Of a stretch of DNA of 64,000 nt, positions 1 through 64,000 are shown piece after piece (the stretch's first letter is position 1; each line of letters starts with the position of its first letter). Both the position numbers and the translations under genes were made by a program. The stretch is from an uncultured Geobacter sp. GTDB lineage: Bacteria; Desulfobacterota; Desulfuromonadia; Geobacterales; Geobacteraceae. Below the pieces are notes generated by a model. It was not told the DNA's origin. It ran no database searches and was given only the letters and a program-made list of their open reading frames with translations. The stretch lies in the NCBI GenBank assembly GCA_903915655.1, contig CAIWTU010000090.1, forward strand, positions 1-64,000. The letters are read 5' to 3'.

Positions 1-46
1 ATTCAGATGATGAAACTTGCCATGGTGACGACAAGCCAAGGGCTAG

Positions 47-628
47 TTGAAAAAGTTCGGTGTCTCTCATAATGGATCTACAAGTATCATTTTTAACAAC
101 TCATTAACAAGAGACTACCCACTTGTAATAGCGAGCAGCCATCTGAGGAAACCGCTTGACCTCGCTGATTTACTTGCGATACTGGAGAAGTGGGGCGCCT
201 TCGGTTCTGCTGTTACCCCCTCCAATCCTGACCACACTCCTCTCCAGCTGGGTAAGGGAGCAACAGATTCCGATATTTTCGACATGACCGGTTTTGTCTT
301 GCGAAACCAGGGAGATGTTAAGCTATCCCGTGATATGGCTACCCTCTTTATCAACAGTGCCCAGGAATATATCAAGACAATCCGTAAGGCACTGGCAGCA
401 GGAGATGCCATGGTTCTTTACCAGTCAGCGCACAAACTGAAAGGAGCTGCAGTCAATCTCTCATTACCGCAGCTCTCTGCAATTACCCGCAGGATCGAAT
501 CCATTGTAGAGGTTGGTGATATTGAAAAAGCAGGGGAATTGCTGCCGGAGTTGGAACTGCGATTTGAACAGGCGGTTGAAGCGCTGGATGAGATACTTAT
601 TACGCCTAAAGCTCAGGACGAGCAATGA
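47..628 (+). CDS. Receiver-tail plus Hpt phosphotransfer protein (N-terminus incomplete)
   Basis: The C-terminal half is a histidine phosphotransfer (Hpt) domain. Residues about 90-185 are helical and carry the H-box around AHKLKGAA, with His129 the likely phosphorylated residue. Residues 33-50 (RKPLDLADLLAILEKWG) look like the last loop and helix of a response-regulator receiver domain, but the rest of that domain is absent. The only start in this frame is a TTG at 47 directly after an in-frame TAG, with no good ribosome site. A plausible reading is that the protein is the 3' end of a hybrid kinase or receiver-Hpt protein whose upstream part is in another frame or outside the window. The role, relaying phosphate in a multistep phosphorelay, is known for the family. 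The partner is unknown. Confidence 0.6.
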   Translation: MKKFGVSHNGSTSIIFNNSLTRDYPLVIASSHLRKPLDLADLLAILEKWGAFGSAVTPSNPDHTPLQLGKGATDSDIFDMTGFVLRNQGDVKLSRDMATLFINSAQEYIKTIRKALAAGDAMVLYQSAHKLKGAAVNLSLPQLSAITRRIESIVEVGDIEKAGELLPELELRFEQAVEALDEILITPKAQDEQ

Positions 629-722
629 ACCTGGATTCGGCAGTTGAGGGCATCCTCCGTTCACCCCTGGCGCACTCCAACTGCCGTTTATAGGATCAAA
701 GCTCTGATTATCGTTTGGTTTA

Positions 723-1790
723 CTACTGTGGGCTGTCGGGGAGGTATTGCTCGAACTGTTTTTTCTCCTGTGCACAACGATAGGCCTCTTCCGGCAAAAT
801 CCTTTTGGTCTTCAGCAGGTCCAGCAAATGCTGATCCATCAGCTGCATACCGTCCTTCCTCGCAGTCTGTATGATGGAAGGGATCTGGAAGGTCTTCCCT
901 TCGCGAATAAGGTTCGCAATAGCCGGGGTTCCAACCAGAATTTCAAATGCCGCAACGCGACCCTTCCCTTCAGCTACTTTCAGTAGCTGCTGACAGACAA
1001 CACCCTTCAGAGACTCCGACAGCATGGCGCGGATCTGCTCCTGACTGTCCCTTGGGAAAACGTCAATAATGCGGTCTATTGTCTTGGACGCAGAATTGGT
1101 ATGGAGGGTGCCGAAAACCAGGTGCCCCGTCTCGGCAGCGGTCATGGCTAGGCTGATCGTCTCCAGATCACGCATTTCACCCACGAGGATAACATCAGGA
1201 TCCTCCCTGAGCGCTGCCCGGAGCGCTGCGGTAAAGCTTTCCGAGTGTTCGCCGATCTGCCTCTGGTTCAGGAGCGAGAGTTTGTTCTCATGGATAAACT
1301 CCAGCGGATCTTCCAGGGTCAGGATATGCTCCCTGCGGCTGGAATTGATCAGGTCGATCATGGCGGCCAGAGTGGTGGACTTGCCTGAACCGGTGGGGCC
1401 GGTGACCAGCACGAGACCTTTTTTAAGCATCGTCATCTTTCGCACCCCTTCGGGCAAGGCAAGTTCGTCAGCAGTCAGTATCTTGCTCGGAATCAGGCGG
1501 AAGACGGCCGACACCCCTTTGTGCTGCATCATCATATTGCCGCGGAATCTGGCTAAATCAGGAATCGAGTAGGCAAAATCGAGATCTTTTTTTGCCTCGA
1601 ATTCACTCTTCTGCTTTTCCGAGAGGATTTCATACAAAAGAGCCTCTATCTCCTCATGAGACAGAGATTTAAAATTGAGACGAACCATTTCGCCATGCAG
1701 GCGAAAGATCGGCTGCGAGCCGCTGGAAAGATGGAGATCGGAAGCCCCCTGTTCTTTCATCATCTTGAAAAGACCGTCAATTCTTGCCAT
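723..1790 (-). CDS. pilT: Type IV pilus retraction ATPase PilT
   Basis: A hexameric cytoplasmic ATPase that powers pilus disassembly and twitching. The 355-residue length is typical. Visible motifs are Walker A GPTGSGKST (131-139), the Asp box around LTLEDPLEF (157-165), Walker B DPDVILVGEMRD (197-208), the His box TGHLVFGTLHT (221-231), and the PilT signature AIANLIRE at 290-297, where canonical PilT has AIRNLIRE. The start is supported by GGAGAGG just upstream. It lies 12 bases downstream of the degenerate PilB-like gene, so the two are probably co-transcribed. A second PilT paralogue is at 42051-43211. Which of the two is the main retraction motor cannot be told from sequence. Confidence 0.93.
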   Translation of the reverse strand: MARIDGLFKMMKEQGASDLHLSSGSQPIFRLHGEMVRLNFKSLSHEEIEALLYEILSEKQKSEFEAKKDLDFAYSIPDLARFRGNMMMQHKGVSAVFRLIPSKILTADELALPEGVRKMTMLKKGLVLVTGPTGSGKSTTLAAMIDLINSSRREHILTLEDPLEFIHENKLSLLNQRQIGEHSESFTAALRAALREDPDVILVGEMRDLETISLAMTAAETGHLVFGTLHTNSASKTIDRIIDVFPRDSQEQIRAMLSESLKGVVCQQLLKVAEGKGRVAAFEILVGTPAIANLIREGKTFQIPSIIQTARKDGMQLMDQHLLDLLKTKRILPEEAYRCAQEKKQFEQYLPDSPQ

Positions 1791-1802
1791 AATGCCTCTC
1801 CA

Positions 1803-3461
1803 TTAATGCTTCACAGAAACCAGAAATTCTTCCGGCGAGATCTCGCCGGCATTTAACAGTTCGATTCCTTCCTCTAGGAGACCTCGATATCCCTTCCCCC
1901 TGAGGTAGTGCAACAGCTCGCACCCTTCCTTCGACGCGGCAAAGAGCTCCACCGTTTCGTTATTGAAAAAAATGAGATCCAGGAGGTACTTTTTCCCCTT
2001 ATATCCAGTGTAACCGCAGGCAGAACAACCTGGGGAGGTAAAATAACCTGCTGCTGGAGTTGAGTCGGAAGGGATGAGCGCCTTTTCCTTCTCTGGAGGG
2101 AAATAGCTCTTTTTACAGAGGGGGCAGAGCAATCGGACCCCCCTGAAGGATACAATCCCCTTAACATATGCAAGAACGGGATAGTTTTGCTGAAAATAGA
2201 GAAGATGCCCCAGGGTATCAGCCAGATCACGGCAGGGAATCCCGCAAAGTGCAAGTTTGCCGCGCATTGCAACCCTGACAGCCGTTTTGAAAGAGCGGCT
2301 GTCAGATACGTCCTCAAGCACCAGAATGTCCGGATCGTGTTCAAGCGCCTCGGCAACGATCGATTCCATTTCAAACGGCGGAACCTTCTGGAAGGAAATA
2401 GAGGGAAAGCGTTTTTTCCCTCGCACGGCCAGATCCCCCAGTATCATGACGGTTTTATCCGAGGTCTCGGACTCATCAAGATAAAGGTTAATGATCCGGC
2501 AGAATTCATCCCTGTTGTCTGAACTGAACAGCACAATTCCCTGCCCGACGGCAAGCAACTCCTTGAAGCTCCGCATCGTCCCTTCGGGGAGGCCCAGCTC
2601 TTTTATGCTTTCGGGAAAAGAGATATGTTTATGCATTTTCACTGTTACATAATCACCCCCCTTGCCTTTCAGGGTAAAGATCTGAAAATAAAGCTTATCC
2701 CCTTTGTAGAGGAACGCCAAGATCCCTCTCGCGCTTATCTCTGTTGCGGCTTTCAGTCTGCCCAGCTTCCTGATCTGCAGCAACAGGTCCGGGTAATAGT
2801 CAACAGACAACCTGCCGATCTCCCGGGAGGAGTCACCTCGCCTGACGATTATGGCTACCAGATCACCCAGTGGCTGGAGTGAGAGTGACGTCAGCCTGTT
2901 TCTGGTGATGTACTGAAGCATATAGTTGAGGAAGGTAGCGCCGCTGATGTCTTTATTGATGCTTTCAAGATTTTTTGCCGTGAAACAGGGGGAAGAAAAC
3001 CCAAGCGTCTTCTCAATCTCGGCGGGACCGTAGAAAAGATCCTGCATCTCGCGAAGTTCGCGGATAATGGGCATGGAGACTGTCACACTGCATCCTGTCA
3101 CCTCTTCCACAGCCTCGATCGCTGCCACGTTCAACGGATCTGCAAGGGCAATGCTTATCTCGTCACCAGTCCGGAAGATCGGAATAAGATTGAATTTACG
3201 GGCAAGCGCCGCCGGGATCAGCTTCACAGAAGCGATGTCTATCATATCTTTTTTCAGCCGGATGTATGGAATATTCAACTGGTTGGACAATGCCCAGTCG
3301 ATGTCTTCCTGTGTAACGATTCCGAGTTTAACCAGCGCTTCACCGATACGGCAGCCCGATTTTTTCTGTTCATCCAGAGCCAACCTGATGTCTTCCTCGC
3401 TTATAATATGTGACTTGAACAGTACAGAACTTATCGACCCTTCTTTGACCAGACTTTCCAT
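1803..3461 (-). CDS. PilB/GspE-like protein with degenerate ATPase core
   Basis: The architecture is that of a pilus or secretion assembly ATPase. An MshEN/T2SSE N-terminal region (about 10-150, with the typical ALVKLGIVTQEDIDWALS stretch) precedes an ATPase-like half and a C-terminal zinc-type motif with Cys446, Cys449, Cys479 and Cys482. The Walker A position (about 306-320, GQGIVLFSSDNRDEF) lacks the GPTGSGKT sequence. The Walker B region reads HDPDILVLEDVSD rather than DPDIxxVGExRD. The frame is open for all 552 residues, with a strong AGGAGGT ribosome site, so the gene appears maintained rather than decaying. I infer a non-hydrolysing PilB paralogue that may scaffold or regulate the neighbouring PilT. 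No direct evidence of function is visible. Confidence 0.8.
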   Translation of the reverse strand: MESLVKEGSISSVLFKSHIISEEDIRLALDEQKKSGCRIGEALVKLGIVTQEDIDWALSNQLNIPYIRLKKDMIDIASVKLIPAALARKFNLIPIFRTGDEISIALADPLNVAAIEAVEEVTGCSVTVSMPIIRELREMQDLFYGPAEIEKTLGFSSPCFTAKNLESINKDISGATFLNYMLQYITRNRLTSLSLQPLGDLVAIIVRRGDSSREIGRLSVDYYPDLLLQIRKLGRLKAATEISARGILAFLYKGDKLYFQIFTLKGKGGDYVTVKMHKHISFPESIKELGLPEGTMRSFKELLAVGQGIVLFSSDNRDEFCRIINLYLDESETSDKTVMILGDLAVRGKKRFPSISFQKVPPFEMESIVAEALEHDPDILVLEDVSDSRSFKTAVRVAMRGKLALCGIPCRDLADTLGHLLYFQQNYPVLAYVKGIVSFRGVRLLCPLCKKSYFPPEKEKALIPSDSTPAAGYFTSPGCSACGYTGYKGKKYLLDLIFFNNETVELFAASKEGCELLHYLRGKGYRGLLEEGIELLNAGEISPEEFLVSVKH

Positions 3462-3610
3462 CTTTACCTCCTGACATAACCATATCGGCAGAACGAAGAA
3501 TAAATTAGAGCAAAAATTCCAACCATATGCTAGCCTGTAAAAAATTCAGGTTGCGTAACGTAACACCTCTCTCAACGGAAAGGTTGCGGGATGGAGCCAC
3601 AGGAGACAGC

Positions 3611-4615
3611 ATGCAAAGAAAAGCACTGGCCCTTCTATCGGGGGGCCTCGATTCAACCCTCGCTGTAAAAGTAATGTTGGAACAGGGGATACAGGTGGAG
3701 GCCCTTAATTTTACCTCTCCTTTCTGCACCTGTACAGGAAAAAACTCCGGCTGCACATCGGAAGCGGTTCGAGTTGCAAGCGAGCTCAACGTACCGATCA
3801 AGGTAATGAATAAGGGAGAGGAGTATCTGGAGATTGTCAGAAAGCCTAAACATGGCTACGGTAAAGGTATGAATCCCTGCATCGACTGCAGGATTTTCCT
3901 GTTGCGCAAGGCTAAGGAATACATGTCCGAATGCGGTGCGGATTTCGTCATCACCGGAGAGGTGCTCGGACAGCGACCGATGAGCCAGCGCCGCAACGCA
4001 CTCGAGCTCATCGAGCGGGAAAGTGGTCTTCAGGGGCTGTTACTCCGACCTCTTTCCGCAGGGCATTTCCCTGCCACTATTCCGGAGATCGAAGGGTGGG
4101 TTGACAGGAGCAAACTCCCCTCCATCCAGGGGCGGTCGCGCAAGGAGCAGATGGAACTGGCAGCGGAACTGGAGATAACGAATTATCCCTGTCCCGCCGG
4201 CGGATGTCTCCTTACTGAACTATCTTTCATATCAAAGATAAAAGATGTCTTCGACCATAGCGAAAAATCGAATGTACGTGATTTCCAGTTATTGAAAACC
4301 GGACGACACTTCCGTATCGGAAACGAGACCAAGGTTATCATCGGCCGCGACGAGGCCGATAATGATGCTCTGGAAAGAATGGCCCGGACAGATGAAGCTG
4401 CCATACGCTGGCTCGGCGGAAGTAGCCCGCTCGGCCTGGTTATCGGAACGCTGGACGAAAGCCTTCTGGACACTGCGGCAAAGATTCTCCTCCGCTATAC
4501 AAAGGCACCCATGGGGGGGGAGTGCCAGATCGGCGTCAGGCACGAAGGCGCCGAACGAGAGATCGTAACCCTGCACGAATTTGATGAAACAAGGATAGAA
4601 GAATTGAGAATTTAG
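3611..4615 (+). CDS. PP-loop tRNA thiolation-type enzyme with NFACT-R-like C-terminus
   Basis: Start chosen at ATG 3611 because AGGAGA lies 5 bases upstream and the similarity begins there. The PP-loop SGGLDS is at residues 10-15, as in ATP pyrophosphatases that adenylate tRNA bases before sulfur insertion (ThiI/MnmA group). Two cysteine pairs, Cys90/Cys93 (NPCIDC) and Cys194/Cys199 (YPCPAGGC), could bind metal or carry sulfur. From about residue 225 (FQLLKTGRHFRIG, then KVIIGRDEADNDAL) the sequence resembles the NFACT-R (DUF814) RNA-binding module. Such proteins are often annotated as ThiI-like or 2-thiouridylase-like. The exact tRNA base modified is unknown. The gene stands alone, divergent from the PilB-like gene. 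Confidence 0.75.
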   Translation: MQRKALALLSGGLDSTLAVKVMLEQGIQVEALNFTSPFCTCTGKNSGCTSEAVRVASELNVPIKVMNKGEEYLEIVRKPKHGYGKGMNPCIDCRIFLLRKAKEYMSECGADFVITGEVLGQRPMSQRRNALELIERESGLQGLLLRPLSAGHFPATIPEIEGWVDRSKLPSIQGRSRKEQMELAAELEITNYPCPAGGCLLTELSFISKIKDVFDHSEKSNVRDFQLLKTGRHFRIGNETKVIIGRDEADNDALERMARTDEAAIRWLGGSSPLGLVIGTLDESLLDTAAKILLRYTKAPMGGECQIGVRHEGAEREIVTLHEFDETRIEELRI

Positions 4616-4646
4616 CCGAACAGCTGCAAGGGGAGGCGATAAGATT

Positions 4647-5615
4647 TCACTTGGGCTCTGTTTGCTTCTCTTCGGGTGAGATTTCCGGGTTTCCCGGCTG
4701 CACTTCTTCACCCGGAGATAACTCCCCCTGCGCTTCCGCAGCAGGCGTTGCCTCCCCTCCGGCATTCCCCGAACTACCCGATCCGGCATCGACAGCGCCG
4801 GAAATATTGGCAAAGACCTCTTCCTTCTTTATTGTCTCATCAATTTTCTTCTGCAGACCGCTGATATTCGGTTCTGCCGCCAGGGCCAGATGGTATTCGC
4901 TATCCGTCAGGATACCTTTGTTTTTCAAGAGCTTCAGGATAATGTCGGAACGTCGCACAACCTTTGCCATGTTTCTATAGGGATTGTAGGCGATGCGTGG
5001 TCCGGGGAGCATGGCCGCAAGGAAAGCGCACTCACGGGGGGTAAGGGAAGATACCGGTTTACCGAAGTAATAGCGGGCGCCGTGACCGACCCCATAAACC
5101 ATCGGCCCCAGTTCCACAACATTAAGATAAAGCTCGATGATCCGCCCCTTTGTCAGCGTCTGTTCCATCCGCTTGGCAAGGATTATTTCCTTGATCTTGC
5201 GGTTGATGCTCTTTTCCCTGGAGAGGAATAAATTTTTCGCAACCTGCTGGGTTATGGTAGAGGCGCCACGGGAAAGGCTCTTCTTTTCCAGATCATACTT
5301 GATCGCATTTTTGATTGCCTTCACATCGATCCCTTCATGCGTGTAGAACCTTGAATCTTCCGCAAGTATAACCGCCCATTTCATCTCCGGAGGAATGGAG
5401 TGCGACGGAGTCCAGTATCGGTTTTTTGGCCCGACTAAAAACGGGTGGTAGTTTCCCTTCCAATCCCTGACCTTGATCCCCATATTCATCCTGCGGTTCT
5501 TCAGGGCTTCCACCGAAGGTAAAAACAGCAGTGAAACGACGAGATAAACGCCATATAGAGCTGTCAACCCCAAAACTATCCATAATATTTTCTTCAGTCT
5601 CAAAATCGACCTCAC
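4647..5615 (-). CDS. mtgA: Monofunctional peptidoglycan glycosyltransferase (GT51)
   Basis: Polymerises lipid II into glycan strands at the outer face of the inner membrane. One transmembrane segment at about 10-32 is followed by a GT51 domain with AEDSRFYTHEGID (catalytic Glu86), GASTITQQVAKNLF (118-130) and IIELYLNVVELG. There is no transpeptidase domain, so it is the stand-alone type. The tail from about residue 265 is a low-complexity Ala/Glu/Pro/Gly stretch unusual for MtgA. The start is uncertain. The listed start is GTG with no good ribosome site. A TTG 12 bases in (LRLKKILW) is preceded by GAGG. The gene lies 15 bases downstream of pdxA. Confidence 0.85.
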   Translation of the reverse strand: MRSILRLKKILWIVLGLTALYGVYLVVSLLFLPSVEALKNRRMNMGIKVRDWKGNYHPFLVGPKNRYWTPSHSIPPEMKWAVILAEDSRFYTHEGIDVKAIKNAIKYDLEKKSLSRGASTITQQVAKNLFLSREKSINRKIKEIILAKRMEQTLTKGRIIELYLNVVELGPMVYGVGHGARYYFGKPVSSLTPRECAFLAAMLPGPRIAYNPYRNMAKVVRRSDIILKLLKNKGILTDSEYHLALAAEPNISGLQKKIDETIKKEEVFANISGAVDAGSGSSGNAGGEATPAAEAQGELSPGEEVQPGNPEISPEEKQTEPK

Positions 5616-5621
5616 ATGAGA

Positions 5622-5672
5622 GGCAGCGTTTAGCGTTTAGCCCCCTGTTTCACTGTTTCACTAAACGCTGCC
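5622..5672. repeat. Inverted repeat with AGCGTTT heptamers at pdxA 3' end
   Basis: GGCAGCGTTTAG (5622-5633) is repeated as its exact complement CTAAACGCTGCC (5661-5672). The left arm continues as a tandem heptamer AGCGTTT AGCGTTT AG. The element supplies the last codons and stop of pdxA. Related heptamer elements occur at 47206 and 52136. Confidence 0.75.
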
Positions 5673-6664
5673 TTTATAATTGCCATCTGTGCAGCCATCC
5701 TGATGGCTGCCACCATGCTCGCTTCGGAAGCAGTGCCGGTACCGGCGAGGTTGTATGCAGTCCCATGATCAACGGATGTTCTGATAATCGGCAAACCAAG
5801 TGTTATATTAACCCCATCGTCGAAATGGAGCAGTTTCAAGGGTATCAACCCCTGGTCATGGTACATGCATACTACCGCATCATATTCCCCCCGGGCAGCA
5901 AAATGGAACAGGGTGTCGGCCGACAAGGGACCGACTGCATCGATACCTTTCCCACACGCAGCAGCAACAGCGGGCGCTATCGCAGTCTCCTCCTCTCTGC
6001 CGAACAACCCTCCCTCACCAGAGTGGGGATTCAATGCCAGGACAGCCAGCCGCGGGTTCTTCTTGAAATATCGGTGGACGCCCCGGTGGGTCGTCATGAT
6101 GGTGGAGAGGACTTTCTCGAAGGTCACCAGGCCTGGCACTGCGGCGAGTGGCTCATGAATCGTCACGAGGGTAACACGCAGAGTGTCCCCAGCCAGCATC
6201 ATCACATATTCTCCGGCACCGGTCAACTCGGCAAGAAGTTCCGTATGCCCCGGGTATTTATGTCCGGCCCTGTTCAGTGACTCCTTGCTGATCGGTGCGG
6301 TCGCCATAGCTGTCGCACTTCCGCACAGACAAAGGCGTACGGCCTCGCTTATATAGCTGAAAACCGCATCCCCCGCTGCCCGCGAGGGGGAACCGAACTC
6401 CATATCAGCCCCGGCAAGGGTTGAGAGCGGGTAGAGAGAGATCACCTCATCCGGCATATCAAGCGGCAGGAGACCCGAGGATGAAATCTCCAGCCTGAGC
6501 GGTACGCCTGTAACAGCAAGCGCACGTTCCATGGAAACCGGGTCGCCCAGCACCAGTGGCCGGCAGACACGACGTATATCCGCCACTGCCAGAGCCTTTG
6601 CAATGACCTCCGGCCCCACCCCTGCAGGATCTCCCATGGTCACGGCAATAATTGGTTTTTCCAT
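5630..6664 (-). CDS. pdxA: 4-hydroxythreonine-4-phosphate dehydrogenase
   Basis: NAD-dependent oxidation and decarboxylation of 4-phosphohydroxy-L-threonine in pyridoxal 5'-phosphate synthesis. The 344-residue protein begins with the family hallmark IAVTMGDPAGVGPEV. It contains APISKESLNRAGHKYPGHTE (metal-binding His region) and YHDQGLIPLKLLHFDDGVN, followed by IIRTSVDHGTAYNLAGTG, all characteristic of PdxA. GGAAGGAAA lies just upstream of the ATG. The last residues (SETVKQGAKR) are encoded inside an inverted repeat, so the C-terminus may have been altered by that element. It is followed 15 bases later by mtgA. Confidence 0.95.
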   Translation of the reverse strand: MEKPIIAVTMGDPAGVGPEVIAKALAVADIRRVCRPLVLGDPVSMERALAVTGVPLRLEISSSGLLPLDMPDEVISLYPLSTLAGADMEFGSPSRAAGDAVFSYISEAVRLCLCGSATAMATAPISKESLNRAGHKYPGHTELLAELTGAGEYVMMLAGDTLRVTLVTIHEPLAAVPGLVTFEKVLSTIMTTHRGVHRYFKKNPRLAVLALNPHSGEGGLFGREEETAIAPAVAAACGKGIDAVGPLSADTLFHFAARGEYDAVVCMYHDQGLIPLKLLHFDDGVNITLGLPIIRTSVDHGTAYNLAGTGTASEASMVAAIRMAAQMAIIKAAFSETVKQGAKR

Positions 6665-6714
6665 CGTTTCCTTCCTTTCACAGTCAGAGACCAGACAGAC
6701 CCCTAACCGTCAGG

Positions 6715-6741
6715 TTGACAAAAGAAAAGATAATGTATAAT
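6715..6741 (+). promoter_or_regulatory. Possible sigma-70 promoter pointing into rpoH antisense
   Basis: TTGACA (6715-6720) and TATAAT (6736-6741) are both exact consensus hexamers on the plus strand, but the spacer is 15 rather than 17 bases. No gene follows on this strand until ilvE. Confidence 0.35.
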
Positions 6742-6750
6742 ACCTCTCCA

Positions 6751-6789
6751 GAAAAACGGCAAGCCCCATCTTTCTTCAATGGGGCTTGC
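6751..6789 (-). terminator. Rho-independent terminator of rpoH
   Basis: Read on the minus strand, an 11-bp stem GCAAGCCCCAT/ATGGGGCTTGC (arms 6779-6789 and 6759-6769) is closed by a short loop and followed by a T-run at 6752-6756. It lies about 100 bases after the rpoH stop. Confidence 0.85.
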
Positions 6790-6887
6790 TGCGGAACAGA
6801 GCTACTCCGGACATCAATGAGGTGCTGACCAAATGCCATCCCTGCAGTTGCTGGTCACCACGCGAAAAGAGAGTTTCCTGATGTAAA

Positions 6888-7739
6888 CTACCTGGCTGCC
6901 GTCAGCACGACCGGTGCAAGAAAGGTCTTAACCTTCTTCAGTGCCCCTTCTTCTATCTGGCGAACCCTCTCTCGGGATATTGCGAAGCGGTCGGCGATTT
7001 CCTGAAGCGTCAGAGGGTCATCAGCCGTCACCCGGTTCTCGATTATAAAGCGCTCCTTCTCATTGAGACGACCCATGGCCAGTGAGACATTACGCTCCAG
7101 TTGGGATGCCTCCTGAAAATCAGCCAGCAAGTCCTCCTGGTTTTTACGACCGTCAGGCAGATTGTTCAGCAACGAGAAACCTTCTCCGTCAAGACCTTCA
7201 CTGTCAAGAGAATAGTCACCGCGAAGTCTCTGGTCCATTTCGGCTATTTCCGATTCCTTGACCCCCAGAACCCTCGATACTTCCGGGATGTCATCCTCAC
7301 CAAACAGGTTTTTTATTGCATTTTTCGTCTGATTCAACTTGAAAAAGAGTTTCTTCTGGGCCTGGGTCGTCCCTATTTTTAAAAGGCTCCAGGCCGAAAT
7401 TATATAGTTCTGAATGTAGGCCCGGATCCACCAGACAGCATAGGATATGAGACGATAGCCTTTGTAGGGATTGAACTTGCGCACCGCCATCATAAGTCCG
7501 ACGTTCCCTTCCTGGATAAGGTCGAGCATTCTTATCCCGTAGGAACGATATTCCCCGGCAATTTTAACCACAAAGCGAAGGTTTGAGGTAATCAGCTTAT
7601 GGGCCGAATCAAGGTCTTTTTCTTCATAAAACTTGACCGCAAGATTGTACTCCTCTTCTGGGGAAATTAATGCAAATTTCCTTATTTCAGAAAGATAAAG
7701 GCCCATACTCTCAGCAACAACCGGAACGGTGGTGTTCAT
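6888..7739 (-). CDS. rpoH: Heat-shock sigma factor RpoH (sigma-32)
   Basis: Start placed at ATG 7739 because AGGAGGT sits 9 bases upstream and the family begins there. A 27-residue extension further upstream would run through the CIRCE operator. The 283-residue protein has region 2 (DLIQEGNVGLMMAVRKFNP, then SYAVWWIRAYIQNYI) and a C-terminal region 4 helix-turn-helix (LTLQEIADRFAISRERVRQ). The intervening QTKNAIKNLF segment corresponds to the RpoH box area. It directs RNA polymerase to heat-shock promoters. Its own promoter overlaps a perfect CIRCE element, so HrcA probably represses it. It ends at a strong terminator and is transcribed alone. Confidence 0.93.
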   Translation of the reverse strand: MNTTVPVVAESMGLYLSEIRKFALISPEEEYNLAVKFYEEKDLDSAHKLITSNLRFVVKIAGEYRSYGIRMLDLIQEGNVGLMMAVRKFNPYKGYRLISYAVWWIRAYIQNYIISAWSLLKIGTTQAQKKLFFKLNQTKNAIKNLFGEDDIPEVSRVLGVKESEIAEMDQRLRGDYSLDSEGLDGEGFSLLNNLPDGRKNQEDLLADFQEASQLERNVSLAMGRLNEKERFIIENRVTADDPLTLQEIADRFAISRERVRQIEEGALKKVKTFLAPVVLTAAR

Positions 7740-7803
7740 TAGCAAAATACCTCCTCGACGTAAGACTCCATTATTGCTGCAATTAGTACCGCAGACAGAT
7801 TTG

Positions 7804-7830
7804 TTAGCACTCCCCATCAATGAGTGCTAA
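7804..7830 (-). promoter_or_regulatory. CIRCE operator (HrcA binding site)
   Basis: TTAGCACTC (7804-7812), 9 spacer bases, GAGTGCTAA (7822-7830): both arms match the CIRCE consensus exactly, with the standard 9-base spacing. It lies 4 bases downstream of the rpoH -10 hexamer, overlapping the expected transcription start. Confidence 0.95.
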
Positions 7831-7834
7831 CTGG

Positions 7835-7863
7835 AGTGTAGCAAGAAAAGCATAAAATTTCAA
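7835..7863 (-). promoter_or_regulatory. Sigma-70 promoter of rpoH
   Basis: Minus-strand TTGAAA (7863-7858), a 17-base spacer and TACACT (7840-7835). Each hexamer matches the consensus at 4 or more positions, the spacing is ideal, and the CIRCE element follows directly. Confidence 0.75.
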
Positions 7864-8010
7864 TTGCAAATTATTATCAGGACTACCTGTCAACTCCCCT
7901 CTGCCGCAGCAGAAACCGCTTAAAAACCCTTGCCCGACCACGGTAATATATGATAAGTGTATCGGTGTTTAATCAGGTTGGAAACTTAGCGCAAATGGAG
8001 GAACCGGCAG

Positions 8011-9084
8011 ATGGAAATCAAGGAGCTTCCCCTTCCAGAGGATAAAAGGAAGAACCGATTTACCGATGAATCAAAGCTCGGATTCGGCAGGATCTTTACG
8101 GACAGGATGCTGATGATCGAATGGAAGGCGGACCAGGGCTGGGTTGATGCCCGGATCCAGCCGTACGCTCCGTTTGTTCTTGATCCCTCCTCTCTTGTTT
8201 TCCATTATGCACAGGAGATATTCGAAGGGCTCAAGGCTTACAGATGGGCAGACGGGTCCATAGCTCTTTTCAGACCGGAAATTAATGCCCACCGCTTCAA
8301 CCTTTCGGCAGACCGCCTCTGCATGCCCCGTCTACCTGAAGACCTTTTCATTGAGGGTATTTCCAGGTTGATAAGACTGGAAAAAGAGTGGGTACCCGGC
8401 GCCGAAGGGACATCACTTTATATAAGGCCGACCATGATAGCGGTTGAGCCGGTTCTCGGGGTCAAGGCCTCGGATCATTACTACTTTTATGTTATCCTGT
8501 CTCCCGTCGGGGCATACTACGCAGCGGGCTTCGATCCCGTGAAAATTCTCGTTGAGGACTATTATGTCAGGTCAGTACCGGGCGGCACCGGCGAAGCAAA
8601 GACCGGCGGTAATTATGCGGCATCTTTAAAGGCAGCGCAGGAGGCCAAGAAGAAAGGTTTTGACCAGGTGCTCTGGCTCGATGGAATCCACAAGAAGTAT
8701 ATCGAGGAAGTCGGCTCCATGAATATGTTTTTTGTCTACGACGACCATGTCGCCACCGCACCCCTCACCGGGTCGATCCTCAAAGGGGTGACCCGCGATT
8801 CCGTCATGCAGCTGGCCGGCCGGCTCGGCTTCAACATCAGGGAACGGCAGGTAACTATTGATGACCTGGTCGCAGACATCCGCGCCGGAAAAGTCAAGGA
8901 GGCCTTCGGCAGCGGCACAGCTGCCGTTATAACACCTGTGGGACTACTTGGCTACAAAGGAGAAAATCTCACCGTCGGTGATGGCGGAGTCGGGAAACTT
9001 ACCCAAAAACTTTATGACACCTTGACCGGCATTCAGTATGGCAAACTGGAAGATTCTTACGGCTGGGTGAGAAAGATAGCCTGA
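8011..9084 (+). CDS. ilvE: Branched-chain amino acid aminotransferase
   Basis: A fold-type IV PLP aminotransferase that interconverts leucine, isoleucine and valine with their 2-oxo acids. The 357-residue length fits the long bacterial/eukaryotic BCAT type. Visible family signatures are HYAQEIFEGLKAYR near the N-terminus, SVPGGTGEAKTGGNYAASL with the PLP-binding lysine in EAKTGGNYA, and LWLDGIHKKYIEEVGSMNMFF. A GGAGG ribosome site precedes ATG 8011. The gene is divergent from rpoH and appears monocistronic, ending before a weak hairpin at about 9356. Confidence 0.95.
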   Translation: MEIKELPLPEDKRKNRFTDESKLGFGRIFTDRMLMIEWKADQGWVDARIQPYAPFVLDPSSLVFHYAQEIFEGLKAYRWADGSIALFRPEINAHRFNLSADRLCMPRLPEDLFIEGISRLIRLEKEWVPGAEGTSLYIRPTMIAVEPVLGVKASDHYYFYVILSPVGAYYAAGFDPVKILVEDYYVRSVPGGTGEAKTGGNYAASLKAAQEAKKKGFDQVLWLDGIHKKYIEEVGSMNMFFVYDDHVATAPLTGSILKGVTRDSVMQLAGRLGFNIRERQVTIDDLVADIRAGKVKEAFGSGTAAVITPVGLLGYKGENLTVGDGGVGKLTQKLYDTLTGIQYGKLEDSYGWVRKIA

Positions 9085-9512
9085 TTTCCAACCGGAAACC
9101 AAACCTGAAACGATTCTGGAGACGTATGGCGCCATGAAACCGCCTCCCTATACAAACAGGCTCTGCCTTTCCTGCCGGAGAGTGTGCAAACAGGCTGCCG
9201 CAGTCCTGATTGCCAGCTGTCCCCGTTATTATCCAGCCCCGAAGAGCAAGCGGCAGGAATGGAAGCAGCTGAAACTCTCTTTCTGAATAGGGCTTTCCTG
9301 ATTCGATCCGGGAGGGAAAAACATCTTCGACTACCTCGTACTTACACAAAACCCCCCCCGGATTTCTCCGGGGCCTTTCTTCTGCCCCCTTTTTCAATCT
9401 TTTTGTTACTCTGCCCAAACTGAAGTTAATCTCCAAAATTACCCGTTAATGAATGAATATTACAGGAGCCGGAACTCCTTTTACCAGTCAGCGCAAACAG
9501 GGAGATGAAAAG
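9085..9512. other. Intergenic region after ilvE
   Basis: No credible gene is seen. The longest open frames have no similarity-like composition. The only structure noted is the possible ilvE terminator near its 3' part. Confidence 0.6.
9356..9380 (+). terminator. Possible terminator hairpin
   Basis: CCCCGGA, 4-base loop, TCCGGGG (9356-9373), then a pyrimidine run CCTTTCTTCT. The stem is short and the T-run interrupted. Confidence 0.45.
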
Positions 9513-10493
9513 ATGCGATTACCAGTGAGCCTTATAGCGGTTCTTCTGATGGCAACTGTTGCACAGGCAGCAAGCTTTGATTGCAGAAAAGCCACCTCGA
9601 AAATGGAACATGCAGTTTGCGGCAATCCCACTCTGTCCGGTTTGGACGAATCGTTGGCTGCCGCGTACAGGGAAGCAAAGGCGCGACTGTCACCCAAAGC
9701 AGCCAAAACCTTCGCAGCCGGGCAGGGATCGTGGCACCGGTTTACTTCAACATACTGCTTTACTAATTACAGCGCAGAAGCCGTGACTCAGGGGGAATCA
9801 AACCAATGTCTGATTAAAGCCTATCAGCAGCGGATCAAGGAAATTGAGGCTACCGGGAAAATGATTGCCGGCTTCAAGACCTATCTGGCGCTGGAAAATC
9901 GGATCAAAGTTTCTCCCAAGGAACAGTTTATCTACACGGTTGAGCGGAGATATATTCAGTTGGATGACGACTCGTCTCTGGGAGCCAAGTTGAACGATTT
10001 TCTGGCCTTTAAAGACAAGGTACAGCTCGAGGACTCTCGCGGTAGCGAAGCCTACACCGTCACCCTTGCAAATCCTTCAAAAGACTGGCTCTGCAAGGAA
10101 ACTACCGCAGATACTTTCATTGGCCCATATCCCAATACGTCCAAGAGTTGCGGTGCGTACGCAATCAGTTTGGGCCGCCCGCTGTTTATAAGAGATCTAT
10201 TTTCCGGGCAGGAGTGGACAAAAATTGCGATTGCTGCAGCTCGCAGACATTTTGCCGAACTGGCAAGGAAAAACCCCGAGTTCACTCTGGATATGGTCAT
10301 CGGTTACGATCAGTTCCAACTCAAACCTGACCAGGTTTTCCCTTACTGTTTTGGCGCCAGGGGCATTTATGTCGACGGTTTCATGGTACATGCGGTGAAA
10401 GAATTTGATGGCGTGACGATTCCGTGGGAAACCTTTGGCAAGGTTCTCACCCCATATGCCAGACAACAAATCCGATCTCTCACAGACAATTGA
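9513..10493 (+). CDS. Secreted LprI-like protein with RsiV-like C-terminus
   Basis: Start set at ATG 9513 (MRLPVSLIAVLLMATVAQA), preceded by GGGAGATGAAAAG. The first 20 residues form a clear signal peptide ending in AQA. Next comes an LprI/DUF1311-type module (FDCRKATSKMEHAVCGNPTL, then LDESLAAAYREAK) with conserved cysteines. Some family members inhibit lysozyme. The C-terminal half ends in VFPYCFGARGIYVDGFMVHAV...IPWETF, which resembles the DUF3298/RsiV fold of lysozyme-sensing anti-sigma factors. I infer a periplasmic or surface protein that may bind cell-wall enzymes. The following gene at 10577 is also secreted and only 83 bases away. Base composition looks more AT-rich than the flanks. 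Confidence 0.65.
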   Translation: MRLPVSLIAVLLMATVAQAASFDCRKATSKMEHAVCGNPTLSGLDESLAAAYREAKARLSPKAAKTFAAGQGSWHRFTSTYCFTNYSAEAVTQGESNQCLIKAYQQRIKEIEATGKMIAGFKTYLALENRIKVSPKEQFIYTVERRYIQLDDDSSLGAKLNDFLAFKDKVQLEDSRGSEAYTVTLANPSKDWLCKETTADTFIGPYPNTSKSCGAYAISLGRPLFIRDLFSGQEWTKIAIAAARRHFAELARKNPEFTLDMVIGYDQFQLKPDQVFPYCFGARGIYVDGFMVHAVKEFDGVTIPWETFGKVLTPYARQQIRSLTDN

Positions 10494-10576
10494 GTTACTC
10501 CGCTGCAGGTAGCCGACTTGAACAGGAATTTACTGTTACATGACATTTTTCCCATACCAGAAAAAAGGGGTCTATC

Positions 10577-11968
10577 GTGAAATGCTTACTGTTTTTTGTT
10601 GCTATTTTTTCTGCCTTTACATCTTTCCTCCATATATCTACTGCGGAGGCAATCACCAGAGACTCTTTCAATTATGCGATTCTGATCAGTAAACAGAGCG
10701 CCAACGATCCGAAGTGGAATGAAGTTGCAACTCTGCTGGAAAAGAAATATGCCACAACTAAAATTTTTACATACGCTAACCTGGATGAATTGGTTGATTC
10801 GCTGACAAAATTTTCTCCCGACTATATTGCATTCGTCTGTAAACCAGAGGAAGCATCTCCTGAATTTGTCAAACAGGCAGGCAGATTAAACAGAAAATTG
10901 GAGAACAAGCCCTATGGGACAGCTGTTTGGGCCATTGTAACCGGCTACAGTCACGAAGACGCCTTACGAATCGCCAAAGACTCCACCCCCCCGAAGATCA
11001 ACTTCGGTTTGGGCGGCATGTTAGGATTCATTGATGCACTACCTGAGGGGGTAGCCTTTTCAGAATTTATAGATAAAAAAAATGAATGGCAGGAAAAGCG
11101 AAAAGGCCTGAAAGTGAAAAGTAGGAACGATGCCCCGGATGACCATATGATCCCGATGATCAAGCTGATAAACAGTAATAAAGTCGATGGCGTCTGGACG
11201 AGTGGGCATTCAGGTAACAATAGCTGGTCAGTCTACTATCCCGAAGGACCAGCAGAGATATTGGCTGAAAACGGTGGTCTATCAGGTTTGTTAAAGGGTG
11301 AACCGATGGCATCGATCAAATCAGGCAACCCCAAAATATATCTCGGTATAGGAAACTGCCTGACTGCCAGAATTGATGATCCGAATGCATCATACGCGCT
11401 TTCGTGGCTCCATTCCGGTGGGGCGAACCAATACTTCGGCTATATAGTGGAAACATATTACGGCATGATGGGATGGAGGACGGCGGACAACTTTTTTTAT
11501 CGTGGCGCAAGGTTCAATGTTGCAGAGAGTATGTTTGTCGCCAATCAGTCGCTGCTCTTGGCTATGAATAAACGGTTGGTACCTGGCGAATTGAAGGATA
11601 TGGAATATGACAGGGACGCCACTGTCGTCTACGGAGATCCTGCCTGGATGGCTACAGTTCCCGATTCTACAGCCAAAAGCGCCGAGCATTGGAGTACTCA
11701 GCTCGACAAATCGATAGCTGGCAACAAAATTCGATGGGAATTGACGGTCAGATTCAAGAAAGAGAGTAATTTTTCTCCGGAAAGCGGCAGAGATCTCAAC
11801 CCGGTTTTTGTATTTTTGCCTGAAAGGATCAAGAAGGGGAAGGCCTTCGGGAAATTATCGAATGTTTCAGCCTATCATATCGCCAATAACTTTGTCATTG
11901 TCAACTTTAGAGGCAAAATTGCTGCTGGTGAAACCAGAAAATTCATCTTTGACAGTGACATCAGGTAG
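10577..11968 (+). CDS. Secreted C25 (gingipain)-like putative cysteine peptidase
   Basis: A GTG start with AAGGGG upstream and an N-terminal signal peptide (about 1-25, ending TAEA). The core has the pattern of clan CD peptidases. His211 lies in VWTSGHSGNNSW, where family C25 has GHG...W. Cys261 lies in PKIYLGIGNC, the position of the C25 nucleophile. SGGANQYFGYI follows, then a C25-like VVYGDPAW at 350-357. The C-terminal 100 residues are beta-like (KIRWELTVRFKK, VSAYHIANNFVIVNFRG), as in C25 Ig-like modules. Family assignment rests on motif pattern only. Activity is an inference, and the His is followed by Ser rather than Gly. The gene forms a probable pair with the LprI-like gene and overlaps the end of the convergent CDF gene by 8 bases. 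Confidence 0.55.
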   Translation: MKCLLFFVAIFSAFTSFLHISTAEAITRDSFNYAILISKQSANDPKWNEVATLLEKKYATTKIFTYANLDELVDSLTKFSPDYIAFVCKPEEASPEFVKQAGRLNRKLENKPYGTAVWAIVTGYSHEDALRIAKDSTPPKINFGLGGMLGFIDALPEGVAFSEFIDKKNEWQEKRKGLKVKSRNDAPDDHMIPMIKLINSNKVDGVWTSGHSGNNSWSVYYPEGPAEILAENGGLSGLLKGEPMASIKSGNPKIYLGIGNCLTARIDDPNASYALSWLHSGGANQYFGYIVETYYGMMGWRTADNFFYRGARFNVAESMFVANQSLLLAMNKRLVPGELKDMEYDRDATVVYGDPAWMATVPDSTAKSAEHWSTQLDKSIAGNKIRWELTVRFKKESNFSPESGRDLNPVFVFLPERIKKGKAFGKLSNVSAYHIANNFVIVNFRGKIAAGETRKFIFDSDIR

Positions 11969-12995
11969 TTTTCGCACGCTCTCCCGGCACATAGCCCATG
12001 GTCTCGACACTACCCGGCTCGGCTCCGAGGTAAGTGGCCACCAACCGACGGGTGTGGAGCATATCGCCTTCGGTGCTGTCGAAGACCACACAGACATCGA
12101 GCTCCGGCTCGACAACCTTGAGCGCCCTGGCGATATCCCTCTGCATGAGGGCGACCTCCTTGACCGGGGGGTGATCCGGGGCTGTAAAGCAGATGGTGAG
12201 AAAGAGCCGGCGACCCGCCTTCCGGAGGCGGAACCACTGCACAGCGTTCAATTTGAAGCGCTGACAGCATTCCCCGCACGCATTGGCTATCCTCTCACGG
12301 ATTTCGTCGCTCGGGCAGGCATCGACCATGTCATAAAGGCTCTCACGGATGATCTTGATCGGCTTGAGGACAAAGACCAGCGAGATCATGATACAGGCGA
12401 GCGGGTCGACGTAGGCGGTGTATTGTTCCCAGCCCGGAGTCCGCTCCATAACCATGCTGGTCGAGAAAGCAACACAGATACCGGCAGAGATGCACCCCTC
12501 GATCAGCCAGAGCTCGCTGTCGGCCACCAGTACTTCGGAATGCAGCTTACGCCCGACGCGACGCATGAAGATGCCCATGCCGAGACCGACAAAGATACTG
12601 ACAAAGGCGAAGCAGACGATGAGCTCGACGTGATCGACCGGATCGGGGTGTAGCAGATCCTGCACCGCGCTGCCGAGCGTGAAGCAACAGAGCCCCAGAA
12701 GGAGGACGCCGTCCACCGCGGTCATGAACGACTCGTATTTGGCATAGCCAAAGTGGTACTTCTCGTCCGGTGGCTGGTGCACCTTCTTTACTACGTATAT
12801 CGATAGACAGGAAATGACGATATCGATCATACTGTACATGCCGTCGAGCAGCATTGCCTGGGAATCCGAGACCAGGGCGATGGCGACGGCGATAAACGCG
12901 TAGGTTATGGTGATGATCGTGGCAACCTTGAGGATCCGCAGCTCCTTCTGGTTGTCGGTCAGGCCGCTACCGAATACTCTGTTAATGTTGCTCAT
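11961..12995 (-). CDS. Cation diffusion facilitator family transporter, atypical metal site
   Basis: A 344-residue inner-membrane protein with the CDF layout: about six membrane segments, then a cytoplasmic C-terminal domain (about 215-344). Segment II reads LLDGMYSMIDIV, with Asp51 and Asp58. By alignment in the head to E. coli FieF, the usual metal pair DxxxD becomes Tyr54/Asp58. In segment V (ELWLIEGCISAG) the usual HxxxD becomes Leu162/Glu166. So the canonical Zn/Fe tetrad is not conserved. This may define a different substrate, or a subfamily using Asp51 and Glu161/Glu166. It stands alone, convergent with the C25-like gene. Confidence 0.78.
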   Translation of the reverse strand: MSNINRVFGSGLTDNQKELRILKVATIITITYAFIAVAIALVSDSQAMLLDGMYSMIDIVISCLSIYVVKKVHQPPDEKYHFGYAKYESFMTAVDGVLLLGLCCFTLGSAVQDLLHPDPVDHVELIVCFAFVSIFVGLGMGIFMRRVGRKLHSEVLVADSELWLIEGCISAGICVAFSTSMVMERTPGWEQYTAYVDPLACIMISLVFVLKPIKIIRESLYDMVDACPSDEIRERIANACGECCQRFKLNAVQWFRLRKAGRRLFLTICFTAPDHPPVKEVALMQRDIARALKVVEPELDVCVVFDSTEGDMLHTRRLVATYLGAEPGSVETMGYVPGERAKTT

Positions 12996-13161
12996 AAAGC
13001 CAGCTCCGGGATTTCTATCCGGGTTCCATCCGGAAACTTCGGATGAGAAACCAGATAACCGTATCCAGCCGATAGACGGCCAGCCGGTTTGAGAAGAACT
13101 CGATTTTCTTTATCCGGTACGCCATCCGTGACAGAAACGGGTTTTGAAGGAAACGGCTTGG

Positions 13162-14667
13162 TTAAAACCGATACATCAATTCCGCTGCAAATATATTTAT
13201 CAGCTGTCGGTCGGAGGGGACGTTCCCGACATTCTTCACGCTTCCGAATCCGTACATTGCCTTTAGTTCGAGCCCTTTTACCAGTTGGATGATCCCCTTA
13301 AGTTCGATTTCATCCTTTTTTTCACGCACGGCCAAGGAAGTGTTGTGTTCTTCCCTGTCGTAGGAGAGTGATATACGGCCATAGCTGCCGGGTATAAGAT
13401 ATGAGGCTTCCACAAAGATGTCTTTCGAATCACTTCCCATGTGATGGCCGATAATTCGCCCTTTGTAGGTATACCCCTGGGTGTAGATGTGATGGCTATA
13501 CCAGACATTCGGATACTCACCGATATGGTTTGTGGAAAACTCCCCGCGTAAATCAAACCTCTCCAAACCAGCTATTTTGGGGAGGTAAATCCCTGCAAGA
13601 TAAGCCCATTTGGATGGAAAGGAATTCCTCTGATCCTCGCCATCAGCCTCGACATAAAACTGGACCGGCTGCCATTTGAACGGCAGGGTCAACTTTGCGT
13701 AATACCCCGCCCGCTGATCACCCGATTCCCTCCCGTCGTTTTCTCCTACGCCGGTGAAACTGCGCCACCAGGTGGCCAAGCTTTCGGACCTCCCCTTTCC
13801 CCCCATGATGGCGGTTCTTTCCAGTCCCAGTTCCAGATAAGAGACCGGCTTGAAGTTCACATTAAGCCCCCATAAAATCGGCTCCGAGAAGTCACTTCTG
13901 TTTTTTTCGAGTCTGCCCGCGAAAAAAGCAGCCCTGATCGGCCCTATATACTTGAAGATCCAAGGTAAAACCACCGGCTCCGGGTTTGTCAATCTGACAA
14001 ACTCGAGCGGTTCCGAATTGTTCGAAAGAAGTATGGAGCCGTGATATCCAGGCCCCCACCACTGCGAGTCCTTGCCTGCCATCAGGTCCAATCCGAAGAG
14101 GCTCAAAACTCCGTATACCTTTTTGACCTTTACGTCGGTGAATTGCTCGGAATACCTGAATTCAGGATTTACGTATACCGAAAACCATTTGGACTCGGCC
14201 CGTGAAATCAGGCCTAACCTGACATTCGATCCCTTTCCCGGTTTATCTCCATCGTTGTTGTAATTCAATATCTGCAGGTTCGAATCGTCGAACGAATATT
14301 TCAAATAGAAAGTATCAACCGGTTTTATATAGTTTGTTTTCTCGAGATCATCCTTGAACCACTTTTTCAGAACAGCAACCATCTGCTCTATAACTTGGTT
14401 TTTACCCACGGAGTTCGTCTCGGCCTCTTTTATAAGTCGGACAACCTCCTTGCGGCTAATCGGTTTGGTCGATAGAAGCGCGCTTTTTATGATTCCCTCG
14501 GCTTCCAGACGATTCAAAATGTAGTAGGTCTCATCATCGATGTCCAGATAAGTTGAGGCTTGCACCGATGAAATTGTCAACAAAAGATTCAGCCAGATCA
14601 ATAAAAACAGAAAACAGCCTGCTCTTATGAGCTTTGCAGTCGTTAAACATCGTCCAGAAAGGATCAT
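13162..14667 (-). CDS. Capsule assembly Wzi-like outer-membrane beta-barrel protein
   Basis: Start set at ATG 14667 (MILSGRCLTTAKLIRAGCFL), with GAAGGAA upstream. A signal sequence runs to about VQA. The mature N-terminus (YLDIDDETYYILNRLEAEG, then KPISRKEVVRLIKEAE) is the helical lead-in common to Wzi family proteins. The rest is a long run of alternating aromatic/hydrophobic strands ending in MYRF, as expected for an outer-membrane barrel. Wzi binds and anchors capsule polysaccharide. In bacteria lacking a classical capsule the family is annotated by fold only. No capsule genes are adjacent, so the substrate is unknown. Confidence 0.75.
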   Translation of the reverse strand: MILSGRCLTTAKLIRAGCFLFLLIWLNLLLTISSVQASTYLDIDDETYYILNRLEAEGIIKSALLSTKPISRKEVVRLIKEAETNSVGKNQVIEQMVAVLKKWFKDDLEKTNYIKPVDTFYLKYSFDDSNLQILNYNNDGDKPGKGSNVRLGLISRAESKWFSVYVNPEFRYSEQFTDVKVKKVYGVLSLFGLDLMAGKDSQWWGPGYHGSILLSNNSEPLEFVRLTNPEPVVLPWIFKYIGPIRAAFFAGRLEKNRSDFSEPILWGLNVNFKPVSYLELGLERTAIMGGKGRSESLATWWRSFTGVGENDGRESGDQRAGYYAKLTLPFKWQPVQFYVEADGEDQRNSFPSKWAYLAGIYLPKIAGLERFDLRGEFSTNHIGEYPNVWYSHHIYTQGYTYKGRIIGHHMGSDSKDIFVEASYLIPGSYGRISLSYDREEHNTSLAVREKKDEIELKGIIQLVKGLELKAMYGFGSVKNVGNVPSDRQLINIFAAELMYRF

Positions 14668-15197
14668 TTTTTTCCTTCTTCCTTGCGTATCGGCTGACAA
14701 CCGACGGCTAGCCGCCGCGAAACATCTGATGCAGCCTAAGTTTTTAGTCTTCGGTAGCTATGAGGAGCGTGAAGCGTTAGAAAGGAAATTCGACGTTTAG
14801 ATTAAGTAATGTATCGGGCAAAGTCAACAATATTCAGTGCAGGCTCGAGCCAATCTTGCAATGCGTCTGCTGGCGTTTATCTGGGGGCTACGGTAATCGG
14901 AAAGACAGAGGGTCATCGGGGGTTGACGGTGATTCCGAATCGTCAGGCTAAACAGTAGCGGGCGTTGGTTGAGGTTGGGCAATTCCGGCATATCGCAATT
15001 CCTCAAAAACTCTCCGGATGTTCCCTTTTCGCTCCAGGAATTCTCTCGTATCCCTCGAAATTCCGTTGACGCTGACTCCTGCCGGGTGTTATTATCACGA
15101 TCGGCAAAAAGCAAACTCCTATCTTTCCTATCATTCAAAGTCTATTTTTTCTTCTTTCACCCTGTGATTAATAAATTTACAAGCGTTTGGAGGTTGT
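14668..15197. other. Intergenic region between Wzi-like gene and rpe
   Basis: A 530-base stretch with divergent genes on both sides. Short open frames show no coding character. It should contain two promoters, but none matches consensus well enough to call. Confidence 0.6.
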
Positions 15198-15863
15198 ATG
15201 AAGAAGATAGCGCCATCCGTACTCTCGGCAGACTTTTCCCGGCTTGGTGATGAAATACGGGCCGTCGAGGCTGGAGGGGCGGATTATATCCATCTGGACG
15301 TCATGGACGGTCATTTCGTGCCGAACATCACCATCGGTCCGCTGGTAGTCGAATCAGTCAGGAAGGTCACCTGCCTGCCGCTCGACGTTCATCTGATGAT
15401 TGCTGATCCTGATCGGTATATTCCTGATTTTGCTGCCGCCGGTGCGGACATCATCGTCTTTCACGCAGAGGCGACACCGCATCTCCACCGAACTGTGCAG
15501 CTGATAAAATCGCTCGGCAAAAAAGTCGGGATTTCCCTAAACCCGGCAACCCCCTTAAATCTTCTGGATTATGTTTTGGATGAGCTTGACCTTGTCCTCC
15601 TGATGACCGTCAACCCGGGGTTTGGAGGACAATCGTTCATCGAGGCATGCATCCACAAGATTCATGCCCTGCGTAGTCTGCTGGACAGAAGGGGACTGGA
15701 AACCGAGCTGGAGGTTGACGGTGGGGTCAAGATCTCGAATATAGATCGGATCTCCCATGCCGGAGCCGATGTTTTCGTTGCAGGGAGCGCGGTTTTTGGG
15801 AGCACTGATTACGCTGCGACCATTGCCGGGTTGAAGCAGAGGGCAAGGGAACCGATGCTCTAA
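15198..15863 (+). CDS. rpe: Ribulose-phosphate 3-epimerase
   Basis: Interconverts ribulose 5-phosphate and xylulose 5-phosphate in the pentose phosphate pathway. The 221-residue TIM barrel has all the landmarks: IAPSVLSADFSRLGDE, YIHLDVMDGHFVPNITIGP (metal ligands Asp/His), PLDVHLMI, LMTVNPGFGGQSFI, and LEVDGGVKISNI before VAGSAVFG. The start has TGGAGG 5 bases upstream. It appears monocistronic, with modE following after about 180 bases. Confidence 0.96.
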   Translation: MKKIAPSVLSADFSRLGDEIRAVEAGGADYIHLDVMDGHFVPNITIGPLVVESVRKVTCLPLDVHLMIADPDRYIPDFAAAGADIIVFHAEATPHLHRTVQLIKSLGKKVGISLNPATPLNLLDYVLDELDLVLLMTVNPGFGGQSFIEACIHKIHALRSLLDRRGLETELEVDGGVKISNIDRISHAGADVFVAGSAVFGSTDYAATIAGLKQRAREPML

Positions 15864-16044
15864 AGCATGTCGAACCGGAGGATCCTGTAGCGAGAATGGC
15901 AGGCTGTATTTTAATCGTGTCGGTTTTTATGTAGTCAGTAAAGAAATGTGCTATTATTACAGACCGCTTTTGCCATTGTATACGAGAGCGGTCCGTCATC
16001 GAATCAAATACGGGACCACAAATACAAGGAGATTCAGCTAAAGC

Positions 16045-16854
16045 ATGGCTAAAAAAGTCACACAACTTGAGGTTTCGGGGAGCTTTTCTTTTAAAAAAAC
16101 GAATATAGAATTCCTTGGAAGCGACCGAATTGCCCTTCTCGAAAAAATCGATGAATGCGGCTCTATAACGAAAGCCGCAAAGGCCGTGGGAATATGCTAC
16201 AAGACGGCATGGGATACGATTGATGCGATCAACAACCTTTCCGACAAGCCTCTTTTCGTACGAATGACAGGGGGGAAGTCAGGGGGCGGCACAGTGCTGA
16301 CCGACGAGGGTAGGGAAGTCATACGAAAATATAAGATCATCCAGGAAGAGCACGAAAAATTTCTGAGTAACCTAGAAGACAAGATGGGCAATGCTGAAAA
16401 CCTTTATCGATTTCTCAAGAGGATCTCAATGAAAGTAAGCGCAAGAAATATTTTTTCAGGCAAGGTCGTAAAAATTGTCAAAGGCGCAGTCAACGCGGAA
16501 GTGACCCTTGCTCTGAAAGGGGGCGATTCGATCGTTTCTATTATCACCAACGAAAGCGTTGAAACTCTTGCTCTCAAAGAAGGAATCGACGCCTACGCCA
16601 TCATCAAGGCAAGCTCCGTCCTTATAGGCGCAGACTTGAACGGGACCAAAATAAGCACTCGTAACATCTTATGCGGTAATATTATCAATTTTACCAGGGG
16701 TGCCGTGAACTCTGAATTGAGTCTGGAGTTATCCGGGGGGAACACAATTAGCGCTGTTATTACAAATGAGTCTGCCATTGAGCTCGGCTTGAGTGAAGGA
16801 AGCCAGGCAAGCGCCATATTCAAGGCATCTGACGTTATCCTCGGAATCAGCTAG
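16045..16854 (+). CDS. modE: Molybdate-responsive regulator ModE
   Basis: A 269-residue protein with a winged helix-turn-helix domain (about 25-115, GSITKAAKAVGICYKTAWDTID, then FVRMTGGKSGGGTVLTDEG). Two repeated Mop/TOBE molybdate-binding domains follow, each starting SARNIFSGKV... or STRNILCGNI... and each containing a VITNES-like segment. This is the full ModE architecture: dimers bind molybdate and control molybdate transport and molybdoenzyme genes. No modABC genes are within the window, so it acts at a distance. A 7-bp inverted repeat GACCGCT/AGCGGTC (15962-15968, 15987-15993) lies about 50 bases upstream and might be an operator. Confidence 0.9.
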   Translation: MAKKVTQLEVSGSFSFKKTNIEFLGSDRIALLEKIDECGSITKAAKAVGICYKTAWDTIDAINNLSDKPLFVRMTGGKSGGGTVLTDEGREVIRKYKIIQEEHEKFLSNLEDKMGNAENLYRFLKRISMKVSARNIFSGKVVKIVKGAVNAEVTLALKGGDSIVSIITNESVETLALKEGIDAYAIIKASSVLIGADLNGTKISTRNILCGNIINFTRGAVNSELSLELSGGNTISAVITNESAIELGLSEGSQASAIFKASDVILGIS

Positions 16855-17044
16855 GTCCCCCGGAGACGGTTCTTTTGACCTGGCCCGTGGCATCACCCTT
16901 CGGAGTCAATTGCGAACGGGAATGGTCCGGCTTTGAGACAGGGGACTTCTTTTCCCTCTTCTCCTCTCCTTTCGATATCATTGATCCTCGCCGGGGGTGC
17001 TGCTCACCACCCTGCCGGCGATACCCTCCCCCATCCTGACCCAC

Positions 17045-17075
17045 TAAAAAAGGCCCCGAAGTTCTATGGGGCCTT
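17045..17075 (-). terminator. Rho-independent terminator of ppdK
   Basis: Minus strand: AAGGCCCC stem, 10-base loop, GGGGCCTT, then T-run (stem arms 17068-17075 and 17050-17057). It is located about 40 bases after the ppdK stop. Confidence 0.85.
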
Positions 17076-17111
17076 GATAGTTTTTATATCTCTTTTTTGG
17101 CTTCTGCCGGA

Positions 17112-19775
17112 TTATTTACTGTCAAGCAGTGCGGCATGGGCCGCCGCCAGGCGTGCTATCGGTACCCGGAAAGGGGAGCAGGAGACGTAATTGAGTCCGA
17201 GCTTGTGGCAGAAGATTACAGAAGCCGGATCCCCCCCATGTTCACCACAGATTCCAAGTTTGATATCTGGACGCGTGGCGCGACCCTTTTCGCAACCGAG
17301 TCTGACCAACTCGCCCACCCCTTCCTGATCCAGAGAGACAAACGGATCTTCCGATAAAAGCCCTTCCTCGACATACAATGGCAGAAACTTGCCGGCGTCG
17401 TCACGGGAAAGCCCGAAGGTGGTCTGGGTCAGGTCGTTTGTGCCAAACGAGAAAAATTCAGCTTCCTGGGCAATTTTGTCGGCAGTGATCGCTGCCCTGG
17501 GAAGCTCTATCATGGTGCCGATCAAGTAGTTGACCTTTACTCCAAAACGTTTCATCACTTCTTCACAGACTCTCACCGTATTTTCCCGGAGCGTTTTCAG
17601 CTCCGAAACCATAGCCACCAGCGGGATCATGATTTCAGGAACCAATGTAAAACCTTCATTTTTGGTCAGCTCGCAGGCGGCTTCCATAATTGCCTGTACC
17701 TGAAGATCATAAATTTCAGGGAAAGTTACCCCGAGCCGGCAGCCTCGATGCCCGAGCATCGGGTTGAATTCATGGAGTTGCTCAACCTTGTTCTTCAAGG
17801 TCTGCACAGTTACCCCCATGGTCTGTGCCAGCGCCTCGATATCCTTGGACTCTTGGGGGAGAAATTCATGGAGAGGGGGATCGAGCAGCCTGATGGTAAC
17901 CGGGAACCCCTTCATTTCTCTGAATATGCCTATAAAATCGCCCTTCTGCATCGGCAAAATCTTTGTCAGCGCCCTTTTTCGCTCTTCCACGCTTTCGGAG
18001 AGGATCATCTCCCGTACTGCCGCTATCCTGTCCGCTTCGAAAAACATATGCTCGGTCCGGGTAAGACCGATCCCCTCCGCCCCGAACTCCCTTGCAACCT
18101 TTGCATCGGTAGGGGTGTCGGCATTGGCACGTACACCCATTGTTCGGAACTTGTCAACCCACCCCATCAGGGTCTGGAAATCACCGGTCAATCGAGGTGG
18201 CACCGTTGGGACGTGTCCCAGCATAACCTCTCCCGTGGAACCGTCCAGGGTGATAATATCTCCCTTTTTCACCCTGGTCCCGTTTGCGCTGAACTCGTTG
18301 GCGGAGTAATTCACCTTGATTTCGCCACAGCCTGCGACACAGCATTTGCCCATACCTCGCGCCACCACGGCTGCATGCGATGTCATTCCACCGCGGGCGG
18401 TTAAAATCCCCTGAGCCGCATGCATCCCGTGAATGTCTTCGGGGCTTGTTTCAACGCGCACCAGAATGACTTTCAGACCGATTTTTGCAGCTGTTTCGGC
18501 TTCATCGGCACTGAAAACCACTTCCCCGCTGACCGCTCCAGGAGAGGCGGGAAGCCCTTTGGCTATGACCTTGCGTGACGCCTTGGGATCTAGAGATGGA
18601 TGCAACACCTGATCGAGCTGGTCGGGAGAAACTCTCAGCACGGCGGTCTTTTCGTCGATCAGCCCCTCCTTTTCCATATCCACGGCGATCTTTATAGCTG
18701 CCGATGCAGTCCGTTTACCGGTCCGCGTCTGGAGCATGTAGAGCCTGCCCGATTCGATGGTAAACTCGATGTCCTGCATGTCCCTGTAGTGCTTTTCCAG
18801 AATCGAACGTATATCAACAAGCTGCCGATAGCATTCAGGCATTACCTCTTCCATGGAGGGGAGGTCGCCATCCTTTTCCTTCGCCCTGTTGATTGGTTGG
18901 GGGGTCCGGATCCCTGCAACTACATCCTCCCCCTGGGCGTTGACCAGGTACTCTCCGTAAAAGTAATTCTCCCCGGTGGAAGGGTCACGGGTAAAGGCAA
19001 CCCCGGTGGCGCAATCAACTCCCATGTTGCCAAATACCATGGCCTGTATGTTAACAGCTGTCCCCCAGTCGGAGGGGATATTATTCAGCTTCCTGTAGGT
19101 GATGGCGCGCGGATTCATCCATGAGCCGAAAACCGCCCCGATTGCACCCCATAGTTGCTCCTGAGGATCGTCAGGAAAATCCTGGCCAAGGGTCTCCCTT
19201 ATCTTTGCCTTGAAGACCGAAACCAGAACTTTCCAGTCGGCGGCAGTCAAATCGGTATCGAGATGTATCCCGGTTTCTTCCTTTTTGCTTTCAAGGAGAT
19301 GTTCCAGGATAGCCCCGTCCATACCCATGACCACATTGGAATACATCTGGACGAAACGACGGTACGCGTCATAGGCGAATCGTTCGTCCCCGCTTTGCGC
19401 GATAATTCCTTGCACGGTGGTATCATTCAGCCCCAGGTTCAGAATGGTATCCATCATCCCAGGCATGGAGGCGCGCCCCCCGGAGCGTACCGAAACAAGG
19501 AGGGGATTCTTTGGGTCTCCGAATTTTTTCCCCATCAATTTTTCTATCTTCGCTAAATCCTGATCAGCCTCTTTCTTCAGGGAGGGGGGGTACTCGCGGC
19601 TGTTTTTATAGAATTCGGTGCAGACCTCGGTTGTGATTGTAAAACCGGCAGGTACCGGAAGCCCAAGGTTGGTCATCTCAGCCAGATTGGCCCCTTTTCC
19701 GCCCAGGAGGGCTTTCATTTCCGCCGTACCTTCAGCCTTGCCATCCCCGAAGAAGTAAACATATTTTGCTGCCAT
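17112..19775 (-). CDS. ppdK: Pyruvate, phosphate dikinase
   Basis: Interconverts pyruvate + ATP + phosphate and PEP + AMP + pyrophosphate. The 887-residue length is standard. N-terminal ATP-grasp domain: KALLGGKGANLAEMTNLGLPVPAGFTITTEVC, then VSVRSGGRASMPGMMDTILNLGLND. Central swivelling domain: GGMTSHAAVVARGMGKCCVAGC with the phosphohistidine in TSHAA. C-terminal PEP/pyruvate barrel: LGHRGCRLGVTFPEIY, SFGTNDLTQTTFGLSRDD and the catalytic CGEHGGDP. AGGAGG precedes the ATG. It lies 89 bases downstream of glyS on the same strand and has its own terminator. In anaerobes it commonly serves gluconeogenesis. Confidence 0.97.
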   Translation of the reverse strand: MAAKYVYFFGDGKAEGTAEMKALLGGKGANLAEMTNLGLPVPAGFTITTEVCTEFYKNSREYPPSLKKEADQDLAKIEKLMGKKFGDPKNPLLVSVRSGGRASMPGMMDTILNLGLNDTTVQGIIAQSGDERFAYDAYRRFVQMYSNVVMGMDGAILEHLLESKKEETGIHLDTDLTAADWKVLVSVFKAKIRETLGQDFPDDPQEQLWGAIGAVFGSWMNPRAITYRKLNNIPSDWGTAVNIQAMVFGNMGVDCATGVAFTRDPSTGENYFYGEYLVNAQGEDVVAGIRTPQPINRAKEKDGDLPSMEEVMPECYRQLVDIRSILEKHYRDMQDIEFTIESGRLYMLQTRTGKRTASAAIKIAVDMEKEGLIDEKTAVLRVSPDQLDQVLHPSLDPKASRKVIAKGLPASPGAVSGEVVFSADEAETAAKIGLKVILVRVETSPEDIHGMHAAQGILTARGGMTSHAAVVARGMGKCCVAGCGEIKVNYSANEFSANGTRVKKGDIITLDGSTGEVMLGHVPTVPPRLTGDFQTLMGWVDKFRTMGVRANADTPTDAKVAREFGAEGIGLTRTEHMFFEADRIAAVREMILSESVEERKRALTKILPMQKGDFIGIFREMKGFPVTIRLLDPPLHEFLPQESKDIEALAQTMGVTVQTLKNKVEQLHEFNPMLGHRGCRLGVTFPEIYDLQVQAIMEAACELTKNEGFTLVPEIMIPLVAMVSELKTLRENTVRVCEEVMKRFGVKVNYLIGTMIELPRAAITADKIAQEAEFFSFGTNDLTQTTFGLSRDDAGKFLPLYVEEGLLSEDPFVSLDQEGVGELVRLGCEKGRATRPDIKLGICGEHGGDPASVIFCHKLGLNYVSCSPFRVPIARLAAAHAALLDSK

Positions 19776-19864
19776 TGTGTTCCTCCTTTGTCTCTATTTA
19801 GTTCATATTTAAGCTAGATCATCTAATGCAAATCATCAAAAGCTGATACCCCCCGAAAGGGAAC

Positions 19865-21928
19865 TCAGGCCGATATTTTAGCGAAGTCGGCAATATTGCT
19901 GAACAAGCCGGCGATTCCGGTCAAGAGGGCAAGGCGGTTATTCCTCAAACTTTCGTCGTCGGACATGACCATTACAGAATCGAAAAAAAAGTCGACGGAC
20001 GCTCGTAATGACGCGATATCCGTCAGTGCTGCCAGATAATCCCTCGCTGCTACATTTTGACCGACATTCTGGCTGACGGTCAGGAATGTGCCGAACAGCT
20101 CTGTCTCGGCCCGATCCTGAAAAAGTTGCTTGTCAACGACAATATCGACCCCTCCTTTGACTATGTTGCAGACCCGCTTGAAGGTAACGGCCAGTTGCGC
20201 AAAGTCGGGCCGGTTCCTGAATTCGGCAAGGGCCTCGATCTTTGCCGCCGTCTCTTTCAGGTCGTCAAAGGAGGCGATGGCTACGGCCTCTACGAGATCA
20301 GAGGGAAAGCTTGCCGCCATGAGGTTTACAAATCTGCCGCGGAAAAATTCCAGTATGTCTGAAAGAACCTCTGCGGCATCTCGGTTCAGTTTTGTCTGCA
20401 AAAGGCCGAGTGACGCAGTAATCAATGCCTCCAGCGAAAGGGTGTAACCCCGATCCAGAATTATATTGATGATTCCGAGGGCGGAGCGACGGAGGGCGTA
20501 AGGGTCCGCGGTACCAGTCGGAATGAGCCCCACGCTGAAGCAGCCGCAGATCGTGTCAAGCTTGTCGGCTATGGAGACGAGCGCCCCGATGTCCGAGGCG
20601 GGCAATTCACCTCCAGCCTGAACGGGGAGGTAGTGTTCCTGGATTCCCCTGGCAACCTCGGCATCCTCACAGGAAGCCAACGCGTACTCACGCCCCATTA
20701 CACCTTGCAACTCGGGAAATTCTCCGACCATGCCGGTGACGAGATCCGCCTTGCACAAAAAAGCTGTACGGGAAACGGCAGCTTTGATTTCCGGCCTCAA
20801 TTCTTCCGCCAATTGCCCGGCCAGAGTCCGGAACCGCTCCATTTTCTCATAAGAGCTACCGAGTCTGGCGTGGTACATGACATTTTTCAATGCCTCCACC
20901 CGTTGTTCCAGAGAAACTTTTTTATCTTCTTCAAAGAAGAAGCGGGCATCGGAAAGCCTGGCCCTCAATACTCTCTCGTTCCCCTTGACCACGACATCGG
21001 GATTCTCGGTCAGGGTGTTGTTGATGGTTATGAAATTCGGCAGGAGGCGCCCCTTTTCATCAACAAGAGAAAAATATCGTTGATGCTCCCGCATGGAGGT
21101 GATCAGTACCTCACGGGGGACTTTCAGAAAATCGGAAGGAAAGCTCCCCAGCACCGCAGTTGGATATTCGACCAGATAGGTTACCTGTTCGAGCAAGCCT
21201 TCATCGGCGAGCACCGCGCCACCCGCTGCAGACGCAACATTTTCGACCTCTCTGCGGATAATTTCCTTCCTCCGCTCGGGGTCAGGGATCACAAAATGTC
21301 GCTCGCACGCCTCCAGGTAGCTGTCAAAACCGGTCACCTTGAACGGTAGATTTGCCATGAAGCGGTGGCCTCGGGATATGCTGCCGCTCTTGACGTTACC
21401 GAAGGCGAACGGTACTACCACCCCATCGAACAGTGCCACTATCCAATGTATCGGCCGGGCGAAACGGACTTCCAGATCACCCCAACGCATCGACTTGCGG
21501 AAGGGAATACCAACAATAATCCTCGGGAGTATTTCCGCGAGAAGTTCCGCCGTAGGTCGCCCAACCATTCTTTTGCTGACGGAAATGTATTCCCCTTTTT
21601 CCGTGGTCACCAGGGTCAGTTCGGAAATATCTACCCCCTGTCCCCTCGCAAATCCTTCCGCTGCCCTGGTCGGTTTTCCCTCCGAGTCATAGGCGACTTT
21701 TGCTGCCGGGCCCATGGCTGAGATTTGAGCATCAGGCTGGCGTTCTGCGACCCCCCTGACCAGCAGTACCAGCCTGCGTGGAGTGGCCAGGGTTCTGACC
21801 TCGCCATAATCAATTCTGGCACCATCCAGTTCTTTTTTCAATAGGAGCTGCATGTCAACCATAGCCTTGGGCAGAAAGCCTGCGGGAATTTCTTCGGCGC
21901 CTATCTCCAGGAAAAGTTCCTTGCTCAT
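19865..21928 (-). CDS. glyS: Glycyl-tRNA synthetase beta subunit
   Basis: The tRNA-binding subunit of the bacterial alpha2beta2 glycyl-tRNA synthetase. It has 687 residues, beginning with the hallmark LFLEIGAEEIPAGFLPKAM. The body contains AIGPFRKSMRWGDLEVRFAR-like sequence, then RPIHWIVALFDG, and KADLVTGMVGEFPELQGVMG in the HD-like region. Near the C-terminus, FFDSVMVMSDDESLRNNRLALL is the conserved anticodon-binding-domain end. It starts one base after the glyQ stop, so the two subunits are co-translated in a glyQ-glyS operon. Confidence 0.97.
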   Translation of the reverse strand: MSKELFLEIGAEEIPAGFLPKAMVDMQLLLKKELDGARIDYGEVRTLATPRRLVLLVRGVAERQPDAQISAMGPAAKVAYDSEGKPTRAAEGFARGQGVDISELTLVTTEKGEYISVSKRMVGRPTAELLAEILPRIIVGIPFRKSMRWGDLEVRFARPIHWIVALFDGVVVPFAFGNVKSGSISRGHRFMANLPFKVTGFDSYLEACERHFVIPDPERRKEIIRREVENVASAAGGAVLADEGLLEQVTYLVEYPTAVLGSFPSDFLKVPREVLITSMREHQRYFSLVDEKGRLLPNFITINNTLTENPDVVVKGNERVLRARLSDARFFFEEDKKVSLEQRVEALKNVMYHARLGSSYEKMERFRTLAGQLAEELRPEIKAAVSRTAFLCKADLVTGMVGEFPELQGVMGREYALASCEDAEVARGIQEHYLPVQAGGELPASDIGALVSIADKLDTICGCFSVGLIPTGTADPYALRRSALGIINIILDRGYTLSLEALITASLGLLQTKLNRDAAEVLSDILEFFRGRFVNLMAASFPSDLVEAVAIASFDDLKETAAKIEALAEFRNRPDFAQLAVTFKRVCNIVKGGVDIVVDKQLFQDRAETELFGTFLTVSQNVGQNVAARDYLAALTDIASLRASVDFFFDSVMVMSDDESLRNNRLALLTGIAGLFSNIADFAKISA

Positions 21929-21929
21929 A

Positions 21930-22805
21930 TTAACGGCCCCCTTTCAGGAGAGGAAAACCGAGCCGCTCGCGCAGCGCTAGGTAACCCTCGGCGCACAGCC
22001 TGGAAATGTTCCTTACCTTGCCGATATAGGATGCCCGTTCGGTCACCGAAATGGCACCCCTTGCATCGAGCAGATTGAATGCGTGGGAGCACTTCATAAC
22101 ATAATCGTATGCCGGCAGAACCAATCCCCGCTCGACCAGACGGATGCACTCCTTTTCATACATGGTAAAGAGTTGAAGTAGCATCGACACATCGGCCTCT
22201 TCAAAATTATATCTGGAAAATTCTACTTCGGACTGATGATGGATCTCACCGTACTTCACTCCATCGACCCACTGCAGGTCATAAACGTTATCCACCCCTT
22301 GAAGGTACATGGCAATACGTTCACAACCATAGGTGATTTCCGAGGAAACCGGCTTGAGGTCAATACCTCCCGCCTGCTGAAAATAGGTGAACTGGGTGAT
22401 TTCCATACCGTCCAGCCAAACTTCCCACCCCAACCCCCACGCGCCCAGCGTTGGGGATTCCCAGTCATCCTCCACAAAGCGGATGTCATGTTGTGCGGGA
22501 TCAATGCCGAACGACTTCAGGGAGTCGAGATAGCGGTCCAGAATATCGATCGGCGAAGGCTTCATGATGACCTGGAACTGGTAGTAATGCTGGAGTCGGT
22601 TAGGGTTTTCACCGTAGCGGCCGTCGGTAGGGCGACGGGAAGGCTCAACATAGGCAACGTTCCAGGGTTCCGGTCCCAGAACACGCAAAAAAGTGGCAGG
22701 ATTGAAGGTACCTGCGCCCTTTTCCACATCGTAAGGCTGTTGGATAACACATCCCTGCCCGGCCCAGAATCCCTGGAGAGAAAGAATCAGGTCCTGAAAA
22801 GTCAA
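21930..22805 (-). CDS. glyQ: Glycyl-tRNA synthetase alpha subunit
   Basis: The catalytic class II subunit that activates glycine. The 291-residue sequence [18 protein letters not shown]...[19 protein letters not shown] is diagnostic. It is followed by [20 protein letters not shown] and the C-terminal [19 protein letters not shown]. The start codon is TTG, fixed by GGAGG at 22813-22817 seven bases upstream and by the family N-terminus. It leads the glyQ-glyS pair. A candidate promoter lies at 22881-22909. Confidence 0.97.
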
Positions 22806-23152
22806 AATATTTCCTCCACTCTTAATAAATTATAGCTAGACAGAAACTGCTTAAGTGCGGCTAAAATATCGTAAACCTCTAAGCTACCCGCAACAGTCCA
22901 TTGTGTCAAGAATTATCACCGTGCCGATTTTACTCCTCCCGTTTTTCGGAAGACGACAAAGAATTGAGAAAAGAGGCCGGTTTTGCAAATCGCCGCAAAC
23001 CGGTCGTGTAGACGCCACGGATTTTATACAAGGGGAGCCCAACTGCAGATGAGTTCTTGACTTGTTTTCTAACTTTCCGTTACCCTTGCAGGAAATCGAG
23101 ATCTTGCTTCACGGATCAACCATCGAAAATTATTTTAAGCAACGGAGCTTTT
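22806..23152. other. Divergent intergenic region glyQ/ttcA
   Basis: Holds the possible glyQ promoter and an imperfect hairpin CCGGTTTTGC/GCAAACCGG at 22977-23003 with no T-run after it. TTGACT at about 23057 may be the -35 of the TtcA-like gene. Nothing else was recognised. Confidence 0.5.
22881..22909 (-). promoter_or_regulatory. glyQ: Possible glyQ promoter
   Basis: Minus-strand TTGACA (exact -35) is 17 bases from TAGCTT (a weak -10). A perfect TATAAT nearer the gene (22829-22834) lacks a -35 partner. Confidence 0.35.
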
Positions 23153-23911
23153 GTGGCGCTGATTGAAGACAAGAGTTACATGAGGATAAAAAAGGTAACG
23201 GGTAAAGCGATCGCCGATTTTTCCATGATCGAGGATGGAGACCGCATTGCAGTGGGTGTATCCGGAGGAAAGGATTCCTATGCGCTGCTGCACATGCTGG
23301 AAGCGCTCAGAAAGCGGGCGCCGGTCAGATATGAACTCCTGGCCATCAATATCGATTCCGGATACCCCGGTTTCCGCACCGACATAATCGAGCAGCACCT
23401 TCAGGAGCACGGTTTTACCCATCACATGGAAAAGACCGGTCATTACGAAATCATCAGGGAGAAACGTCACCCCGGTTCTTCTTACTGCTCCATCTGCGCC
23501 AGGCTGAAAAGAGGGACGCTATACTCCCTCGCCCAGCGGTTTGAATGCAATAAACTGGCGCTCGGGCATCATCTGGACGATTTCGTAGAGACCCTGCTGC
23601 TGAACCAGTTTTTCGCCGGCTCGCTGAAGGCCATGGCAGGAAAGATGCTGGCCGACAACGGCATGACCACTGTAATCAGGCCGTTTGTCTACGCGGAGGA
23701 GAAGGATATCATCACTTTCTCCCGCACCAACCATTTTCCCGTAGTCTGTTGCCGCTGCCCTGTCTGCGGCGTGGCGGACATGCAAAGAAAAAAAATGAAG
23801 CTCCTCCTCACCGAAATGGAAAAGGATCATCCCTTTGTCAAGAAAAGCCTGTTGAAAGCGCTGGCAAACGTCAAGCCGAGGCACCTCCTTGACCTGAAAT
23901 TGAACGGATAA
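23153..23911 (+). CDS. ttcA: TtcA-like tRNA 2-thiocytidine synthetase
   Basis: A PP-loop ATP pyrophosphatase that adenylates and thiolates cytidine 32 of tRNA using an iron-sulfur cluster. Residues read GKAIADFSMIEDGDRIAVGVSGGKDSYALL, the TtcA N-terminal signature with PP-loop SGGKDS. Two CxxC motifs are present as in TtcA, CSICARLKRG and CCRCPVCG. LALGHHLDDFVETLLLNQFF is also typical. The start is taken as GTG 23153 because GGAG lies 9 bases upstream and the extra residues match TtcA length. ATG 23180 is an alternative. The gene converges on the Nudix gene with 2 bases between stops. Confidence 0.85.
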   Translation: MALIEDKSYMRIKKVTGKAIADFSMIEDGDRIAVGVSGGKDSYALLHMLEALRKRAPVRYELLAINIDSGYPGFRTDIIEQHLQEHGFTHHMEKTGHYEIIREKRHPGSSYCSICARLKRGTLYSLAQRFECNKLALGHHLDDFVETLLLNQFFAGSLKAMAGKMLADNGMTTVIRPFVYAEEKDIITFSRTNHFPVVCCRCPVCGVADMQRKKMKLLLTEMEKDHPFVKKSLLKALANVKPRHLLDLKLNG

Positions 23912-23913
23912 TG

Positions 23914-24492
23914 CTACCTTCCATCCCTTTGCAACAGTTCCAGGAAATCCATGACAAGTCGATAGGTAATCCCCCAGAGCAGCGGCTTTCCCTCCTGAGG
24001 GAGTCGAATAGCGGGGCGGATGAATGTCTGGCCGGAAAAGCTGACAGAGAACTCGCCATGTCGCGCAGGATCGAGAAGCTCTTCAACTGGGACCCAGAAG
24101 AGATCCCGCACTTCTTCGTTCAGTGAAAACGGTCCGGTTTGAGCGGTAGCATAGACAAAGCATGATATCTTTACCGGCAGATGCGCACCGACGACGTCGG
24201 AGAGGCGACCAAGATAACGCTCGTCCCGAAGATCAAGTCCAATCTCTTCCAGGGTCTCCCTTTCCGCGGCGAGTTGCGGACCTACGTCATCCTTTTCGAT
24301 CTTACCCCCTGGAAAGCTAATATTGCCGGACCAGGGATCGTTATCATGGGCGGCCCGTTCGATGAAGAGCATCTCCGGACCGGATGCTTCTTCGCGGAGA
24401 AGCAGCGCGACTGCCGCGGGGGTCGGAAGGTCATCCGTGATTATAGCTGGCTTGTGACCGGCAAGAATCTTCTCTATACTACAGAGGTTCAT
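23914..24492 (-). CDS. Nudix hydrolase, CoA-pyrophosphatase type
   Basis: A 192-residue protein with a Nudix core. Residues about 55-85 (GNISFPGGKIEKDD, then AAERETLEEIGL) match the Nudix box and the SFPGG variant seen in CoA/coenzyme-A diphosphatases. The following SDVVGAHLPVKISCFVYA is also typical of that subgroup. Such enzymes cleave CoA or related nucleotide diphosphates to phosphopantetheine and adenosine bisphosphate. The precise substrate cannot be fixed from the sequence. It is tail-to-tail with the TtcA-like gene. Upstream, a small GC hairpin (CGGGGA/TCCCCG, 24501-24515) separates it from the VF530-like gene. Confidence 0.8.
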   Translation of the reverse strand: MNLCSIEKILAGHKPAIITDDLPTPAAVALLLREEASGPEMLFIERAAHDNDPWSGNISFPGGKIEKDDVGPQLAAERETLEEIGLDLRDERYLGRLSDVVGAHLPVKISCFVYATAQTGPFSLNEEVRDLFWVPVEELLDPARHGEFSVSFSGQTFIRPAIRLPQEGKPLLWGITYRLVMDFLELLQRDGR

Positions 24493-24666
24493 AAATAAAG
24501 CGGGGATGCTCCCCGTTCCCTCCTCATTCTTATGCTAAACAGTTGGAGCAAGCCTACCATCAGCTGAAGTTGGACAGTAGACTTTATCCGACCCATCTCG
24601 ATCTGGCCGAGCCTCTGCGGAGATAAAATGAACAGAAAGTCGTCATTGGGGAATTGATAAAGTTTT

Positions 24667-24897
24667 TCACTTCAAGGTCTCGATTATATAGATGAGGTAT
24701 AACTCTTCAACTTTGTTTCTGGCCCAAGGCGTTCTTCTCAGAAATTTCAAGCTCGACTTGATATCCGGATTATTATTGAAACACCTGATATCTACACTTT
24801 TTCCCATCTTCTCCCATCCATAATATTCTACCAGTCTGGTAAGGATCATCTCCAGAGAGACGCCATGAAGAGGATCGGTGTTTATCTGGTCAGTCAT
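24667..24897 (-). CDS. VF530 family small DNA-binding-type protein (DUF2132)
   Basis: A 76-residue protein that matches the conserved family almost throughout: [22 protein letters not shown], then [20 protein letters not shown] and [13 protein letters not shown]. The family is named after Vibrio fischeri VF530, whose structure suggested DNA binding, but its role is not established. It starts 33 bases after the dihydrouridine synthase stop on the same strand, so the two may be one transcript. Confidence 0.88.
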
Positions 24898-24929
24898 GTC
24901 TCGGCCTCATCCCCTATAAATCCGTCGGT

Positions 24930-25928
24930 TCATTCCAGCTCGTCAAGCAAGGCGGAGAAGTCGCGTATATTCTTCGACTTCCTCAACTGTTTTAATTCTT
25001 TTTCGAAACAGGGATCAGCCATTGTGGCCAGCACTCCCTTGATCTTGCCCAGAACCTGGGTCTCGCCGCAGAACAGTTGCCGGTAGCGCGCCAGCAAATC
25101 GAGCAGGTAGCGGCGGAGCAGTACCGCCCGTTCTTTCCTGTCCGGCTCTGCGGCGGCCCTCCCGCGAAGCCGTTCGAACAGGAGAGGATCCGCGATGGCG
25201 CCCCTTCCCAACATCAGCCCCTTGGCGCCGGTCTCCCGCAGCAGTTGCAACCCGATGGCCGCACTTCTGATATCACCGTTGGCGATAACCGGCAACCTGG
25301 TCTTTTCGACCAGTGCGGCGGTGATGGCATGGTCAGCCCGACCTCTGTATTCCTGTATCACTGTGCGGGGATGGAGTACGAGGAAATCGACGCCTGCAGA
25401 TTCGAACAGGGGGAGAAGGGTAAATATCTGCGCAGGATCGTCGAAGCCGGCACGCAGCTTGATTGAAAAGGTCCTCGAAACTGCACTGCGCAAGGAGGGG
25501 ATGATCTCCGCAAGCTCAGCGGGGCGCTTCAGCATGCTACCGCCGGTCAGGCCGGTCGTCATCCGCCCATAGGGGCAGCCGAGGTTAAGATTGATGTGCG
25601 CCGCCCCGGCATCCTGGGCAGCCCGGGCAGCGTTCACCAAGGCTTCCCGACCGTGACCGATCAACTGGGCGACCAGGGGGACCCCCCCTTCGTGAGAGGT
25701 TACCTCACGCAGGTCACCGGCCGAGAGGAGACGATCGGGAGCAACGGGATTGACCCGCATGAATTCGGTGAAAACCAGGTCGGGGCGCACCCACTCAATA
25801 AAGAGGGAGCGCATTGCTCGATTGGTAAGCCCCTGCATCGGCGCCAGCATCAGCGGGGTCACCCCCGGCGCCCAGGGGAGTGTCACGCTTGCAGCCTGGG
25901 TCAGCTGCGGCCGGGCTTCCCCCGTCAT
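24930..25928 (-). CDS. tRNA-dihydrouridine synthase
   Basis: An FMN enzyme that reduces uridines in tRNA loops to dihydrouridine. The TIM barrel starts LMLAPMQGLTNRAMRSLF. FTEFMRVNP, PLVAQLIGHGREALVNAA and INLNLGCPYGRMTTGLTGG follow, the last containing the active-site Cys in GCP. The FMN/phosphate loops IANGDI and LMLGRGAIADP complete the set. The 332-residue length is normal. The NLNLGCP variant differs from the usual NxNxGCP of DusB/DusA, so the subclass is left open. It is transcribed toward the small VF530-like gene. Confidence 0.9.
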   Translation of the reverse strand: MTGEARPQLTQAASVTLPWAPGVTPLMLAPMQGLTNRAMRSLFIEWVRPDLVFTEFMRVNPVAPDRLLSAGDLREVTSHEGGVPLVAQLIGHGREALVNAARAAQDAGAAHINLNLGCPYGRMTTGLTGGSMLKRPAELAEIIPSLRSAVSRTFSIKLRAGFDDPAQIFTLLPLFESAGVDFLVLHPRTVIQEYRGRADHAITAALVEKTRLPVIANGDIRSAAIGLQLLRETGAKGLMLGRGAIADPLLFERLRGRAAAEPDRKERAVLLRRYLLDLLARYRQLFCGETQVLGKIKGVLATMADPCFEKELKQLRKSKNIRDFSALLDELE

Positions 25929-26024
25929 GTCGGCTTACCAATGTTTTCAGTCTGTCCGGAACAAAAGGGCATCTTTTCCGCAGCAGCAATTTGCCAAAAA
26001 TTTTCAGACTTCGTCATTCAAGAA

Positions 26025-26723
26025 TTAACGCCTTTGTCCTGTAAACCTGAGCAGCATTAGAAACAGGTTGATAAAGTCAAGATAGAGAGTGAGTGCGCCA
26101 AGGATCGCAGGTTTTCTTCCCCCGATCCCCCCGGCTGCCATTGCCTTGATCTTCCAGGTATCGTAGGCGGTCAAACCGGTGAAGACGATAATTCCTATCC
26201 CCGATATAATCCAGGAGACTGTGCCGCTCCCCAGAAAGATATTGACTACCGAAGCAATCACCACGCCGATGAGCCCCATGAAGAGGAAGCTCCCCCATGA
26301 GGTAAGGTCGCGTCTGGTCATATATCCATAGGCGCTCATGGCGCCGAACATGCCGGCTGTTATCAAAAAAGTGGAGGCAATCGAGTTGGCGGTGTAGACA
26401 AGGACGATAACGGAGAGGGTAACGCCATTGAGCGCCGAATATGCTATGAACAAGAGTGTCGCAACATTGGCGCTCAACCTGTTGATGGCGCCTGCCAGGG
26501 TGAACACAAGAGCGAGTTCCCCTATCACCAGACCGTAAAATACCAGCCGGTTACCGACAATTGCGTTGAGAAGGGCAGGGGAGGAAAGAGTGATCATCGC
26601 AAGCAGGGCCGTGAGGGCAAGCCCTCCCCCCATCCAGGCATAAACCTGTCGAACAAGGATATTCTGAGCAACAATAATCTGGCCAGCGGCACGGGTTGCG
26701 TTGGTTTGAAATTGGTTCATCAT
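26025..26723 (-). CDS. BAX inhibitor-1 (YbhL/YccA) family membrane protein
   Basis: A 232-residue integral membrane protein with about seven hydrophobic segments from residue 28 onward. It ends in the family signature ALTLYLDFINLFLMLLRF(TG), and TAYDTWKIK sits before the last helix. BI-1 proteins form pH-gated calcium-leak channels in some bacteria. Homologues such as YccA modulate FtsH proteolysis. The physiological role here is unknown. AAGGAG precedes the start. Spacing to dapL is 50 bases, on the same strand, so read-through is possible. Confidence 0.9.
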   Translation of the reverse strand: MMNQFQTNATRAAGQIIVAQNILVRQVYAWMGGGLALTALLAMITLSSPALLNAIVGNRLVFYGLVIGELALVFTLAGAINRLSANVATLLFIAYSALNGVTLSVIVLVYTANSIASTFLITAGMFGAMSAYGYMTRRDLTSWGSFLFMGLIGVVIASVVNIFLGSGTVSWIISGIGIIVFTGLTAYDTWKIKAMAAGGIGGRKPAILGALTLYLDFINLFLMLLRFTGQRR

Positions 26724-26773
26724 CGTGCTCCTTTTGTAATGGGGAATCCTTTCGCAACTGTCAAGCCGCAGCT

Positions 26774-28006
26774 CTATCTGAGATTATTCTTTATTCTTTC
26801 AACCGCCTCAATCACACTGTCGCGATTGCCGAAGGCGGAAAGCCGGAAGTACCCTTCTCCGCTCGGTCCGAAGCCGCTGCCCGGAGTCCCGACGACATTG
26901 CATTCCGTAAGGAGCTTGTCGAAGAAGCTCCAGGAGGTTATGCCGCAAGGCGTTTTAAGCCAGATATAGGGGGCGTTGACCCCTCCGTAGACGGTCAGAC
27001 CCGCAGAAGCCAGACCTTCCCGGATAATGCGGGCGTTTTCCATGTAGTAATCAATGGTCTCCCTGACCTGGGACCACCCTTCGTCGGAATAGACGGCGGC
27101 TGCGGCCTTTTGTACCGGGTAGGAAACACCATTGAACTTGGTGCTCTGCCGCCGGTTCCAGAGCTTGTTGAGCTGGATGGGGTCGCCTGCGGCAGTATTG
27201 ACCATCAGTTCTTCAGGTACGACGGTAAGTGCGCAGCGCGCCCCGGTAAAACCGGCCGTCTTGGAGAAGCTGCGGAATTCTATGGCGCACTTCTTCGCAC
27301 CTTCAATCTCGTATATAGAGTGAGGTATTGCAGGATCAGTGATGAAGGCCTCATATGCAGCATCGAAGAAGATGACCGCATTCTGCTTCAGGGCATAGTC
27401 GACCCAACCTTTGAGCTGCTCCTTTGTGGCCACGGCGCCGGTCGGATTATTGGGAAAGCAAAGATAGATAATATCGACCGCCTGCTCGGGGAATTCGGGG
27501 TTGAAACCGTTATCCTCTGTACAGGGCATGTAGACCAGCCCCTCGTAATACCCCTGCTCATTCGCCTCTCCGGTACGACCGATCATTACATTGGTATCGT
27601 TGTAGACAGGATAAACCGGATCGCCTATCGCTACTACGTTCTCCAGTGCAAAAATATCGAGGATATTGGCGGTGTCGCACTTGGAACCGTCGGAGATGAA
27701 GACCTCGGAGGTCTTGAGGTCTACGCCGAGCGGGTTGTAGGATTTCTCGATGACTGTGCGGATCAGGAAGTCATACCCCTGTTCCGGGCCGTAACCCATG
27801 AAGCTCTTTTCGCTGGCCATTTCATCGACCGCATCATGGAACGCCCTGATGACAGCCGGCGCCAGGGGACAAGTGACATCACCGATTCCCAGGCGGATAA
27901 TTTTTGCGTTCGGGTTAGCCTCGGCAAAGAGCTTCACACGGCGGCCGATCTCCGGAAAAAGATAGCCGGCTTTCAGCTTGAGGTAATGTTCGTTAACAAG
28001 TGCCAT
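26774..28006 (-). CDS. dapL: LL-diaminopimelate aminotransferase
   Basis: A PLP enzyme converting tetrahydrodipicolinate directly to LL-diaminopimelate, bypassing the succinyl/acetyl route. The 410-residue protein begins [20 protein letters not shown], a DapL signature. It has [29 protein letters not shown] and [15 protein letters not shown] with the PLP-lysine. The dap genes lie immediately upstream, and no dapD/dapE is seen nearby, which fits the aminotransferase pathway. GGAGG precedes the ATG. A 221-base gap separates it from dapB. Confidence 0.95.
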
Positions 28007-28227
28007 TTTCAGTAAACCTCCAAAAAAAACTTATGGAAACTGGTATTAAAAAACAATTTATCGGAATAGCTGCTTATCATCCCACACCGCTTTGGCGGCG
28101 CATTATTGGAGAGTAAATTCACCTCAATATTCCTGCCACTCCTCCTATTTCAGGGGGGTGGGCGGAGTGTAGTCCGGCAAGCATCCATTCCCGCAGGGGA
28201 ACAGAGGGGTTGCCTGAAGGGAGCTTT

Positions 28228-29031
28228 TCACCTTAGTCCCAGCACATCCTGCATATCGTACAACCCCGGCTTCTGCTTTACCACCCACTTGGCTGCGCGC
28301 GCGGCACCGCGGGAGAACATGTCTCGGGTGTGGGCGCGGTGGGTTATTTCGATCCGCTCTCCCATACCGATAAAATAGACGGTATGGTCGCCGACGATAT
28401 CACCACCCCGAATGGTCTGCATCCCTATCTCTTCCCTGCTCCGTTCGCCAGAGATTCCCTCACGGTGGAAATTGGCCACCTTGTTGTAATCGCGACCCAG
28501 AGCCTTCGCCACAACCTCGCCCATGCGGATTGCAGTGCCAGACGGACTGTCCTTTTTCATCTTATGGTGGGCCTCGACGATCTCGACATCGAAATCGTCA
28601 CCCAATATTTTGGCAACATCTGCCAGCAGCTTGAAAACCACGTTAACGCCAACCGACATATTGGGCGCCAGCATGACCGGCACATCCCTGGCCAGTTCCC
28701 TGGCCAGGGCCATATCATCAGGAGTAAAACCGGTGGAACCTATTACCATGGCTTTCCTGTTAAGGCCGCAGACTTCAAGATTCTTCAGGGAGACCATCGG
28801 GTTGGAAAAATCGACGAGGACATCGCACCCTTTGACCAGCTCATTCAGATTATCGATTATCGGCACACCGAGTGTCCCGCAACCGGCAATCAATCCTGCA
28901 TCCATACCGAGGAACTGGTGACCCGGCCGCTCCAGTCCGCCTGACAGTTCCAGTTCGGCATCTTCCTTGACCGCGGTAATTACGCGGCCGCCCATACGAC
29001 CAGCAGCTCCACTGACAGCAACTTTTATCAC
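28228..29031 (-). CDS. dapB: 4-hydroxy-tetrahydrodipicolinate reductase
   Basis: An NAD(P)H-dependent step of lysine/diaminopimelate synthesis. The 267-residue protein has the Rossmann start IKVAVSGAAGRMGGRV, then VLVDFSNP and VIGSTGFTPD. The catalytic stretch IVEAHHKMKKDSPSGTA carries the conserved HH and Lys. The start codon is GTG and overlaps the dapA stop by 4 bases (GTGA), indicating translational coupling. Confidence 0.96.
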   Translation of the reverse strand: MIKVAVSGAAGRMGGRVITAVKEDAELELSGGLERPGHQFLGMDAGLIAGCGTLGVPIIDNLNELVKGCDVLVDFSNPMVSLKNLEVCGLNRKAMVIGSTGFTPDDMALARELARDVPVMLAPNMSVGVNVVFKLLADVAKILGDDFDVEIVEAHHKMKKDSPSGTAIRMGEVVAKALGRDYNKVANFHREGISGERSREEIGMQTIRGGDIVGDHTVYFIGMGERIEITHRAHTRDMFSRGAARAAKWVVKQKPGLYDMQDVLGLR

Positions 29032-29912
29032 TCTGCGCCTCCAATCAAGCCGTATTCCTTCATTACCCCCGCCAGCGTTCCCCTGTTAACCTCGGACATC
29101 GGTGTCAGAGGCAACCGCAATTCATCACTACATTTCCCCATGAGGCCGAGGGCTGTCTTCACCGGAGCCGGATTGGTCTCGATGAACATCGCATTGTTGA
29201 TTTTAAGGAGCATCAGGTGCAACCGTCTCGCCTCCTCCATATTCCCGGCCAGGAAAGCGTCAACCAGTGCGGCGATTTCCTTCGGCATGATATTGGCGGT
29301 TACTGAGATGACTCCTTTGGCCCCACAGGCCATCATGGGGAAGGTAATGAAATCGTCCCCGGAGAGGACATCTATCTTATCCCCGCACAAAGCCAGCACT
29401 TCGGATCCCTGCAGTAGGGAACCTGTCGCCTCCTTGATGGCCACGATGTTTGAATGTCCGGCAAGCCGGGCTACCGTCTCCGGAAGGAGATTCACGGCAG
29501 TCCGTCCCGGTACATTGTAAAGCACCTGAGGCAACTGCACCGCATCAGCGATCGCCTTGAAATGCCTATACAGCCCCTCCTGGGTCGGCTTGTTGTAATA
29601 GGGGGTAACAAGCAGGGCCCCGTCGGCGCCGAGCCTTTTGGCATGCTCGGTAATCTCGATCGCCTCTTTGGTCGAGTTGGATCCCGTTCCGGCAATAACG
29701 GGTACCCGCTTTGCAACCTGCTGAACAACGATCTCGATCACCCGGTTATGTTCATCATAATCGAGCGTGGAGGCCTCACCAGTCGTACCGCAAGGAACGA
29801 TTCCGTCGGTGCCGTTCAGGATCTGGAATTCGACCAGCTCTCGCAGCTTTTCTTCGTCAAGCGCCTGGTTCCTGAATGGTGTGACGATTGCTACGATACT
29901 CCCTTTGAACAT
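29028..29912 (-). CDS. dapA: 4-hydroxy-tetrahydrodipicolinate synthase
   Basis: Condenses pyruvate with aspartate semialdehyde at the head of the lysine branch. The 294-residue barrel shows GSIVAIVTPFRN, DGIVPCGTTGEASTL and VTPYYNKPTQEGLYRHF. VLYNVPGRTAVNL carries the Tyr of the catalytic triad, and VAIKEATG carries the Schiff-base lysine. It overlaps dapB by 4 bases. A short palindrome CCCG-CTAAA-CGGG lies just upstream at 29930-29942. Confidence 0.97.
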   Translation of the reverse strand: MFKGSIVAIVTPFRNQALDEEKLRELVEFQILNGTDGIVPCGTTGEASTLDYDEHNRVIEIVVQQVAKRVPVIAGTGSNSTKEAIEITEHAKRLGADGALLVTPYYNKPTQEGLYRHFKAIADAVQLPQVLYNVPGRTAVNLLPETVARLAGHSNIVAIKEATGSLLQGSEVLALCGDKIDVLSGDDFITFPMMACGAKGVISVTANIMPKEIAALVDAFLAGNMEEARRLHLMLLKINNAMFIETNPAPVKTALGLMGKCSDELRLPLTPMSEVNRGTLAGVMKEYGLIGGAE

Positions 29913-30064
29913 GGCGATACCCTCCTAACCCCGCTAAACGGGATAAGTGCGTTAACGAAGCTGTTGCCTCCCCAAAAAGGGGGGAAATGACTTCTGACTT
30001 GCTGATATAAATGGATGTCTGCATCGCACCGGAGCGCTTATCGACACCCCTTCAACAGCGAATT

Positions 30065-31318
30065 CTAAAGAAAAGCAGGGAGAGTCTCTCCCTTGACAAG
30101 GTCCGCAAGGAGCTCCCGTTCCCTGACAACTGCAAAGGTATCCCCTTTGACCATAACCTCGGCAGCCCGTGGACGGCTGTTATAGTTGCTGCTCATTGCA
30201 AAGCCATAGGCACCTGCAGACATGAAAGCAATCAGATCCCCCTGTCTGAACCGTGGCATTTCCCGGTCTTTCGCAAGGAAGTCGCCGGATTCACAGATGG
30301 GGCCAACTATATCCGCTACGATGCTCCCTTCGTGATCCTTTCTGACCGCCTGAATCCCATGGTAAGAACCGTAAAGGGAGGGGCGAGCCAGATCATTCAT
30401 GGCCGCATCAACAATAACAAAGTTTTTCTCGTCCCCCTTCTTGGTATAAAGGCATTTGCCAACCATAATACCGGCATTACCTACCAGGTTTCGGCCGGGC
30501 TCGAACAGAAGATGCAGCCCCATATCTCTGGTCTCAGCGACAATTGCCGCGCCATATTCGGCCGGCAGGGGTGGGGCTTCTTCATCATAGGTAATCCCGA
30601 GGCCACCGCCAAGGTCGAAATAGTTGAGCCTGATCCCTGCCTCAGCGAGACTTACCACAAGACGCTTCAGTTTTCTGATGGCGTCGACAAAGGGAGAAAT
30701 TTTTGTGAGCTGGCTGCCGATATGACAGTCTATCCCGATAACTTCCAGATTGGCCATTCCTGCGGCTCGTTTGTACTGCTCCAGGGAGCGCTCTATATTG
30801 ATACCGAATTTGGCCTTCTTTAACCCGGTGGTAATGTAGGGATGGGTTTCCGGGTCGACGTCCGGGTTGACCCTGATGGCGATCCCGGCCTTGCAGCGGA
30901 GCCGGCCGGCAATCTCATTCAATCTGTCCAGTTCCTCTTCAGATTCCACATTGAACATCAGGATACCGGTCTTGAGCGCAAATTCTATCTCGTCATCCTT
31001 TTTCCCCACGCCGGAGTATACAATCTTCCGCGGGTCGACAGCTGCCTGCAGCGCTCGATAAAGTTCACCCCCTGACACAATGTCAACACCACCACCAAGG
31101 TTGGCAAATGTTTTCAAAACAGCCAGATTTGAATTCGCCTTCATGGAATAACAGATCGTATGGGGAACGGACGAAAATGCATCATCCATAGACTTGAAAT
31201 GGCGCTCCAGGGTGGCATGGGAATATATGTAGAGAGGAGTCCCGACTTTGGCGACAATCTCCTTGACCGCAACTTCTTCAGCATATAGCTCATTATTTTT
31301 ATACGTAAAGTGATTCAT
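30065..31318 (-). CDS. lysA: Diaminopimelate decarboxylase
   Basis: The last step of lysine synthesis, a PLP fold-type III enzyme. The 417-residue protein has CYSMKANSNLAVLKTFANLG with the PLP-lysine. IVYSGVGKKDDEI, GIDCHIGSQLT and LNYFDLGGGLGI follow. The C-terminal CGPICESGDFLAKDR-like stretch (GPICESGDFLAKDREMP) and GAYGFAMSSNYNSRPRAAEV carry catalytic Cys and substrate contacts. It heads the lysA-dapA-dapB-dapL run. The 831 bases upstream hold decayed genes, so its original link to the arginine block has been interrupted. Confidence 0.97.
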   Translation of the reverse strand: MNHFTYKNNELYAEEVAVKEIVAKVGTPLYIYSHATLERHFKSMDDAFSSVPHTICYSMKANSNLAVLKTFANLGGGVDIVSGGELYRALQAAVDPRKIVYSGVGKKDDEIEFALKTGILMFNVESEEELDRLNEIAGRLRCKAGIAIRVNPDVDPETHPYITTGLKKAKFGINIERSLEQYKRAAGMANLEVIGIDCHIGSQLTKISPFVDAIRKLKRLVVSLAEAGIRLNYFDLGGGLGITYDEEAPPLPAEYGAAIVAETRDMGLHLLFEPGRNLVGNAGIMVGKCLYTKKGDEKNFVIVDAAMNDLARPSLYGSYHGIQAVRKDHEGSIVADIVGPICESGDFLAKDREMPRFRQGDLIAFMSAGAYGFAMSSNYNSRPRAAEVMVKGDTFAVVRERELLADLVKGETLPAFL

Positions 31319-31479
31319 TCCATTCCTCCAAAAATGTATACAGTCTACAGGGGCTCACAGTAGTCAAAATTTTTATCACATGGTCTGAAAAAAGTCAAAA
31401 TATTAGCGTATGGCACAGTGATGAAGATAATGTCATCCCGTCTGCTGCTTACCAGGTATGATCCGACGGACCTTTTCTG
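31319..31479. other. lysA upstream region
   Basis: AT-rich leader of lysA. It presumably holds the lysA promoter created or retained after the insertion scar. No consensus promoter was called. Confidence 0.3.
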
Positions 31480-31710
31480 TCAAAAATACCATGGAGTAGG
31501 CCTTACCGCTCCCCGGCTCCCTTCGGCGATGTTCTGCCTGCCGCTGCGCGCCGCCTGCACCATCTGGTCAACAAGTCGTGAACGCTTGTCGATGAAGCGC
31601 TCGCAGAATGATACCGCGGCATTGTAGATGATGGTGGTTGTCTGAAAGGAACGGAGGGATCGGTAGCCACCGCTTGGCCGCAGTTTTTTGTAGGATGCAG
31701 CTTCGCTCAT
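31480..31710 (-). pseudogene. Truncated four-helix-bundle (S23-like, suffix type) protein gene
   Basis: The frame from ATG 31710 reads SYKKLRPSGGYRSLRSFQTT, then CERFIDKRSRLVDQMVQAAR and SGRQNIAEGS. This is the N-terminal half of the four-helix-bundle family related to 23S rRNA intervening-sequence proteins, whose suffix-domain members often sit beside type I restriction genes. After IAEGSR the sequence diverges (GAVRPTPWYF, stop), so roughly the second half is lost. It overlaps the end of an hsdS-like fragment. Confidence 0.6.
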
Positions 31711-32103
31711 ACGCTTTCTCCCCACTCATCAGCTTCGGCAGGAGCAGGTCATGGGCGATACGGAGCTTGTAGTTGTAGATACCCAGGCCTGCTTGCGCTG
31801 TTCGTAAAGCCGCTTCAGGCGCTTGCGGTCGCACGCTTCTCCATCAGCATCGGCCAGCTTGTAAATCAAATCAACCCGCTTAATCAGCCCTCTGGCCGCC
31901 TCCGCCAGCGGATCAAAAGCCTATCGGGCGGCATGCTGGTCAGCATTGGTTGCAAATAAGGCAGTGTGGTGCTGCGCCAAAAAAACTTCTAGCTTAACAA
32001 TCAAATTCGACCGATCGGTCCGATACGACTGATCAATCGGATCTGTTAAACCAGCTTCAAAGTCACCCAAAGCGCCTGGTCGCAGTGCCTCGCTGTCAAA
32101 GCT
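31706..32103 (-). pseudogene. Decayed restriction-locus-like fragment (hsdS-type end)
   Basis: Minus-strand translation gives two open pieces in one frame separated by a TAG at 31921-31923 (second piece: PLAEAARGLIKRVDLIYKLA, then DRKRLKRLYEQRK). A frame change near 31800 then leads into NYKLRIAHDLLLPKLMSGEK. The DLLLPKLMSGE ending is typical of type I restriction specificity subunits. Stop codon plus frameshift show the gene is dead. Assignment of the first piece is uncertain. Confidence 0.45.
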
Positions 32104-32149
32104 GAGCAGGCAGCTTTATCTACCACTCATAACCTCTATCCGCAATCAT

Positions 32150-32905
32150 TCATTCCGGCGCGGCCAGAACACAGGCTACTTCATTGGAAAGATTGCTTTC
32201 AACCAACTCGCCGTTAACTCTTATCACACTCCGGACAGTGTAAAGATATTGCAATCCAAATTCCGGCGTCAAATCTTCAAAACGGTTTCCCTGTTCCGGC
32301 TTGCTGTTGATTGCCGCAACTGGCACTGGGCCTCCGACCGAGCGGCGGTAAATATTGTATCCTGCTATGGAACTATTTTCAGGTAGGGGGAACGAAGTCC
32401 ATTCGAGAATTAGAGCGAAAGGTGAGGATACAACCTTCAGCTTTGGAGCTGCGGAAGGGGGGAGATACTTCCTGCGTGCCCTGTTCGAATCCTGTCCCGC
32501 AACACCGTCCTTTGCCAGGGAAACGGCCTTGTACTGATAGCTCTTTCCTTCAACCAGATCCGTATCCGCAAAGCAATAATGCTTCCCGGAACGACGGACA
32601 TCCTGCAGATATTCAAGATCCACGGAGCGGAGCAGGCGGTATGCCGTCGGGCACTCATCACAATCCTCCGCCGGAGGCAAAACATCCCTCCTGAAAATGC
32701 GGAATCCAGTCAGGTTTTTCAACGGCTTGCCACTTACCTCTTTGGGAGGAGGAGACCAGCAGAGCTGAAAAAAACTCCCTTTCTGCGCTACAGTCAGGTC
32801 CGTAATCGCAGCAGGAACATAGGCTTCCGGCGGAATAAGCGGGCCCTTTTTGCCACATCCGGCAAGCAGAACGATCATCCCCATCAAGAAAAGTCTCTTT
32901 TGCAT
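32150..32905 (-). CDS. Lipoprotein with fibronectin type III-like repeats
   Basis: Start set at ATG 32905 (MQKRLFLMGMIVLLAGCGKKGPL), preceded by GGAGAGAC. The lipobox LLAGC predicts acylation at Cys16. The mature N-terminus GKKGPLIPP resembles small LptM-type lipoproteins, but the protein is much longer (251 residues). Two modules follow, each with Trp in the first strand and a Tyr/phe-rich end: PAAITDLTVAQ...YQYKAVSLAKDG and LKVVSSPFALILEWTSFP...YLYTVRSVI, with SIAGYNIYRR. These look like fibronectin III folds. It follows argH by 44 bases. It is a conserved position in Geobacter-type arg-lys clusters, but its function is unknown. Confidence 0.78.
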   Translation of the reverse strand: MQKRLFLMGMIVLLAGCGKKGPLIPPEAYVPAAITDLTVAQKGSFFQLCWSPPPKEVSGKPLKNLTGFRIFRRDVLPPAEDCDECPTAYRLLRSVDLEYLQDVRRSGKHYCFADTDLVEGKSYQYKAVSLAKDGVAGQDSNRARRKYLPPSAAPKLKVVSSPFALILEWTSFPLPENSSIAGYNIYRRSVGGPVPVAAINSKPEQGNRFEDLTPEFGLQYLYTVRSVIRVNGELVESNLSNEVACVLAAPE

Positions 32906-32949
32906 GTCTCTCCAACTGTCCCTGTACGCTATACGCCGTTCACCGTTCA

Positions 32950-34326
32950 TCAGCGTCCCGACTTCAACCGTTTTATCTCCGCCATAACCCGTTCCGGTGC
33001 CGTACCTCCGGTAGCCCGGCGGGCATTCACGCTCGCCTCAAGAGTTATTTCATCGAAAATATCCCCCCCGATCATTGCAGAAAAGCTCTGCCATTCAGCC
33101 AGAGACATTTCCGGCAGATCTTTACGGTGTTCTATGCAGAAGCGGACCGCTTTCCCTACTACCTCATGTGCGTCACGAAACGGCAAACCCTTGCGCACCA
33201 GATAGTCGGCCACGTCGGTGGCCGTCGAAAAACCCCGGTTTGCGGCAGTGCGCATCGCTTCGGCTCTGACCTTCATCTCGCGCACCATATCGGCAAATAT
33301 CTTCAAACTCCCCTTGAGGGTGTCGATCGTATCGAACAACGGTTCCTTGTCTTCCTGCATATCCTTGTTATAGGCGAGTGGCAATGATTTCATGACAGTA
33401 AGGAGCGCCACCAGATTCCCGTATACCCTGCCGGTTTTACCCCTTACCAGTTCCGGAACATCAGGATTTTTCTTCTGCGGCATGATGGATGAACCGGTGC
33501 AGAAGGCATCCGACAGTTCAATGAAGCCGAATTCGCTGGTAGACCAGAGGATCAGCTCTTCAGAAAAACGCGACAGATGCATCATCACGATTGAAGAGGC
33601 TGCCAGGAATTCGAGCGCGAAATCGCGGTCGGAGACCGAGTCGAGGGAATTCCTCGTAACATCTGAAAAATCAAGAATTTCAGCCAGATATTCCCGATCT
33701 ATGGGAAAGGTAGTTCCAGCAAGGGCACCTGCGCCAAGCGGGAGCAGATTGAGCCGTTTCAGGCAGTCTCCCATCCTCCCCTGGTCACGTTTGAACATTT
33801 CCACGTAAGCCAGCATATGGTGTGAGAAGAGAATCGGCTGGGCAATCTGCAGATGGGTATAGCCGGGCATGATCACTTCGAGATTTTGTTCCGCCTGAAA
33901 GAGCAGGGAGTCGACGAGCCTATCCAGATAGGCGCTGATCTCCACTATTTCGTCCCGCAGGTAGAGGCGTATGTCCAGAGCAACCTGGTCGTTTCGCGAC
34001 CGGCCCGTATGGAGACGCTTCCCCGCATCGCCGATTGCATCGGAGAGACGCGCCTCGATGTTCATGTGAATATCTTCCAGTGACACCGAGAAATCGAATT
34101 TACCGGCTTCTATCCGGGCAAGGATATCCTGCAGGCCGTCGATTATCGACTCAGCATCGGCCATCGCAATTATTCCCTGCTTCCCCAGCATCCTGGCATG
34201 GGCGATGGAACCCCTGATGTCCTGGTGATAGAGCCTCTTGTCGAAGTCAATGGAGGCGGTGAATTCCTCGACGAATCTGTCGGTAGGCTGGGTGAAGCGT
34301 CCGCCCCACAATTTATCCTTGGACAT
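32950..34326 (-). CDS. argH: Argininosuccinate lyase
   Basis: Cleaves argininosuccinate to arginine and fumarate. The 458-residue protein starts [20 protein letters not shown] and has [17 protein letters not shown] and [19 protein letters not shown]. The fumarase/aspartase-superfamily signature [12 protein letters not shown] carries the catalytic Ser loop. The last gene of the argB-D-F-G-H series, it lies 42 bases after argG. Heptamer-like repeats (GAACGGT GAACGGC GTATAGC) fill the gap to the lipoprotein gene. Confidence 0.97.
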
Positions 34327-34368
34327 GTAACTCTCCTGCGTTTATTTTCTGTCGGTAGTAATAATCTG

Positions 34369-35586
34369 TTATTTTCTGTTTGCCTGCATCAACGCCCGGA
34401 TACGCAACCGAAGCGCATTAAGCTTGATGAACCCCTCCGCATCTTTCTGATTGTAAACCATATCTTTCTCGAAAGTTGCGAATTCCGGGTTAAAAAGGGA
34501 ATCGGTTTCGGACTTACGTCCTACGGTACGACAGTGCCCCTTGAAGAGCTTGACTCTGGCCACGCCGTTAACACACTTTTGCGAGTCGTCGATCAAGGTC
34601 TGGAGCATTTCACGCTCGGGGGCGAACCAGAAACCGTAGTAGACCATCTCGGCGTAGCGCGGGATAAGGGAATCGCGGAGGTGCATGACCTCGCGGTCCA
34701 TGGTTATCTGCTCCACGGCCATGTGAGCTTCGCGGAGGATGGTTCCGCCGGGGGTTTCATAAACACCTCGGGACTTCATCCCGACAAACCGGTTTTCCAG
34801 CAGGTCGACCCGGCCGACTCCGTGCTCGCCGCCCAGGTAGTTCAGATGGGCAAGAAGATGAGCCGGCGACATCTTTTCACCATCAACTGCCACCGCATTC
34901 CCCCCCCTGAACTCGATCTCCACGTACTGGGGCTTGTTGGGAGCTTTTTCAGGTGGCCTGGTCAGAACGTACATCTCCTCCGGGGCCTCTGCCCAGGGGT
35001 CTTCGAGAATTCCCCCCTCGAAGGAGATATGCAGGAGGTTGCGGTCGGAAGACCAGGGACGTTTTTTGGTAACGGGGACGGGAATACCGTTTTTCTTGGC
35101 GTAATCGAGCAAGGCCTGGCGGCTGTTCAGGTTCCAGTCCCGCCATGGCGCTATGACGACAACTGATGGGTCAAAATGGTAATAAGTGAGCTCGAAGCGG
35201 ACCTGGTCGTTCCCCTTCCCCGTGGCGCCATGGGCCACGGAATCAGCCTTTTCGATCGCTGCAATTTCCATCTGCCTTTTAGCGATAAGCGGCCTGGCAA
35301 TCGAGGTTCCGAGGAGGTACTGTCCCTCGTAGATTGCATTGGCCCGGAACATGGGGAATACGAAGTCGCTGACGAATTCTTCCCGCAGGTCATCGATATA
35401 AACCTTGTCAGCGCCGGTGGCAAGCGCCTTGTCGCGGATCGGAGTCAACTCGTCCCCCTGCCCGAGGTCTGCGGCAAAGGCTACGACCTTGCATCCGTAC
35501 TCGTTCTTCAGCCACTTGAGGATTATAGAGGTATCAAGACCGCCAGAATAGGCAAGGACAATCTTTTCCACTTTTTTTTCGGACAT
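34369..35586 (-). CDS. argG: Argininosuccinate synthase
   Basis: ATP-dependent condensation of citrulline and aspartate. The 405-residue protein has the PP-loop [18 protein letters not shown] at its N-terminus. [34 protein letters not shown] and [17 protein letters not shown] follow in family order. It is in the minus-strand arginine operon between argF and argH, with short gaps. Confidence 0.97.
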
Positions 35587-35660
35587 ATTGTTTCTCCTTG
35601 GAATATCAATTGAATAGCAGGCAGCAGAGAATCGAAGTCAACACCGGGGGTGGAGGTTTC

Positions 35661-36578
35661 TCAGCGCGAACCCATCAGCTGGGCCATGATCGCCTTCTGT
35701 ATATGCAACCTGTTTTCCGCCTCGTCCCAGACAACTGAATTGCTCCCCTCGATAACTTCGTCTGTGATCTCCTCATCCCTGTGCGCGGGGAGGCAATGCA
35801 GCACGACAAAGTCGGGTCTGGCGCTCTTCAAAAGCTGCCCGTTGAGCTGATAACCGGCAAACGCCTCCTTTCTTGCCCTCTGCTCGGCTTCCATCCCCAT
35901 GCTTGCCCATACATCCGTGTTCAGGACATCGGCGCCATCTGCGGCCACTTTCGGGTCGTCCGTCAATACGATCCGGGAGGTCGCACGGGAAAGGGCCCAA
36001 TCCAGGACCTGTTTATCGGGCTGATATCCCTTCGGGCAGGCCAGAGCCAGGTCGAAACCAAAGATCGCGGCCGCCTCGATCCAGGTATTGGCCATGTTGT
36101 TCCCGTCGCCGATCCAGGCAAACTTAAGCCCGGCATATCCCCCCTTGTGTTCAATGACAGTCAGAAGGTCCGCCATAACCTGACAGGGGTGGAAGAGATC
36201 GGTGAGTCCGTTGATGACCGGAATTGTGCTGTAGTGGGCCAGTTCTTCCACGATCTCCTGACCGTAGGTCCGGATCATTATCCCGTCGCAGTAGCGTGAC
36301 AGGGTCCGGGCGGTATCCTTGAGCGGTTCGCCGCGCCCCATCTGGGAGGCGCCGGAGGAGATGAAGAGGCCATGGCCGCCCAATTGATATATCCCCACCT
36401 CGAAGGAGACCCTCGTGCGGGTAGAAGACTTTTCAAAGATCATCGCCAGGGTTTTACCCTTGAGAAGACGATGTTTGTCCCCATTCTTCTGTTTCAGCTT
36501 AAGTTCTGTGGCGAGCTTGAAGAGATTGTCAAGTTCATCTTTGGTAAAAGCGTTGAGCGCTAAAAAATCCTTTTTCAT
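35661..36578 (-). CDS. argF: Ornithine carbamoyltransferase
   Basis: Start set at ATG 36578 (MKKDFLALNAFTKDELDNLF), with GAGGGAAA upstream, giving 305 residues. It forms citrulline from ornithine and carbamoyl phosphate. Visible motifs are the carbamoyl-phosphate loop EKSSTRTRVSFEVG, RTYGQEIVEELAHYS, PVINGLTDLFHPCQVMADLL and the ornithine/catalytic Cys loop VLHCLPAHRDEEI. Between argD and argF lies an inverted repeat (36602-36673). Confidence 0.97.
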   Translation of the reverse strand: MKKDFLALNAFTKDELDNLFKLATELKLKQKNGDKHRLLKGKTLAMIFEKSSTRTRVSFEVGIYQLGGHGLFISSGASQMGRGEPLKDTARTLSRYCDGIMIRTYGQEIVEELAHYSTIPVINGLTDLFHPCQVMADLLTVIEHKGGYAGLKFAWIGDGNNMANTWIEAAAIFGFDLALACPKGYQPDKQVLDWALSRATSRIVLTDDPKVAADGADVLNTDVWASMGMEAEQRARKEAFAGYQLNGQLLKSARPDFVVLHCLPAHRDEEITDEVIEGSNSVVWDEAENRLHIQKAIMAQLMGSR

Positions 36579-36601
36579 GTTTTTCCCTCTGGTGCATGCA
36601 A

Positions 36602-36673
36602 TGTAGGGGCGCATGGCGTACGCCCTCGATGGAAACTATCAAAATCAGTCAGGGGACGACGTTCGCCCCTACA
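36602..36673. repeat. GTAGGGGCG inverted repeat overlapping argD stop
   Basis: TGTAGGGGCG (36602-36611) and CGCCCCTACA (36664-36673) are perfect 10-bp inverted arms around a 52-base interior. The right arm contains the argD stop codon (36669-36671). Confidence 0.75.
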
Positions 36674-37871
36674 GGGATAGCTGGGTCTTTTTCAAAATAG
36701 CCGTCAAGATTTCCAGCATATCGTCGATCTCGTTTTTACCAACGATCAGCGGCGGGACAAATCGGAGCACCCGGTCCTGGGCAACATTCAAAAGGAGCCC
36801 CTCTGCCAGCGCTTCCTTGACTATGTCGCCCCCCGAGATCGAAAGCTCCATGCCGATCATCAGTCCGATGCCGCGAACATCCAGGATACAGGGAAACTTC
36901 TCCTTCAGCTTGTTGAGCCCGGCGACGAGATAGTTCCCCATTTTTTCGGTATTCTCCAGGATGCCGTCTTCGAGTATTGTCCGCAACGCTGCTATTCCAG
37001 CTGCAGCAACCAGCGGATTGCCGCCGAAGGTTGATCCATGGGTTCCCGGTCCGAATGATTCTGCAATATCGCCCCTGGCCAGCATGGTTCCTATCGGCGC
37101 CCCCCCCGCTAAGGCCTTCGCCAGCGTCATGATGTCCGGCGTTATGCCGAAATGCTCATAGGCAAAGAGTTTGCCGGTTCGCCCGACCCCCACCTGCACC
37201 TCATCAAAGATAAGGATCAGATTGTTATCGTCGCAGATCTTCCGGACCTCGCGCAAATAGCCTGCGGAGGGGATAACGACACCCCCTTCACCCTGGACAG
37301 GCTCGAGGAGAACCGCACAGGTGAGGGGAGAAATGGCCCTCCGGAGCGCATCGGCGTCATTGAACGGCACATGCTTGAAACCGTGGAGGAGAGGATCAAA
37401 GAACTTCTGTACCTTCTCCTGCCCGGTTGCCGAAACAGTCGCCATGGTCCTGCCGTGAAACGAAGCGAGTGCGGTGATAATCTCGAACCTGTCGGTGCCG
37501 AACTTTTCCCGGCTGTATTTCCTGGCCAGCTTTATGGCCGCCTCGTTTGCCTCGGCGCCGCTGTTGCAGAAGAATGCCCGGTCGGCGAAGGAGTTGTCGC
37601 AGAGAAGTTCAGCCAACTCGATCTGTTGCGGTATATGATAATAGTTGGAGCAGTGGATAAGTTGCGCCGCCTGCTTCTGCAGGGCCGCAACAACCTTCGG
37701 ATGACAATGGCCCAGGTTGTTTACCGCCACCCCGGCCAGAAAATCGAGATACTTTCTGCCGTCTGCGTCCCACAGGTGGCACCCTTCACCCCTTACCGGG
37801 ACAAGGGGATACCTTCCGTAGGTTTTCATGATATAGTTGTCTGCCTTATCGATCCATTGTTCGGAATTCAT
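36669..37871 (-). CDS. argD: Acetylornithine aminotransferase
   Basis: A PLP class III aminotransferase making N-acetylornithine from the semialdehyde. The 400-residue protein contains DADGRKYLDFLAGVAVNNLGH, FCNSGAEANEAAIKLARKY and ASFHGRTMATVSATGQEKV. LIFDEVQVGVGRTGKLFAYE and LAKALAGGAPIG with the PLP-lysine follow. The final residues SL and the stop lie in one arm of an inverted repeat, so the tail may differ from relatives. Confidence 0.96.
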   Translation of the reverse strand: MNSEQWIDKADNYIMKTYGRYPLVPVRGEGCHLWDADGRKYLDFLAGVAVNNLGHCHPKVVAALQKQAAQLIHCSNYYHIPQQIELAELLCDNSFADRAFFCNSGAEANEAAIKLARKYSREKFGTDRFEIITALASFHGRTMATVSATGQEKVQKFFDPLLHGFKHVPFNDADALRRAISPLTCAVLLEPVQGEGGVVIPSAGYLREVRKICDDNNLILIFDEVQVGVGRTGKLFAYEHFGITPDIMTLAKALAGGAPIGTMLARGDIAESFGPGTHGSTFGGNPLVAAAGIAALRTILEDGILENTEKMGNYLVAGLNKLKEKFPCILDVRGIGLMIGMELSISGGDIVKEALAEGLLLNVAQDRVLRFVPPLIVGKNEIDDMLEILTAILKKTQLSL

Positions 37872-37937
37872 TTAATTTCCTTTCCAAGCGTTAATCCTGA
37901 TTAGCGTCAATCTTCCGCTACGGTTTTACACTGGTCC

Positions 37938-38870
<933 letters not shown>

Positions 38871-41498
38871 TTAAGTTATCAACCTGTATACCGCTTCCAG
38901 CGCCTCATCCAGTTTTTCCGGCTGACTGCCGCCAGCCTGCGCCAGTTCAGGCTTGCCGCCGCCACTGCCGCCGATGAGCGGCGCCAGTCCCTTGATGATA
39001 TCTCCGGCCTTGAAGCGGGAGGAAAGGTCTTTGGTAACAGCAACCAGAAGATTCGCCCTTCCGTCCTTTTCGCATCCGAGTACGATCACCCCTGAACCAA
39101 GACGTTCTTTCAGTGTATCGGAGAGATCGCGCAGCCCCTTCGGGTCATCCATGGTAACCCTGACGGCAAGCAGCTTGACTCCGGCGACAATCCTGGCTCC
39201 GGCCAGAAGGTCCGCCGACTGGTTGGCCCGCAGTTTACCCTGGAGCATTTCCACTTCGCGCTGCAGCTCTCTCTGCCGCTCCAGCAGCCTGGCCACCTTG
39301 TCCGCATGATCTCCCCCTTCGGACCTGAAGAGAAGGGCGATCTTCTTCTGCTCTTCTTCGAGCCCCCTGACATATCCAAGGGCGCCCGTTCCGGCAAAGG
39401 CCTCGATCCGCCGGACCCCGGCGGCAATCCCGTATTCGGAGACGATTTTGAATAAGCCGATATCACCGGAAGCCCTCACATGGGTCCCGCCGCACAGCTC
39501 GGAACTCACATCACCGACCCGCACCACCCTGACACGATCTCCATATTTTTCGTCGAAGAGAGCCATGGCGCCACTCTTCATCGCTTCTTTTGAATCCATT
39601 TCGAGAATCTGAAGAGCGCTGTTTTCCATGATATGCCTGTTTACCAGTTCCTCCACCCGGAGCAGATCTTCACGGGTAACCGCAGAATAATGGGTAATGT
39701 CGAAACGGAGCCGCTCGCCGGTTACCAGTGACCCCGCCTGCTTCACATGATCACCCAGTACTTCGCGAAGAGCCGCATGAAGCAGGTGCGTGGCCGTATG
39801 ATTGCGGGCGGTAGCGTCCCGTTTTACACTGTCAACCTTGAGGTCAACAGCTTCTCCTGCGCGCACGGTCCCTTCCTTGACAATCGCCCGGTGAACGATC
39901 AGATCAGGCAGAGGTCTGGTTGCGGTAATTATCTGGAGATGAGCGCCCCCGGTGGAGATCACCCCGCTGTCCCCCTCTTGCCCCCCGGTCTCGCCGTAAA
40001 ACGGGGTCACCTCCGTAATCAGTTCAACCTCTTCTCCCTCGTGGGCCTCCTCGACCATTACCCCGTCACGCAGCAGCGCAGTCACAACTGAATAAGCGGC
40101 AGATTCGTCATAGCCGACAAAAGTGGTGCGTACCCCCTTGCCGGAGAGGCTCTTGTAGATCGCCGAGACCCCTTCTTCACCCGAACCCTTCCAGTGTCCC
40201 CGGGCCAGTTCACGCTGTCGCTCCATACAGGAATCAAAACCGGCTTCATCAAGGGTGAACCCTTCGCTCTGCACAATGTCCGCCGTCAGGTCCATCGGAA
40301 ACCCGAAAGTATCGTACAGCTTGAACACAACCTCACCAGGTATCACCGCCACACCCTGTTTTTTCAGGGCGGCGACCTCTTCGTTGAGAATTCTGAGGCC
40401 ATTGTCCAATGTCTCGGCAAAGCGCTCTTCTTCCGCCCTGACCACCTTTTTGATATACTCTTCCCGCTGCAGCAGATCAGGATAGGCCTCCGCCATGACA
40501 CCGGTAACCGCATCTACCATCCGGCAGAGGAACGGCCCGGAGGCACCAAGCATCTTGGCATGGCGTGCGGCACGGCGCATGATGCGGCGCAGCACATAGC
40601 CCCTGCCCTCATTGCTCGGCAACACCCCGTCACAGATAAGGAAGGTGACCGCCCGACAATGGTCGGCGATTACCCGCATGGAGACATCGTCTTTCGGATC
40701 CTGCCGGTACTGCTTACCCGAAAGCTTTTCCACGTGCCGGATCAGCCCCTGAATCAGGTCGGTGTCGTAATTTGATGTCACCCCCTGCATTACTGTTGCA
40801 ATTCTTTCCAGCCCCATGCCGGTATCCACAGAGGGGCTTGGCAGCGGCGTCATGAGACCCCCGGCATCCCGGTTAAACTGCATGAAAACGTTGTTCCAGA
40901 TCTCCATGTACCTGTCACAGTCGCAGCCGACCGCACAATCGAGGGCGCCGCATCCGGTACCCGGGCCATTGTCCCAGAAAATTTCGGTACAGGGGCCGCA
41001 CGGACCGGTATCGCCCATGGACCAGAAATTGTCTTCGTCAAAGCGGTAGATCCGCTCAAGGGGAATACCTTCCTGTTCGTGCCAGATTTTGGCCGCCTCA
41101 TCATCGTCCTTGTAAACGGTCACATAAAGTCTGCTTTTATCGAGGCCAAGCTCCACGGTAAGGAATTCCCAGGCATAGGCAATCGCCTCTTTCTTGAAAT
41201 AATCGCCGAAAGAAAAATTCCCCAGCATTTCGAAGAAGGTATGATGACGCGCGGTGCGCCCCACATTCTCAAGATCGTTATGTTTGCCGCCGGCACGCAC
41301 ACACTTCTGGGAACTGCACGCCCTGATATAATCGCGCTTTTCCAGGCCAAGAAAGAGATCCTTGAACTGGTTCATCCCTGCATTTGCAAAAAGCAGGGTA
41401 GGGTCGTTCTTCGGAATGAGATTGGAACTCGAAACGATGGTATGACCACGCTGTTCGAAATATTTCAGGAATTTTGCTCGAAGTTCTCTGCCTGTCAT
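38871..41498 (-). CDS. alaS: Alanyl-tRNA synthetase
   Basis: Start set at ATG 41498 ([19 protein letters not shown]), preceded by GGGAGA. The upstream frame extension is not conserved-looking. The protein has 875 residues: a class II catalytic domain ([49 protein letters not shown]), an editing domain with [16 protein letters not shown] and CGGTHV, and a C-Ala/DHHA1 end with [15 protein letters not shown]. It charges tRNA-Ala and hydrolyses mis-made Ser/Gly-tRNA-Ala. Placed between recX and argB on one strand. Confidence 0.98.
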
Positions 41499-41581
41499 CT
41501 GTTCTCCCACATGATTCAGATAGTAAAAATAGAAAGGACTCTTACAAGTCCGGATAAAAAAGGGGGGGCGCACCGGGGCTT

Positions 41582-42049
41582 TTACTCCCCTTCAACACCT
41601 CGCAAAATATTCAAAATTGCCGACAGGGAAAACCCCCGGCGCTGCAGATAACCTGTTATACGGCTCTTTTGCCGCTCATCGGCGGAACTGGGGGAAAAGT
41701 CGGGGAATTTTTTCGCAACAAGGGAGTTGATAGTCCCGGGTTCGTCATATTCGGAGCTCAACTGGGCAGTAACCTCTGCAGCAAGGGCATCTGCAACTCC
41801 CCGTCGGGAGAGTTCGAAACGAAGTCGGTATCCGTACCCCCTGCCGTTGCGAATTGCAGATTCGGCCCAGTGCCAGGCAAACCGCCTGTCGTCGAGGTAC
41901 CCCGATTCTTTGAGTCTGACGATGGTGGCATCGATAACCGGAGCAGGAATATCCTTTTCAGCCAATTTACGCCTGAGTTCGGCCTCGCTGTGGTCGCGCC
42001 GGGTAAGGGTCTTGAGGGCGTGGACGTAAGCTCTTTGCGACTCTTCCAT
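41582..42049 (-). CDS. recX: Regulatory protein RecX
   Basis: Start set at ATG 42049 ([20 protein letters not shown]). The longer open frame upstream runs inside pilT. The 155-residue protein is built of three-helix repeats with [22 protein letters not shown] and [37 protein letters not shown] completes the pattern, all typical of RecX, which caps and inhibits RecA filaments. It starts one base after the pilT stop. recA is two genes upstream, so the RecA regulator is in the same run with a pilus ATPase in between. Confidence 0.92.
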
Positions 42050-42050
42050 C

Positions 42051-43211
42051 TCAGAATTTTTCGATGGGGAGTGTCCCTGTCTCCGGCACTGTATCGGGTT
42101 TCTCCTCCTGAACGAACTGGTCCCAGGAGGCGTCGGAAACAGAGGATATTCCGGAAACCTTGAGGGCAAAATCATCCGGATGGGTTGACTGGCGAAGCGA
42201 CTCCTCGTAGGTGATGAGCTTCCGGGTGTAGAGCTGCATCAGGGATTGATCAAAGGTCTGCATCCCGTAGGAGGTGTACCCCTGGGCAATCGCATCCGTG
42301 ATCTGTTTGGTTTTTTCCTTATCGTCGATACACTCACGGATGCGGCCGGTGGAAATCATGACTTCAACTGCCGGTACCCGCCCCTTGCCATCTGCCTTCG
42401 GAACAAGCCGCTGGGAGATGACCCCCTTGAGAACCCCGGAAAGCTGCATCCTCACCTGACGTTGATGGTAGGGGGGGAAGACCGATACAATCCTGTTAAT
42501 CGTCTCGGCGGCATCAACCGTGTGCAGAGTGGACATCACCAGGTGGCCCGTCTCGGCGGCGGTAAGCGCCGTCTCGATGGTTTCCTGATCGCGCATCTCG
42601 CCAACCAGGATAACATCCGGATCCTGGCGCAATGCTCCTTTCAGTGCACTGCCGAAGGTCAGGGTATCAAAGCCGATCTCGCGTTGGCTGATGATGCTCC
42701 TCTTGTCCTTGTGGAGATACTCCACCGGGTCTTCTACGGTTATGATATTGCAGGTACGATTGTCATTGATATAATCAATCATCGCAGCCAGAGTGGTCGA
42801 TTTGCCGCAACCGGTAGTTCCCGTTACCAGGATGAGGCCGCGTTCTTCCATGCTCAGTTTTTTTAGAGCGGTCGGGAGGTTGAGGGCCTCAAAAGAGGGA
42901 ACACCGAAAGCGATGATACGAAATACCATGGCAACGGTTCCCCGCTGGCAGTAGGCGCTCACCCGGAACCGGCTGAGGCCCGTTATGCCATAGGAAAGAT
43001 CTACCTCGAAGTTCTCCTGGAAATGCTTCCGTTGACGATCATTCATCATCGAATCGGCAATTTCCCTGATGAGATCCGCAGCAAGACGGGGCGAATTGGG
43101 AATAGGGCGCAGCCTGCCGTCGATCCGGACAACCGGTTGCAGACCCGCCTTCATGTGGACGTCGGAAGCCTTACTTTTAACCGCTATATTCAGTATCTCG
43201 TTCAGTTCCAT
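42051..43211 (-). CDS. PilT-family twitching motility ATPase (second paralogue)
   Basis: A 386-residue PilT/PilU-like ATPase with SKASDVHMKAGLQPVVRIDG at the N-terminus, Walker A TGTTGCGKSTT and Asp box ITVEDPVEYLHKD. Walker B reads DPDVILVGEMRD, and the His box is TGHLVMSTLHTVDA. It lacks an exact AIRNLIRE; the equivalent region reads TGRIRECIDDKEKT. The tail after residue 350 is longer than in PilT. These features suggest the PilU-like or accessory retraction branch rather than the housekeeping PilT at 723-1790. It is embedded between recA and recX, as in related Geobacter-type genomes. Confidence 0.88.
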   Translation of the reverse strand: MELNEILNIAVKSKASDVHMKAGLQPVVRIDGRLRPIPNSPRLAADLIREIADSMMNDRQRKHFQENFEVDLSYGITGLSRFRVSAYCQRGTVAMVFRIIAFGVPSFEALNLPTALKKLSMEERGLILVTGTTGCGKSTTLAAMIDYINDNRTCNIITVEDPVEYLHKDKRSIISQREIGFDTLTFGSALKGALRQDPDVILVGEMRDQETIETALTAAETGHLVMSTLHTVDAAETINRIVSVFPPYHQRQVRMQLSGVLKGVISQRLVPKADGKGRVPAVEVMISTGRIRECIDDKEKTKQITDAIAQGYTSYGMQTFDQSLMQLYTRKLITYEESLRQSTHPDDFALKVSGISSVSDASWDQFVQEEKPDTVPETGTLPIEKF

Positions 43212-43263
43212 GAGCTTTACCTCACTCCTTCCCGATCTGTCATCAGTTCAATGCTTCTCCGCA

Positions 43264-44247
43264 TCAGGGCATCAATGCCATAATCTTCTTCTCGATTTCC
43301 CCAAGCATTTCCGGATGATCGAGCAGGAAAACCCGCGAATTTTCCCGGCCCTGTCCAAGTCGCTCACTTCCGTAGGAAAACCAGGCGCCACTCTTGTCCA
43401 CAATATTCTTTTCTACCGCCAGGTCGAGGATGTCACCCGCCTTGGAGATACCTTCGCCGTAGAGGATATCGAATTCAACCTCCCTGAAAGGAGGCGCCAC
43501 CTTGTTTTTTACAACCTTTACCTTGGTACGCGAGCCGATGATATCATTACCCTGTTTCAGTGCTGCGATTTTTCTGATGTCCATACGGACCGAAGCGTAA
43601 AATTTCAGTGCATTGCCGCCGGTTGTTGTCTCCGGATTGCCGAACATGACCCCGATCTTCATACGGATCTGGTTGATAAAGATAACGCAGGTGTTGGATT
43701 TACTTATGATGCCGGTAAGCTTGCGGAGGGCCTGGGACATCAATCGGGCCTGCAGCCCCATGTGCGAATCTCCCATATCCCCTTCGATCTCGGCCTTTGG
43801 GACGAGCGCGGCCACCGAGTCGACTACCAGCACGTCAATTGCACCGCTGCGCACCAGCGTCTCCGTAATTTCCAGAGCCTGTTCGCCGGTATCCGGCTGG
43901 GAGACCAACAGATCGTCGGTCTTTACTCCGAGTTTGCGGGCGTACCCGATATCCAGTGCATGCTCGGCATCCACAAAAGCGGCAATCCCCCCCATCTTCT
44001 GCGCCTCGGCTACTATATGAAGGGCAAGTGTGGTTTTCCCGGATGATTCCGGTCCGAATATTTCGATTACGCGTCCCCTGGGAACCCCGCCAACTCCCAG
44101 AGCCATATCGAGTGAAAGCGAACCGGTCGGTATTGCCTCAATACCAGGCAAAGGTTCGTCATTGCCCAACCTCATGATGGCGCCTTTGCCGAACTGTTTT
44201 TCAATCTGGCTTATGGCTAAATCTATCGCCTTATCTCTTTCCAGCAT
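43264..44247 (-). CDS. recA: Recombinase RecA
   Basis: Forms filaments on single-stranded DNA for homologous recombination and SOS induction. Motifs are Walker [13 protein letters not shown] and [40 protein letters not shown] and [26 protein letters not shown] follow. The protein stops at KIMALMP after 327 residues, lacking the long acidic tail of many RecA proteins. That tail modulates activity in E. coli. AGGAGG precedes the start. No classical LexA palindrome was visible in the 72 bases upstream. cinA precedes it. Confidence 0.97.
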
Positions 44248-44319
44248 CTGATGCCTCCTAATCTGGCCTTTAATCCTTCACAAATAGCACATTTTTCACC
44301 GTTTTTTCAAGTTTATCTT

Positions 44320-45564
44320 TCACGGAAGCGTCAGAAGATACCTTCGCAGCCAATCTATGGCGGTAAATGAGGTAATCGTCCGGATCCTCTCCCTATCGCC
44401 AAAAAAATTGTACCGCTTCGACATGGAATCGGAACGGCCCGCCAGCGCAAGAAAAACCGTGCCGACAGGTTTATCCGCCGTGCCACCTTCCGGTCCTGCA
44501 ATACCGGTAACAGAGAGTGCTATATCACTTCCCGAGAGACGGCGGATCCCCTTGGCCATGGAGATGGCGACTGCCGAACTGACCGCCCCCTGCTCCTCCA
44601 GCAGTGCGGCAGGAACAGCCAGAACCCTCGTCTTGGCAGCGTTGCTGTAAGTTACAGCACCTTCCATGAAATATGCCGAACTTCCGGCCAGATCGGTTAT
44701 GCGCTTGGCCACCAGCCCCCCGGTACACGATTCGGCAAGCGACAGAGTAACCCCTTTATCGGCAAAGAGCCTTGCCACAACCGAGTCGATCGTGTCATCG
44801 CCCTCTCCGTAGAGATAATCTCCAAGCTTTCCGGCCGCACTGGCAGCTCCCTCCGCAAGGAGTTTCGCAAGAACGGCCTCGTCCTTCCCTTCTGCGCGCA
44901 GCTTGACCTGCACCTCCGGAAACATGACGCAATAGGCTATTGTGAGACCTGCGTCGGGGCGGGCAACTCCCTGGAGCAGGTTTTCTATCTCTGGTTCGGA
45001 GAGACCAAAGACTTTCAAGACCCTGGTTCTCACTAGCTGTAGTTGCCGGTTTTGCGCCATAATGGCCGGAATGACCGTTTCCTCCAGCATCCTTTTCATC
45101 TCGACCGGAACCCCGGGGAGAAAAAAGAAGGAGGTCCCCTTGATCGCGAGGACAAAACCTGAGGCAGTACCGGACGGGTTTGGTATCAAATGGGTCTTTG
45201 CCGGCAGCAGACACTGTTTTTCGCTGGCGGGGAGAAGATCCCTTCCCGCTTTTTTATAAAAACCGTGCAGATGGGCCAAGGCCTCATCGTTCAGGACGAG
45301 ACGCCTGCCGGCCGCCTTGGCGGCAGCCCTGGCGGTGATATCATCCACCGTCGGTCCCAGACCGCCTGTGGCAATTACAAAATCGGCATGACCGGCAAGG
45401 GACTCGATGGCCTCGATGATGTCAAGGTCACTGTCTCCGACGGAGAGTTGCCGTTGCACCTTTAATCCGACGTCGTAGAGCCGCGACGAGATGTGGGCAG
45501 CATTCGTATCTACGATTTCCCCGAAAATGACCTCATCGCCTATGGAGAGTATAGCAATTTTCAT
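44320..45564 (-). CDS. cinA: CinA family protein (pyridine nucleotide amidase type)
   Basis: Start set at ATG 45564 (MKIAILSIGDEVIFGEIVDT), overlapping the pgpA stop as ATGA. The 414-residue protein joins an N-terminal MoCF/COG1058 domain (GDEVIFGEIVDTNAAHIS, ATGGLGPTVDDITARAAAKA) to a C-terminal PncC-type NMN deamidase domain. The latter carries SLAESCTGGLVAKRITDLAG, GAVTYSNAAKTRVL and VTGIAGPEGGTADKPVGTVF. The family hydrolyses ADP-ribose and/or deamidates NMN to nicotinate mononucleotide. Its place between larC/pgpA and recA is notable. Confidence 0.92.
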   Translation of the reverse strand: MKIAILSIGDEVIFGEIVDTNAAHISSRLYDVGLKVQRQLSVGDSDLDIIEAIESLAGHADFVIATGGLGPTVDDITARAAAKAAGRRLVLNDEALAHLHGFYKKAGRDLLPASEKQCLLPAKTHLIPNPSGTASGFVLAIKGTSFFFLPGVPVEMKRMLEETVIPAIMAQNRQLQLVRTRVLKVFGLSEPEIENLLQGVARPDAGLTIAYCVMFPEVQVKLRAEGKDEAVLAKLLAEGAASAAGKLGDYLYGEGDDTIDSVVARLFADKGVTLSLAESCTGGLVAKRITDLAGSSAYFMEGAVTYSNAAKTRVLAVPAALLEEQGAVSSAVAISMAKGIRRLSGSDIALSVTGIAGPEGGTADKPVGTVFLALAGRSDSMSKRYNFFGDRERIRTITSFTAIDWLRRYLLTLP

Positions 45565-46010
45565 GTAAACCTCAAAATCAGCTGTAGTGTAACACAAGAG
45601 TAGAGACCGGCAACCAGATCGTCCAAAACCACCCCATAGCCGTTTTTCACCTGACGGTCAAAGAAACGGGCCGGCGGAATCTTGGTTATATCGAAAAAGC
45701 GGAAGAGGAGAAACCCCAGCACAACCGCTTTCAAGGAAAGCGGCGCCGCCGTCATGGTTACCAGATATCCCGCCACCTCATCGATAACGATCTTGCCGGA
45801 GTCTTTTTCCTGAAAGATTACCTCGGCATGCCCGGACACCCAGCAGGAAAAAGCGGAGAAAACCAGAAGGGCCAGGAGGTAGAACCCCAGGGGGAGCCCC
45901 GCCAGGAGCAGGTAAAACGGTATCGCTGCGACCGTTCCGACAGTACCTGAAGCGACCGGGCAGAAACCTGCGCCGAACCAGCTTGCGGCCAGGACAATAA
46001 AACGTCTCAT
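45561..46010 (-). CDS. pgpA: Phosphatidylglycerophosphatase A
   Basis: Dephosphorylates phosphatidylglycerol phosphate in the inner membrane. The 149-residue protein has membrane segments and the signatures AASWFGAGFCPVASGTVGTVAA, DSGKIVIDEVAGYLVTM and FRFFDITKIPPARFFDRQ. The latter two carry the acidic active-site residues. It is coupled at both ends: its ATG overlaps the larC stop (ATGA) and its stop overlaps the cinA start. Confidence 0.94.
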   Translation of the reverse strand: MRRFIVLAASWFGAGFCPVASGTVGTVAAIPFYLLLAGLPLGFYLLALLVFSAFSCWVSGHAEVIFQEKDSGKIVIDEVAGYLVTMTAAPLSLKAVVLGFLLFRFFDITKIPPARFFDRQVKNGYGVVLDDLVAGLYSCVTLQLILRFT

Positions 46011-47182
46011 AAGGGAGGGGTCTCTCTTTCAATTACCTTGTAGACATCAAGCAAGGAGATCCCTTTTCCCAGGGCAATCCGCCTGCATTCGTCAAACTCG
46101 GGCGAGATCCTTACCACTGCTTCCCCCTCTCTTACGACCTTGACCCGGACAGGACCAAAGCTGGTTACCCGCTCTTCCAGGGTCCGCTCCAGCTTCATCC
46201 TCTTTACCGGGTAATAGCGGATACCGATGGCGGTGGACTCGAGCAGAACAATGCGGGCCAGGATATCCATCTGGTGCGGCTGGCAAAGAATAGTCAACTT
46301 CACGCCAGGCCTGTTCTTTTTCATCTGCAGGGGGGAGAAGCTCACATCCAGAGCCCCTCCGGCCAGCAGGCGCTCCATGAGGAAACCAAGGATTTCCGGA
46401 CTCATGTCGTCGATATGGGTCTCCACGACAAATATCTCGTCCTGCGACAGGGTCCCCGCGCTTTTCTCCCCCAGCATCACGCGGAGGATATTCGGCACAT
46501 CATCGAAGTCCTTGTCACCGGCGCCACAACCGATCGCACCTATCGTCATGGCAGGGAGCCTGCCGAAGGAGGTGCCCAGAGCAGCTACTATCGCGGCACC
46601 GGTTGGGGTGACCCGCTCCCCCATGCCAAGCTCGCCGTGGACAGGAATAGCTCGCAATAGCTCAGCAGTCGCAGGAGCCGGGATTGGCAAGCGGCCATGG
46701 GCGGTTTCGATATAGCCGCTGCCGAGTGGAAGAGGAGAGACATGGATCTGATCGACATCCAGATATTCAATACCTATCGCAGTTCCGACGATATCCAGGA
46801 TAGAATCGACCGCACCGACCTCGTGGAAGTGAACTTGGCCTATTTCCAGACCGTGTACTTTTGCCTCCGCCTCGGCAAGACGGGAAAAGATGCGCAGGGC
46901 CTTATCCTTTATCCCGGCAGCCAGGGAGCTTTGTTCGATCATCCCCACAATATCGATGTAATGACGGTGCGGCTGATTTCCCTCCGAGTGGACCGAGAAA
47001 TTGGTGGCCTGTATACCCCTGCGGCTGGTCTTTCCCGCAGAGAGCGTATAGCTGGAAAGGGGAATAGGGAGAGATGCAAGTTCCTTTCGCAGCAGATCCA
47101 GCGGCACCCCGAGGTCCAGGAGCGCTCCCACCGTCATGTCGCCGGAGATGCCTGCGAAACAGTCGAAATATAGGATTTTCAA
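46007..47182 (-). CDS. larC: Nickel insertion protein LarC (NPN cofactor synthesis)
   Basis: A CTP-dependent cyclometallase that inserts nickel into the pyridinium dithiocarboxylate precursor of the nickel-pincer nucleotide cofactor. The TTG start is fixed by GAGGAG upstream and by the family N-terminus KILYFDCFAGISGDMTVGAL. FHEVGAVDSILDIVGTAIGIE, PTGAAIVAALGTSFG and VETHIDDMSPEILGFLMERL are LarC/DUF111 hallmarks. The 391 residues form a full single-frame LarC, whereas some species use a frameshift between larC1 and larC2. larB lies just upstream; larE and larA are not in the window. Confidence 0.93.
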   Translation of the reverse strand: MKILYFDCFAGISGDMTVGALLDLGVPLDLLRKELASLPIPLSSYTLSAGKTSRRGIQATNFSVHSEGNQPHRHYIDIVGMIEQSSLAAGIKDKALRIFSRLAEAEAKVHGLEIGQVHFHEVGAVDSILDIVGTAIGIEYLDVDQIHVSPLPLGSGYIETAHGRLPIPAPATAELLRAIPVHGELGMGERVTPTGAAIVAALGTSFGRLPAMTIGAIGCGAGDKDFDDVPNILRVMLGEKSAGTLSQDEIFVVETHIDDMSPEILGFLMERLLAGGALDVSFSPLQMKKNRPGVKLTILCQPHQMDILARIVLLESTAIGIRYYPVKRMKLERTLEERVTSFGPVRVKVVREGEAVVRISPEFDECRRIALGKGISLLDVYKVIERETPPL

Positions 47183-47205
47183 ATCGTCTCCTCAGGCCAG
47201 TTCGC

Positions 47206-47225
47206 AGCGTGTAGCGTGTAGCGTG
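47206..47225 (-). repeat. Tandem AGCGTGT heptamers between larB and larC
   Basis: AGCGTGT AGCGTGT AGCGTG in direct array in the 53-base gap between two lar genes. Confidence 0.6.
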
Positions 47226-47235
47226 ACACTGACCT

Positions 47236-47988
47236 TCACCCTTCTCTGTTCATCAGGCTGGCCGCATAGGCCGCACCGAAACCGTTGTCAATATTGACAA
47301 CGGTAACCCCTGAAGCACAGGAATTGAGCATGCCGAGCAGCGCCGCAATCCCTCCGAAGGAAGCGCCGTAACCGACCGAGGTCGGAACGGCGACAACCGG
47401 TCGGCTCACCATACCGCCCACCACCGAAGGCAACGCTCCCTCCATCCCCGCTACCACGATCAGCACGGATGCCGAAAAAAGCAACTCCTTATGCGCCAGC
47501 AAACGGTGTATCCCTGACACACCCACATCGTAGAGGTGCTGGACCTCGTTCCCCATCATCTTTGCCGTAACCAGGGCCTCCTCCGCCACAGGAATATCCG
47601 AAGTACCGGCAGAAATCACGAGGATCTTCCCTTTACCGAGCATTTCCACCGGTTTCTGCTCGATAGTCAGACAACGTGCCTCGGCATGGTAGCAGGCAAG
47701 AGGAAATTTTCCCCTTATTCGGAGTGACTTATCTTCAGCAAGCCGGGTAACCAGGACATTATTCCCCTTGCCAAGCAGAGCTGCGGTGATTTGCTCGATC
47801 TGCCCGACCGTTTTACTTTCGCCAAGGATGACTTCCGGGAAACCCTGTCTGAGCTCCCGGTGGTGGTCTATGCTCGCACAACCGATCTCCTCGAAGGGGA
47901 GGTGCCGGAGTCGCTCGACCGCTTCCTCAACGTCAAGATCACCGTTTTTTACGTTGTTCAAAAGGTATTTCAAATCTTTCAGATCCAT
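47236..47988 (-). CDS. larB: LarB, pyridinium-3,5-biscarboxylic acid mononucleotide synthase
   Basis: Carboxylates and hydrolyses nicotinic acid adenine dinucleotide, the first step of nickel-pincer cofactor synthesis. Start set at ATG 47988 (MDLKDLKYLLNNVKNGDLDV), with AGGAAA upstream. The C-terminal half resembles PurE-type AIR carboxylase: ISAGTSDIPVAEEALVTAKMMG, YDVGVSGIHRLLAH, VVAGMEGALPSVVGG and PTSVGYGASFGG. The 250-residue length is normal. It is the first gene of the larB-larC-pgpA-cinA-recA run. Confidence 0.93.
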   Translation of the reverse strand: MDLKDLKYLLNNVKNGDLDVEEAVERLRHLPFEEIGCASIDHHRELRQGFPEVILGESKTVGQIEQITAALLGKGNNVLVTRLAEDKSLRIRGKFPLACYHAEARCLTIEQKPVEMLGKGKILVISAGTSDIPVAEEALVTAKMMGNEVQHLYDVGVSGIHRLLAHKELLFSASVLIVVAGMEGALPSVVGGMVSRPVVAVPTSVGYGASFGGIAALLGMLNSCASGVTVVNIDNGFGAAYAASLMNREG

Positions 47989-48102
47989 GTTATCGGTTTC
48001 CTGACGCGTACAATGAGATGGGTGTAAAGGTATCACTATTCAGGTGACAAGTGAAGGGGTAAATGGCGGAAATCAAGGACGGGATTGGTGGCAACCCCTT
48101 TT

Positions 48103-48340
48103 TCAAATCCCCTGGAAAGCTATACTGAACCGTTTCACCGGATCACTGAACTCGATCTCCGCCAGATCAAAATGCTCGGGATCTAATTTACCGCCGACCC
48201 ATTCAATCAACTCTTCCCGCTCCTCATTGTCCGGGTCCAGGATCTTTTCCAGAAACTCGGCATAACCCCACTCCCCACCGCACTCCTCCGGCGGGCATTC
48301 CCGTTTTAGCGGGTATGCCGACTTTCTGCGAGTGCATCAT
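48103..48340 (-). pseudogene. 3' fragment of a pRiA4b ORF-3-like gene
   Basis: The minus-strand frame reads YPLKRECPPEECGGEWGYAE, then EREELIEWVGGKLDPEHFDL and a stop at 48103. This matches the C-terminal CPPEDCGG...GYEEFL...WxGGxFDPExFDL pattern of the plasmid pRiA4b ORF-3-like family often carried by mobile elements. There is no start: a TGA precedes the conserved part and the N-terminal two thirds are missing. Confidence 0.6.
48294..48319. repeat. Palindrome with CCCGTTTTAGCGGG core
   Basis: GGCATTCCCG, 6 bases, CGGGTATGCC: arms of 10 bp with one mismatch, inside the pRiA4b ORF-3-like remnant. A shorter relative (CCCGCTAAACGGG) is at 29930. Confidence 0.5.
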
Positions 48341-48344
48341 ATCT

Positions 48345-48559
48345 TGGTCTCTGATCGTGGCTTCCGTTCAGAAATCCTTTTTTTGGGGCCATTGATACAT
48401 AGCAGATTAAAAGCGGTTTTTCCAGTTGTTTGATGGAGAGCATGCCTCTGAATTAGCATGGTCTTTTCTGTGCCGGTTTACTTCTGCATTATGCCTGTTT
48501 CAACAGTTTCATTTTTTCATAATCTCTTCATGCTCGAGAAGATACTCCTACTGTCATAG
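48345..48559. other. Unassigned intergenic sequence
   Basis: AT-rich sequence between two gene remnants; no feature recognised. Confidence 0.4.
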
Positions 48560-48733
48560 TCATTTCCCAACCCAAATCGCATCCCACAAGGAATAATCCC
48601 AAATCCGGGAAACTATTCCAGCCCGCACCGGGTTCATGACCAAATAGCGGGCAACTGCCCGGATATCTTCATCCCGACGCAATGCACGGTCGTGGAAACC
48701 TTTTTGCCATATAGGCCCCAGCCTTTTCTTAGG
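48560..48733 (-). pseudogene. 3' remnant of a REP-associated tyrosine transposase
   Basis: Minus-strand translation reads RLGPIWQKGFHDRALRRDED, then RAVARYLVMNPVRAGIVSR and DYSLWDAIWVGK before the stop at 48560. The WQxGFHDxALRxxED...ARYxxxNPxRAGxV...DYxxWDxxW pattern is the C-terminus of Y1 (IS200-like) REP-associated transposases. The catalytic HUH and tyrosine part is absent. A REP palindrome replaces the sequence just upstream. Confidence 0.75.
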
Positions 48734-48740
48734 CGCATCC

Positions 48741-48775
48741 GTGGGAGCGGCTTTAGCCGCGATTAATGCTCCTAC
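48741..48775 (+). repeat. REP element, copy 1
   Basis: GTGGGAGCGGCTTTAGCCGC followed by GATTAATGCTCCTAC. The inner palindrome GCGGCT-TT-AGCCGC is at 48747-48760, and the outer GGAGC/GCTCC arms also pair. It abuts the transposase remnant. Confidence 0.8.
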
Positions 48776-48851
48776 AAAACTATTAATCTTCGATCTCCAC
48801 CATGGAATTCATGCACCCGAGCGACTTGCTCTGAAAACAGTCTTGCCCATC

Positions 48852-49751
48852 TCACCCTCTGATCTTCTCCATATACCTGGTGAACAGAAGCGGGCTTAAA
48901 TCCTTCATTTTTCGCCGCAGACGAAGCAACTCCCCGTCGTCCCTGAATTCAGTCCGCAGACGCTCGGCGGACCTCAGGTACTCGAACCAAAGGCGCGGCA
49001 ACGGTTTCTCTCCTGAAGTGGATTCTACTTTCAACAGCTCGCTATTGAATAGTTGTTTTCGATCCCACACGGTTGTTTCAAGACCGAATATCCCTTTTAG
49101 CCAACCCCATACCGGAAGCCAGAAAACTGTTTCCTCTACAGGAATTCCTTCTTCCTCCATTTCAATCGGGAGTTCACGAATGGCATGGTCACGGAGACCG
49201 GAAAAATCAACTCCAAGAGGGTCTTCGAGGAAGGCTGCAAGGTAGCATTTCCGCGCATCGCCAGGTTTACCGTTCATGACCAGTGCATCACCGAGGTAGG
49301 CGAGAAAACGCCCCCGACCACGGATGCCCGAATTGAGCGCAAAGACAAACCATGTTTCCGCTTCAGCTGATCTTCCAATTTCCAGCAGGAGGCACCCGAG
49401 GTGAAAACCGGGAGGAATAAAGATGAGTTCAGGGGATTCTTCCATTTGCAGTTGCGCTATGATGAAGGAGCGGAGGCCGGCTAAGAGAAGGGCAGGAGCG
49501 GGTTCGGAGAGAAGTTCATACAAACGATATATCCGGTCGACGCCGGAAGGTGCGGTGCGGAATAGTTCCAGTCGCCGCTGCCAGTTTTCTATTGCAATTT
49601 TGGCGGAAAGGAGGGGAGGATCGTCCGGCGTCAGGGCCCGAATTTCCTGGTAGAGAGTAGATGCCTGTTCCAGTTCGAGATTCCGGAGATGCTTATTAGC
49701 CGCATTGACCAGGATAGTGTGGTGGTTATCGAGAAAGAGGTCAAGCTGCAT
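48852..49751 (-). CDS. TPR-like protein of unknown function
   Basis: I do not recognise a named family. The 299 residues are soluble and largely helical. NAANKHLRNLELEQASTLYQ, LLEIGRSAEAETWFVFALN and YLGDALVMNGKPGDARKCYL look like tetratricopeptide-style helix pairs at about 15-45, 120-150 and 150-175. The C-terminal part (PLPRLWFEYLRSAERLRTEF, then LRRKMKDLSPLLFTRYMEKI) is conserved-looking and charged. AGGAGG precedes the ATG strongly. The gene stands between two REP palindromes in opposite orientation, upstream of a transposase remnant, and downstream of ftsK. Possibly a lineage-specific scaffold protein. Confidence 0.65.
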   Translation of the reverse strand: MQLDLFLDNHHTILVNAANKHLRNLELEQASTLYQEIRALTPDDPPLLSAKIAIENWQRRLELFRTAPSGVDRIYRLYELLSEPAPALLLAGLRSFIIAQLQMEESPELIFIPPGFHLGCLLLEIGRSAEAETWFVFALNSGIRGRGRFLAYLGDALVMNGKPGDARKCYLAAFLEDPLGVDFSGLRDHAIRELPIEMEEEGIPVEETVFWLPVWGWLKGIFGLETTVWDRKQLFNSELLKVESTSGEKPLPRLWFEYLRSAERLRTEFRDDGELLRLRRKMKDLSPLLFTRYMEKIRG

Positions 49752-49767
49752 CCGGTGTTCCTCCTAA

Positions 49768-49796
49768 CCCATTATCGCGGCTGAAGCCGCTCCTAC
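49768..49796 (-). repeat. REP element, copy 2
   Basis: Minus-strand GTAGGAGCGGCTTCAGCCGC then GATAATGGG. The inner palindrome is at 49777-49790. Same family as the copy at 48741 but inverted. Confidence 0.8.
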
Positions 49797-49833
49797 AAGA
49801 CAATCACTCATAGAAGTATTTTTACGGCCACAT

Positions 49834-52125
49834 TTACAGTTTGTTAATAAACACCTCGCGCGGCCTGCTGGTACCGTCGCTGGGGCCGACGATCCCTTCC
49901 TGCTCCATCTTTTCTATGATCCTGGCGGCACGGTTGTAACCTATCCGCAGGCGGCGCTGAACCATGGATATTGATGCCTGACGGGCTTCGGCGACAAGCG
50001 CTACGGCATCGTCATAACGCTCGTCGAGGATCTCGTCATCATCTCCCTTGTCGTCACTCGCCTTCATCTCCATGATCGATTTTTCGTAGACCGGTTTCGC
50101 CTGTTTTTTAAGGAAATCAACAATCCTCTGCACTTCTGCATCGGAAACGAAGGCGCCGTGAACCCTCTGCAGCCTGGAGGTCCCCGGCGGGAGGAAGAGC
50201 ATGTCACCGGCGCCCAGCAGCGTTTCCGCACCATTGCAGTCAAGGATGGTGCGGGAATCAGTCTTCGAAGAGACCTGAAAAGACATGCGGGCAGGGAAAT
50301 TGGCCTTGATCAGACCAGTAATGACATCCACCGACGGCCGCTGCGTTGCGAGGATCAGGTGGATACCGGCGGCACGCGCCATCTGCGCCAACCGGGCGAT
50401 CGATTCCTCGACCTCCCGTCCGGCTACCATCATCAGGTCGGCAAGTTCGTCGACAATAACAACGATGTAGGGAAGGTGGCCATGCTCCAACTCCTCCTCC
50501 TTCTGGAGGAATTCCTGGATCCGGGCATCGTGACCTTCCCGCTCTTCATGCCCATCGTGCGGTTCGTGAGCTTCCTCGACGACGTCATCGACAACAATAA
50601 CATCCCCTTCTGCCTCTTCCTGCGCATCATTTTCCAATTTCTTGTTATACGAGTCTATGTTGCGGACCCCCTTGTCGCTCATCAGGCGATAACGGCGCTC
50701 CATTTCCTTTACGGCCCACTTCAGAGCCAGCGCAGCCTTCTTGGGGTTTGTGACGACGGGGAGCAGGAGGTGCGGTATCCCCTCGTAGATGGAAAGTTCC
50801 AGCATCTTCGGATCAACCATGATGATGCGTACATCCTGGGGTGTTGCGGTATAGAGGAGCGACAGAACCATGGTATTGATCGAGACCGACTTACCGGAGC
50901 CGGTCGCACCTGCAACCAGAAGATGGGGCATGCGGGCAAGATCGGTAACAAACGGCGCACCGGCAACGTCCTTGCCGAGGGCAAGGGGGAGCTTCATTTT
51001 ACCGCGGTGAAATTCCTCAGAGGCAAAGATCTCACGCAAAAATACCATGTCACGATCGCGGTTCGGGATCTCTATACCGACCACGCCCTTGCCCGGGATC
51101 GGGGCAACTATCCGGATAGAGAGGGCTTGCAGTGCCATGGTGAGGTCGTCGGAAAGATTCGAAATGCGGTTAACCTTTATTCCCGGCCCCGGCGCGAATT
51201 CATACATGGTTATCACCGGCCCGGGGCATATCTCCACCACACCACCCTCCACACCAAAATCCTTCAGTTTCTTTTCCAGCAGCCGGGCATTCTTGGCAAG
51301 GACATCTTTGTCGAGGCATTTTTCGTTGGCCGGGGGCGCATCCAGGAGGGAGAGGGGGGGGGTTCGGTAGGCCCCTTCACTCTTGATGAAATCGAACGCC
51401 TCCTGCAACTGGGCGTTTTTTTTCTCATCCCGCGGCTTTTCTTTTTTTTGAATGGGGACCGAAAGGGGGGGAGTGATGACAACCGGTCGAATCTTCGGCG
51501 CCGACCGCTCGGGGGAGTTGTTTTCCTTCCCGAGAAGTTCCAGGTCAAGCGCCTTTTTTTCCCGGTATCTGGCCCAGCGGAAGCGGATGGTGGACAAGCC
51601 CCTGCCGGCGAAGATTACGAAGGAGAACCGGGAGAGCATCGTGATAGAGATCGCCATTATCGGCAACAGAAAGAGCAGAGCCCCGGGAACGCCTAACCAG
51701 GTTTTCAGGAAATCCGCCGTTTTACTCCCGACAAGGCCGCCCGTCTGAACATTCTGACCGAACAGAACGGTTGTCTCGAGACTGAAGGCGAAAAGGGCCG
51801 AGAGTGTAACAAGGAAACAGATGAAGGTGACAACTTTATGGGTAAGCCAGTGCAACTCCTTGAACCGGAGGAGTTTGTAGGAAAGGTACAGTAGTGCGAG
51901 AGGGATAACGTAGGAAGCTACCCCGAAAAACTGCAAAAAAAGGTCGGCGAGTTCGGCGCCGAACCTCCCGCCAAGATTATGCACCCCCACGCCGGTAGAA
52001 TAGGTGTTCCTGGAAGGATCCCATGCGTCGAAAGAGAGAAGCGCAATGAGCATGAACAGACCTGCCGCGCCCAAGAGCATCCCCTTTCCTTCCTTATGCA
52101 GCCTGACTTTTTTTTCGTTTTCCAT
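49834..52125 (-). CDS. ftsK: DNA translocase FtsK with acidic insertion
   Basis: A septal DNA pump that clears and aligns chromosome termini during division. The 763-residue protein has an N-terminal membrane region of about four segments (15-180) and a short linker (about 190-260). The motor follows with Walker A GATGSGKS (406-413) and [20 protein letters not shown]. Walker B is [12 protein letters not shown] (555-566), then [19 protein letters not shown]. The gamma winged helix at the C-terminus reads [21 protein letters not shown]. Residues about 498-550 form an unusual acidic, His-rich insertion just before Walker B. The linker is much shorter than in E. coli FtsK. Confidence 0.95.
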
Positions 52126-52135
52126 GATTAAATTC

Positions 52136-52196
52136 AGCGTATAGCGGTTAGCGGTTAGTTTTTCTATACCCTATACGCTAATCGCTAACCGCTGCC
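52136..52196. repeat. Heptamer inverted repeat between rnj and ftsK
   Basis: Left arm AGCGTAT AGCGGTT AGCGGTT AG (52136-52158), right arm CTATACG CTAATCG CTAACCG CT. AGCGGTTAGCG/CGCTAACCGCT pair perfectly over 11 bp. A T-run interior and position after rnj suggest it could also act as a terminator. Confidence 0.7.
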
Positions 52197-52198
52197 TT

Positions 52199-53875
52199 TT
52201 AGATTTCCATTATCACCGGCAATATCACCGGCCTTCGCTCTATGGTCTTGTTAAAGAAACGACGCAGGATGCGTCGCACCTCCTGCTTGACCTCATTCCA
52301 GTCGCCCATAACCTCGATGTTGACATTCGACAGGGTATCCAGAACCACCTTTTTTGTCTCGTCCAGGTATTCCTGGCTCTCGTCTTCGAAGACAAATCCG
52401 CGGGTAACGATGTCAGGCCCGTAGATGATTTCGCCGGTTGCCTGGTTAATGGCGATAATAACCACCACCATACCGTCCTTGGAGAGGTGCTTACGATCTT
52501 TCAACACCACTTCCCCAACGTCTCCAATCCCTTTTCCGTCCACAAAAACCCGCCCCGATTCAACTTCCCCGGCTATTTCGCCATGCCCGCCGGTAAAGGC
52601 GACAATATTGCCATTCACCGCAAGAATACACCGCTCTGAGGGGATTCCCACACTCTGCGCCAGCTGGATATGTTTGACCAGGTGACGGTATTCGCCATGA
52701 ACCGGAATGAAATAGCGCGGCCTGACGATATTGAGCATCAGCTTCAGCTCTTCCTGGCTGGCATGACCGGAGACGTGGACCTCGGAGACCTTCTCGTAGT
52801 AGACCTCGGCTCCCCGACGGTAGAGATGGTTGATCAGATCGGAAATGGTTTTTTCATTGCCCGGGATAAAGCGGGACGACAGGATGACGGTATCTCCCCT
52901 TTCCAGCTTGATCTGCTTGTGATCATCCATAGCAATGCGGGTCAGGGCGCTCATCGGCTCTCCCTGAGAGCCGGTGGTGATCATGCAGACCTCTTCCTTG
53001 GGCAGTTTCGGCAACTCCTTCAGCTCTATGAGCACACCATCGGGAATGTTCAGATATCCCATCTCTCTCGCAATCTGAACATTGGCAAGCATCGAGCGGC
53101 CATTGAGGAGGACCTTGCGCCCACTCCGGACAGCGGCGTTGACCACCTGCTGCACCCGGTGGATATTGCTGGAAAATGCCGCCACGATAATCCGCCCGCT
53201 GCAACGCGGGAATATATCGAAAAAGGCGTCACCAACCAGTTTTTCCGAGAGGGTATACCCTTCCCGTTCCACATTGGTAGAGTCGGACATCAGGGCAAGC
53301 ACCCCCGCTTCCCCATAGCGGGAAAAAGTTGCCAGGTCAGTCAGTTCATTATCCACCGGAGTCTGGTCAAGCTTGAAATCACCGGTGTGGATAACCACCC
53401 CTTCGGGAGTGCGGATTGCCAGAGCAGAGCCGTCAACTATCGAGTGGGATACACGGATAATTTCCACCTCAAAGCAGCCCAGAGAGACCTTATCCCGCGG
53501 TTTCACCACCCGCAGTTCGACCTTCTCGTCCAGGTTGTATTCCTTCAGTTTCTCCCGGACAAAACCAAGAGTCAGCGCCGTACCGTAAATGGGCGGGTTC
53601 AGATCCGGAAGAACATAGGGGAGCGCCCCTATGTGGTCCTCATGACCATGGGTCAGGAAGATTCCCCGCACCATGTCGGCCCTCTCCCGCAGGTAGGAGA
53701 TATCTGGAATAACCAGATCGATCCCCAACATATATGGTTCCGGGAACATGAGGCCGCAGTCAACTATGATAATGTCCTCGCCATACTCGAAGAGAGCCAT
53801 GTTCAGCCCTATTTCACCGAGCCCGCCGAGGGGTATGATTTTAAGCGTTGCACTCAAAGGTAATTCATTTTCCAT
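52199..53875 (-). CDS. rnj: Ribonuclease J
   Basis: A metallo-beta-lactamase/beta-CASP RNase with 5'-3' exonuclease and endonuclease activity in RNA maturation and decay. The 558-residue protein has LGGLGEIGLNMALFEYGED, GIFLTHGHEDHIGALPYVL (metal ligands) and HTGDFKLDQTPVD. The beta-CASP region reads LMSDSTNVEREGYTLSE, TGSQGEPMSALTRI and HVSGHASQEELKLMLNIVRP. It is followed downstream by ftsK after a heptamer repeat element. Confidence 0.95.
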   Translation of the reverse strand: MENELPLSATLKIIPLGGLGEIGLNMALFEYGEDIIIVDCGLMFPEPYMLGIDLVIPDISYLRERADMVRGIFLTHGHEDHIGALPYVLPDLNPPIYGTALTLGFVREKLKEYNLDEKVELRVVKPRDKVSLGCFEVEIIRVSHSIVDGSALAIRTPEGVVIHTGDFKLDQTPVDNELTDLATFSRYGEAGVLALMSDSTNVEREGYTLSEKLVGDAFFDIFPRCSGRIIVAAFSSNIHRVQQVVNAAVRSGRKVLLNGRSMLANVQIAREMGYLNIPDGVLIELKELPKLPKEEVCMITTGSQGEPMSALTRIAMDDHKQIKLERGDTVILSSRFIPGNEKTISDLINHLYRRGAEVYYEKVSEVHVSGHASQEELKLMLNIVRPRYFIPVHGEYRHLVKHIQLAQSVGIPSERCILAVNGNIVAFTGGHGEIAGEVESGRVFVDGKGIGDVGEVVLKDRKHLSKDGMVVVIIAINQATGEIIYGPDIVTRGFVFEDESQEYLDETKKVVLDTLSNVNIEVMGDWNEVKQEVRRILRRFFNKTIERRPVILPVIMEI

Positions 53876-53936
53876 TGATGTCCTTTAGTAATACCGTTGC
53901 CTTGCATTTTGTTGAACGTCATCCCTCCCGTGTCGG

Positions 53937-54356
53937 CTACGGGGGAGGAGAGAGAGCTCGGGAGCCTGCCTTCAACTTTACCAGGGAGGCGATCTTTTCA
54001 TCGCAACGCGAAATCCACTCTTTCCCAGGGGTATACAACCCCTTCGCAGCATAAAATGAGCTTCGAAGGGCACGATAGGCGACAAGTGCCAGCACACTGT
54101 CCCCGGCACGCTCCAGGCAGTCACCAATGCTCCATATCCTTACAGCGGATTTCTGCACCAGTGAACTGCCGGGGGTGTACATATGGATAGCGGCGGCATA
54201 ACCATCAATTGCCTCGATATAATTCATCCGGGCCAGCGCGGCTTCCCCTTTTGCAAACTGTACCCGCTGTCGCCAACAGGTTTCACCCCATATCAGGAGG
54301 AGACAGACCGCAGCAATAGCTATAATGTTTACTGCTATGTTTTTCGCTTTTTCCAT
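53937..54356 (-). CDS. Small membrane-anchored protein, TPR-like
   Basis: A 139-residue protein with one N-terminal membrane segment (about 6-24, NIAVNIIAIAAVCLLLIWGE) and a helical remainder. FAKGEAALARMNYIEAIDGYAAAI and RAGDSVLALVAYRALRSSFY resemble tetratricopeptide pairs. I do not recognise a named family. It starts 5 bases after the stop of a 59-residue membrane protein, so the three genes plsC, the small protein and this one are likely one transcript. Confidence 0.65.
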   Translation of the reverse strand: MEKAKNIAVNIIAIAAVCLLLIWGETCWRQRVQFAKGEAALARMNYIEAIDGYAAAIHMYTPGSSLVQKSAVRIWSIGDCLERAGDSVLALVAYRALRSSFYAAKGLYTPGKEWISRCDEKIASLVKLKAGSRALSPPP

Positions 54357-54361
54357 GGAAT

Positions 54362-54541
54362 TTACCCCTGAAAAAACCGAGGTACCGCAGCAAGCAGTAC
54401 ACCGAGAAGGGCAAGGAGAACCCCGGCAAGAACAACGAGAGCGGCAATTAGGTCGAGGGGCCTGCGCAGACGATGAGAAAGCGGAAGACCCCAGGTAATT
54501 GCCGCAATCCCTGCAGCTATCATCGCAAGATGCAAGAGCAT
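54362..54541 (-). CDS. Small two-helix membrane protein (59 residues)
   Basis: An open frame from ATG 54541 to a stop at 54362-54364. It reads MLLHLAMIAAGIAAITWGLP, a basic loop (SHRLRRPLD), then LIAALVVLAGVLLALLGVLL and a short tail. Two hydrophobic helices with a positive loop are predicted. GATAGGG lies just upstream. It begins 3 bases after plsC stops and ends 5 bases before the next gene, an operon-like packing that supports it being real. Function unknown. Confidence 0.6.
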   Translation of the reverse strand: MLLHLAMIAAGIAAITWGLPLSHRLRRPLDLIAALVVLAGVLLALLGVLLAAVPRFFQG

Positions 54542-54544
54542 TCC

Positions 54545-55246
54545 CTATCTCTCTAACCTTTGCTCGATGGACTCCCTGACACGTTCCAATAGATCATCCC
54601 GTCGCTTGCCGGCCGTCGCAGTAGTTGCAATCGGGTCTGAGAAGCATATCTTGATGGTCCCCCTGCGCAGAGCTATCGACTTGGCGGGATTGATCCGGGC
54701 TGTCCCGTTGATGGTAAAAGGAACGATCGGCACTCCGGCCTTGGCCGCCAGCATAAAGCCACCCCTCTTGAAAGGGAGAAGGTTCCCGTCAAGAGTGCGG
54801 GTCCCCTCGGGGAAAACAATCACGCTCTCTCCGCTCCGTATGAGCGCCGCCGCTTCATCCATGCTCTTCAGGGCACGTCGCCCGTCACTGCGGTCGAGGG
54901 GAATGTACCCTGCGCGCCGCATGGCAAAACCGAAAAAAGGTATTTTAAAAAGCTCCTTTTTTGCTATCCATCTGAAGCGAACCGGGAGAGCCGCATAAAG
55001 GGCAAGAATGTCAAAATTGCTCGAGTGGTTCCCCATGAAAATAACCGGCTGATCGGTTGGCACCTTCCCGACATTCTCAATCTCCAGCGTTACCCCGGCA
55101 AGGAGGAGTGCGACCTTCCCCCACATTCTGGCATAATTATGAAGCCATCTTCCCGTCGGGTCGAACAGGGTGGCTGGAACACCGGTAAAGATTATGAACA
55201 GAGTAAAGGGAACAAACAAAAACAGGTAAAATATGCCTCGAATCAT
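54545..55246 (-). CDS. plsC: 1-acylglycerol-3-phosphate acyltransferase (PlsC family)
   Basis: Forms phosphatidic acid by acylating lysophosphatidic acid at the membrane. The 233-residue protein has an N-terminal membrane segment (IFYLFLFVPFTLFIIF), the catalytic NHSSNFD (HxxxxD motif), and the acceptor-binding FPEGTRTLDG. PLDRSDGRRALKSMDEAAAL and VPIVPFTINGT complete the family order. Chain specificity cannot be judged. It is first in a short run with two small membrane proteins. Confidence 0.9.
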   Translation of the reverse strand: MIRGIFYLFLFVPFTLFIIFTGVPATLFDPTGRWLHNYARMWGKVALLLAGVTLEIENVGKVPTDQPVIFMGNHSSNFDILALYAALPVRFRWIAKKELFKIPFFGFAMRRAGYIPLDRSDGRRALKSMDEAAALIRSGESVIVFPEGTRTLDGNLLPFKRGGFMLAAKAGVPIVPFTINGTARINPAKSIALRRGTIKICFSDPIATTATAGKRRDDLLERVRESIEQRLER

Positions 55247-55340
55247 GGAACACCCCGGTAAGATATCGTTTGTACATTACTTATTTTTGTCTCTGTAGTC
55301 AAATAAATATCACCTTCCTTAACCTCGGTCTATTCTGTAA

Positions 55341-55374
55341 AGGCAATAACCGACATCATAGCGAATTATTGCCT
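55341..55374. promoter_or_regulatory. Inverted repeat upstream of ssb
   Basis: AGGCAATAA (55341-55349) and TTATTGCCT (55366-55374) are perfect 9-bp arms with a 16-base spacer, about 120 bases before the ssb start. Possibly an operator. Confidence 0.45.
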
Positions 55375-55492
55375 GAGAAAACATTTATTTTGCGTAGGAA
55401 TGAGTTTTGATGTAATATGCCGGAAAGTTTCGCCACCTGGCGGACCATTTTTTTCAGGAATGAAAACAACTTTCAATAAAAGGAGCCCCGAT

Positions 55493-55927
55493 ATGGCCAG
55501 CCTGAATAAAGTTATGCTGATAGGAAATCTGGGAAAAGACCCGGAAGTCCGCTATACCACTTCCGGCACTCCGGTAGCCAGTTTCTCCATTGCGACCACA
55601 GAAAAATTCAAGAACAAAAGCGGCGACTTCGAAGAGAAAACCGAGTGGCACAACATCACCCTCTGGAGCAGGCTCGCTGAAATCGCCGGAGAGTATCTCT
55701 CAAAGGGTAAAACCGTCTACATCGAAGGGCGGCTGCAGACCAGAAAATGGCAGGACCGGGACGGCCGCGACCGCTATACTACGGAAATAGTCGGAGAAAA
55801 GATGCAGATGTTGAGCGCCAAGGGAGACGGTGGCGGCCGGAGCAAGGCGCCGACAGACCAGGGTTACGGCGATGCGCCGGCCATCGAGGTACAATCTTTT
55901 AACCCGGATGATGATATTCCTTTTTAA
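55493..55927 (+). CDS. ssb: Single-stranded DNA-binding protein
   Basis: Start set at ATG 55493 ([20 protein letters not shown]), with AGGAG 9 bases upstream. An in-frame extension is ignored. The 144-residue protein has an OB fold to about residue 108 ([54 protein letters not shown]). A short Gly/Ala linker leads to the acidic tip DDDIPF that recruits partner proteins such as PriA. It coats single-stranded DNA in replication and repair. A terminator follows at 55980-56007. Confidence 0.97.
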
Positions 55928-55928
55928 C

Positions 55929-55940
55929 CTCTTGCAAGAG
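55929..55940. repeat. CTCTTGCAAGAG palindrome (end-to-end relic of the 59919 repeat)
   Basis: A perfect 12-bp palindrome followed by CCTCT. The same end sequence TTGCAAGAGCCTCT occurs at 60037-60050 in the larger intergenic repeat. Confidence 0.5.
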
Positions 55941-55979
55941 CCTCTAAAGGCAGGTAAAAAATAAAAATGTACACTTTTA

Positions 55980-56007
55980 GCCGCAAACGCTCTGTTTGCG
56001 GCTTTTT
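55980..56007 (+). terminator. Terminator of ssb
   Basis: GCCGCAAAC, loop GCTCT, GTTTGCGGC, then five T residues. It also forms the last bases before the stop of the convergent glycerate kinase gene and may act both ways. Confidence 0.9.
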
Positions 56008-57302
56008 CAAACAACAACAATAATCTGCACATCCATGACGTTCGTCCCGGTCGGACCGGTGACAAGGAGGCCACCAGCCTCCCGGAAAAAAGTGTATGAG
56101 TCGTTGTTGCGCAGGTATTCCTCCGGGTTGAGCCCGATCTTCCGGGCCTTAATGGCGGTCATCCCGTCAACTACGGCTCCGGCCGCATCAGTCGGACCGT
56201 CAGTGCCGTCGGTCCCGGCTGAGAGCAAGGTGATGCCGTTGACCCCTTCTATCTGAAGGGCAAAGGCTAGAGCCAGTTCCATGTTTCGCCCCCCCTTCCC
56301 CGCTCCCATAACTGCAACGGTAGTTTCGCCACCCGAAATGCGACAGAGAGGGGCAGGGCTCTCCTTGTGCAACTTTGCTGTCAAGGCATCGAAGGCAAGG
56401 CGCTTGCCGACTTCCAGCGCTTCACCGGAGATTTCGGCAGATATTATTTCGGCCCTTATACCAGCGGTTTCAGCAGCAGCTTTTGCCGCGATCAGCGCCT
56501 GGCGGTTGCTCCCGATAATGATGTTTTCAACCTTGCTGAAAACCAGGCTATCCTCTTTCGGATTCTCCGGAACGAGCCCTTTCCCCCCGTTTTTCAGGAG
56601 GTTAGCTACCGCTTGCGGGACACGGGACGTCAGGCCATATTTCTCCACTATTCCGAGCGCATCGGTAAAGGTCGTCGGATCGTGAGAGGTCGGACCGGAG
56701 GCGATGACATCCAGCCGGTCGCCGATTACATCGGAGAGGATCAGGGAAACGGTCGTGGCAGGATAAAGGAGTTCTGCGAGCCCCCCTCCTTTTACTAGCG
56801 AGAGATGCTTTCTTACCGCATTCAGCTCTTGTATTTCCGCCCCGGCCCGAAGGAGGAGGGAAGTTGTCTCCTGCTTTTCCGCTAAGGAGATCCCTTCGCA
56901 CGGCGATACGAACAGTGCAGACCCTCCCCCCGAGAGAAGGGCTACAACAAGAGTCCTCTCATCGGCTGATGCTGCCAGGTCGAGAATTTCTCCGGTCGCC
57001 CTCAACCCGTTCATATCGGGAACCGGATGCCCTGCTTCGTACACCCTTATCTTTTGCAGACCGTGATTAGCCGCATGCCCGCATTTGGTTATGATGGCGC
57101 CGGCATCGATAATCCCGCCGAGTCTTTCCTCCATACCCCTGGCCATCGGCACCGAGGCCTTGCCGAAACCGATGACTACCAGTCGTGAGTGCCTGTCACC
57201 TCCGCAAATGGTACGGACTCGATCTACGTACCTTCTCACCGCTTCCTCAGGGTCAACAGCCTTGATAGCCGCGGCAAATATTTCTCCGACAATGGTTTTC
57301 AT
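56007..57302 (-). CDS. Glycerate 2-kinase (DUF4147/MOFRL)
   Basis: Phosphorylates D-glycerate, usually to 2-phosphoglycerate. Start set at ATG 57302 (MKTIVGEIFAAAIKAVDPEE); ATGs at 57320 and 57338 are possible. The N-terminal DUF4147 part carries VVIGFGKASVPMARGMEERLG, AGHPVPDMNGLRATGEIL and ALLSGGGSALFVSPCEGISL. The C-terminal MOFRL domain carries ISGGETTVAVMGAGKGGRNMELAL and LLSAGTDGTDGPTDAAGAVV. Length about 431 residues is normal. It is convergent with ssb. Confidence 0.9.
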   Translation of the reverse strand: MKTIVGEIFAAAIKAVDPEEAVRRYVDRVRTICGGDRHSRLVVIGFGKASVPMARGMEERLGGIIDAGAIITKCGHAANHGLQKIRVYEAGHPVPDMNGLRATGEILDLAASADERTLVVALLSGGGSALFVSPCEGISLAEKQETTSLLLRAGAEIQELNAVRKHLSLVKGGGLAELLYPATTVSLILSDVIGDRLDVIASGPTSHDPTTFTDALGIVEKYGLTSRVPQAVANLLKNGGKGLVPENPKEDSLVFSKVENIIIGSNRQALIAAKAAAETAGIRAEIISAEISGEALEVGKRLAFDALTAKLHKESPAPLCRISGGETTVAVMGAGKGGRNMELALAFALQIEGVNGITLLSAGTDGTDGPTDAAGAVVDGMTAIKARKIGLNPEEYLRNNDSYTFFREAGGLLVTGPTGTNVMDVQIIVVV

Positions 57303-57417
57303 AAGAGTGAACCGTCCCATCTCCCTTATAACCGGCAATCCCGGTGCTTCGGGCAGATCGTCGGCAATTATTTTTCAATCTGGGTGAAACCTTTTTTCTA
57401 CTCTACCCTCAGGGGCT

Positions 57418-59664
57418 TTACATCATCTCCACCGGATCGACATCTATACTCATTCTGACCACCGGTGGCGGTCTGAAGTCCGTTCTGCAGCGAACCAGAA
57501 TCGTGTTCAGTTCCCGGCGGGTCGGAGCTTTCAGCAGTATATGCCAACGGAACCGGCCTCGTATCTTGGCCATGGTCGCCGGTGCGGGGCCGAGGATCTC
57601 GGTTCTGGCACCGAATTCACGGCGCAGCTCCCGCAAGACCCGGGCAGCGTCTTCCGCGACCTTTTCCACTGCCTGGGGGGAGGTTCCGGAGAGATTGACT
57701 GTTGCGAGATAGCAGAAGGGGGGGTAGCCGGCCTCGCGGCGGAACTCGATCTCTTCTGCGTAAAATCCGGCGAAGTCATGGGCCGCGGCTCTGACCAGGG
57801 CGTAGTGTTCGGGGGCAAGACTCTGGATCAGCACCTTGCCGGGAGCATCCCCCCTGCCGGCACGTCCGGTTACCTGGCTGACCTGCTGGAAAGCCCTTTC
57901 AGAGCTCCTGAAATCTGGAATGTTCAGGGTTGCATCTGCGGAGATCACCCCAACCAGAGTCACTCCCGGGTAATCGTGTCCCTTGGTAATCATCTGGGTG
58001 CCTATCAGGATATCGATGCTGCCATCCTCCAGTTTTTTCAATATCCGTGCATGGGAACCCCTGCCGGAGGTCGTGTCGCTGTCCATCCGGGCCACCCGTG
58101 CCGTGGGAAAAAGTTCTCTCGCCTCCTCCTCTACACGTTCAGTACCCCGCCCCAGAAAGCCGATCTCCGCGCCATTGCAGCCGGGACAGATGGATGGCGC
58201 TGGAAGGGAAAAGTCGCAATAGTGGCAGAAATGACGTTGTTTAAGACGGTGGTAGGTAAGGGTGACTGAGCAGTTGGGGCAGCGGAAGACATGGCCGCAG
58301 TCCCGGCAGACCAGATATGTGGCAAAGCCTCGGCGGTTCAGAAAAAGGAGTGATTGCCCTCCCCCTGCCAGATTATCGGCAAGCGCTTCAACCAGTTCAG
58401 GGAGAAAGGTTTCCCCCTTCCGGCCTCTCCCATCGAGGATCTTCGTATCAGGGAACGGCAAATTGCGCACCCGTTCGGGGAGCTCCAGGTAGCCGAGTCT
58501 TCCCTGTTTTGCGGCGTAAAACGTCGTTATCAGAGGTGTAGCAGAACCGAGCAGTACCACCGCATTTTCCATCTTGCCGCGTACCAGAGCCAGGTCTCTC
58601 GCGTTGTAGGTAAACCCTTCGCTCTGCTTGTAAGACGCTTCATGCTCTTCATCGACCACGATGGTGCCCACTCTTTCCAGGGGGGCAAAGATTGCCGATC
58701 GGGCGCCGATGACGATGGAAACCTCGCCCCGGCGGATACGCCGCCATTCGTCGAAGCGTTCACCGGCGGCAAGGCCGCTGTGAAGCACGGCGATACCACA
58801 GCGGAAACGACTTCTGAAGCGCCTGACGAGCTGGGGAGTAAGGGCGATTTCAGGCGCCAGCACCAGGGCGTTCTTACCCTTGGAGAGGGAGTGGGCTATG
58901 GCCTGTAGGTAGACCTCCGTCTTGCCGCTTCCCGTGACACCATGGAGAAGAAAAGGGGAGAATTTACCCGCGGTTATCGCAGGGGCTATCAGGCTGAAGG
59001 CGTGAGCCTGACTTTCGTTAAGCAGCTGGGGAAGATCACGCTCGAAAGTCTCTTCACGAAAGGGATCGCGGTACAGTTCCCGCTTCAGCTCTTCGATCAG
59101 TCCGAGTTCCCTGAGCTTTTTCAGTGGCGCCGAAGATTCCCCGAAGTTCTTGCCGATTACAACCCGCGGCGCTTCGCCGAGATCGCGCAGAAATGCCAGT
59201 ATCCGCTCAGCCTTGCCACGCAAGCCGACAGCCTCTCCTGAGGCAGGGAGAGGCCGGTAGAAGGTCTCCATTTTTACCGACCGACCCCCCGTCAGCCTCT
59301 CTTCGTCAGCGGCCGTCCCGTCATCGTGGGTAACTCTCTTCCTGCGGCTTTCGATATTGATCCCTGCGGGGAGAGCCGCCTTTATCACTTCACCCAGGGG
59401 GTGCAGGTAATAGGCGGCGGCCCATCGATAAAGCCCAAGCTCCCCGGAAGTGAAGAGCGGTTCCTGATCGAGTATCGAGATTATTTCTTTAAGCTCACTC
59501 CCGGTATCTTCTGCATGGCCAAGGATATAGCCGGTCAGCTTTCTCCGCCCGAAGGGGACAAGGGCCCTTTTCCCCGGTTGTGCCTGGTTGACTAAATGTT
59601 CCGGCACACGGTAGTGGAAGGTGGTATCCAGCCGGAGCGGGATAGCGACTTGGACAATATTCAT
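57418..59664 (-). CDS. priA: Primosomal replication restart helicase PriA
   Basis: Recognises stalled forks and reloads the replisome. The 748-residue protein has an N-terminal DNA-binding domain (VAIPLRLDTTFHYRVPEHL). The helicase core carries Walker A LHGVTGSGKTEVYL, ALVLAPEIALTPQLVRRFRS and DEVH-type box VVDEEHEASYKQSE. Zinc-binding cysteines are in CRDCGHVFRCPNC and CHYCDFSLPAPSICPGC. Motifs V-VI include IGTQMITKGHDYPGVTLVGV and VTGRAGRGDAPG. It is placed near ssb, whose C-terminal tip is known to bind PriA. Confidence 0.96.
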   Translation of the reverse strand: MNIVQVAIPLRLDTTFHYRVPEHLVNQAQPGKRALVPFGRRKLTGYILGHAEDTGSELKEIISILDQEPLFTSGELGLYRWAAAYYLHPLGEVIKAALPAGINIESRRKRVTHDDGTAADEERLTGGRSVKMETFYRPLPASGEAVGLRGKAERILAFLRDLGEAPRVVIGKNFGESSAPLKKLRELGLIEELKRELYRDPFREETFERDLPQLLNESQAHAFSLIAPAITAGKFSPFLLHGVTGSGKTEVYLQAIAHSLSKGKNALVLAPEIALTPQLVRRFRSRFRCGIAVLHSGLAAGERFDEWRRIRRGEVSIVIGARSAIFAPLERVGTIVVDEEHEASYKQSEGFTYNARDLALVRGKMENAVVLLGSATPLITTFYAAKQGRLGYLELPERVRNLPFPDTKILDGRGRKGETFLPELVEALADNLAGGGQSLLFLNRRGFATYLVCRDCGHVFRCPNCSVTLTYHRLKQRHFCHYCDFSLPAPSICPGCNGAEIGFLGRGTERVEEEARELFPTARVARMDSDTTSGRGSHARILKKLEDGSIDILIGTQMITKGHDYPGVTLVGVISADATLNIPDFRSSERAFQQVSQVTGRAGRGDAPGKVLIQSLAPEHYALVRAAAHDFAGFYAEEIEFRREAGYPPFCYLATVNLSGTSPQAVEKVAEDAARVLRELRREFGARTEILGPAPATMAKIRGRFRWHILLKAPTRRELNTILVRCRTDFRPPPVVRMSIDVDPVEMM

Positions 59665-60250
59665 AAGGGATTATACGTTGTTCCGTACTCCGCCACAAAA
59701 AGGTCGTAAGGCAGAGGGCGATCGGGATGCCGGGCGCCTCTCCAGTAACTATCAGGCCTTGCATTAAAAAGGTCACACATCTGCCCCTCCTGTCAGCTTA
59801 CATTCTTATTGGAGCCTCGTTGCAGTATACATTTTGCTATGGATGTTTCAATCGTTTACTTCCGGAAGAAAGGGCAAGCTTCCAGATATTTTACCTGTAT
59901 AGATAAAATCTCTCTTTTGAGCCTCTTGACAAAGTCCGAATAATTGTCATTCGGCAGGCTTCTAACCGGAATCCGGATTTTAACTGACTGAAAAGACTGG
60001 ATCCCCGATAAAGGCATTCGGGGATGACAATCATTTTGCAAGAGCCTCTTTCTTTACGGACAATTGAAGAGCATGGTTTCAGCGCACCTGCTTCAACGGC
60101 ACGGATTCGCAACCCTGTTTCCTCTTTCCCGTATGCTGCATCCCTTCCCCTGCTGACTTACGACTACAAGCGGTTAAAAAGTGTAGGCAAAATTAGCGGT
60201 TAAAGTGTATTATTCAGTAACAGAGAGACAACATCGGAAAAAGGAGTCCT
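59665..60250. other. Intergenic region with a dispersed repeat
   Basis: A 586-base gap between divergent priA and the rescue-factor gene. About 130 bases in its middle are a repeat element (59919-60048). The remainder shows no coding frame. A promoter for the downstream gene should lie near 60180-60230 but is not clear. Confidence 0.55.
59919..60048. repeat. MITE-like intergenic repeat with imperfect terminal inverted repeats
   Basis: The left end GAGCCTCTTGACAAA and right end TTTTGCAAGAGCCTC are imperfect inverted repeats. Inside, CCCCGA-9-TCGGGG forms a hairpin, and GTCATTC/ATGACAA segments recur. It has no coding capacity. A relic of the end is at 55929. Confidence 0.6.
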
Positions 60251-60637
60251 GTGGCGCCGACCTTTGCCGTAAATGATTCAAAAAACCGCCGGCTGCTGGA
60301 GAAGATGAAGTCGCTCGATCTCCGCGAAGAGGATATCGAGGAGAAATTCATCCATTCATCGGGAAAAGGGGGGCAGCATGTCAACAAGACCTCCACCTGC
60401 GTCTACCTGAAGCATCTTCCGACCGGGCTCGAAGTGAAGTGTATGAAAGAGCGGAGCCAGTCCGTAAACAGGTTTCTGGCGCGGCGCGAGCTGGTGGAAA
60501 AGATCGAGTCGCTGTCGGGGATCCGGACTCTCCATGAGATCCGGGATGAGAAGCTTCGTAAACAGAAGGCAAAACGAAAAAAGAGAGCGGCCGTGAAGTA
60601 TGACGGTGCTGAAAGAGAAATGAATGACAAAAAATGA
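60251..60637 (+). CDS. ArfB/RF-like peptidyl-tRNA hydrolase (ribosome rescue)
   Basis: A 128-residue protein with the catalytic GGQ at 40-42 in SSGKGGQHVNKTSTCVYLKH, as in class I release factors. It lacks stop-codon-recognition domains. The C-terminus is basic (KLRKQKAKRKKRAAVK), like the ArfB tail that enters the empty mRNA channel of stalled ribosomes. The exact subfamily is a stand-alone RF-domain paralogue, not certainly ArfB itself. The GTG start has AAGGAG 6 bases upstream. Its end overlaps the mutS2 start by 14 bases, implying coupling. Confidence 0.82.
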   Translation: MAPTFAVNDSKNRRLLEKMKSLDLREEDIEEKFIHSSGKGGQHVNKTSTCVYLKHLPTGLEVKCMKERSQSVNRFLARRELVEKIESLSGIRTLHEIRDEKLRKQKAKRKKRAAVKYDGAEREMNDKK

Positions 60638-62972
60638 GACCTTGAAGACCCTCGAGTTCGACAGGATAGTTGGAACCATTGCCAGATTTGCCAGCAGCGA
60701 AACAACGAGACAGGATCTCCTGAAAATAGTCCCTTTCAAAGGGCGGGAGGAGATAGAAAAGCGCTTTGGCCAGGTTGAGGAGATCCGCGGGCTGGGGCGG
60801 ATGGGGGTCTCACTCGGGTTCTCCGGTTTTCATGACATTCTGCCGTTTCTGGAGAAGGTCCGCCCCTCAGGGGCACTCCTCGATCCGCGTGATCTGGCGC
60901 TCTTCATCCCCCTCCTCCATCTCCTCTCCGCCATCTCCACCCGACTCGCTTTTCGCACCGACATCCCGCTGCTCAGGGCACTGACGGCACGGATGACGGG
61001 GTTCCCGGATATCCTGGAGCCACTGGAGCAGTCGCTTGACAGCGAAGGAAATATACTGGACAACGCCTCGCGACTCCTGTTTGAGCTTAGGACACGCAAG
61101 CGGAACCTGACGGCCAAGATACGGAAAAGGCTGGAAGAGATCGTCAGGGACGACAGAATCGCCATTTTTCTCCAGGACGACTTCATAACCCAACGCGGGG
61201 GAAGGTGGGTAATTCCGGTACGGATGGACGCCAAGGGGCAGGTGGCAGGGGTGGTGCACGATGTTTCTCATTCCGGGGAAACCGCATTCATGGAACCGTT
61301 GGAGATTATCGGCCTGGCCAATGAACTGGAAAATCTCGTTGCCGAGGAGAAGGTAGAGGAGATCCGTATCCTGCGGGAGATATGTTCCTGGATACGTGAA
61401 GATGCCGATGCGATCGAGGACCAGTTCAACACCCTTGTCTACCTCGATCTGCTCAACTGCATAGCCCACTTTTCCGACACCATGGATGCCGAGGTCCCGC
61501 TCATCGGTGATTGCTCGGAAATCCGGCTGGTAAAGGCGCAGCATCCTATCCTTAAACTCCTTCAGCAGGAAGGGAGCGGTCGGGAGGTGGTACCCCTCGA
61601 CCTCATGCTGGGAGGGGGCACCACCGTAATGGTAATCACCGGACCCAATGCGGGGGGAAAGACCATCGCTCTCAAGACAGCGGGGTTGTTGCTCCTCATG
61701 GCACAGTCGGGGATACCGGTGCCGGCGGGAGCCTCATCTTCTTTCCCGATAGTCAGTAATCTGCTCGTAGATCTGGGGGACGAACAGTCCATCCAAAGCA
61801 GCATGTCCACCTTTTCCGCCCATATCTCGAATATATCCGGAATCCTGCAGCGAGCCGATGGCCGGACGATGGTCCTGATGGACGAACTGGGAACCGGAAC
61901 AGAACCGGTCCAGGGGGCTGCTATTGCCTGCGCGGTCCTTCGGGAGCTGCAGGGGAAGGGTGCCATTGTCCTGGCTACCACCCATCTTACCGAAATTGCA
62001 GGCTTCGTGCACAAGACGGGAGGCATGATCAACGCAGCAATGGAATTTAATCAGAAAACCTACACCCCTCTGTACCGCCTTATGGAAGGGGAGTTGGGCC
62101 AGTCCCATTCACTGGAAATAGCACGCAGGTACGGCCTCCCCGATAATGTCATCGATTTTGCCCGGGGTTTGCTTGGACGGATGGATACGGAGTTTCACAC
62201 CCTTCTGGCAGAACTGAAGGAAAAGCGGCGGCATCAGGAAGAATTGCTCGCCGATCTAGCCAGGAGGGAGTCGAGTCTGGAAGAGAAAGAGAGGTTTATT
62301 GCGGAACGACTGGCTGCGGTTGAACAGCAAAAACGGGAAGCCCTGGAAAAGAGTTACCTGGAGACGCGCGAGATAATCGCTGCCGCCAGGCGGGAAACAC
62401 GCACCATTCTGGAAGAGGCAAAACGGGAGAAAAACCGCATCCCCTTGAAAAAGCTCGAGGATGCGGAAAAAGCCGTGGAGGAAAAACTCCGGGAGTTCGA
62501 CACCGAACCGCCATTGTCTATCGATGAGGTACAGGAAGGTGACAGGGTCTTTGTCAGGGCGATCGGCTACGATGCGGTTGTATTGAAAATCGACAAGAGA
62601 CAGCAACGATTACGGGTCCAGGCAGGCGCCATCGATATGGAAGTTCCGATCAGCGACCTCTCCAGGGAAAAGGGGAAGAGAGCCGGACCGGCAAAAAAGG
62701 TACGGCGGACGGCGCTGGTAGAAGAGCCGGTTCCCGTGGAACTGAAACTGCTCGGACTACGAGTGGACGATGCCTTGACCCGGCTGGAAAAATTCCTCAA
62801 CAGTGCCACCCTGGATGGACGAAAGGAAGTTCGGATCATTCACGGCATCGGTACCGGGGCACTCCTCGCCGCAGTGCGCGAATACCTTGACGGCCATCCT
62901 CTGGCGAGTGATTTTCGGGCCGGCGAACAGTATGAAGGGGGGAACGGGGCGACCATTGTCACCTTGAGGTAA
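60624..62972 (+). CDS. mutS2: MutS2 family ATPase/endonuclease
   Basis: A MutS-like ATPase that suppresses recombination and, in some bacteria, splits collided ribosomes. The 782-residue protein has core and lever regions to about 310. The ATPase domain carries Walker A VITGPNAGGKTIALKTAGLL, then DLGDEQSIQSSMSTFSAHIS, Walker B MVLMDELGTGTEPVQGAA and ATTHLTEIA. A long coiled coil runs about 515-625 (rich in E, R, K). A KOW-like segment follows, and a C-terminal Smr nuclease domain (LLGLRVDDALTRLEKFL, IIHGIGTGALLAAVREYL). Coupling to the upstream ribosome-rescue gene fits a translation-quality role. Confidence 0.95.
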   Translation: MTKNETLKTLEFDRIVGTIARFASSETTRQDLLKIVPFKGREEIEKRFGQVEEIRGLGRMGVSLGFSGFHDILPFLEKVRPSGALLDPRDLALFIPLLHLLSAISTRLAFRTDIPLLRALTARMTGFPDILEPLEQSLDSEGNILDNASRLLFELRTRKRNLTAKIRKRLEEIVRDDRIAIFLQDDFITQRGGRWVIPVRMDAKGQVAGVVHDVSHSGETAFMEPLEIIGLANELENLVAEEKVEEIRILREICSWIREDADAIEDQFNTLVYLDLLNCIAHFSDTMDAEVPLIGDCSEIRLVKAQHPILKLLQQEGSGREVVPLDLMLGGGTTVMVITGPNAGGKTIALKTAGLLLLMAQSGIPVPAGASSSFPIVSNLLVDLGDEQSIQSSMSTFSAHISNISGILQRADGRTMVLMDELGTGTEPVQGAAIACAVLRELQGKGAIVLATTHLTEIAGFVHKTGGMINAAMEFNQKTYTPLYRLMEGELGQSHSLEIARRYGLPDNVIDFARGLLGRMDTEFHTLLAELKEKRRHQEELLADLARRESSLEEKERFIAERLAAVEQQKREALEKSYLETREIIAAARRETRTILEEAKREKNRIPLKKLEDAEKAVEEKLREFDTEPPLSIDEVQEGDRVFVRAIGYDAVVLKIDKRQQRLRVQAGAIDMEVPISDLSREKGKRAGPAKKVRRTALVEEPVPVELKLLGLRVDDALTRLEKFLNSATLDGRKEVRIIHGIGTGALLAAVREYLDGHPLASDFRAGEQYEGGNGATIVTLR

Positions 62973-63058
62973 AGAATGCCAGCTTTTTATCGCCGATACA
63001 GTTCACTTAAGCCGTTCCTGATGAGCCTGTTGAAGCATGAACGGCAGATGGCGAACGG

Positions 63059-64000
63059 TTACACCTTCAGTGAACGGTACCGTTTATTAACTTCCACGAT
63101 CTCCATGTAAATTCCCTCCAGAGCTTTTCCCCTGGCCTGCCAGGAATGATTCCTGGCAACCCGCTCCAGACCCATTTGGGCCAACTCCAGGCGTCCCTGG
63201 GTATTCATGATAAGAGCCTCCAGCTTGGCAGCAAAATCTCCGGCATCCGCATACTTCGCGTAGACCCCGGCGCTGCCAAGTATTTCGCGGTTTATCGGGG
63301 TATCGAAGGTCACCGTCGGGAGGCCGCATGCCATGTAATTGAAGAGCTTGCCATTTGCCTCGGAAAGGGAAATTTTCGGCGAGAGTGCAACGTCACCGGC
63401 GGAGAGATAGAAGGCTGCCATGGAATAGTCGATCCTGCCGGTAAAGGTAACGCGGTCGCTCAGGCCCGCTTCATCCGTCATTCGCCGATATTTTTCATCA
63501 GGAAAGCCCATAATGAGAAAGTGGATCGCCAGCCCTTTCTCTTTCAGCAATCTGATTACCTCGAGAAGGATATCAAGCCCCTGGTACCGGTTCAATACGC
63601 CGAGAAATAGTGCAACCGGTTCATCCGGAGGGAGGTTTAGTACCCTGCGGGCCTCATCACCGGGGTATGGCCTGAAATCAATGTTGTCGACACCGTCCAT
63701 GAGACAACGGACCTGTACTGCGCCAATATCCCGGTTTTCCTGAAGTTCCGTTCTGCTCTGACCTGAACTGGTAATAATGAAGTCGGCATTGCGATTGATG
63801 AATTTCTCCAATCCTTTAAATACCAGAAAAAGCAGAGACCCCCTGCTGATAAAGCCGTGGTCCGTGAGCTCCGATATCAGGCTCCCCTGAAAATCGAACA
63901 GGAGCGGTATCTTGAGGATTTTTTTCAGGAAAATGCCGAGAAAGGCCCCTTCGTGAAGATGGGCATGGAGGAGATCGGGCCTGAATGACTTTGCAACCTT
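63059..64000 (-). CDS. Glycosyltransferase, GT4-like (partial)
   Basis: The open frame continues without a stop to the end of the window, so the start is outside. Its visible end-side translation begins FRPDLLHAHLHEGAFLGIFL and includes PLLFDFQGSLISELTDHGF. The next part (FINRNADFIITSSGQSRTEL) is the acceptor-side Rossmann fold. The C-terminal nucleotide-sugar domain has EPVALFLGVLNRYQGLDILL, LIMGFPDEKYR, VTFTGRIDYSMAAFYLSAGD and SLSEANGKLFNYMACGLPTV, with the EX7E-type SLSEANGKLFNYMA. It probably transfers a sugar in exopolysaccharide or lipopolysaccharide synthesis. Substrate unknown. Confidence 0.88.
   Translation of the reverse strand, partial: KVAKSFRPDLLHAHLHEGAFLGIFLKKILKIPLLFDFQGSLISELTDHGFISRGSLLFLVFKGLEKFINRNADFIITSSGQSRTELQENRDIGAVQVRCLMDGVDNIDFRPYPGDEARRVLNLPPDEPVALFLGVLNRYQGLDILLEVIRLLKEKGLAIHFLIMGFPDEKYRRMTDEAGLSDRVTFTGRIDYSMAAFYLSAGDVALSPKISLSEANGKLFNYMACGLPTVTFDTPINREILGSAGVYAKYADAGDFAAKLEALIMNTQGRLELAQMGLERVARNHSWQARGKALEGIYMEIVEVNKRYRSLKV

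Follow-up and report, generated by a model that had tools for sequence, protein, structure and literature searches.

The closest described relatives of the protein considered here are the motor ATPases PilB and PilF, for which structures exist from Geobacter (PilB; 5TSG, 5TSH and 5ZFR) and Thermus (PilF; 5OIU and 6F8L), MshE of Vibrio cholerae (5HTL), and PilU, a PilT-dependent accessory retraction ATPase. Motors for extension and for retraction compete for a shared stator, and PilB is predicted to touch PilM through its N1 (MshEN) domain (PMC11656802). The protein, termed pseudo-PilB (PPB), is encoded on a 64,000-nucleotide stretch of DNA from an uncultured Geobacter sp. (the window). PPB shares with PilB and PilF the MshEN-N2-CTD domain order and the tetra-cysteine zinc site, and PilB, like PPB, adjoins a pilT gene in this genome. 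In contrast to PilB and PilF, PPB lacks Walker A, the Asp box and the His box, its Walker B is altered, its N-terminal half is the conserved part, and it branches as a clade of its own from a long stem (100/100). With MshE it shares two 24-residue motifs spaced 5 residues apart, in which Gln32, Gln61, Leu58 and Gly40 are kept; unlike MshE, it lacks R9 and usually G18 in motif I, and in the window copy G11 is missing as well. MshE works as an ATPase, which the sequence of PPB precludes. PilU is comparable in that it belongs to the motor family, has an accessory role and is encoded next to a PilT, but it is PilT-like and presumed to be a working ATPase, whereas PPB is PilB-like and degenerate. 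PPB does not show the intact Walker A and the set of PilT-like domains that mark a PilU-type protein.

A probable counterpart has been described in Geobacter sulfurreducens, where GSU0435 precedes pilT3 (GSU0436); besides mshE, its published names include PilB (PilB/PulE/GspE) family ATPase. This gene was called mshE and described as a homologue of pilin-polymerisation ATPases, and the GSU0435-pilT3 order was reported to be conserved in two other Geobacter species (PMC5065972). A pilT3 mutant of G. sulfurreducens was delayed in attachment, and among the four PilTs of this organism PilT3 alone lowered the hyperpiliation of a Pseudomonas pilT mutant (PMC5065972). Co-transcription of GSU0435 and pilT3 was judged unlikely in the 2016 paper. 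GSU0435 was later listed as a PilB homologue (26%) that possibly compensates for PilB when pilB is deleted (PMC8557921). GSU0435 and PPB are alike in their position before pilT3, their low identity to PilB (26% as published for GSU0435) and their bacterial family; from this synteny and family membership, not from an alignment, we infer that GSU0435 is the PPB orthologue. The published GSU0435 primer sequences matched none of four relatives. In the full-text literature, subscription papers lying outside this scope, no report was found that mshE/GSU0435 lacks ATPase motifs, and no description was found of a pseudoATPase controlling a pilus motor in the PilT/VirB11 superfamily.

The features of the PPB locus are collected in Table 1. 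The PPB reading frame is unbroken, and homology is continuous across residues 1-552. Pfam recognizes both MshEN (2.4e-13) and T2SSE (1.4e-16, compared with 1.1e-48 for the T2SSE domain of the neighbouring PilT), so that PPB has a T2SSE fold with an N-terminal MshEN (T2SSE_N) domain. It falls far below the curated equivalog models for PilB (110 bits; cut-off 676) and GspE (87 bits; cut-off 630). PilT3 scores 479 bits on NCBIfam pilT_fam, above the cut-off of 319. Elsewhere in the window, a second PilT-family gene (42180-43190, minus strand), one of three PilTs found in the genome, is 45% identical to PilT3. A reading frame with an Hpt phosphotransfer domain lies at the contig end (47-628, plus strand) and is probably the tail of a hybrid histidine kinase.

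Table 1. Positions in the window of PPB, its sites and its neighbours.
Feature	Position	Strand	Remarks
pilT3	723..1790	-	Intact PilT-type retraction ATPase: GPTGSGKST, EDPLE, GEMRD, TLHTN, AIANLIRE
Shine-Dalgarno GGAGAGG of pilT3	1795-1801	-	pilT3's own ribosome site
PPB (pseudo-PilB)	1803..3461	-	552 aa, ATG start; PilB/GspE fold without ATPase motifs
Tetra-cysteine zinc site	2016..2126	-	Cys446/449/479/482; invariant in 75/75
Lost His box site	2226..2249	-	Residues 405-412; canonical STLHTND, CGIPCRD in window copy
Altered Walker B	2310..2327	-	Residues 379-384; hhhhGE to ILVLED (alignment)
Lost Asp box site	2424..2438	-	Residues 342-346; EDPVE to GDLAV (alignment)
Lost P-loop site	2499..2522	-	Residues 314-321, SDNRDEFC in window; family consensus SRxxxERC; predicted helical from 317
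MshEN (N1) domain	3027..3440	-	Residues 8-145; best-conserved part of PPB
MshEN 24-residue motif II	3279..3350	-	Residues 38-61; complete (RIG...Q)
MshEN 24-residue motif I	3366..3437	-	Residues 9-32; atypical in window: R9S, G11S, G18H
Shine-Dalgarno GGAGG of PPB	3467..3471	-	Read from the sequence; five bases 5' of ATG
PP-loop (SGGLDS) gene	3611..4615	+	Divergent; marks ancestral pilT3 neighbourhood

Loss of the catalytic motifs was followed in an alignment that set 75 distinct PPB orthologues against 13 canonical PilB/GspE proteins, of which four are from the same genome and nine from relatives. Walker A (GxxxxGK[ST]) is present in all 13 canonical proteins and in none of the 75 PPBs, where the canonical GPTGSGKT has become (S/G)R(D/N)xxERC by consensus. 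The position of the Walker lysine is occupied by Arg in 72 of the 75, and by Phe in the window copy. The Asp-box site begins with Gly in every member and ends with Gly in 69, and Walker B ends in ED instead of the canonical GE, the catalytic Glu being missing. The arginine set is only partly retained, and no substitute P-loop was found elsewhere in the protein. PPB thus lacks the residues needed to bind or hydrolyse ATP. The preliminary description had recognized the replaced Walker A and altered Walker B, and the loss extends to the Asp box, the His box and part of the arginine set. It had, however, placed the replaced motif at GQGIVLFS, which is an ordinary strand leading into the true site. 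The retention of MshEN, fold and zinc cysteines, also proposed there, is borne out by Pfam, by AlphaFold2 and by the alignment. Origin of PPB by a recent local mutation or a frameshift is ruled out by the absence of a P-loop from all orthologues and by the continuous homology; the intact frame and strong ribosome site of the preliminary description agree with this gene structure.

An AlphaFold2 model of the PPB monomer, made from the family alignment, retains the PilB fold with a mean pLDDT of 91.7, and within the former P-loop a predicted helix begins at residue 317. The top PDB matches of the model are Thermus PilF and Geobacter PilB, with a probability of 1.00 at 18-22% identity. Among PPBs, the two halves of MshEN average 70% and 60% pairwise identity; N2 averages 39% and the ATPase domain (CTD) 46%. 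This is the reverse of the canonical PilB/GspE set, a mixture of paralogues, where conservation lies in the ATPase domain. Values of dN/dS for close pairs are about 0.04-0.28 for PPB (30 closest pairs) and 0.02-0.12 for PilT3, so PPB evolves faster than its neighbour; by domain, it is 0.14 in MshEN and 0.19-0.21 elsewhere. The alignment has 36 invariant columns. Together, the dN/dS values, invariant columns and domain identities indicate that PPB is maintained, chiefly at its N-terminal domain. The motif-less state is fixed across the whole order and is under purifying selection, and the earlier suggestion that selection keeps a non-catalytic form is upheld by this order-wide conservation, by degenerate P-loops in 75/75, by dN/dS well below 1 and by the intact predicted fold.

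PPB was found in 112 of the 141 genomes of the order, and is intact in almost all of these and broken or lost in some lineages. The 112 comprise 111 genomes plus G049 (L191, G049:C273), in which only a 178-codon MshEN reading frame stands directly 5' of pilT3. This frame codes for about 165 residues from its likely Met, and pilT3 starts 38 bp past its stop codon; it is either a natural truncation or an assembly artefact. PPB is also split across two reading frames in L093 (G116, a single-contig genome), L094 (G059) and G032. In other orders of the class, only matches at E 1e-36 to 1e-39 were obtained, and those inspected are canonical PilBs. Matches outside the order (1e-36 to 1e-53) were considered as distant PPBs and ruled out, as all that were inspected carry GPTGxGK and are ordinary PilB/GspE. 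A plasmid search gave nothing beyond ordinary GspE/PilB-like matches at 20-23%.

PPB has a single origin (100/100 in a tree of 18 rows), and its placing among PilB, MshE and GspE is marked by the long stem and by weak deep nodes. PilT3 is the older gene: its orthologues occur in other orders at 73-76% identity, and there the PP-loop gene directly adjoins pilT3, with no PPB, in all 18 inspected loci. In the window's own family, PPB stands between these two genes. Because pilT3 lies directly beside the same PP-loop gene in related orders, PPB was probably inserted between them; on the simplest history, this took place at the base of the order and was followed by several losses. The PP-loop (SGGLDS) protein is kept beside pilT3 across the class and may be a tRNA-thiolation enzyme.

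PPB precedes pilT3 on the same strand in all inspected loci, with a median gap of 21 bp; in the window, pilT3 starts 12 bp past the PPB stop codon. PilT3 orthologues of the order are sharply divided from its other PilTs, being at least 78-79% identical to the window's PilT3 where the others reach at most 57%. PilT3 without PPB was found in 11 of the 141 genomes and neither gene in 18, counts that are phylogenetically non-independent. No clear case of PPB without PilT3 was found among these genomes, G130 and G137 having been checked by hand and G045 being only partly assessable as its PPB sits at a contig end. In G037 (L019 / L067), an in-frame TAG interrupts pilT3 and PPB is intact. The pair is retained with two different upstream neighbours, DnaB preceding it in most members of another family (f4). 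The phylum search also detected both genes in one genome belonging to a different class (G302, L199; 290-kb contig), in which PilT3 is up to 84% identical to those of this order and only 72-75% to those of the sister orders, and PPB is 45% identical. Neither the PP-loop gene nor DnaB is present near it. Horizontal transfer of the cassette is likely here, and the two genes thus appear to travel together. A link to PilT had been proposed from adjacency in the preliminary description; it now has strong genomic support in the two-gene unit, in the one-sided co-occurrence and in the joint transfer of the pair to another class.

The MshEN domain had been suggested to make PPB a c-di-GMP sensor. PPB scores 47.4 bits on the NCBIfam c-di-GMP motif model (cut-off 38), and the published contact residues (PMC5013675; PMC11731258) were compared position by position in the 75 PPBs. 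Gln32 and Gly40 are kept in all 75, Arg38, Leu58 and Gly11 in 74 and Gln61 in 72. The position of Arg9 is Ser or Thr in 68 of the 75, and that of Gly18 is usually Gln. The window PPB is the sole member without Gly11, having Ser in its place. Since G11I abolished c-di-GMP binding by VcMshE of Vibrio, binding is plausible for the family, in which most contact positions are kept despite the replacement of R9 and G18, and doubtful for the window copy with its additional G11S. Conservation in MshEN also extends beyond the published contact list to E52, D53, D55 and W56, which suggests a protein interface.

PPB is probably a non-motor partner of PilT3 and not the ATPase as which it is annotated. The reading favoured here, at a probability of roughly 55%, is that PPB derives from PilB and serves PilT3 as an adaptor or brake without hydrolysing ATP. 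A PilB-shaped, non-hydrolysing protein tied to one retraction motor would fit docking at the stator in either capacity. PPB may dock through MshEN (N1) on the stator socket of PilM/GspL type that extension motors use, on the PilT3 ring, or on both, and would act there as a ring or adaptor that hydrolyses no ATP. Its effect would then be either to recruit PilT3 to the base of the pilus or pseudopilus, or to secure that base against both extension and free-running retraction. A ligand bound to MshEN might serve as a switch, with c-di-GMP as the candidate ligand in lineages keeping the site; in the window's lineage such a switch is probably weakened or lost. PPB is not a required part of the motor, since PilT3 persists without it in several genomes and the G. 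sulfurreducens PilT3 restored retraction in Pseudomonas on its own. More tentatively, PPB may be a dead extension motor whose MshEN holds the pilus base in PilB's place and gates PilT3 on ligand.

Other roles were weighed against the adaptor or brake. PPB could be a dead protomer in hexamers of PilB or PilT3 that tunes motor speed, as the PilB fold kept in N2 and CTD and the tight gene linkage to pilT3 would allow; this is unlikely, because conservation is lowest in N2 (39%) and CTD (46%), which form the PilB protomer interface, and only some of the arginines that should reach the neighbour's ATP remain. PilB in Myxococcus has a signalling role toward exopolysaccharide and biofilm control. PPB might similarly signal through MshEN, with the ATPase half as a scaffold and the link to pilT3 a regulatory one. 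The strong conservation of MshEN, its retention alone in G049 and the delayed attachment of the pilT3 mutant (PMC5065972) are consistent with such a role, which is nevertheless improbable given the invariant zinc site, the fold kept in the C-terminal half and a retraction motor as the ever-present partner.

That PPB still binds or hydrolyses nucleotide at a non-standard site, with Arg at the lysine position and ED at Walker B, is very unlikely. Arg320 does co-occur with an acid at 383 in 70 of the 75 PPBs, but the P-loop GK[ST], the Asp-box glutamate and the His-box histidine are all gone, a helix is predicted at the phosphate-loop site, and Phe replaces Arg320 in the window copy. Least credible is a decaying pseudogene or neutral leftover. 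The faster evolution relative to PilT3 and the frame breaks in G116, G059 and G032 make decay possible in single lineages; for the family it is refuted by intact genes in almost all of the 112 genomes, dN/dS of 0.04-0.28 in the 30 closest pairs and the invariant columns.

Filaments and pili of Geobacter stand at the centre of the discussion about extracellular electron transfer. If GSU0435 is the PPB orthologue, which its synteny suggests, a role as spare motor is excluded, and PPB would offer a lead to why PilT3 works in a foreign host yet apparently does not drive retraction at home. More generally, PPB would be a stable pseudoenzyme in a motor-ATPase family, inserted beside a motor gene and moved with it as a cassette.
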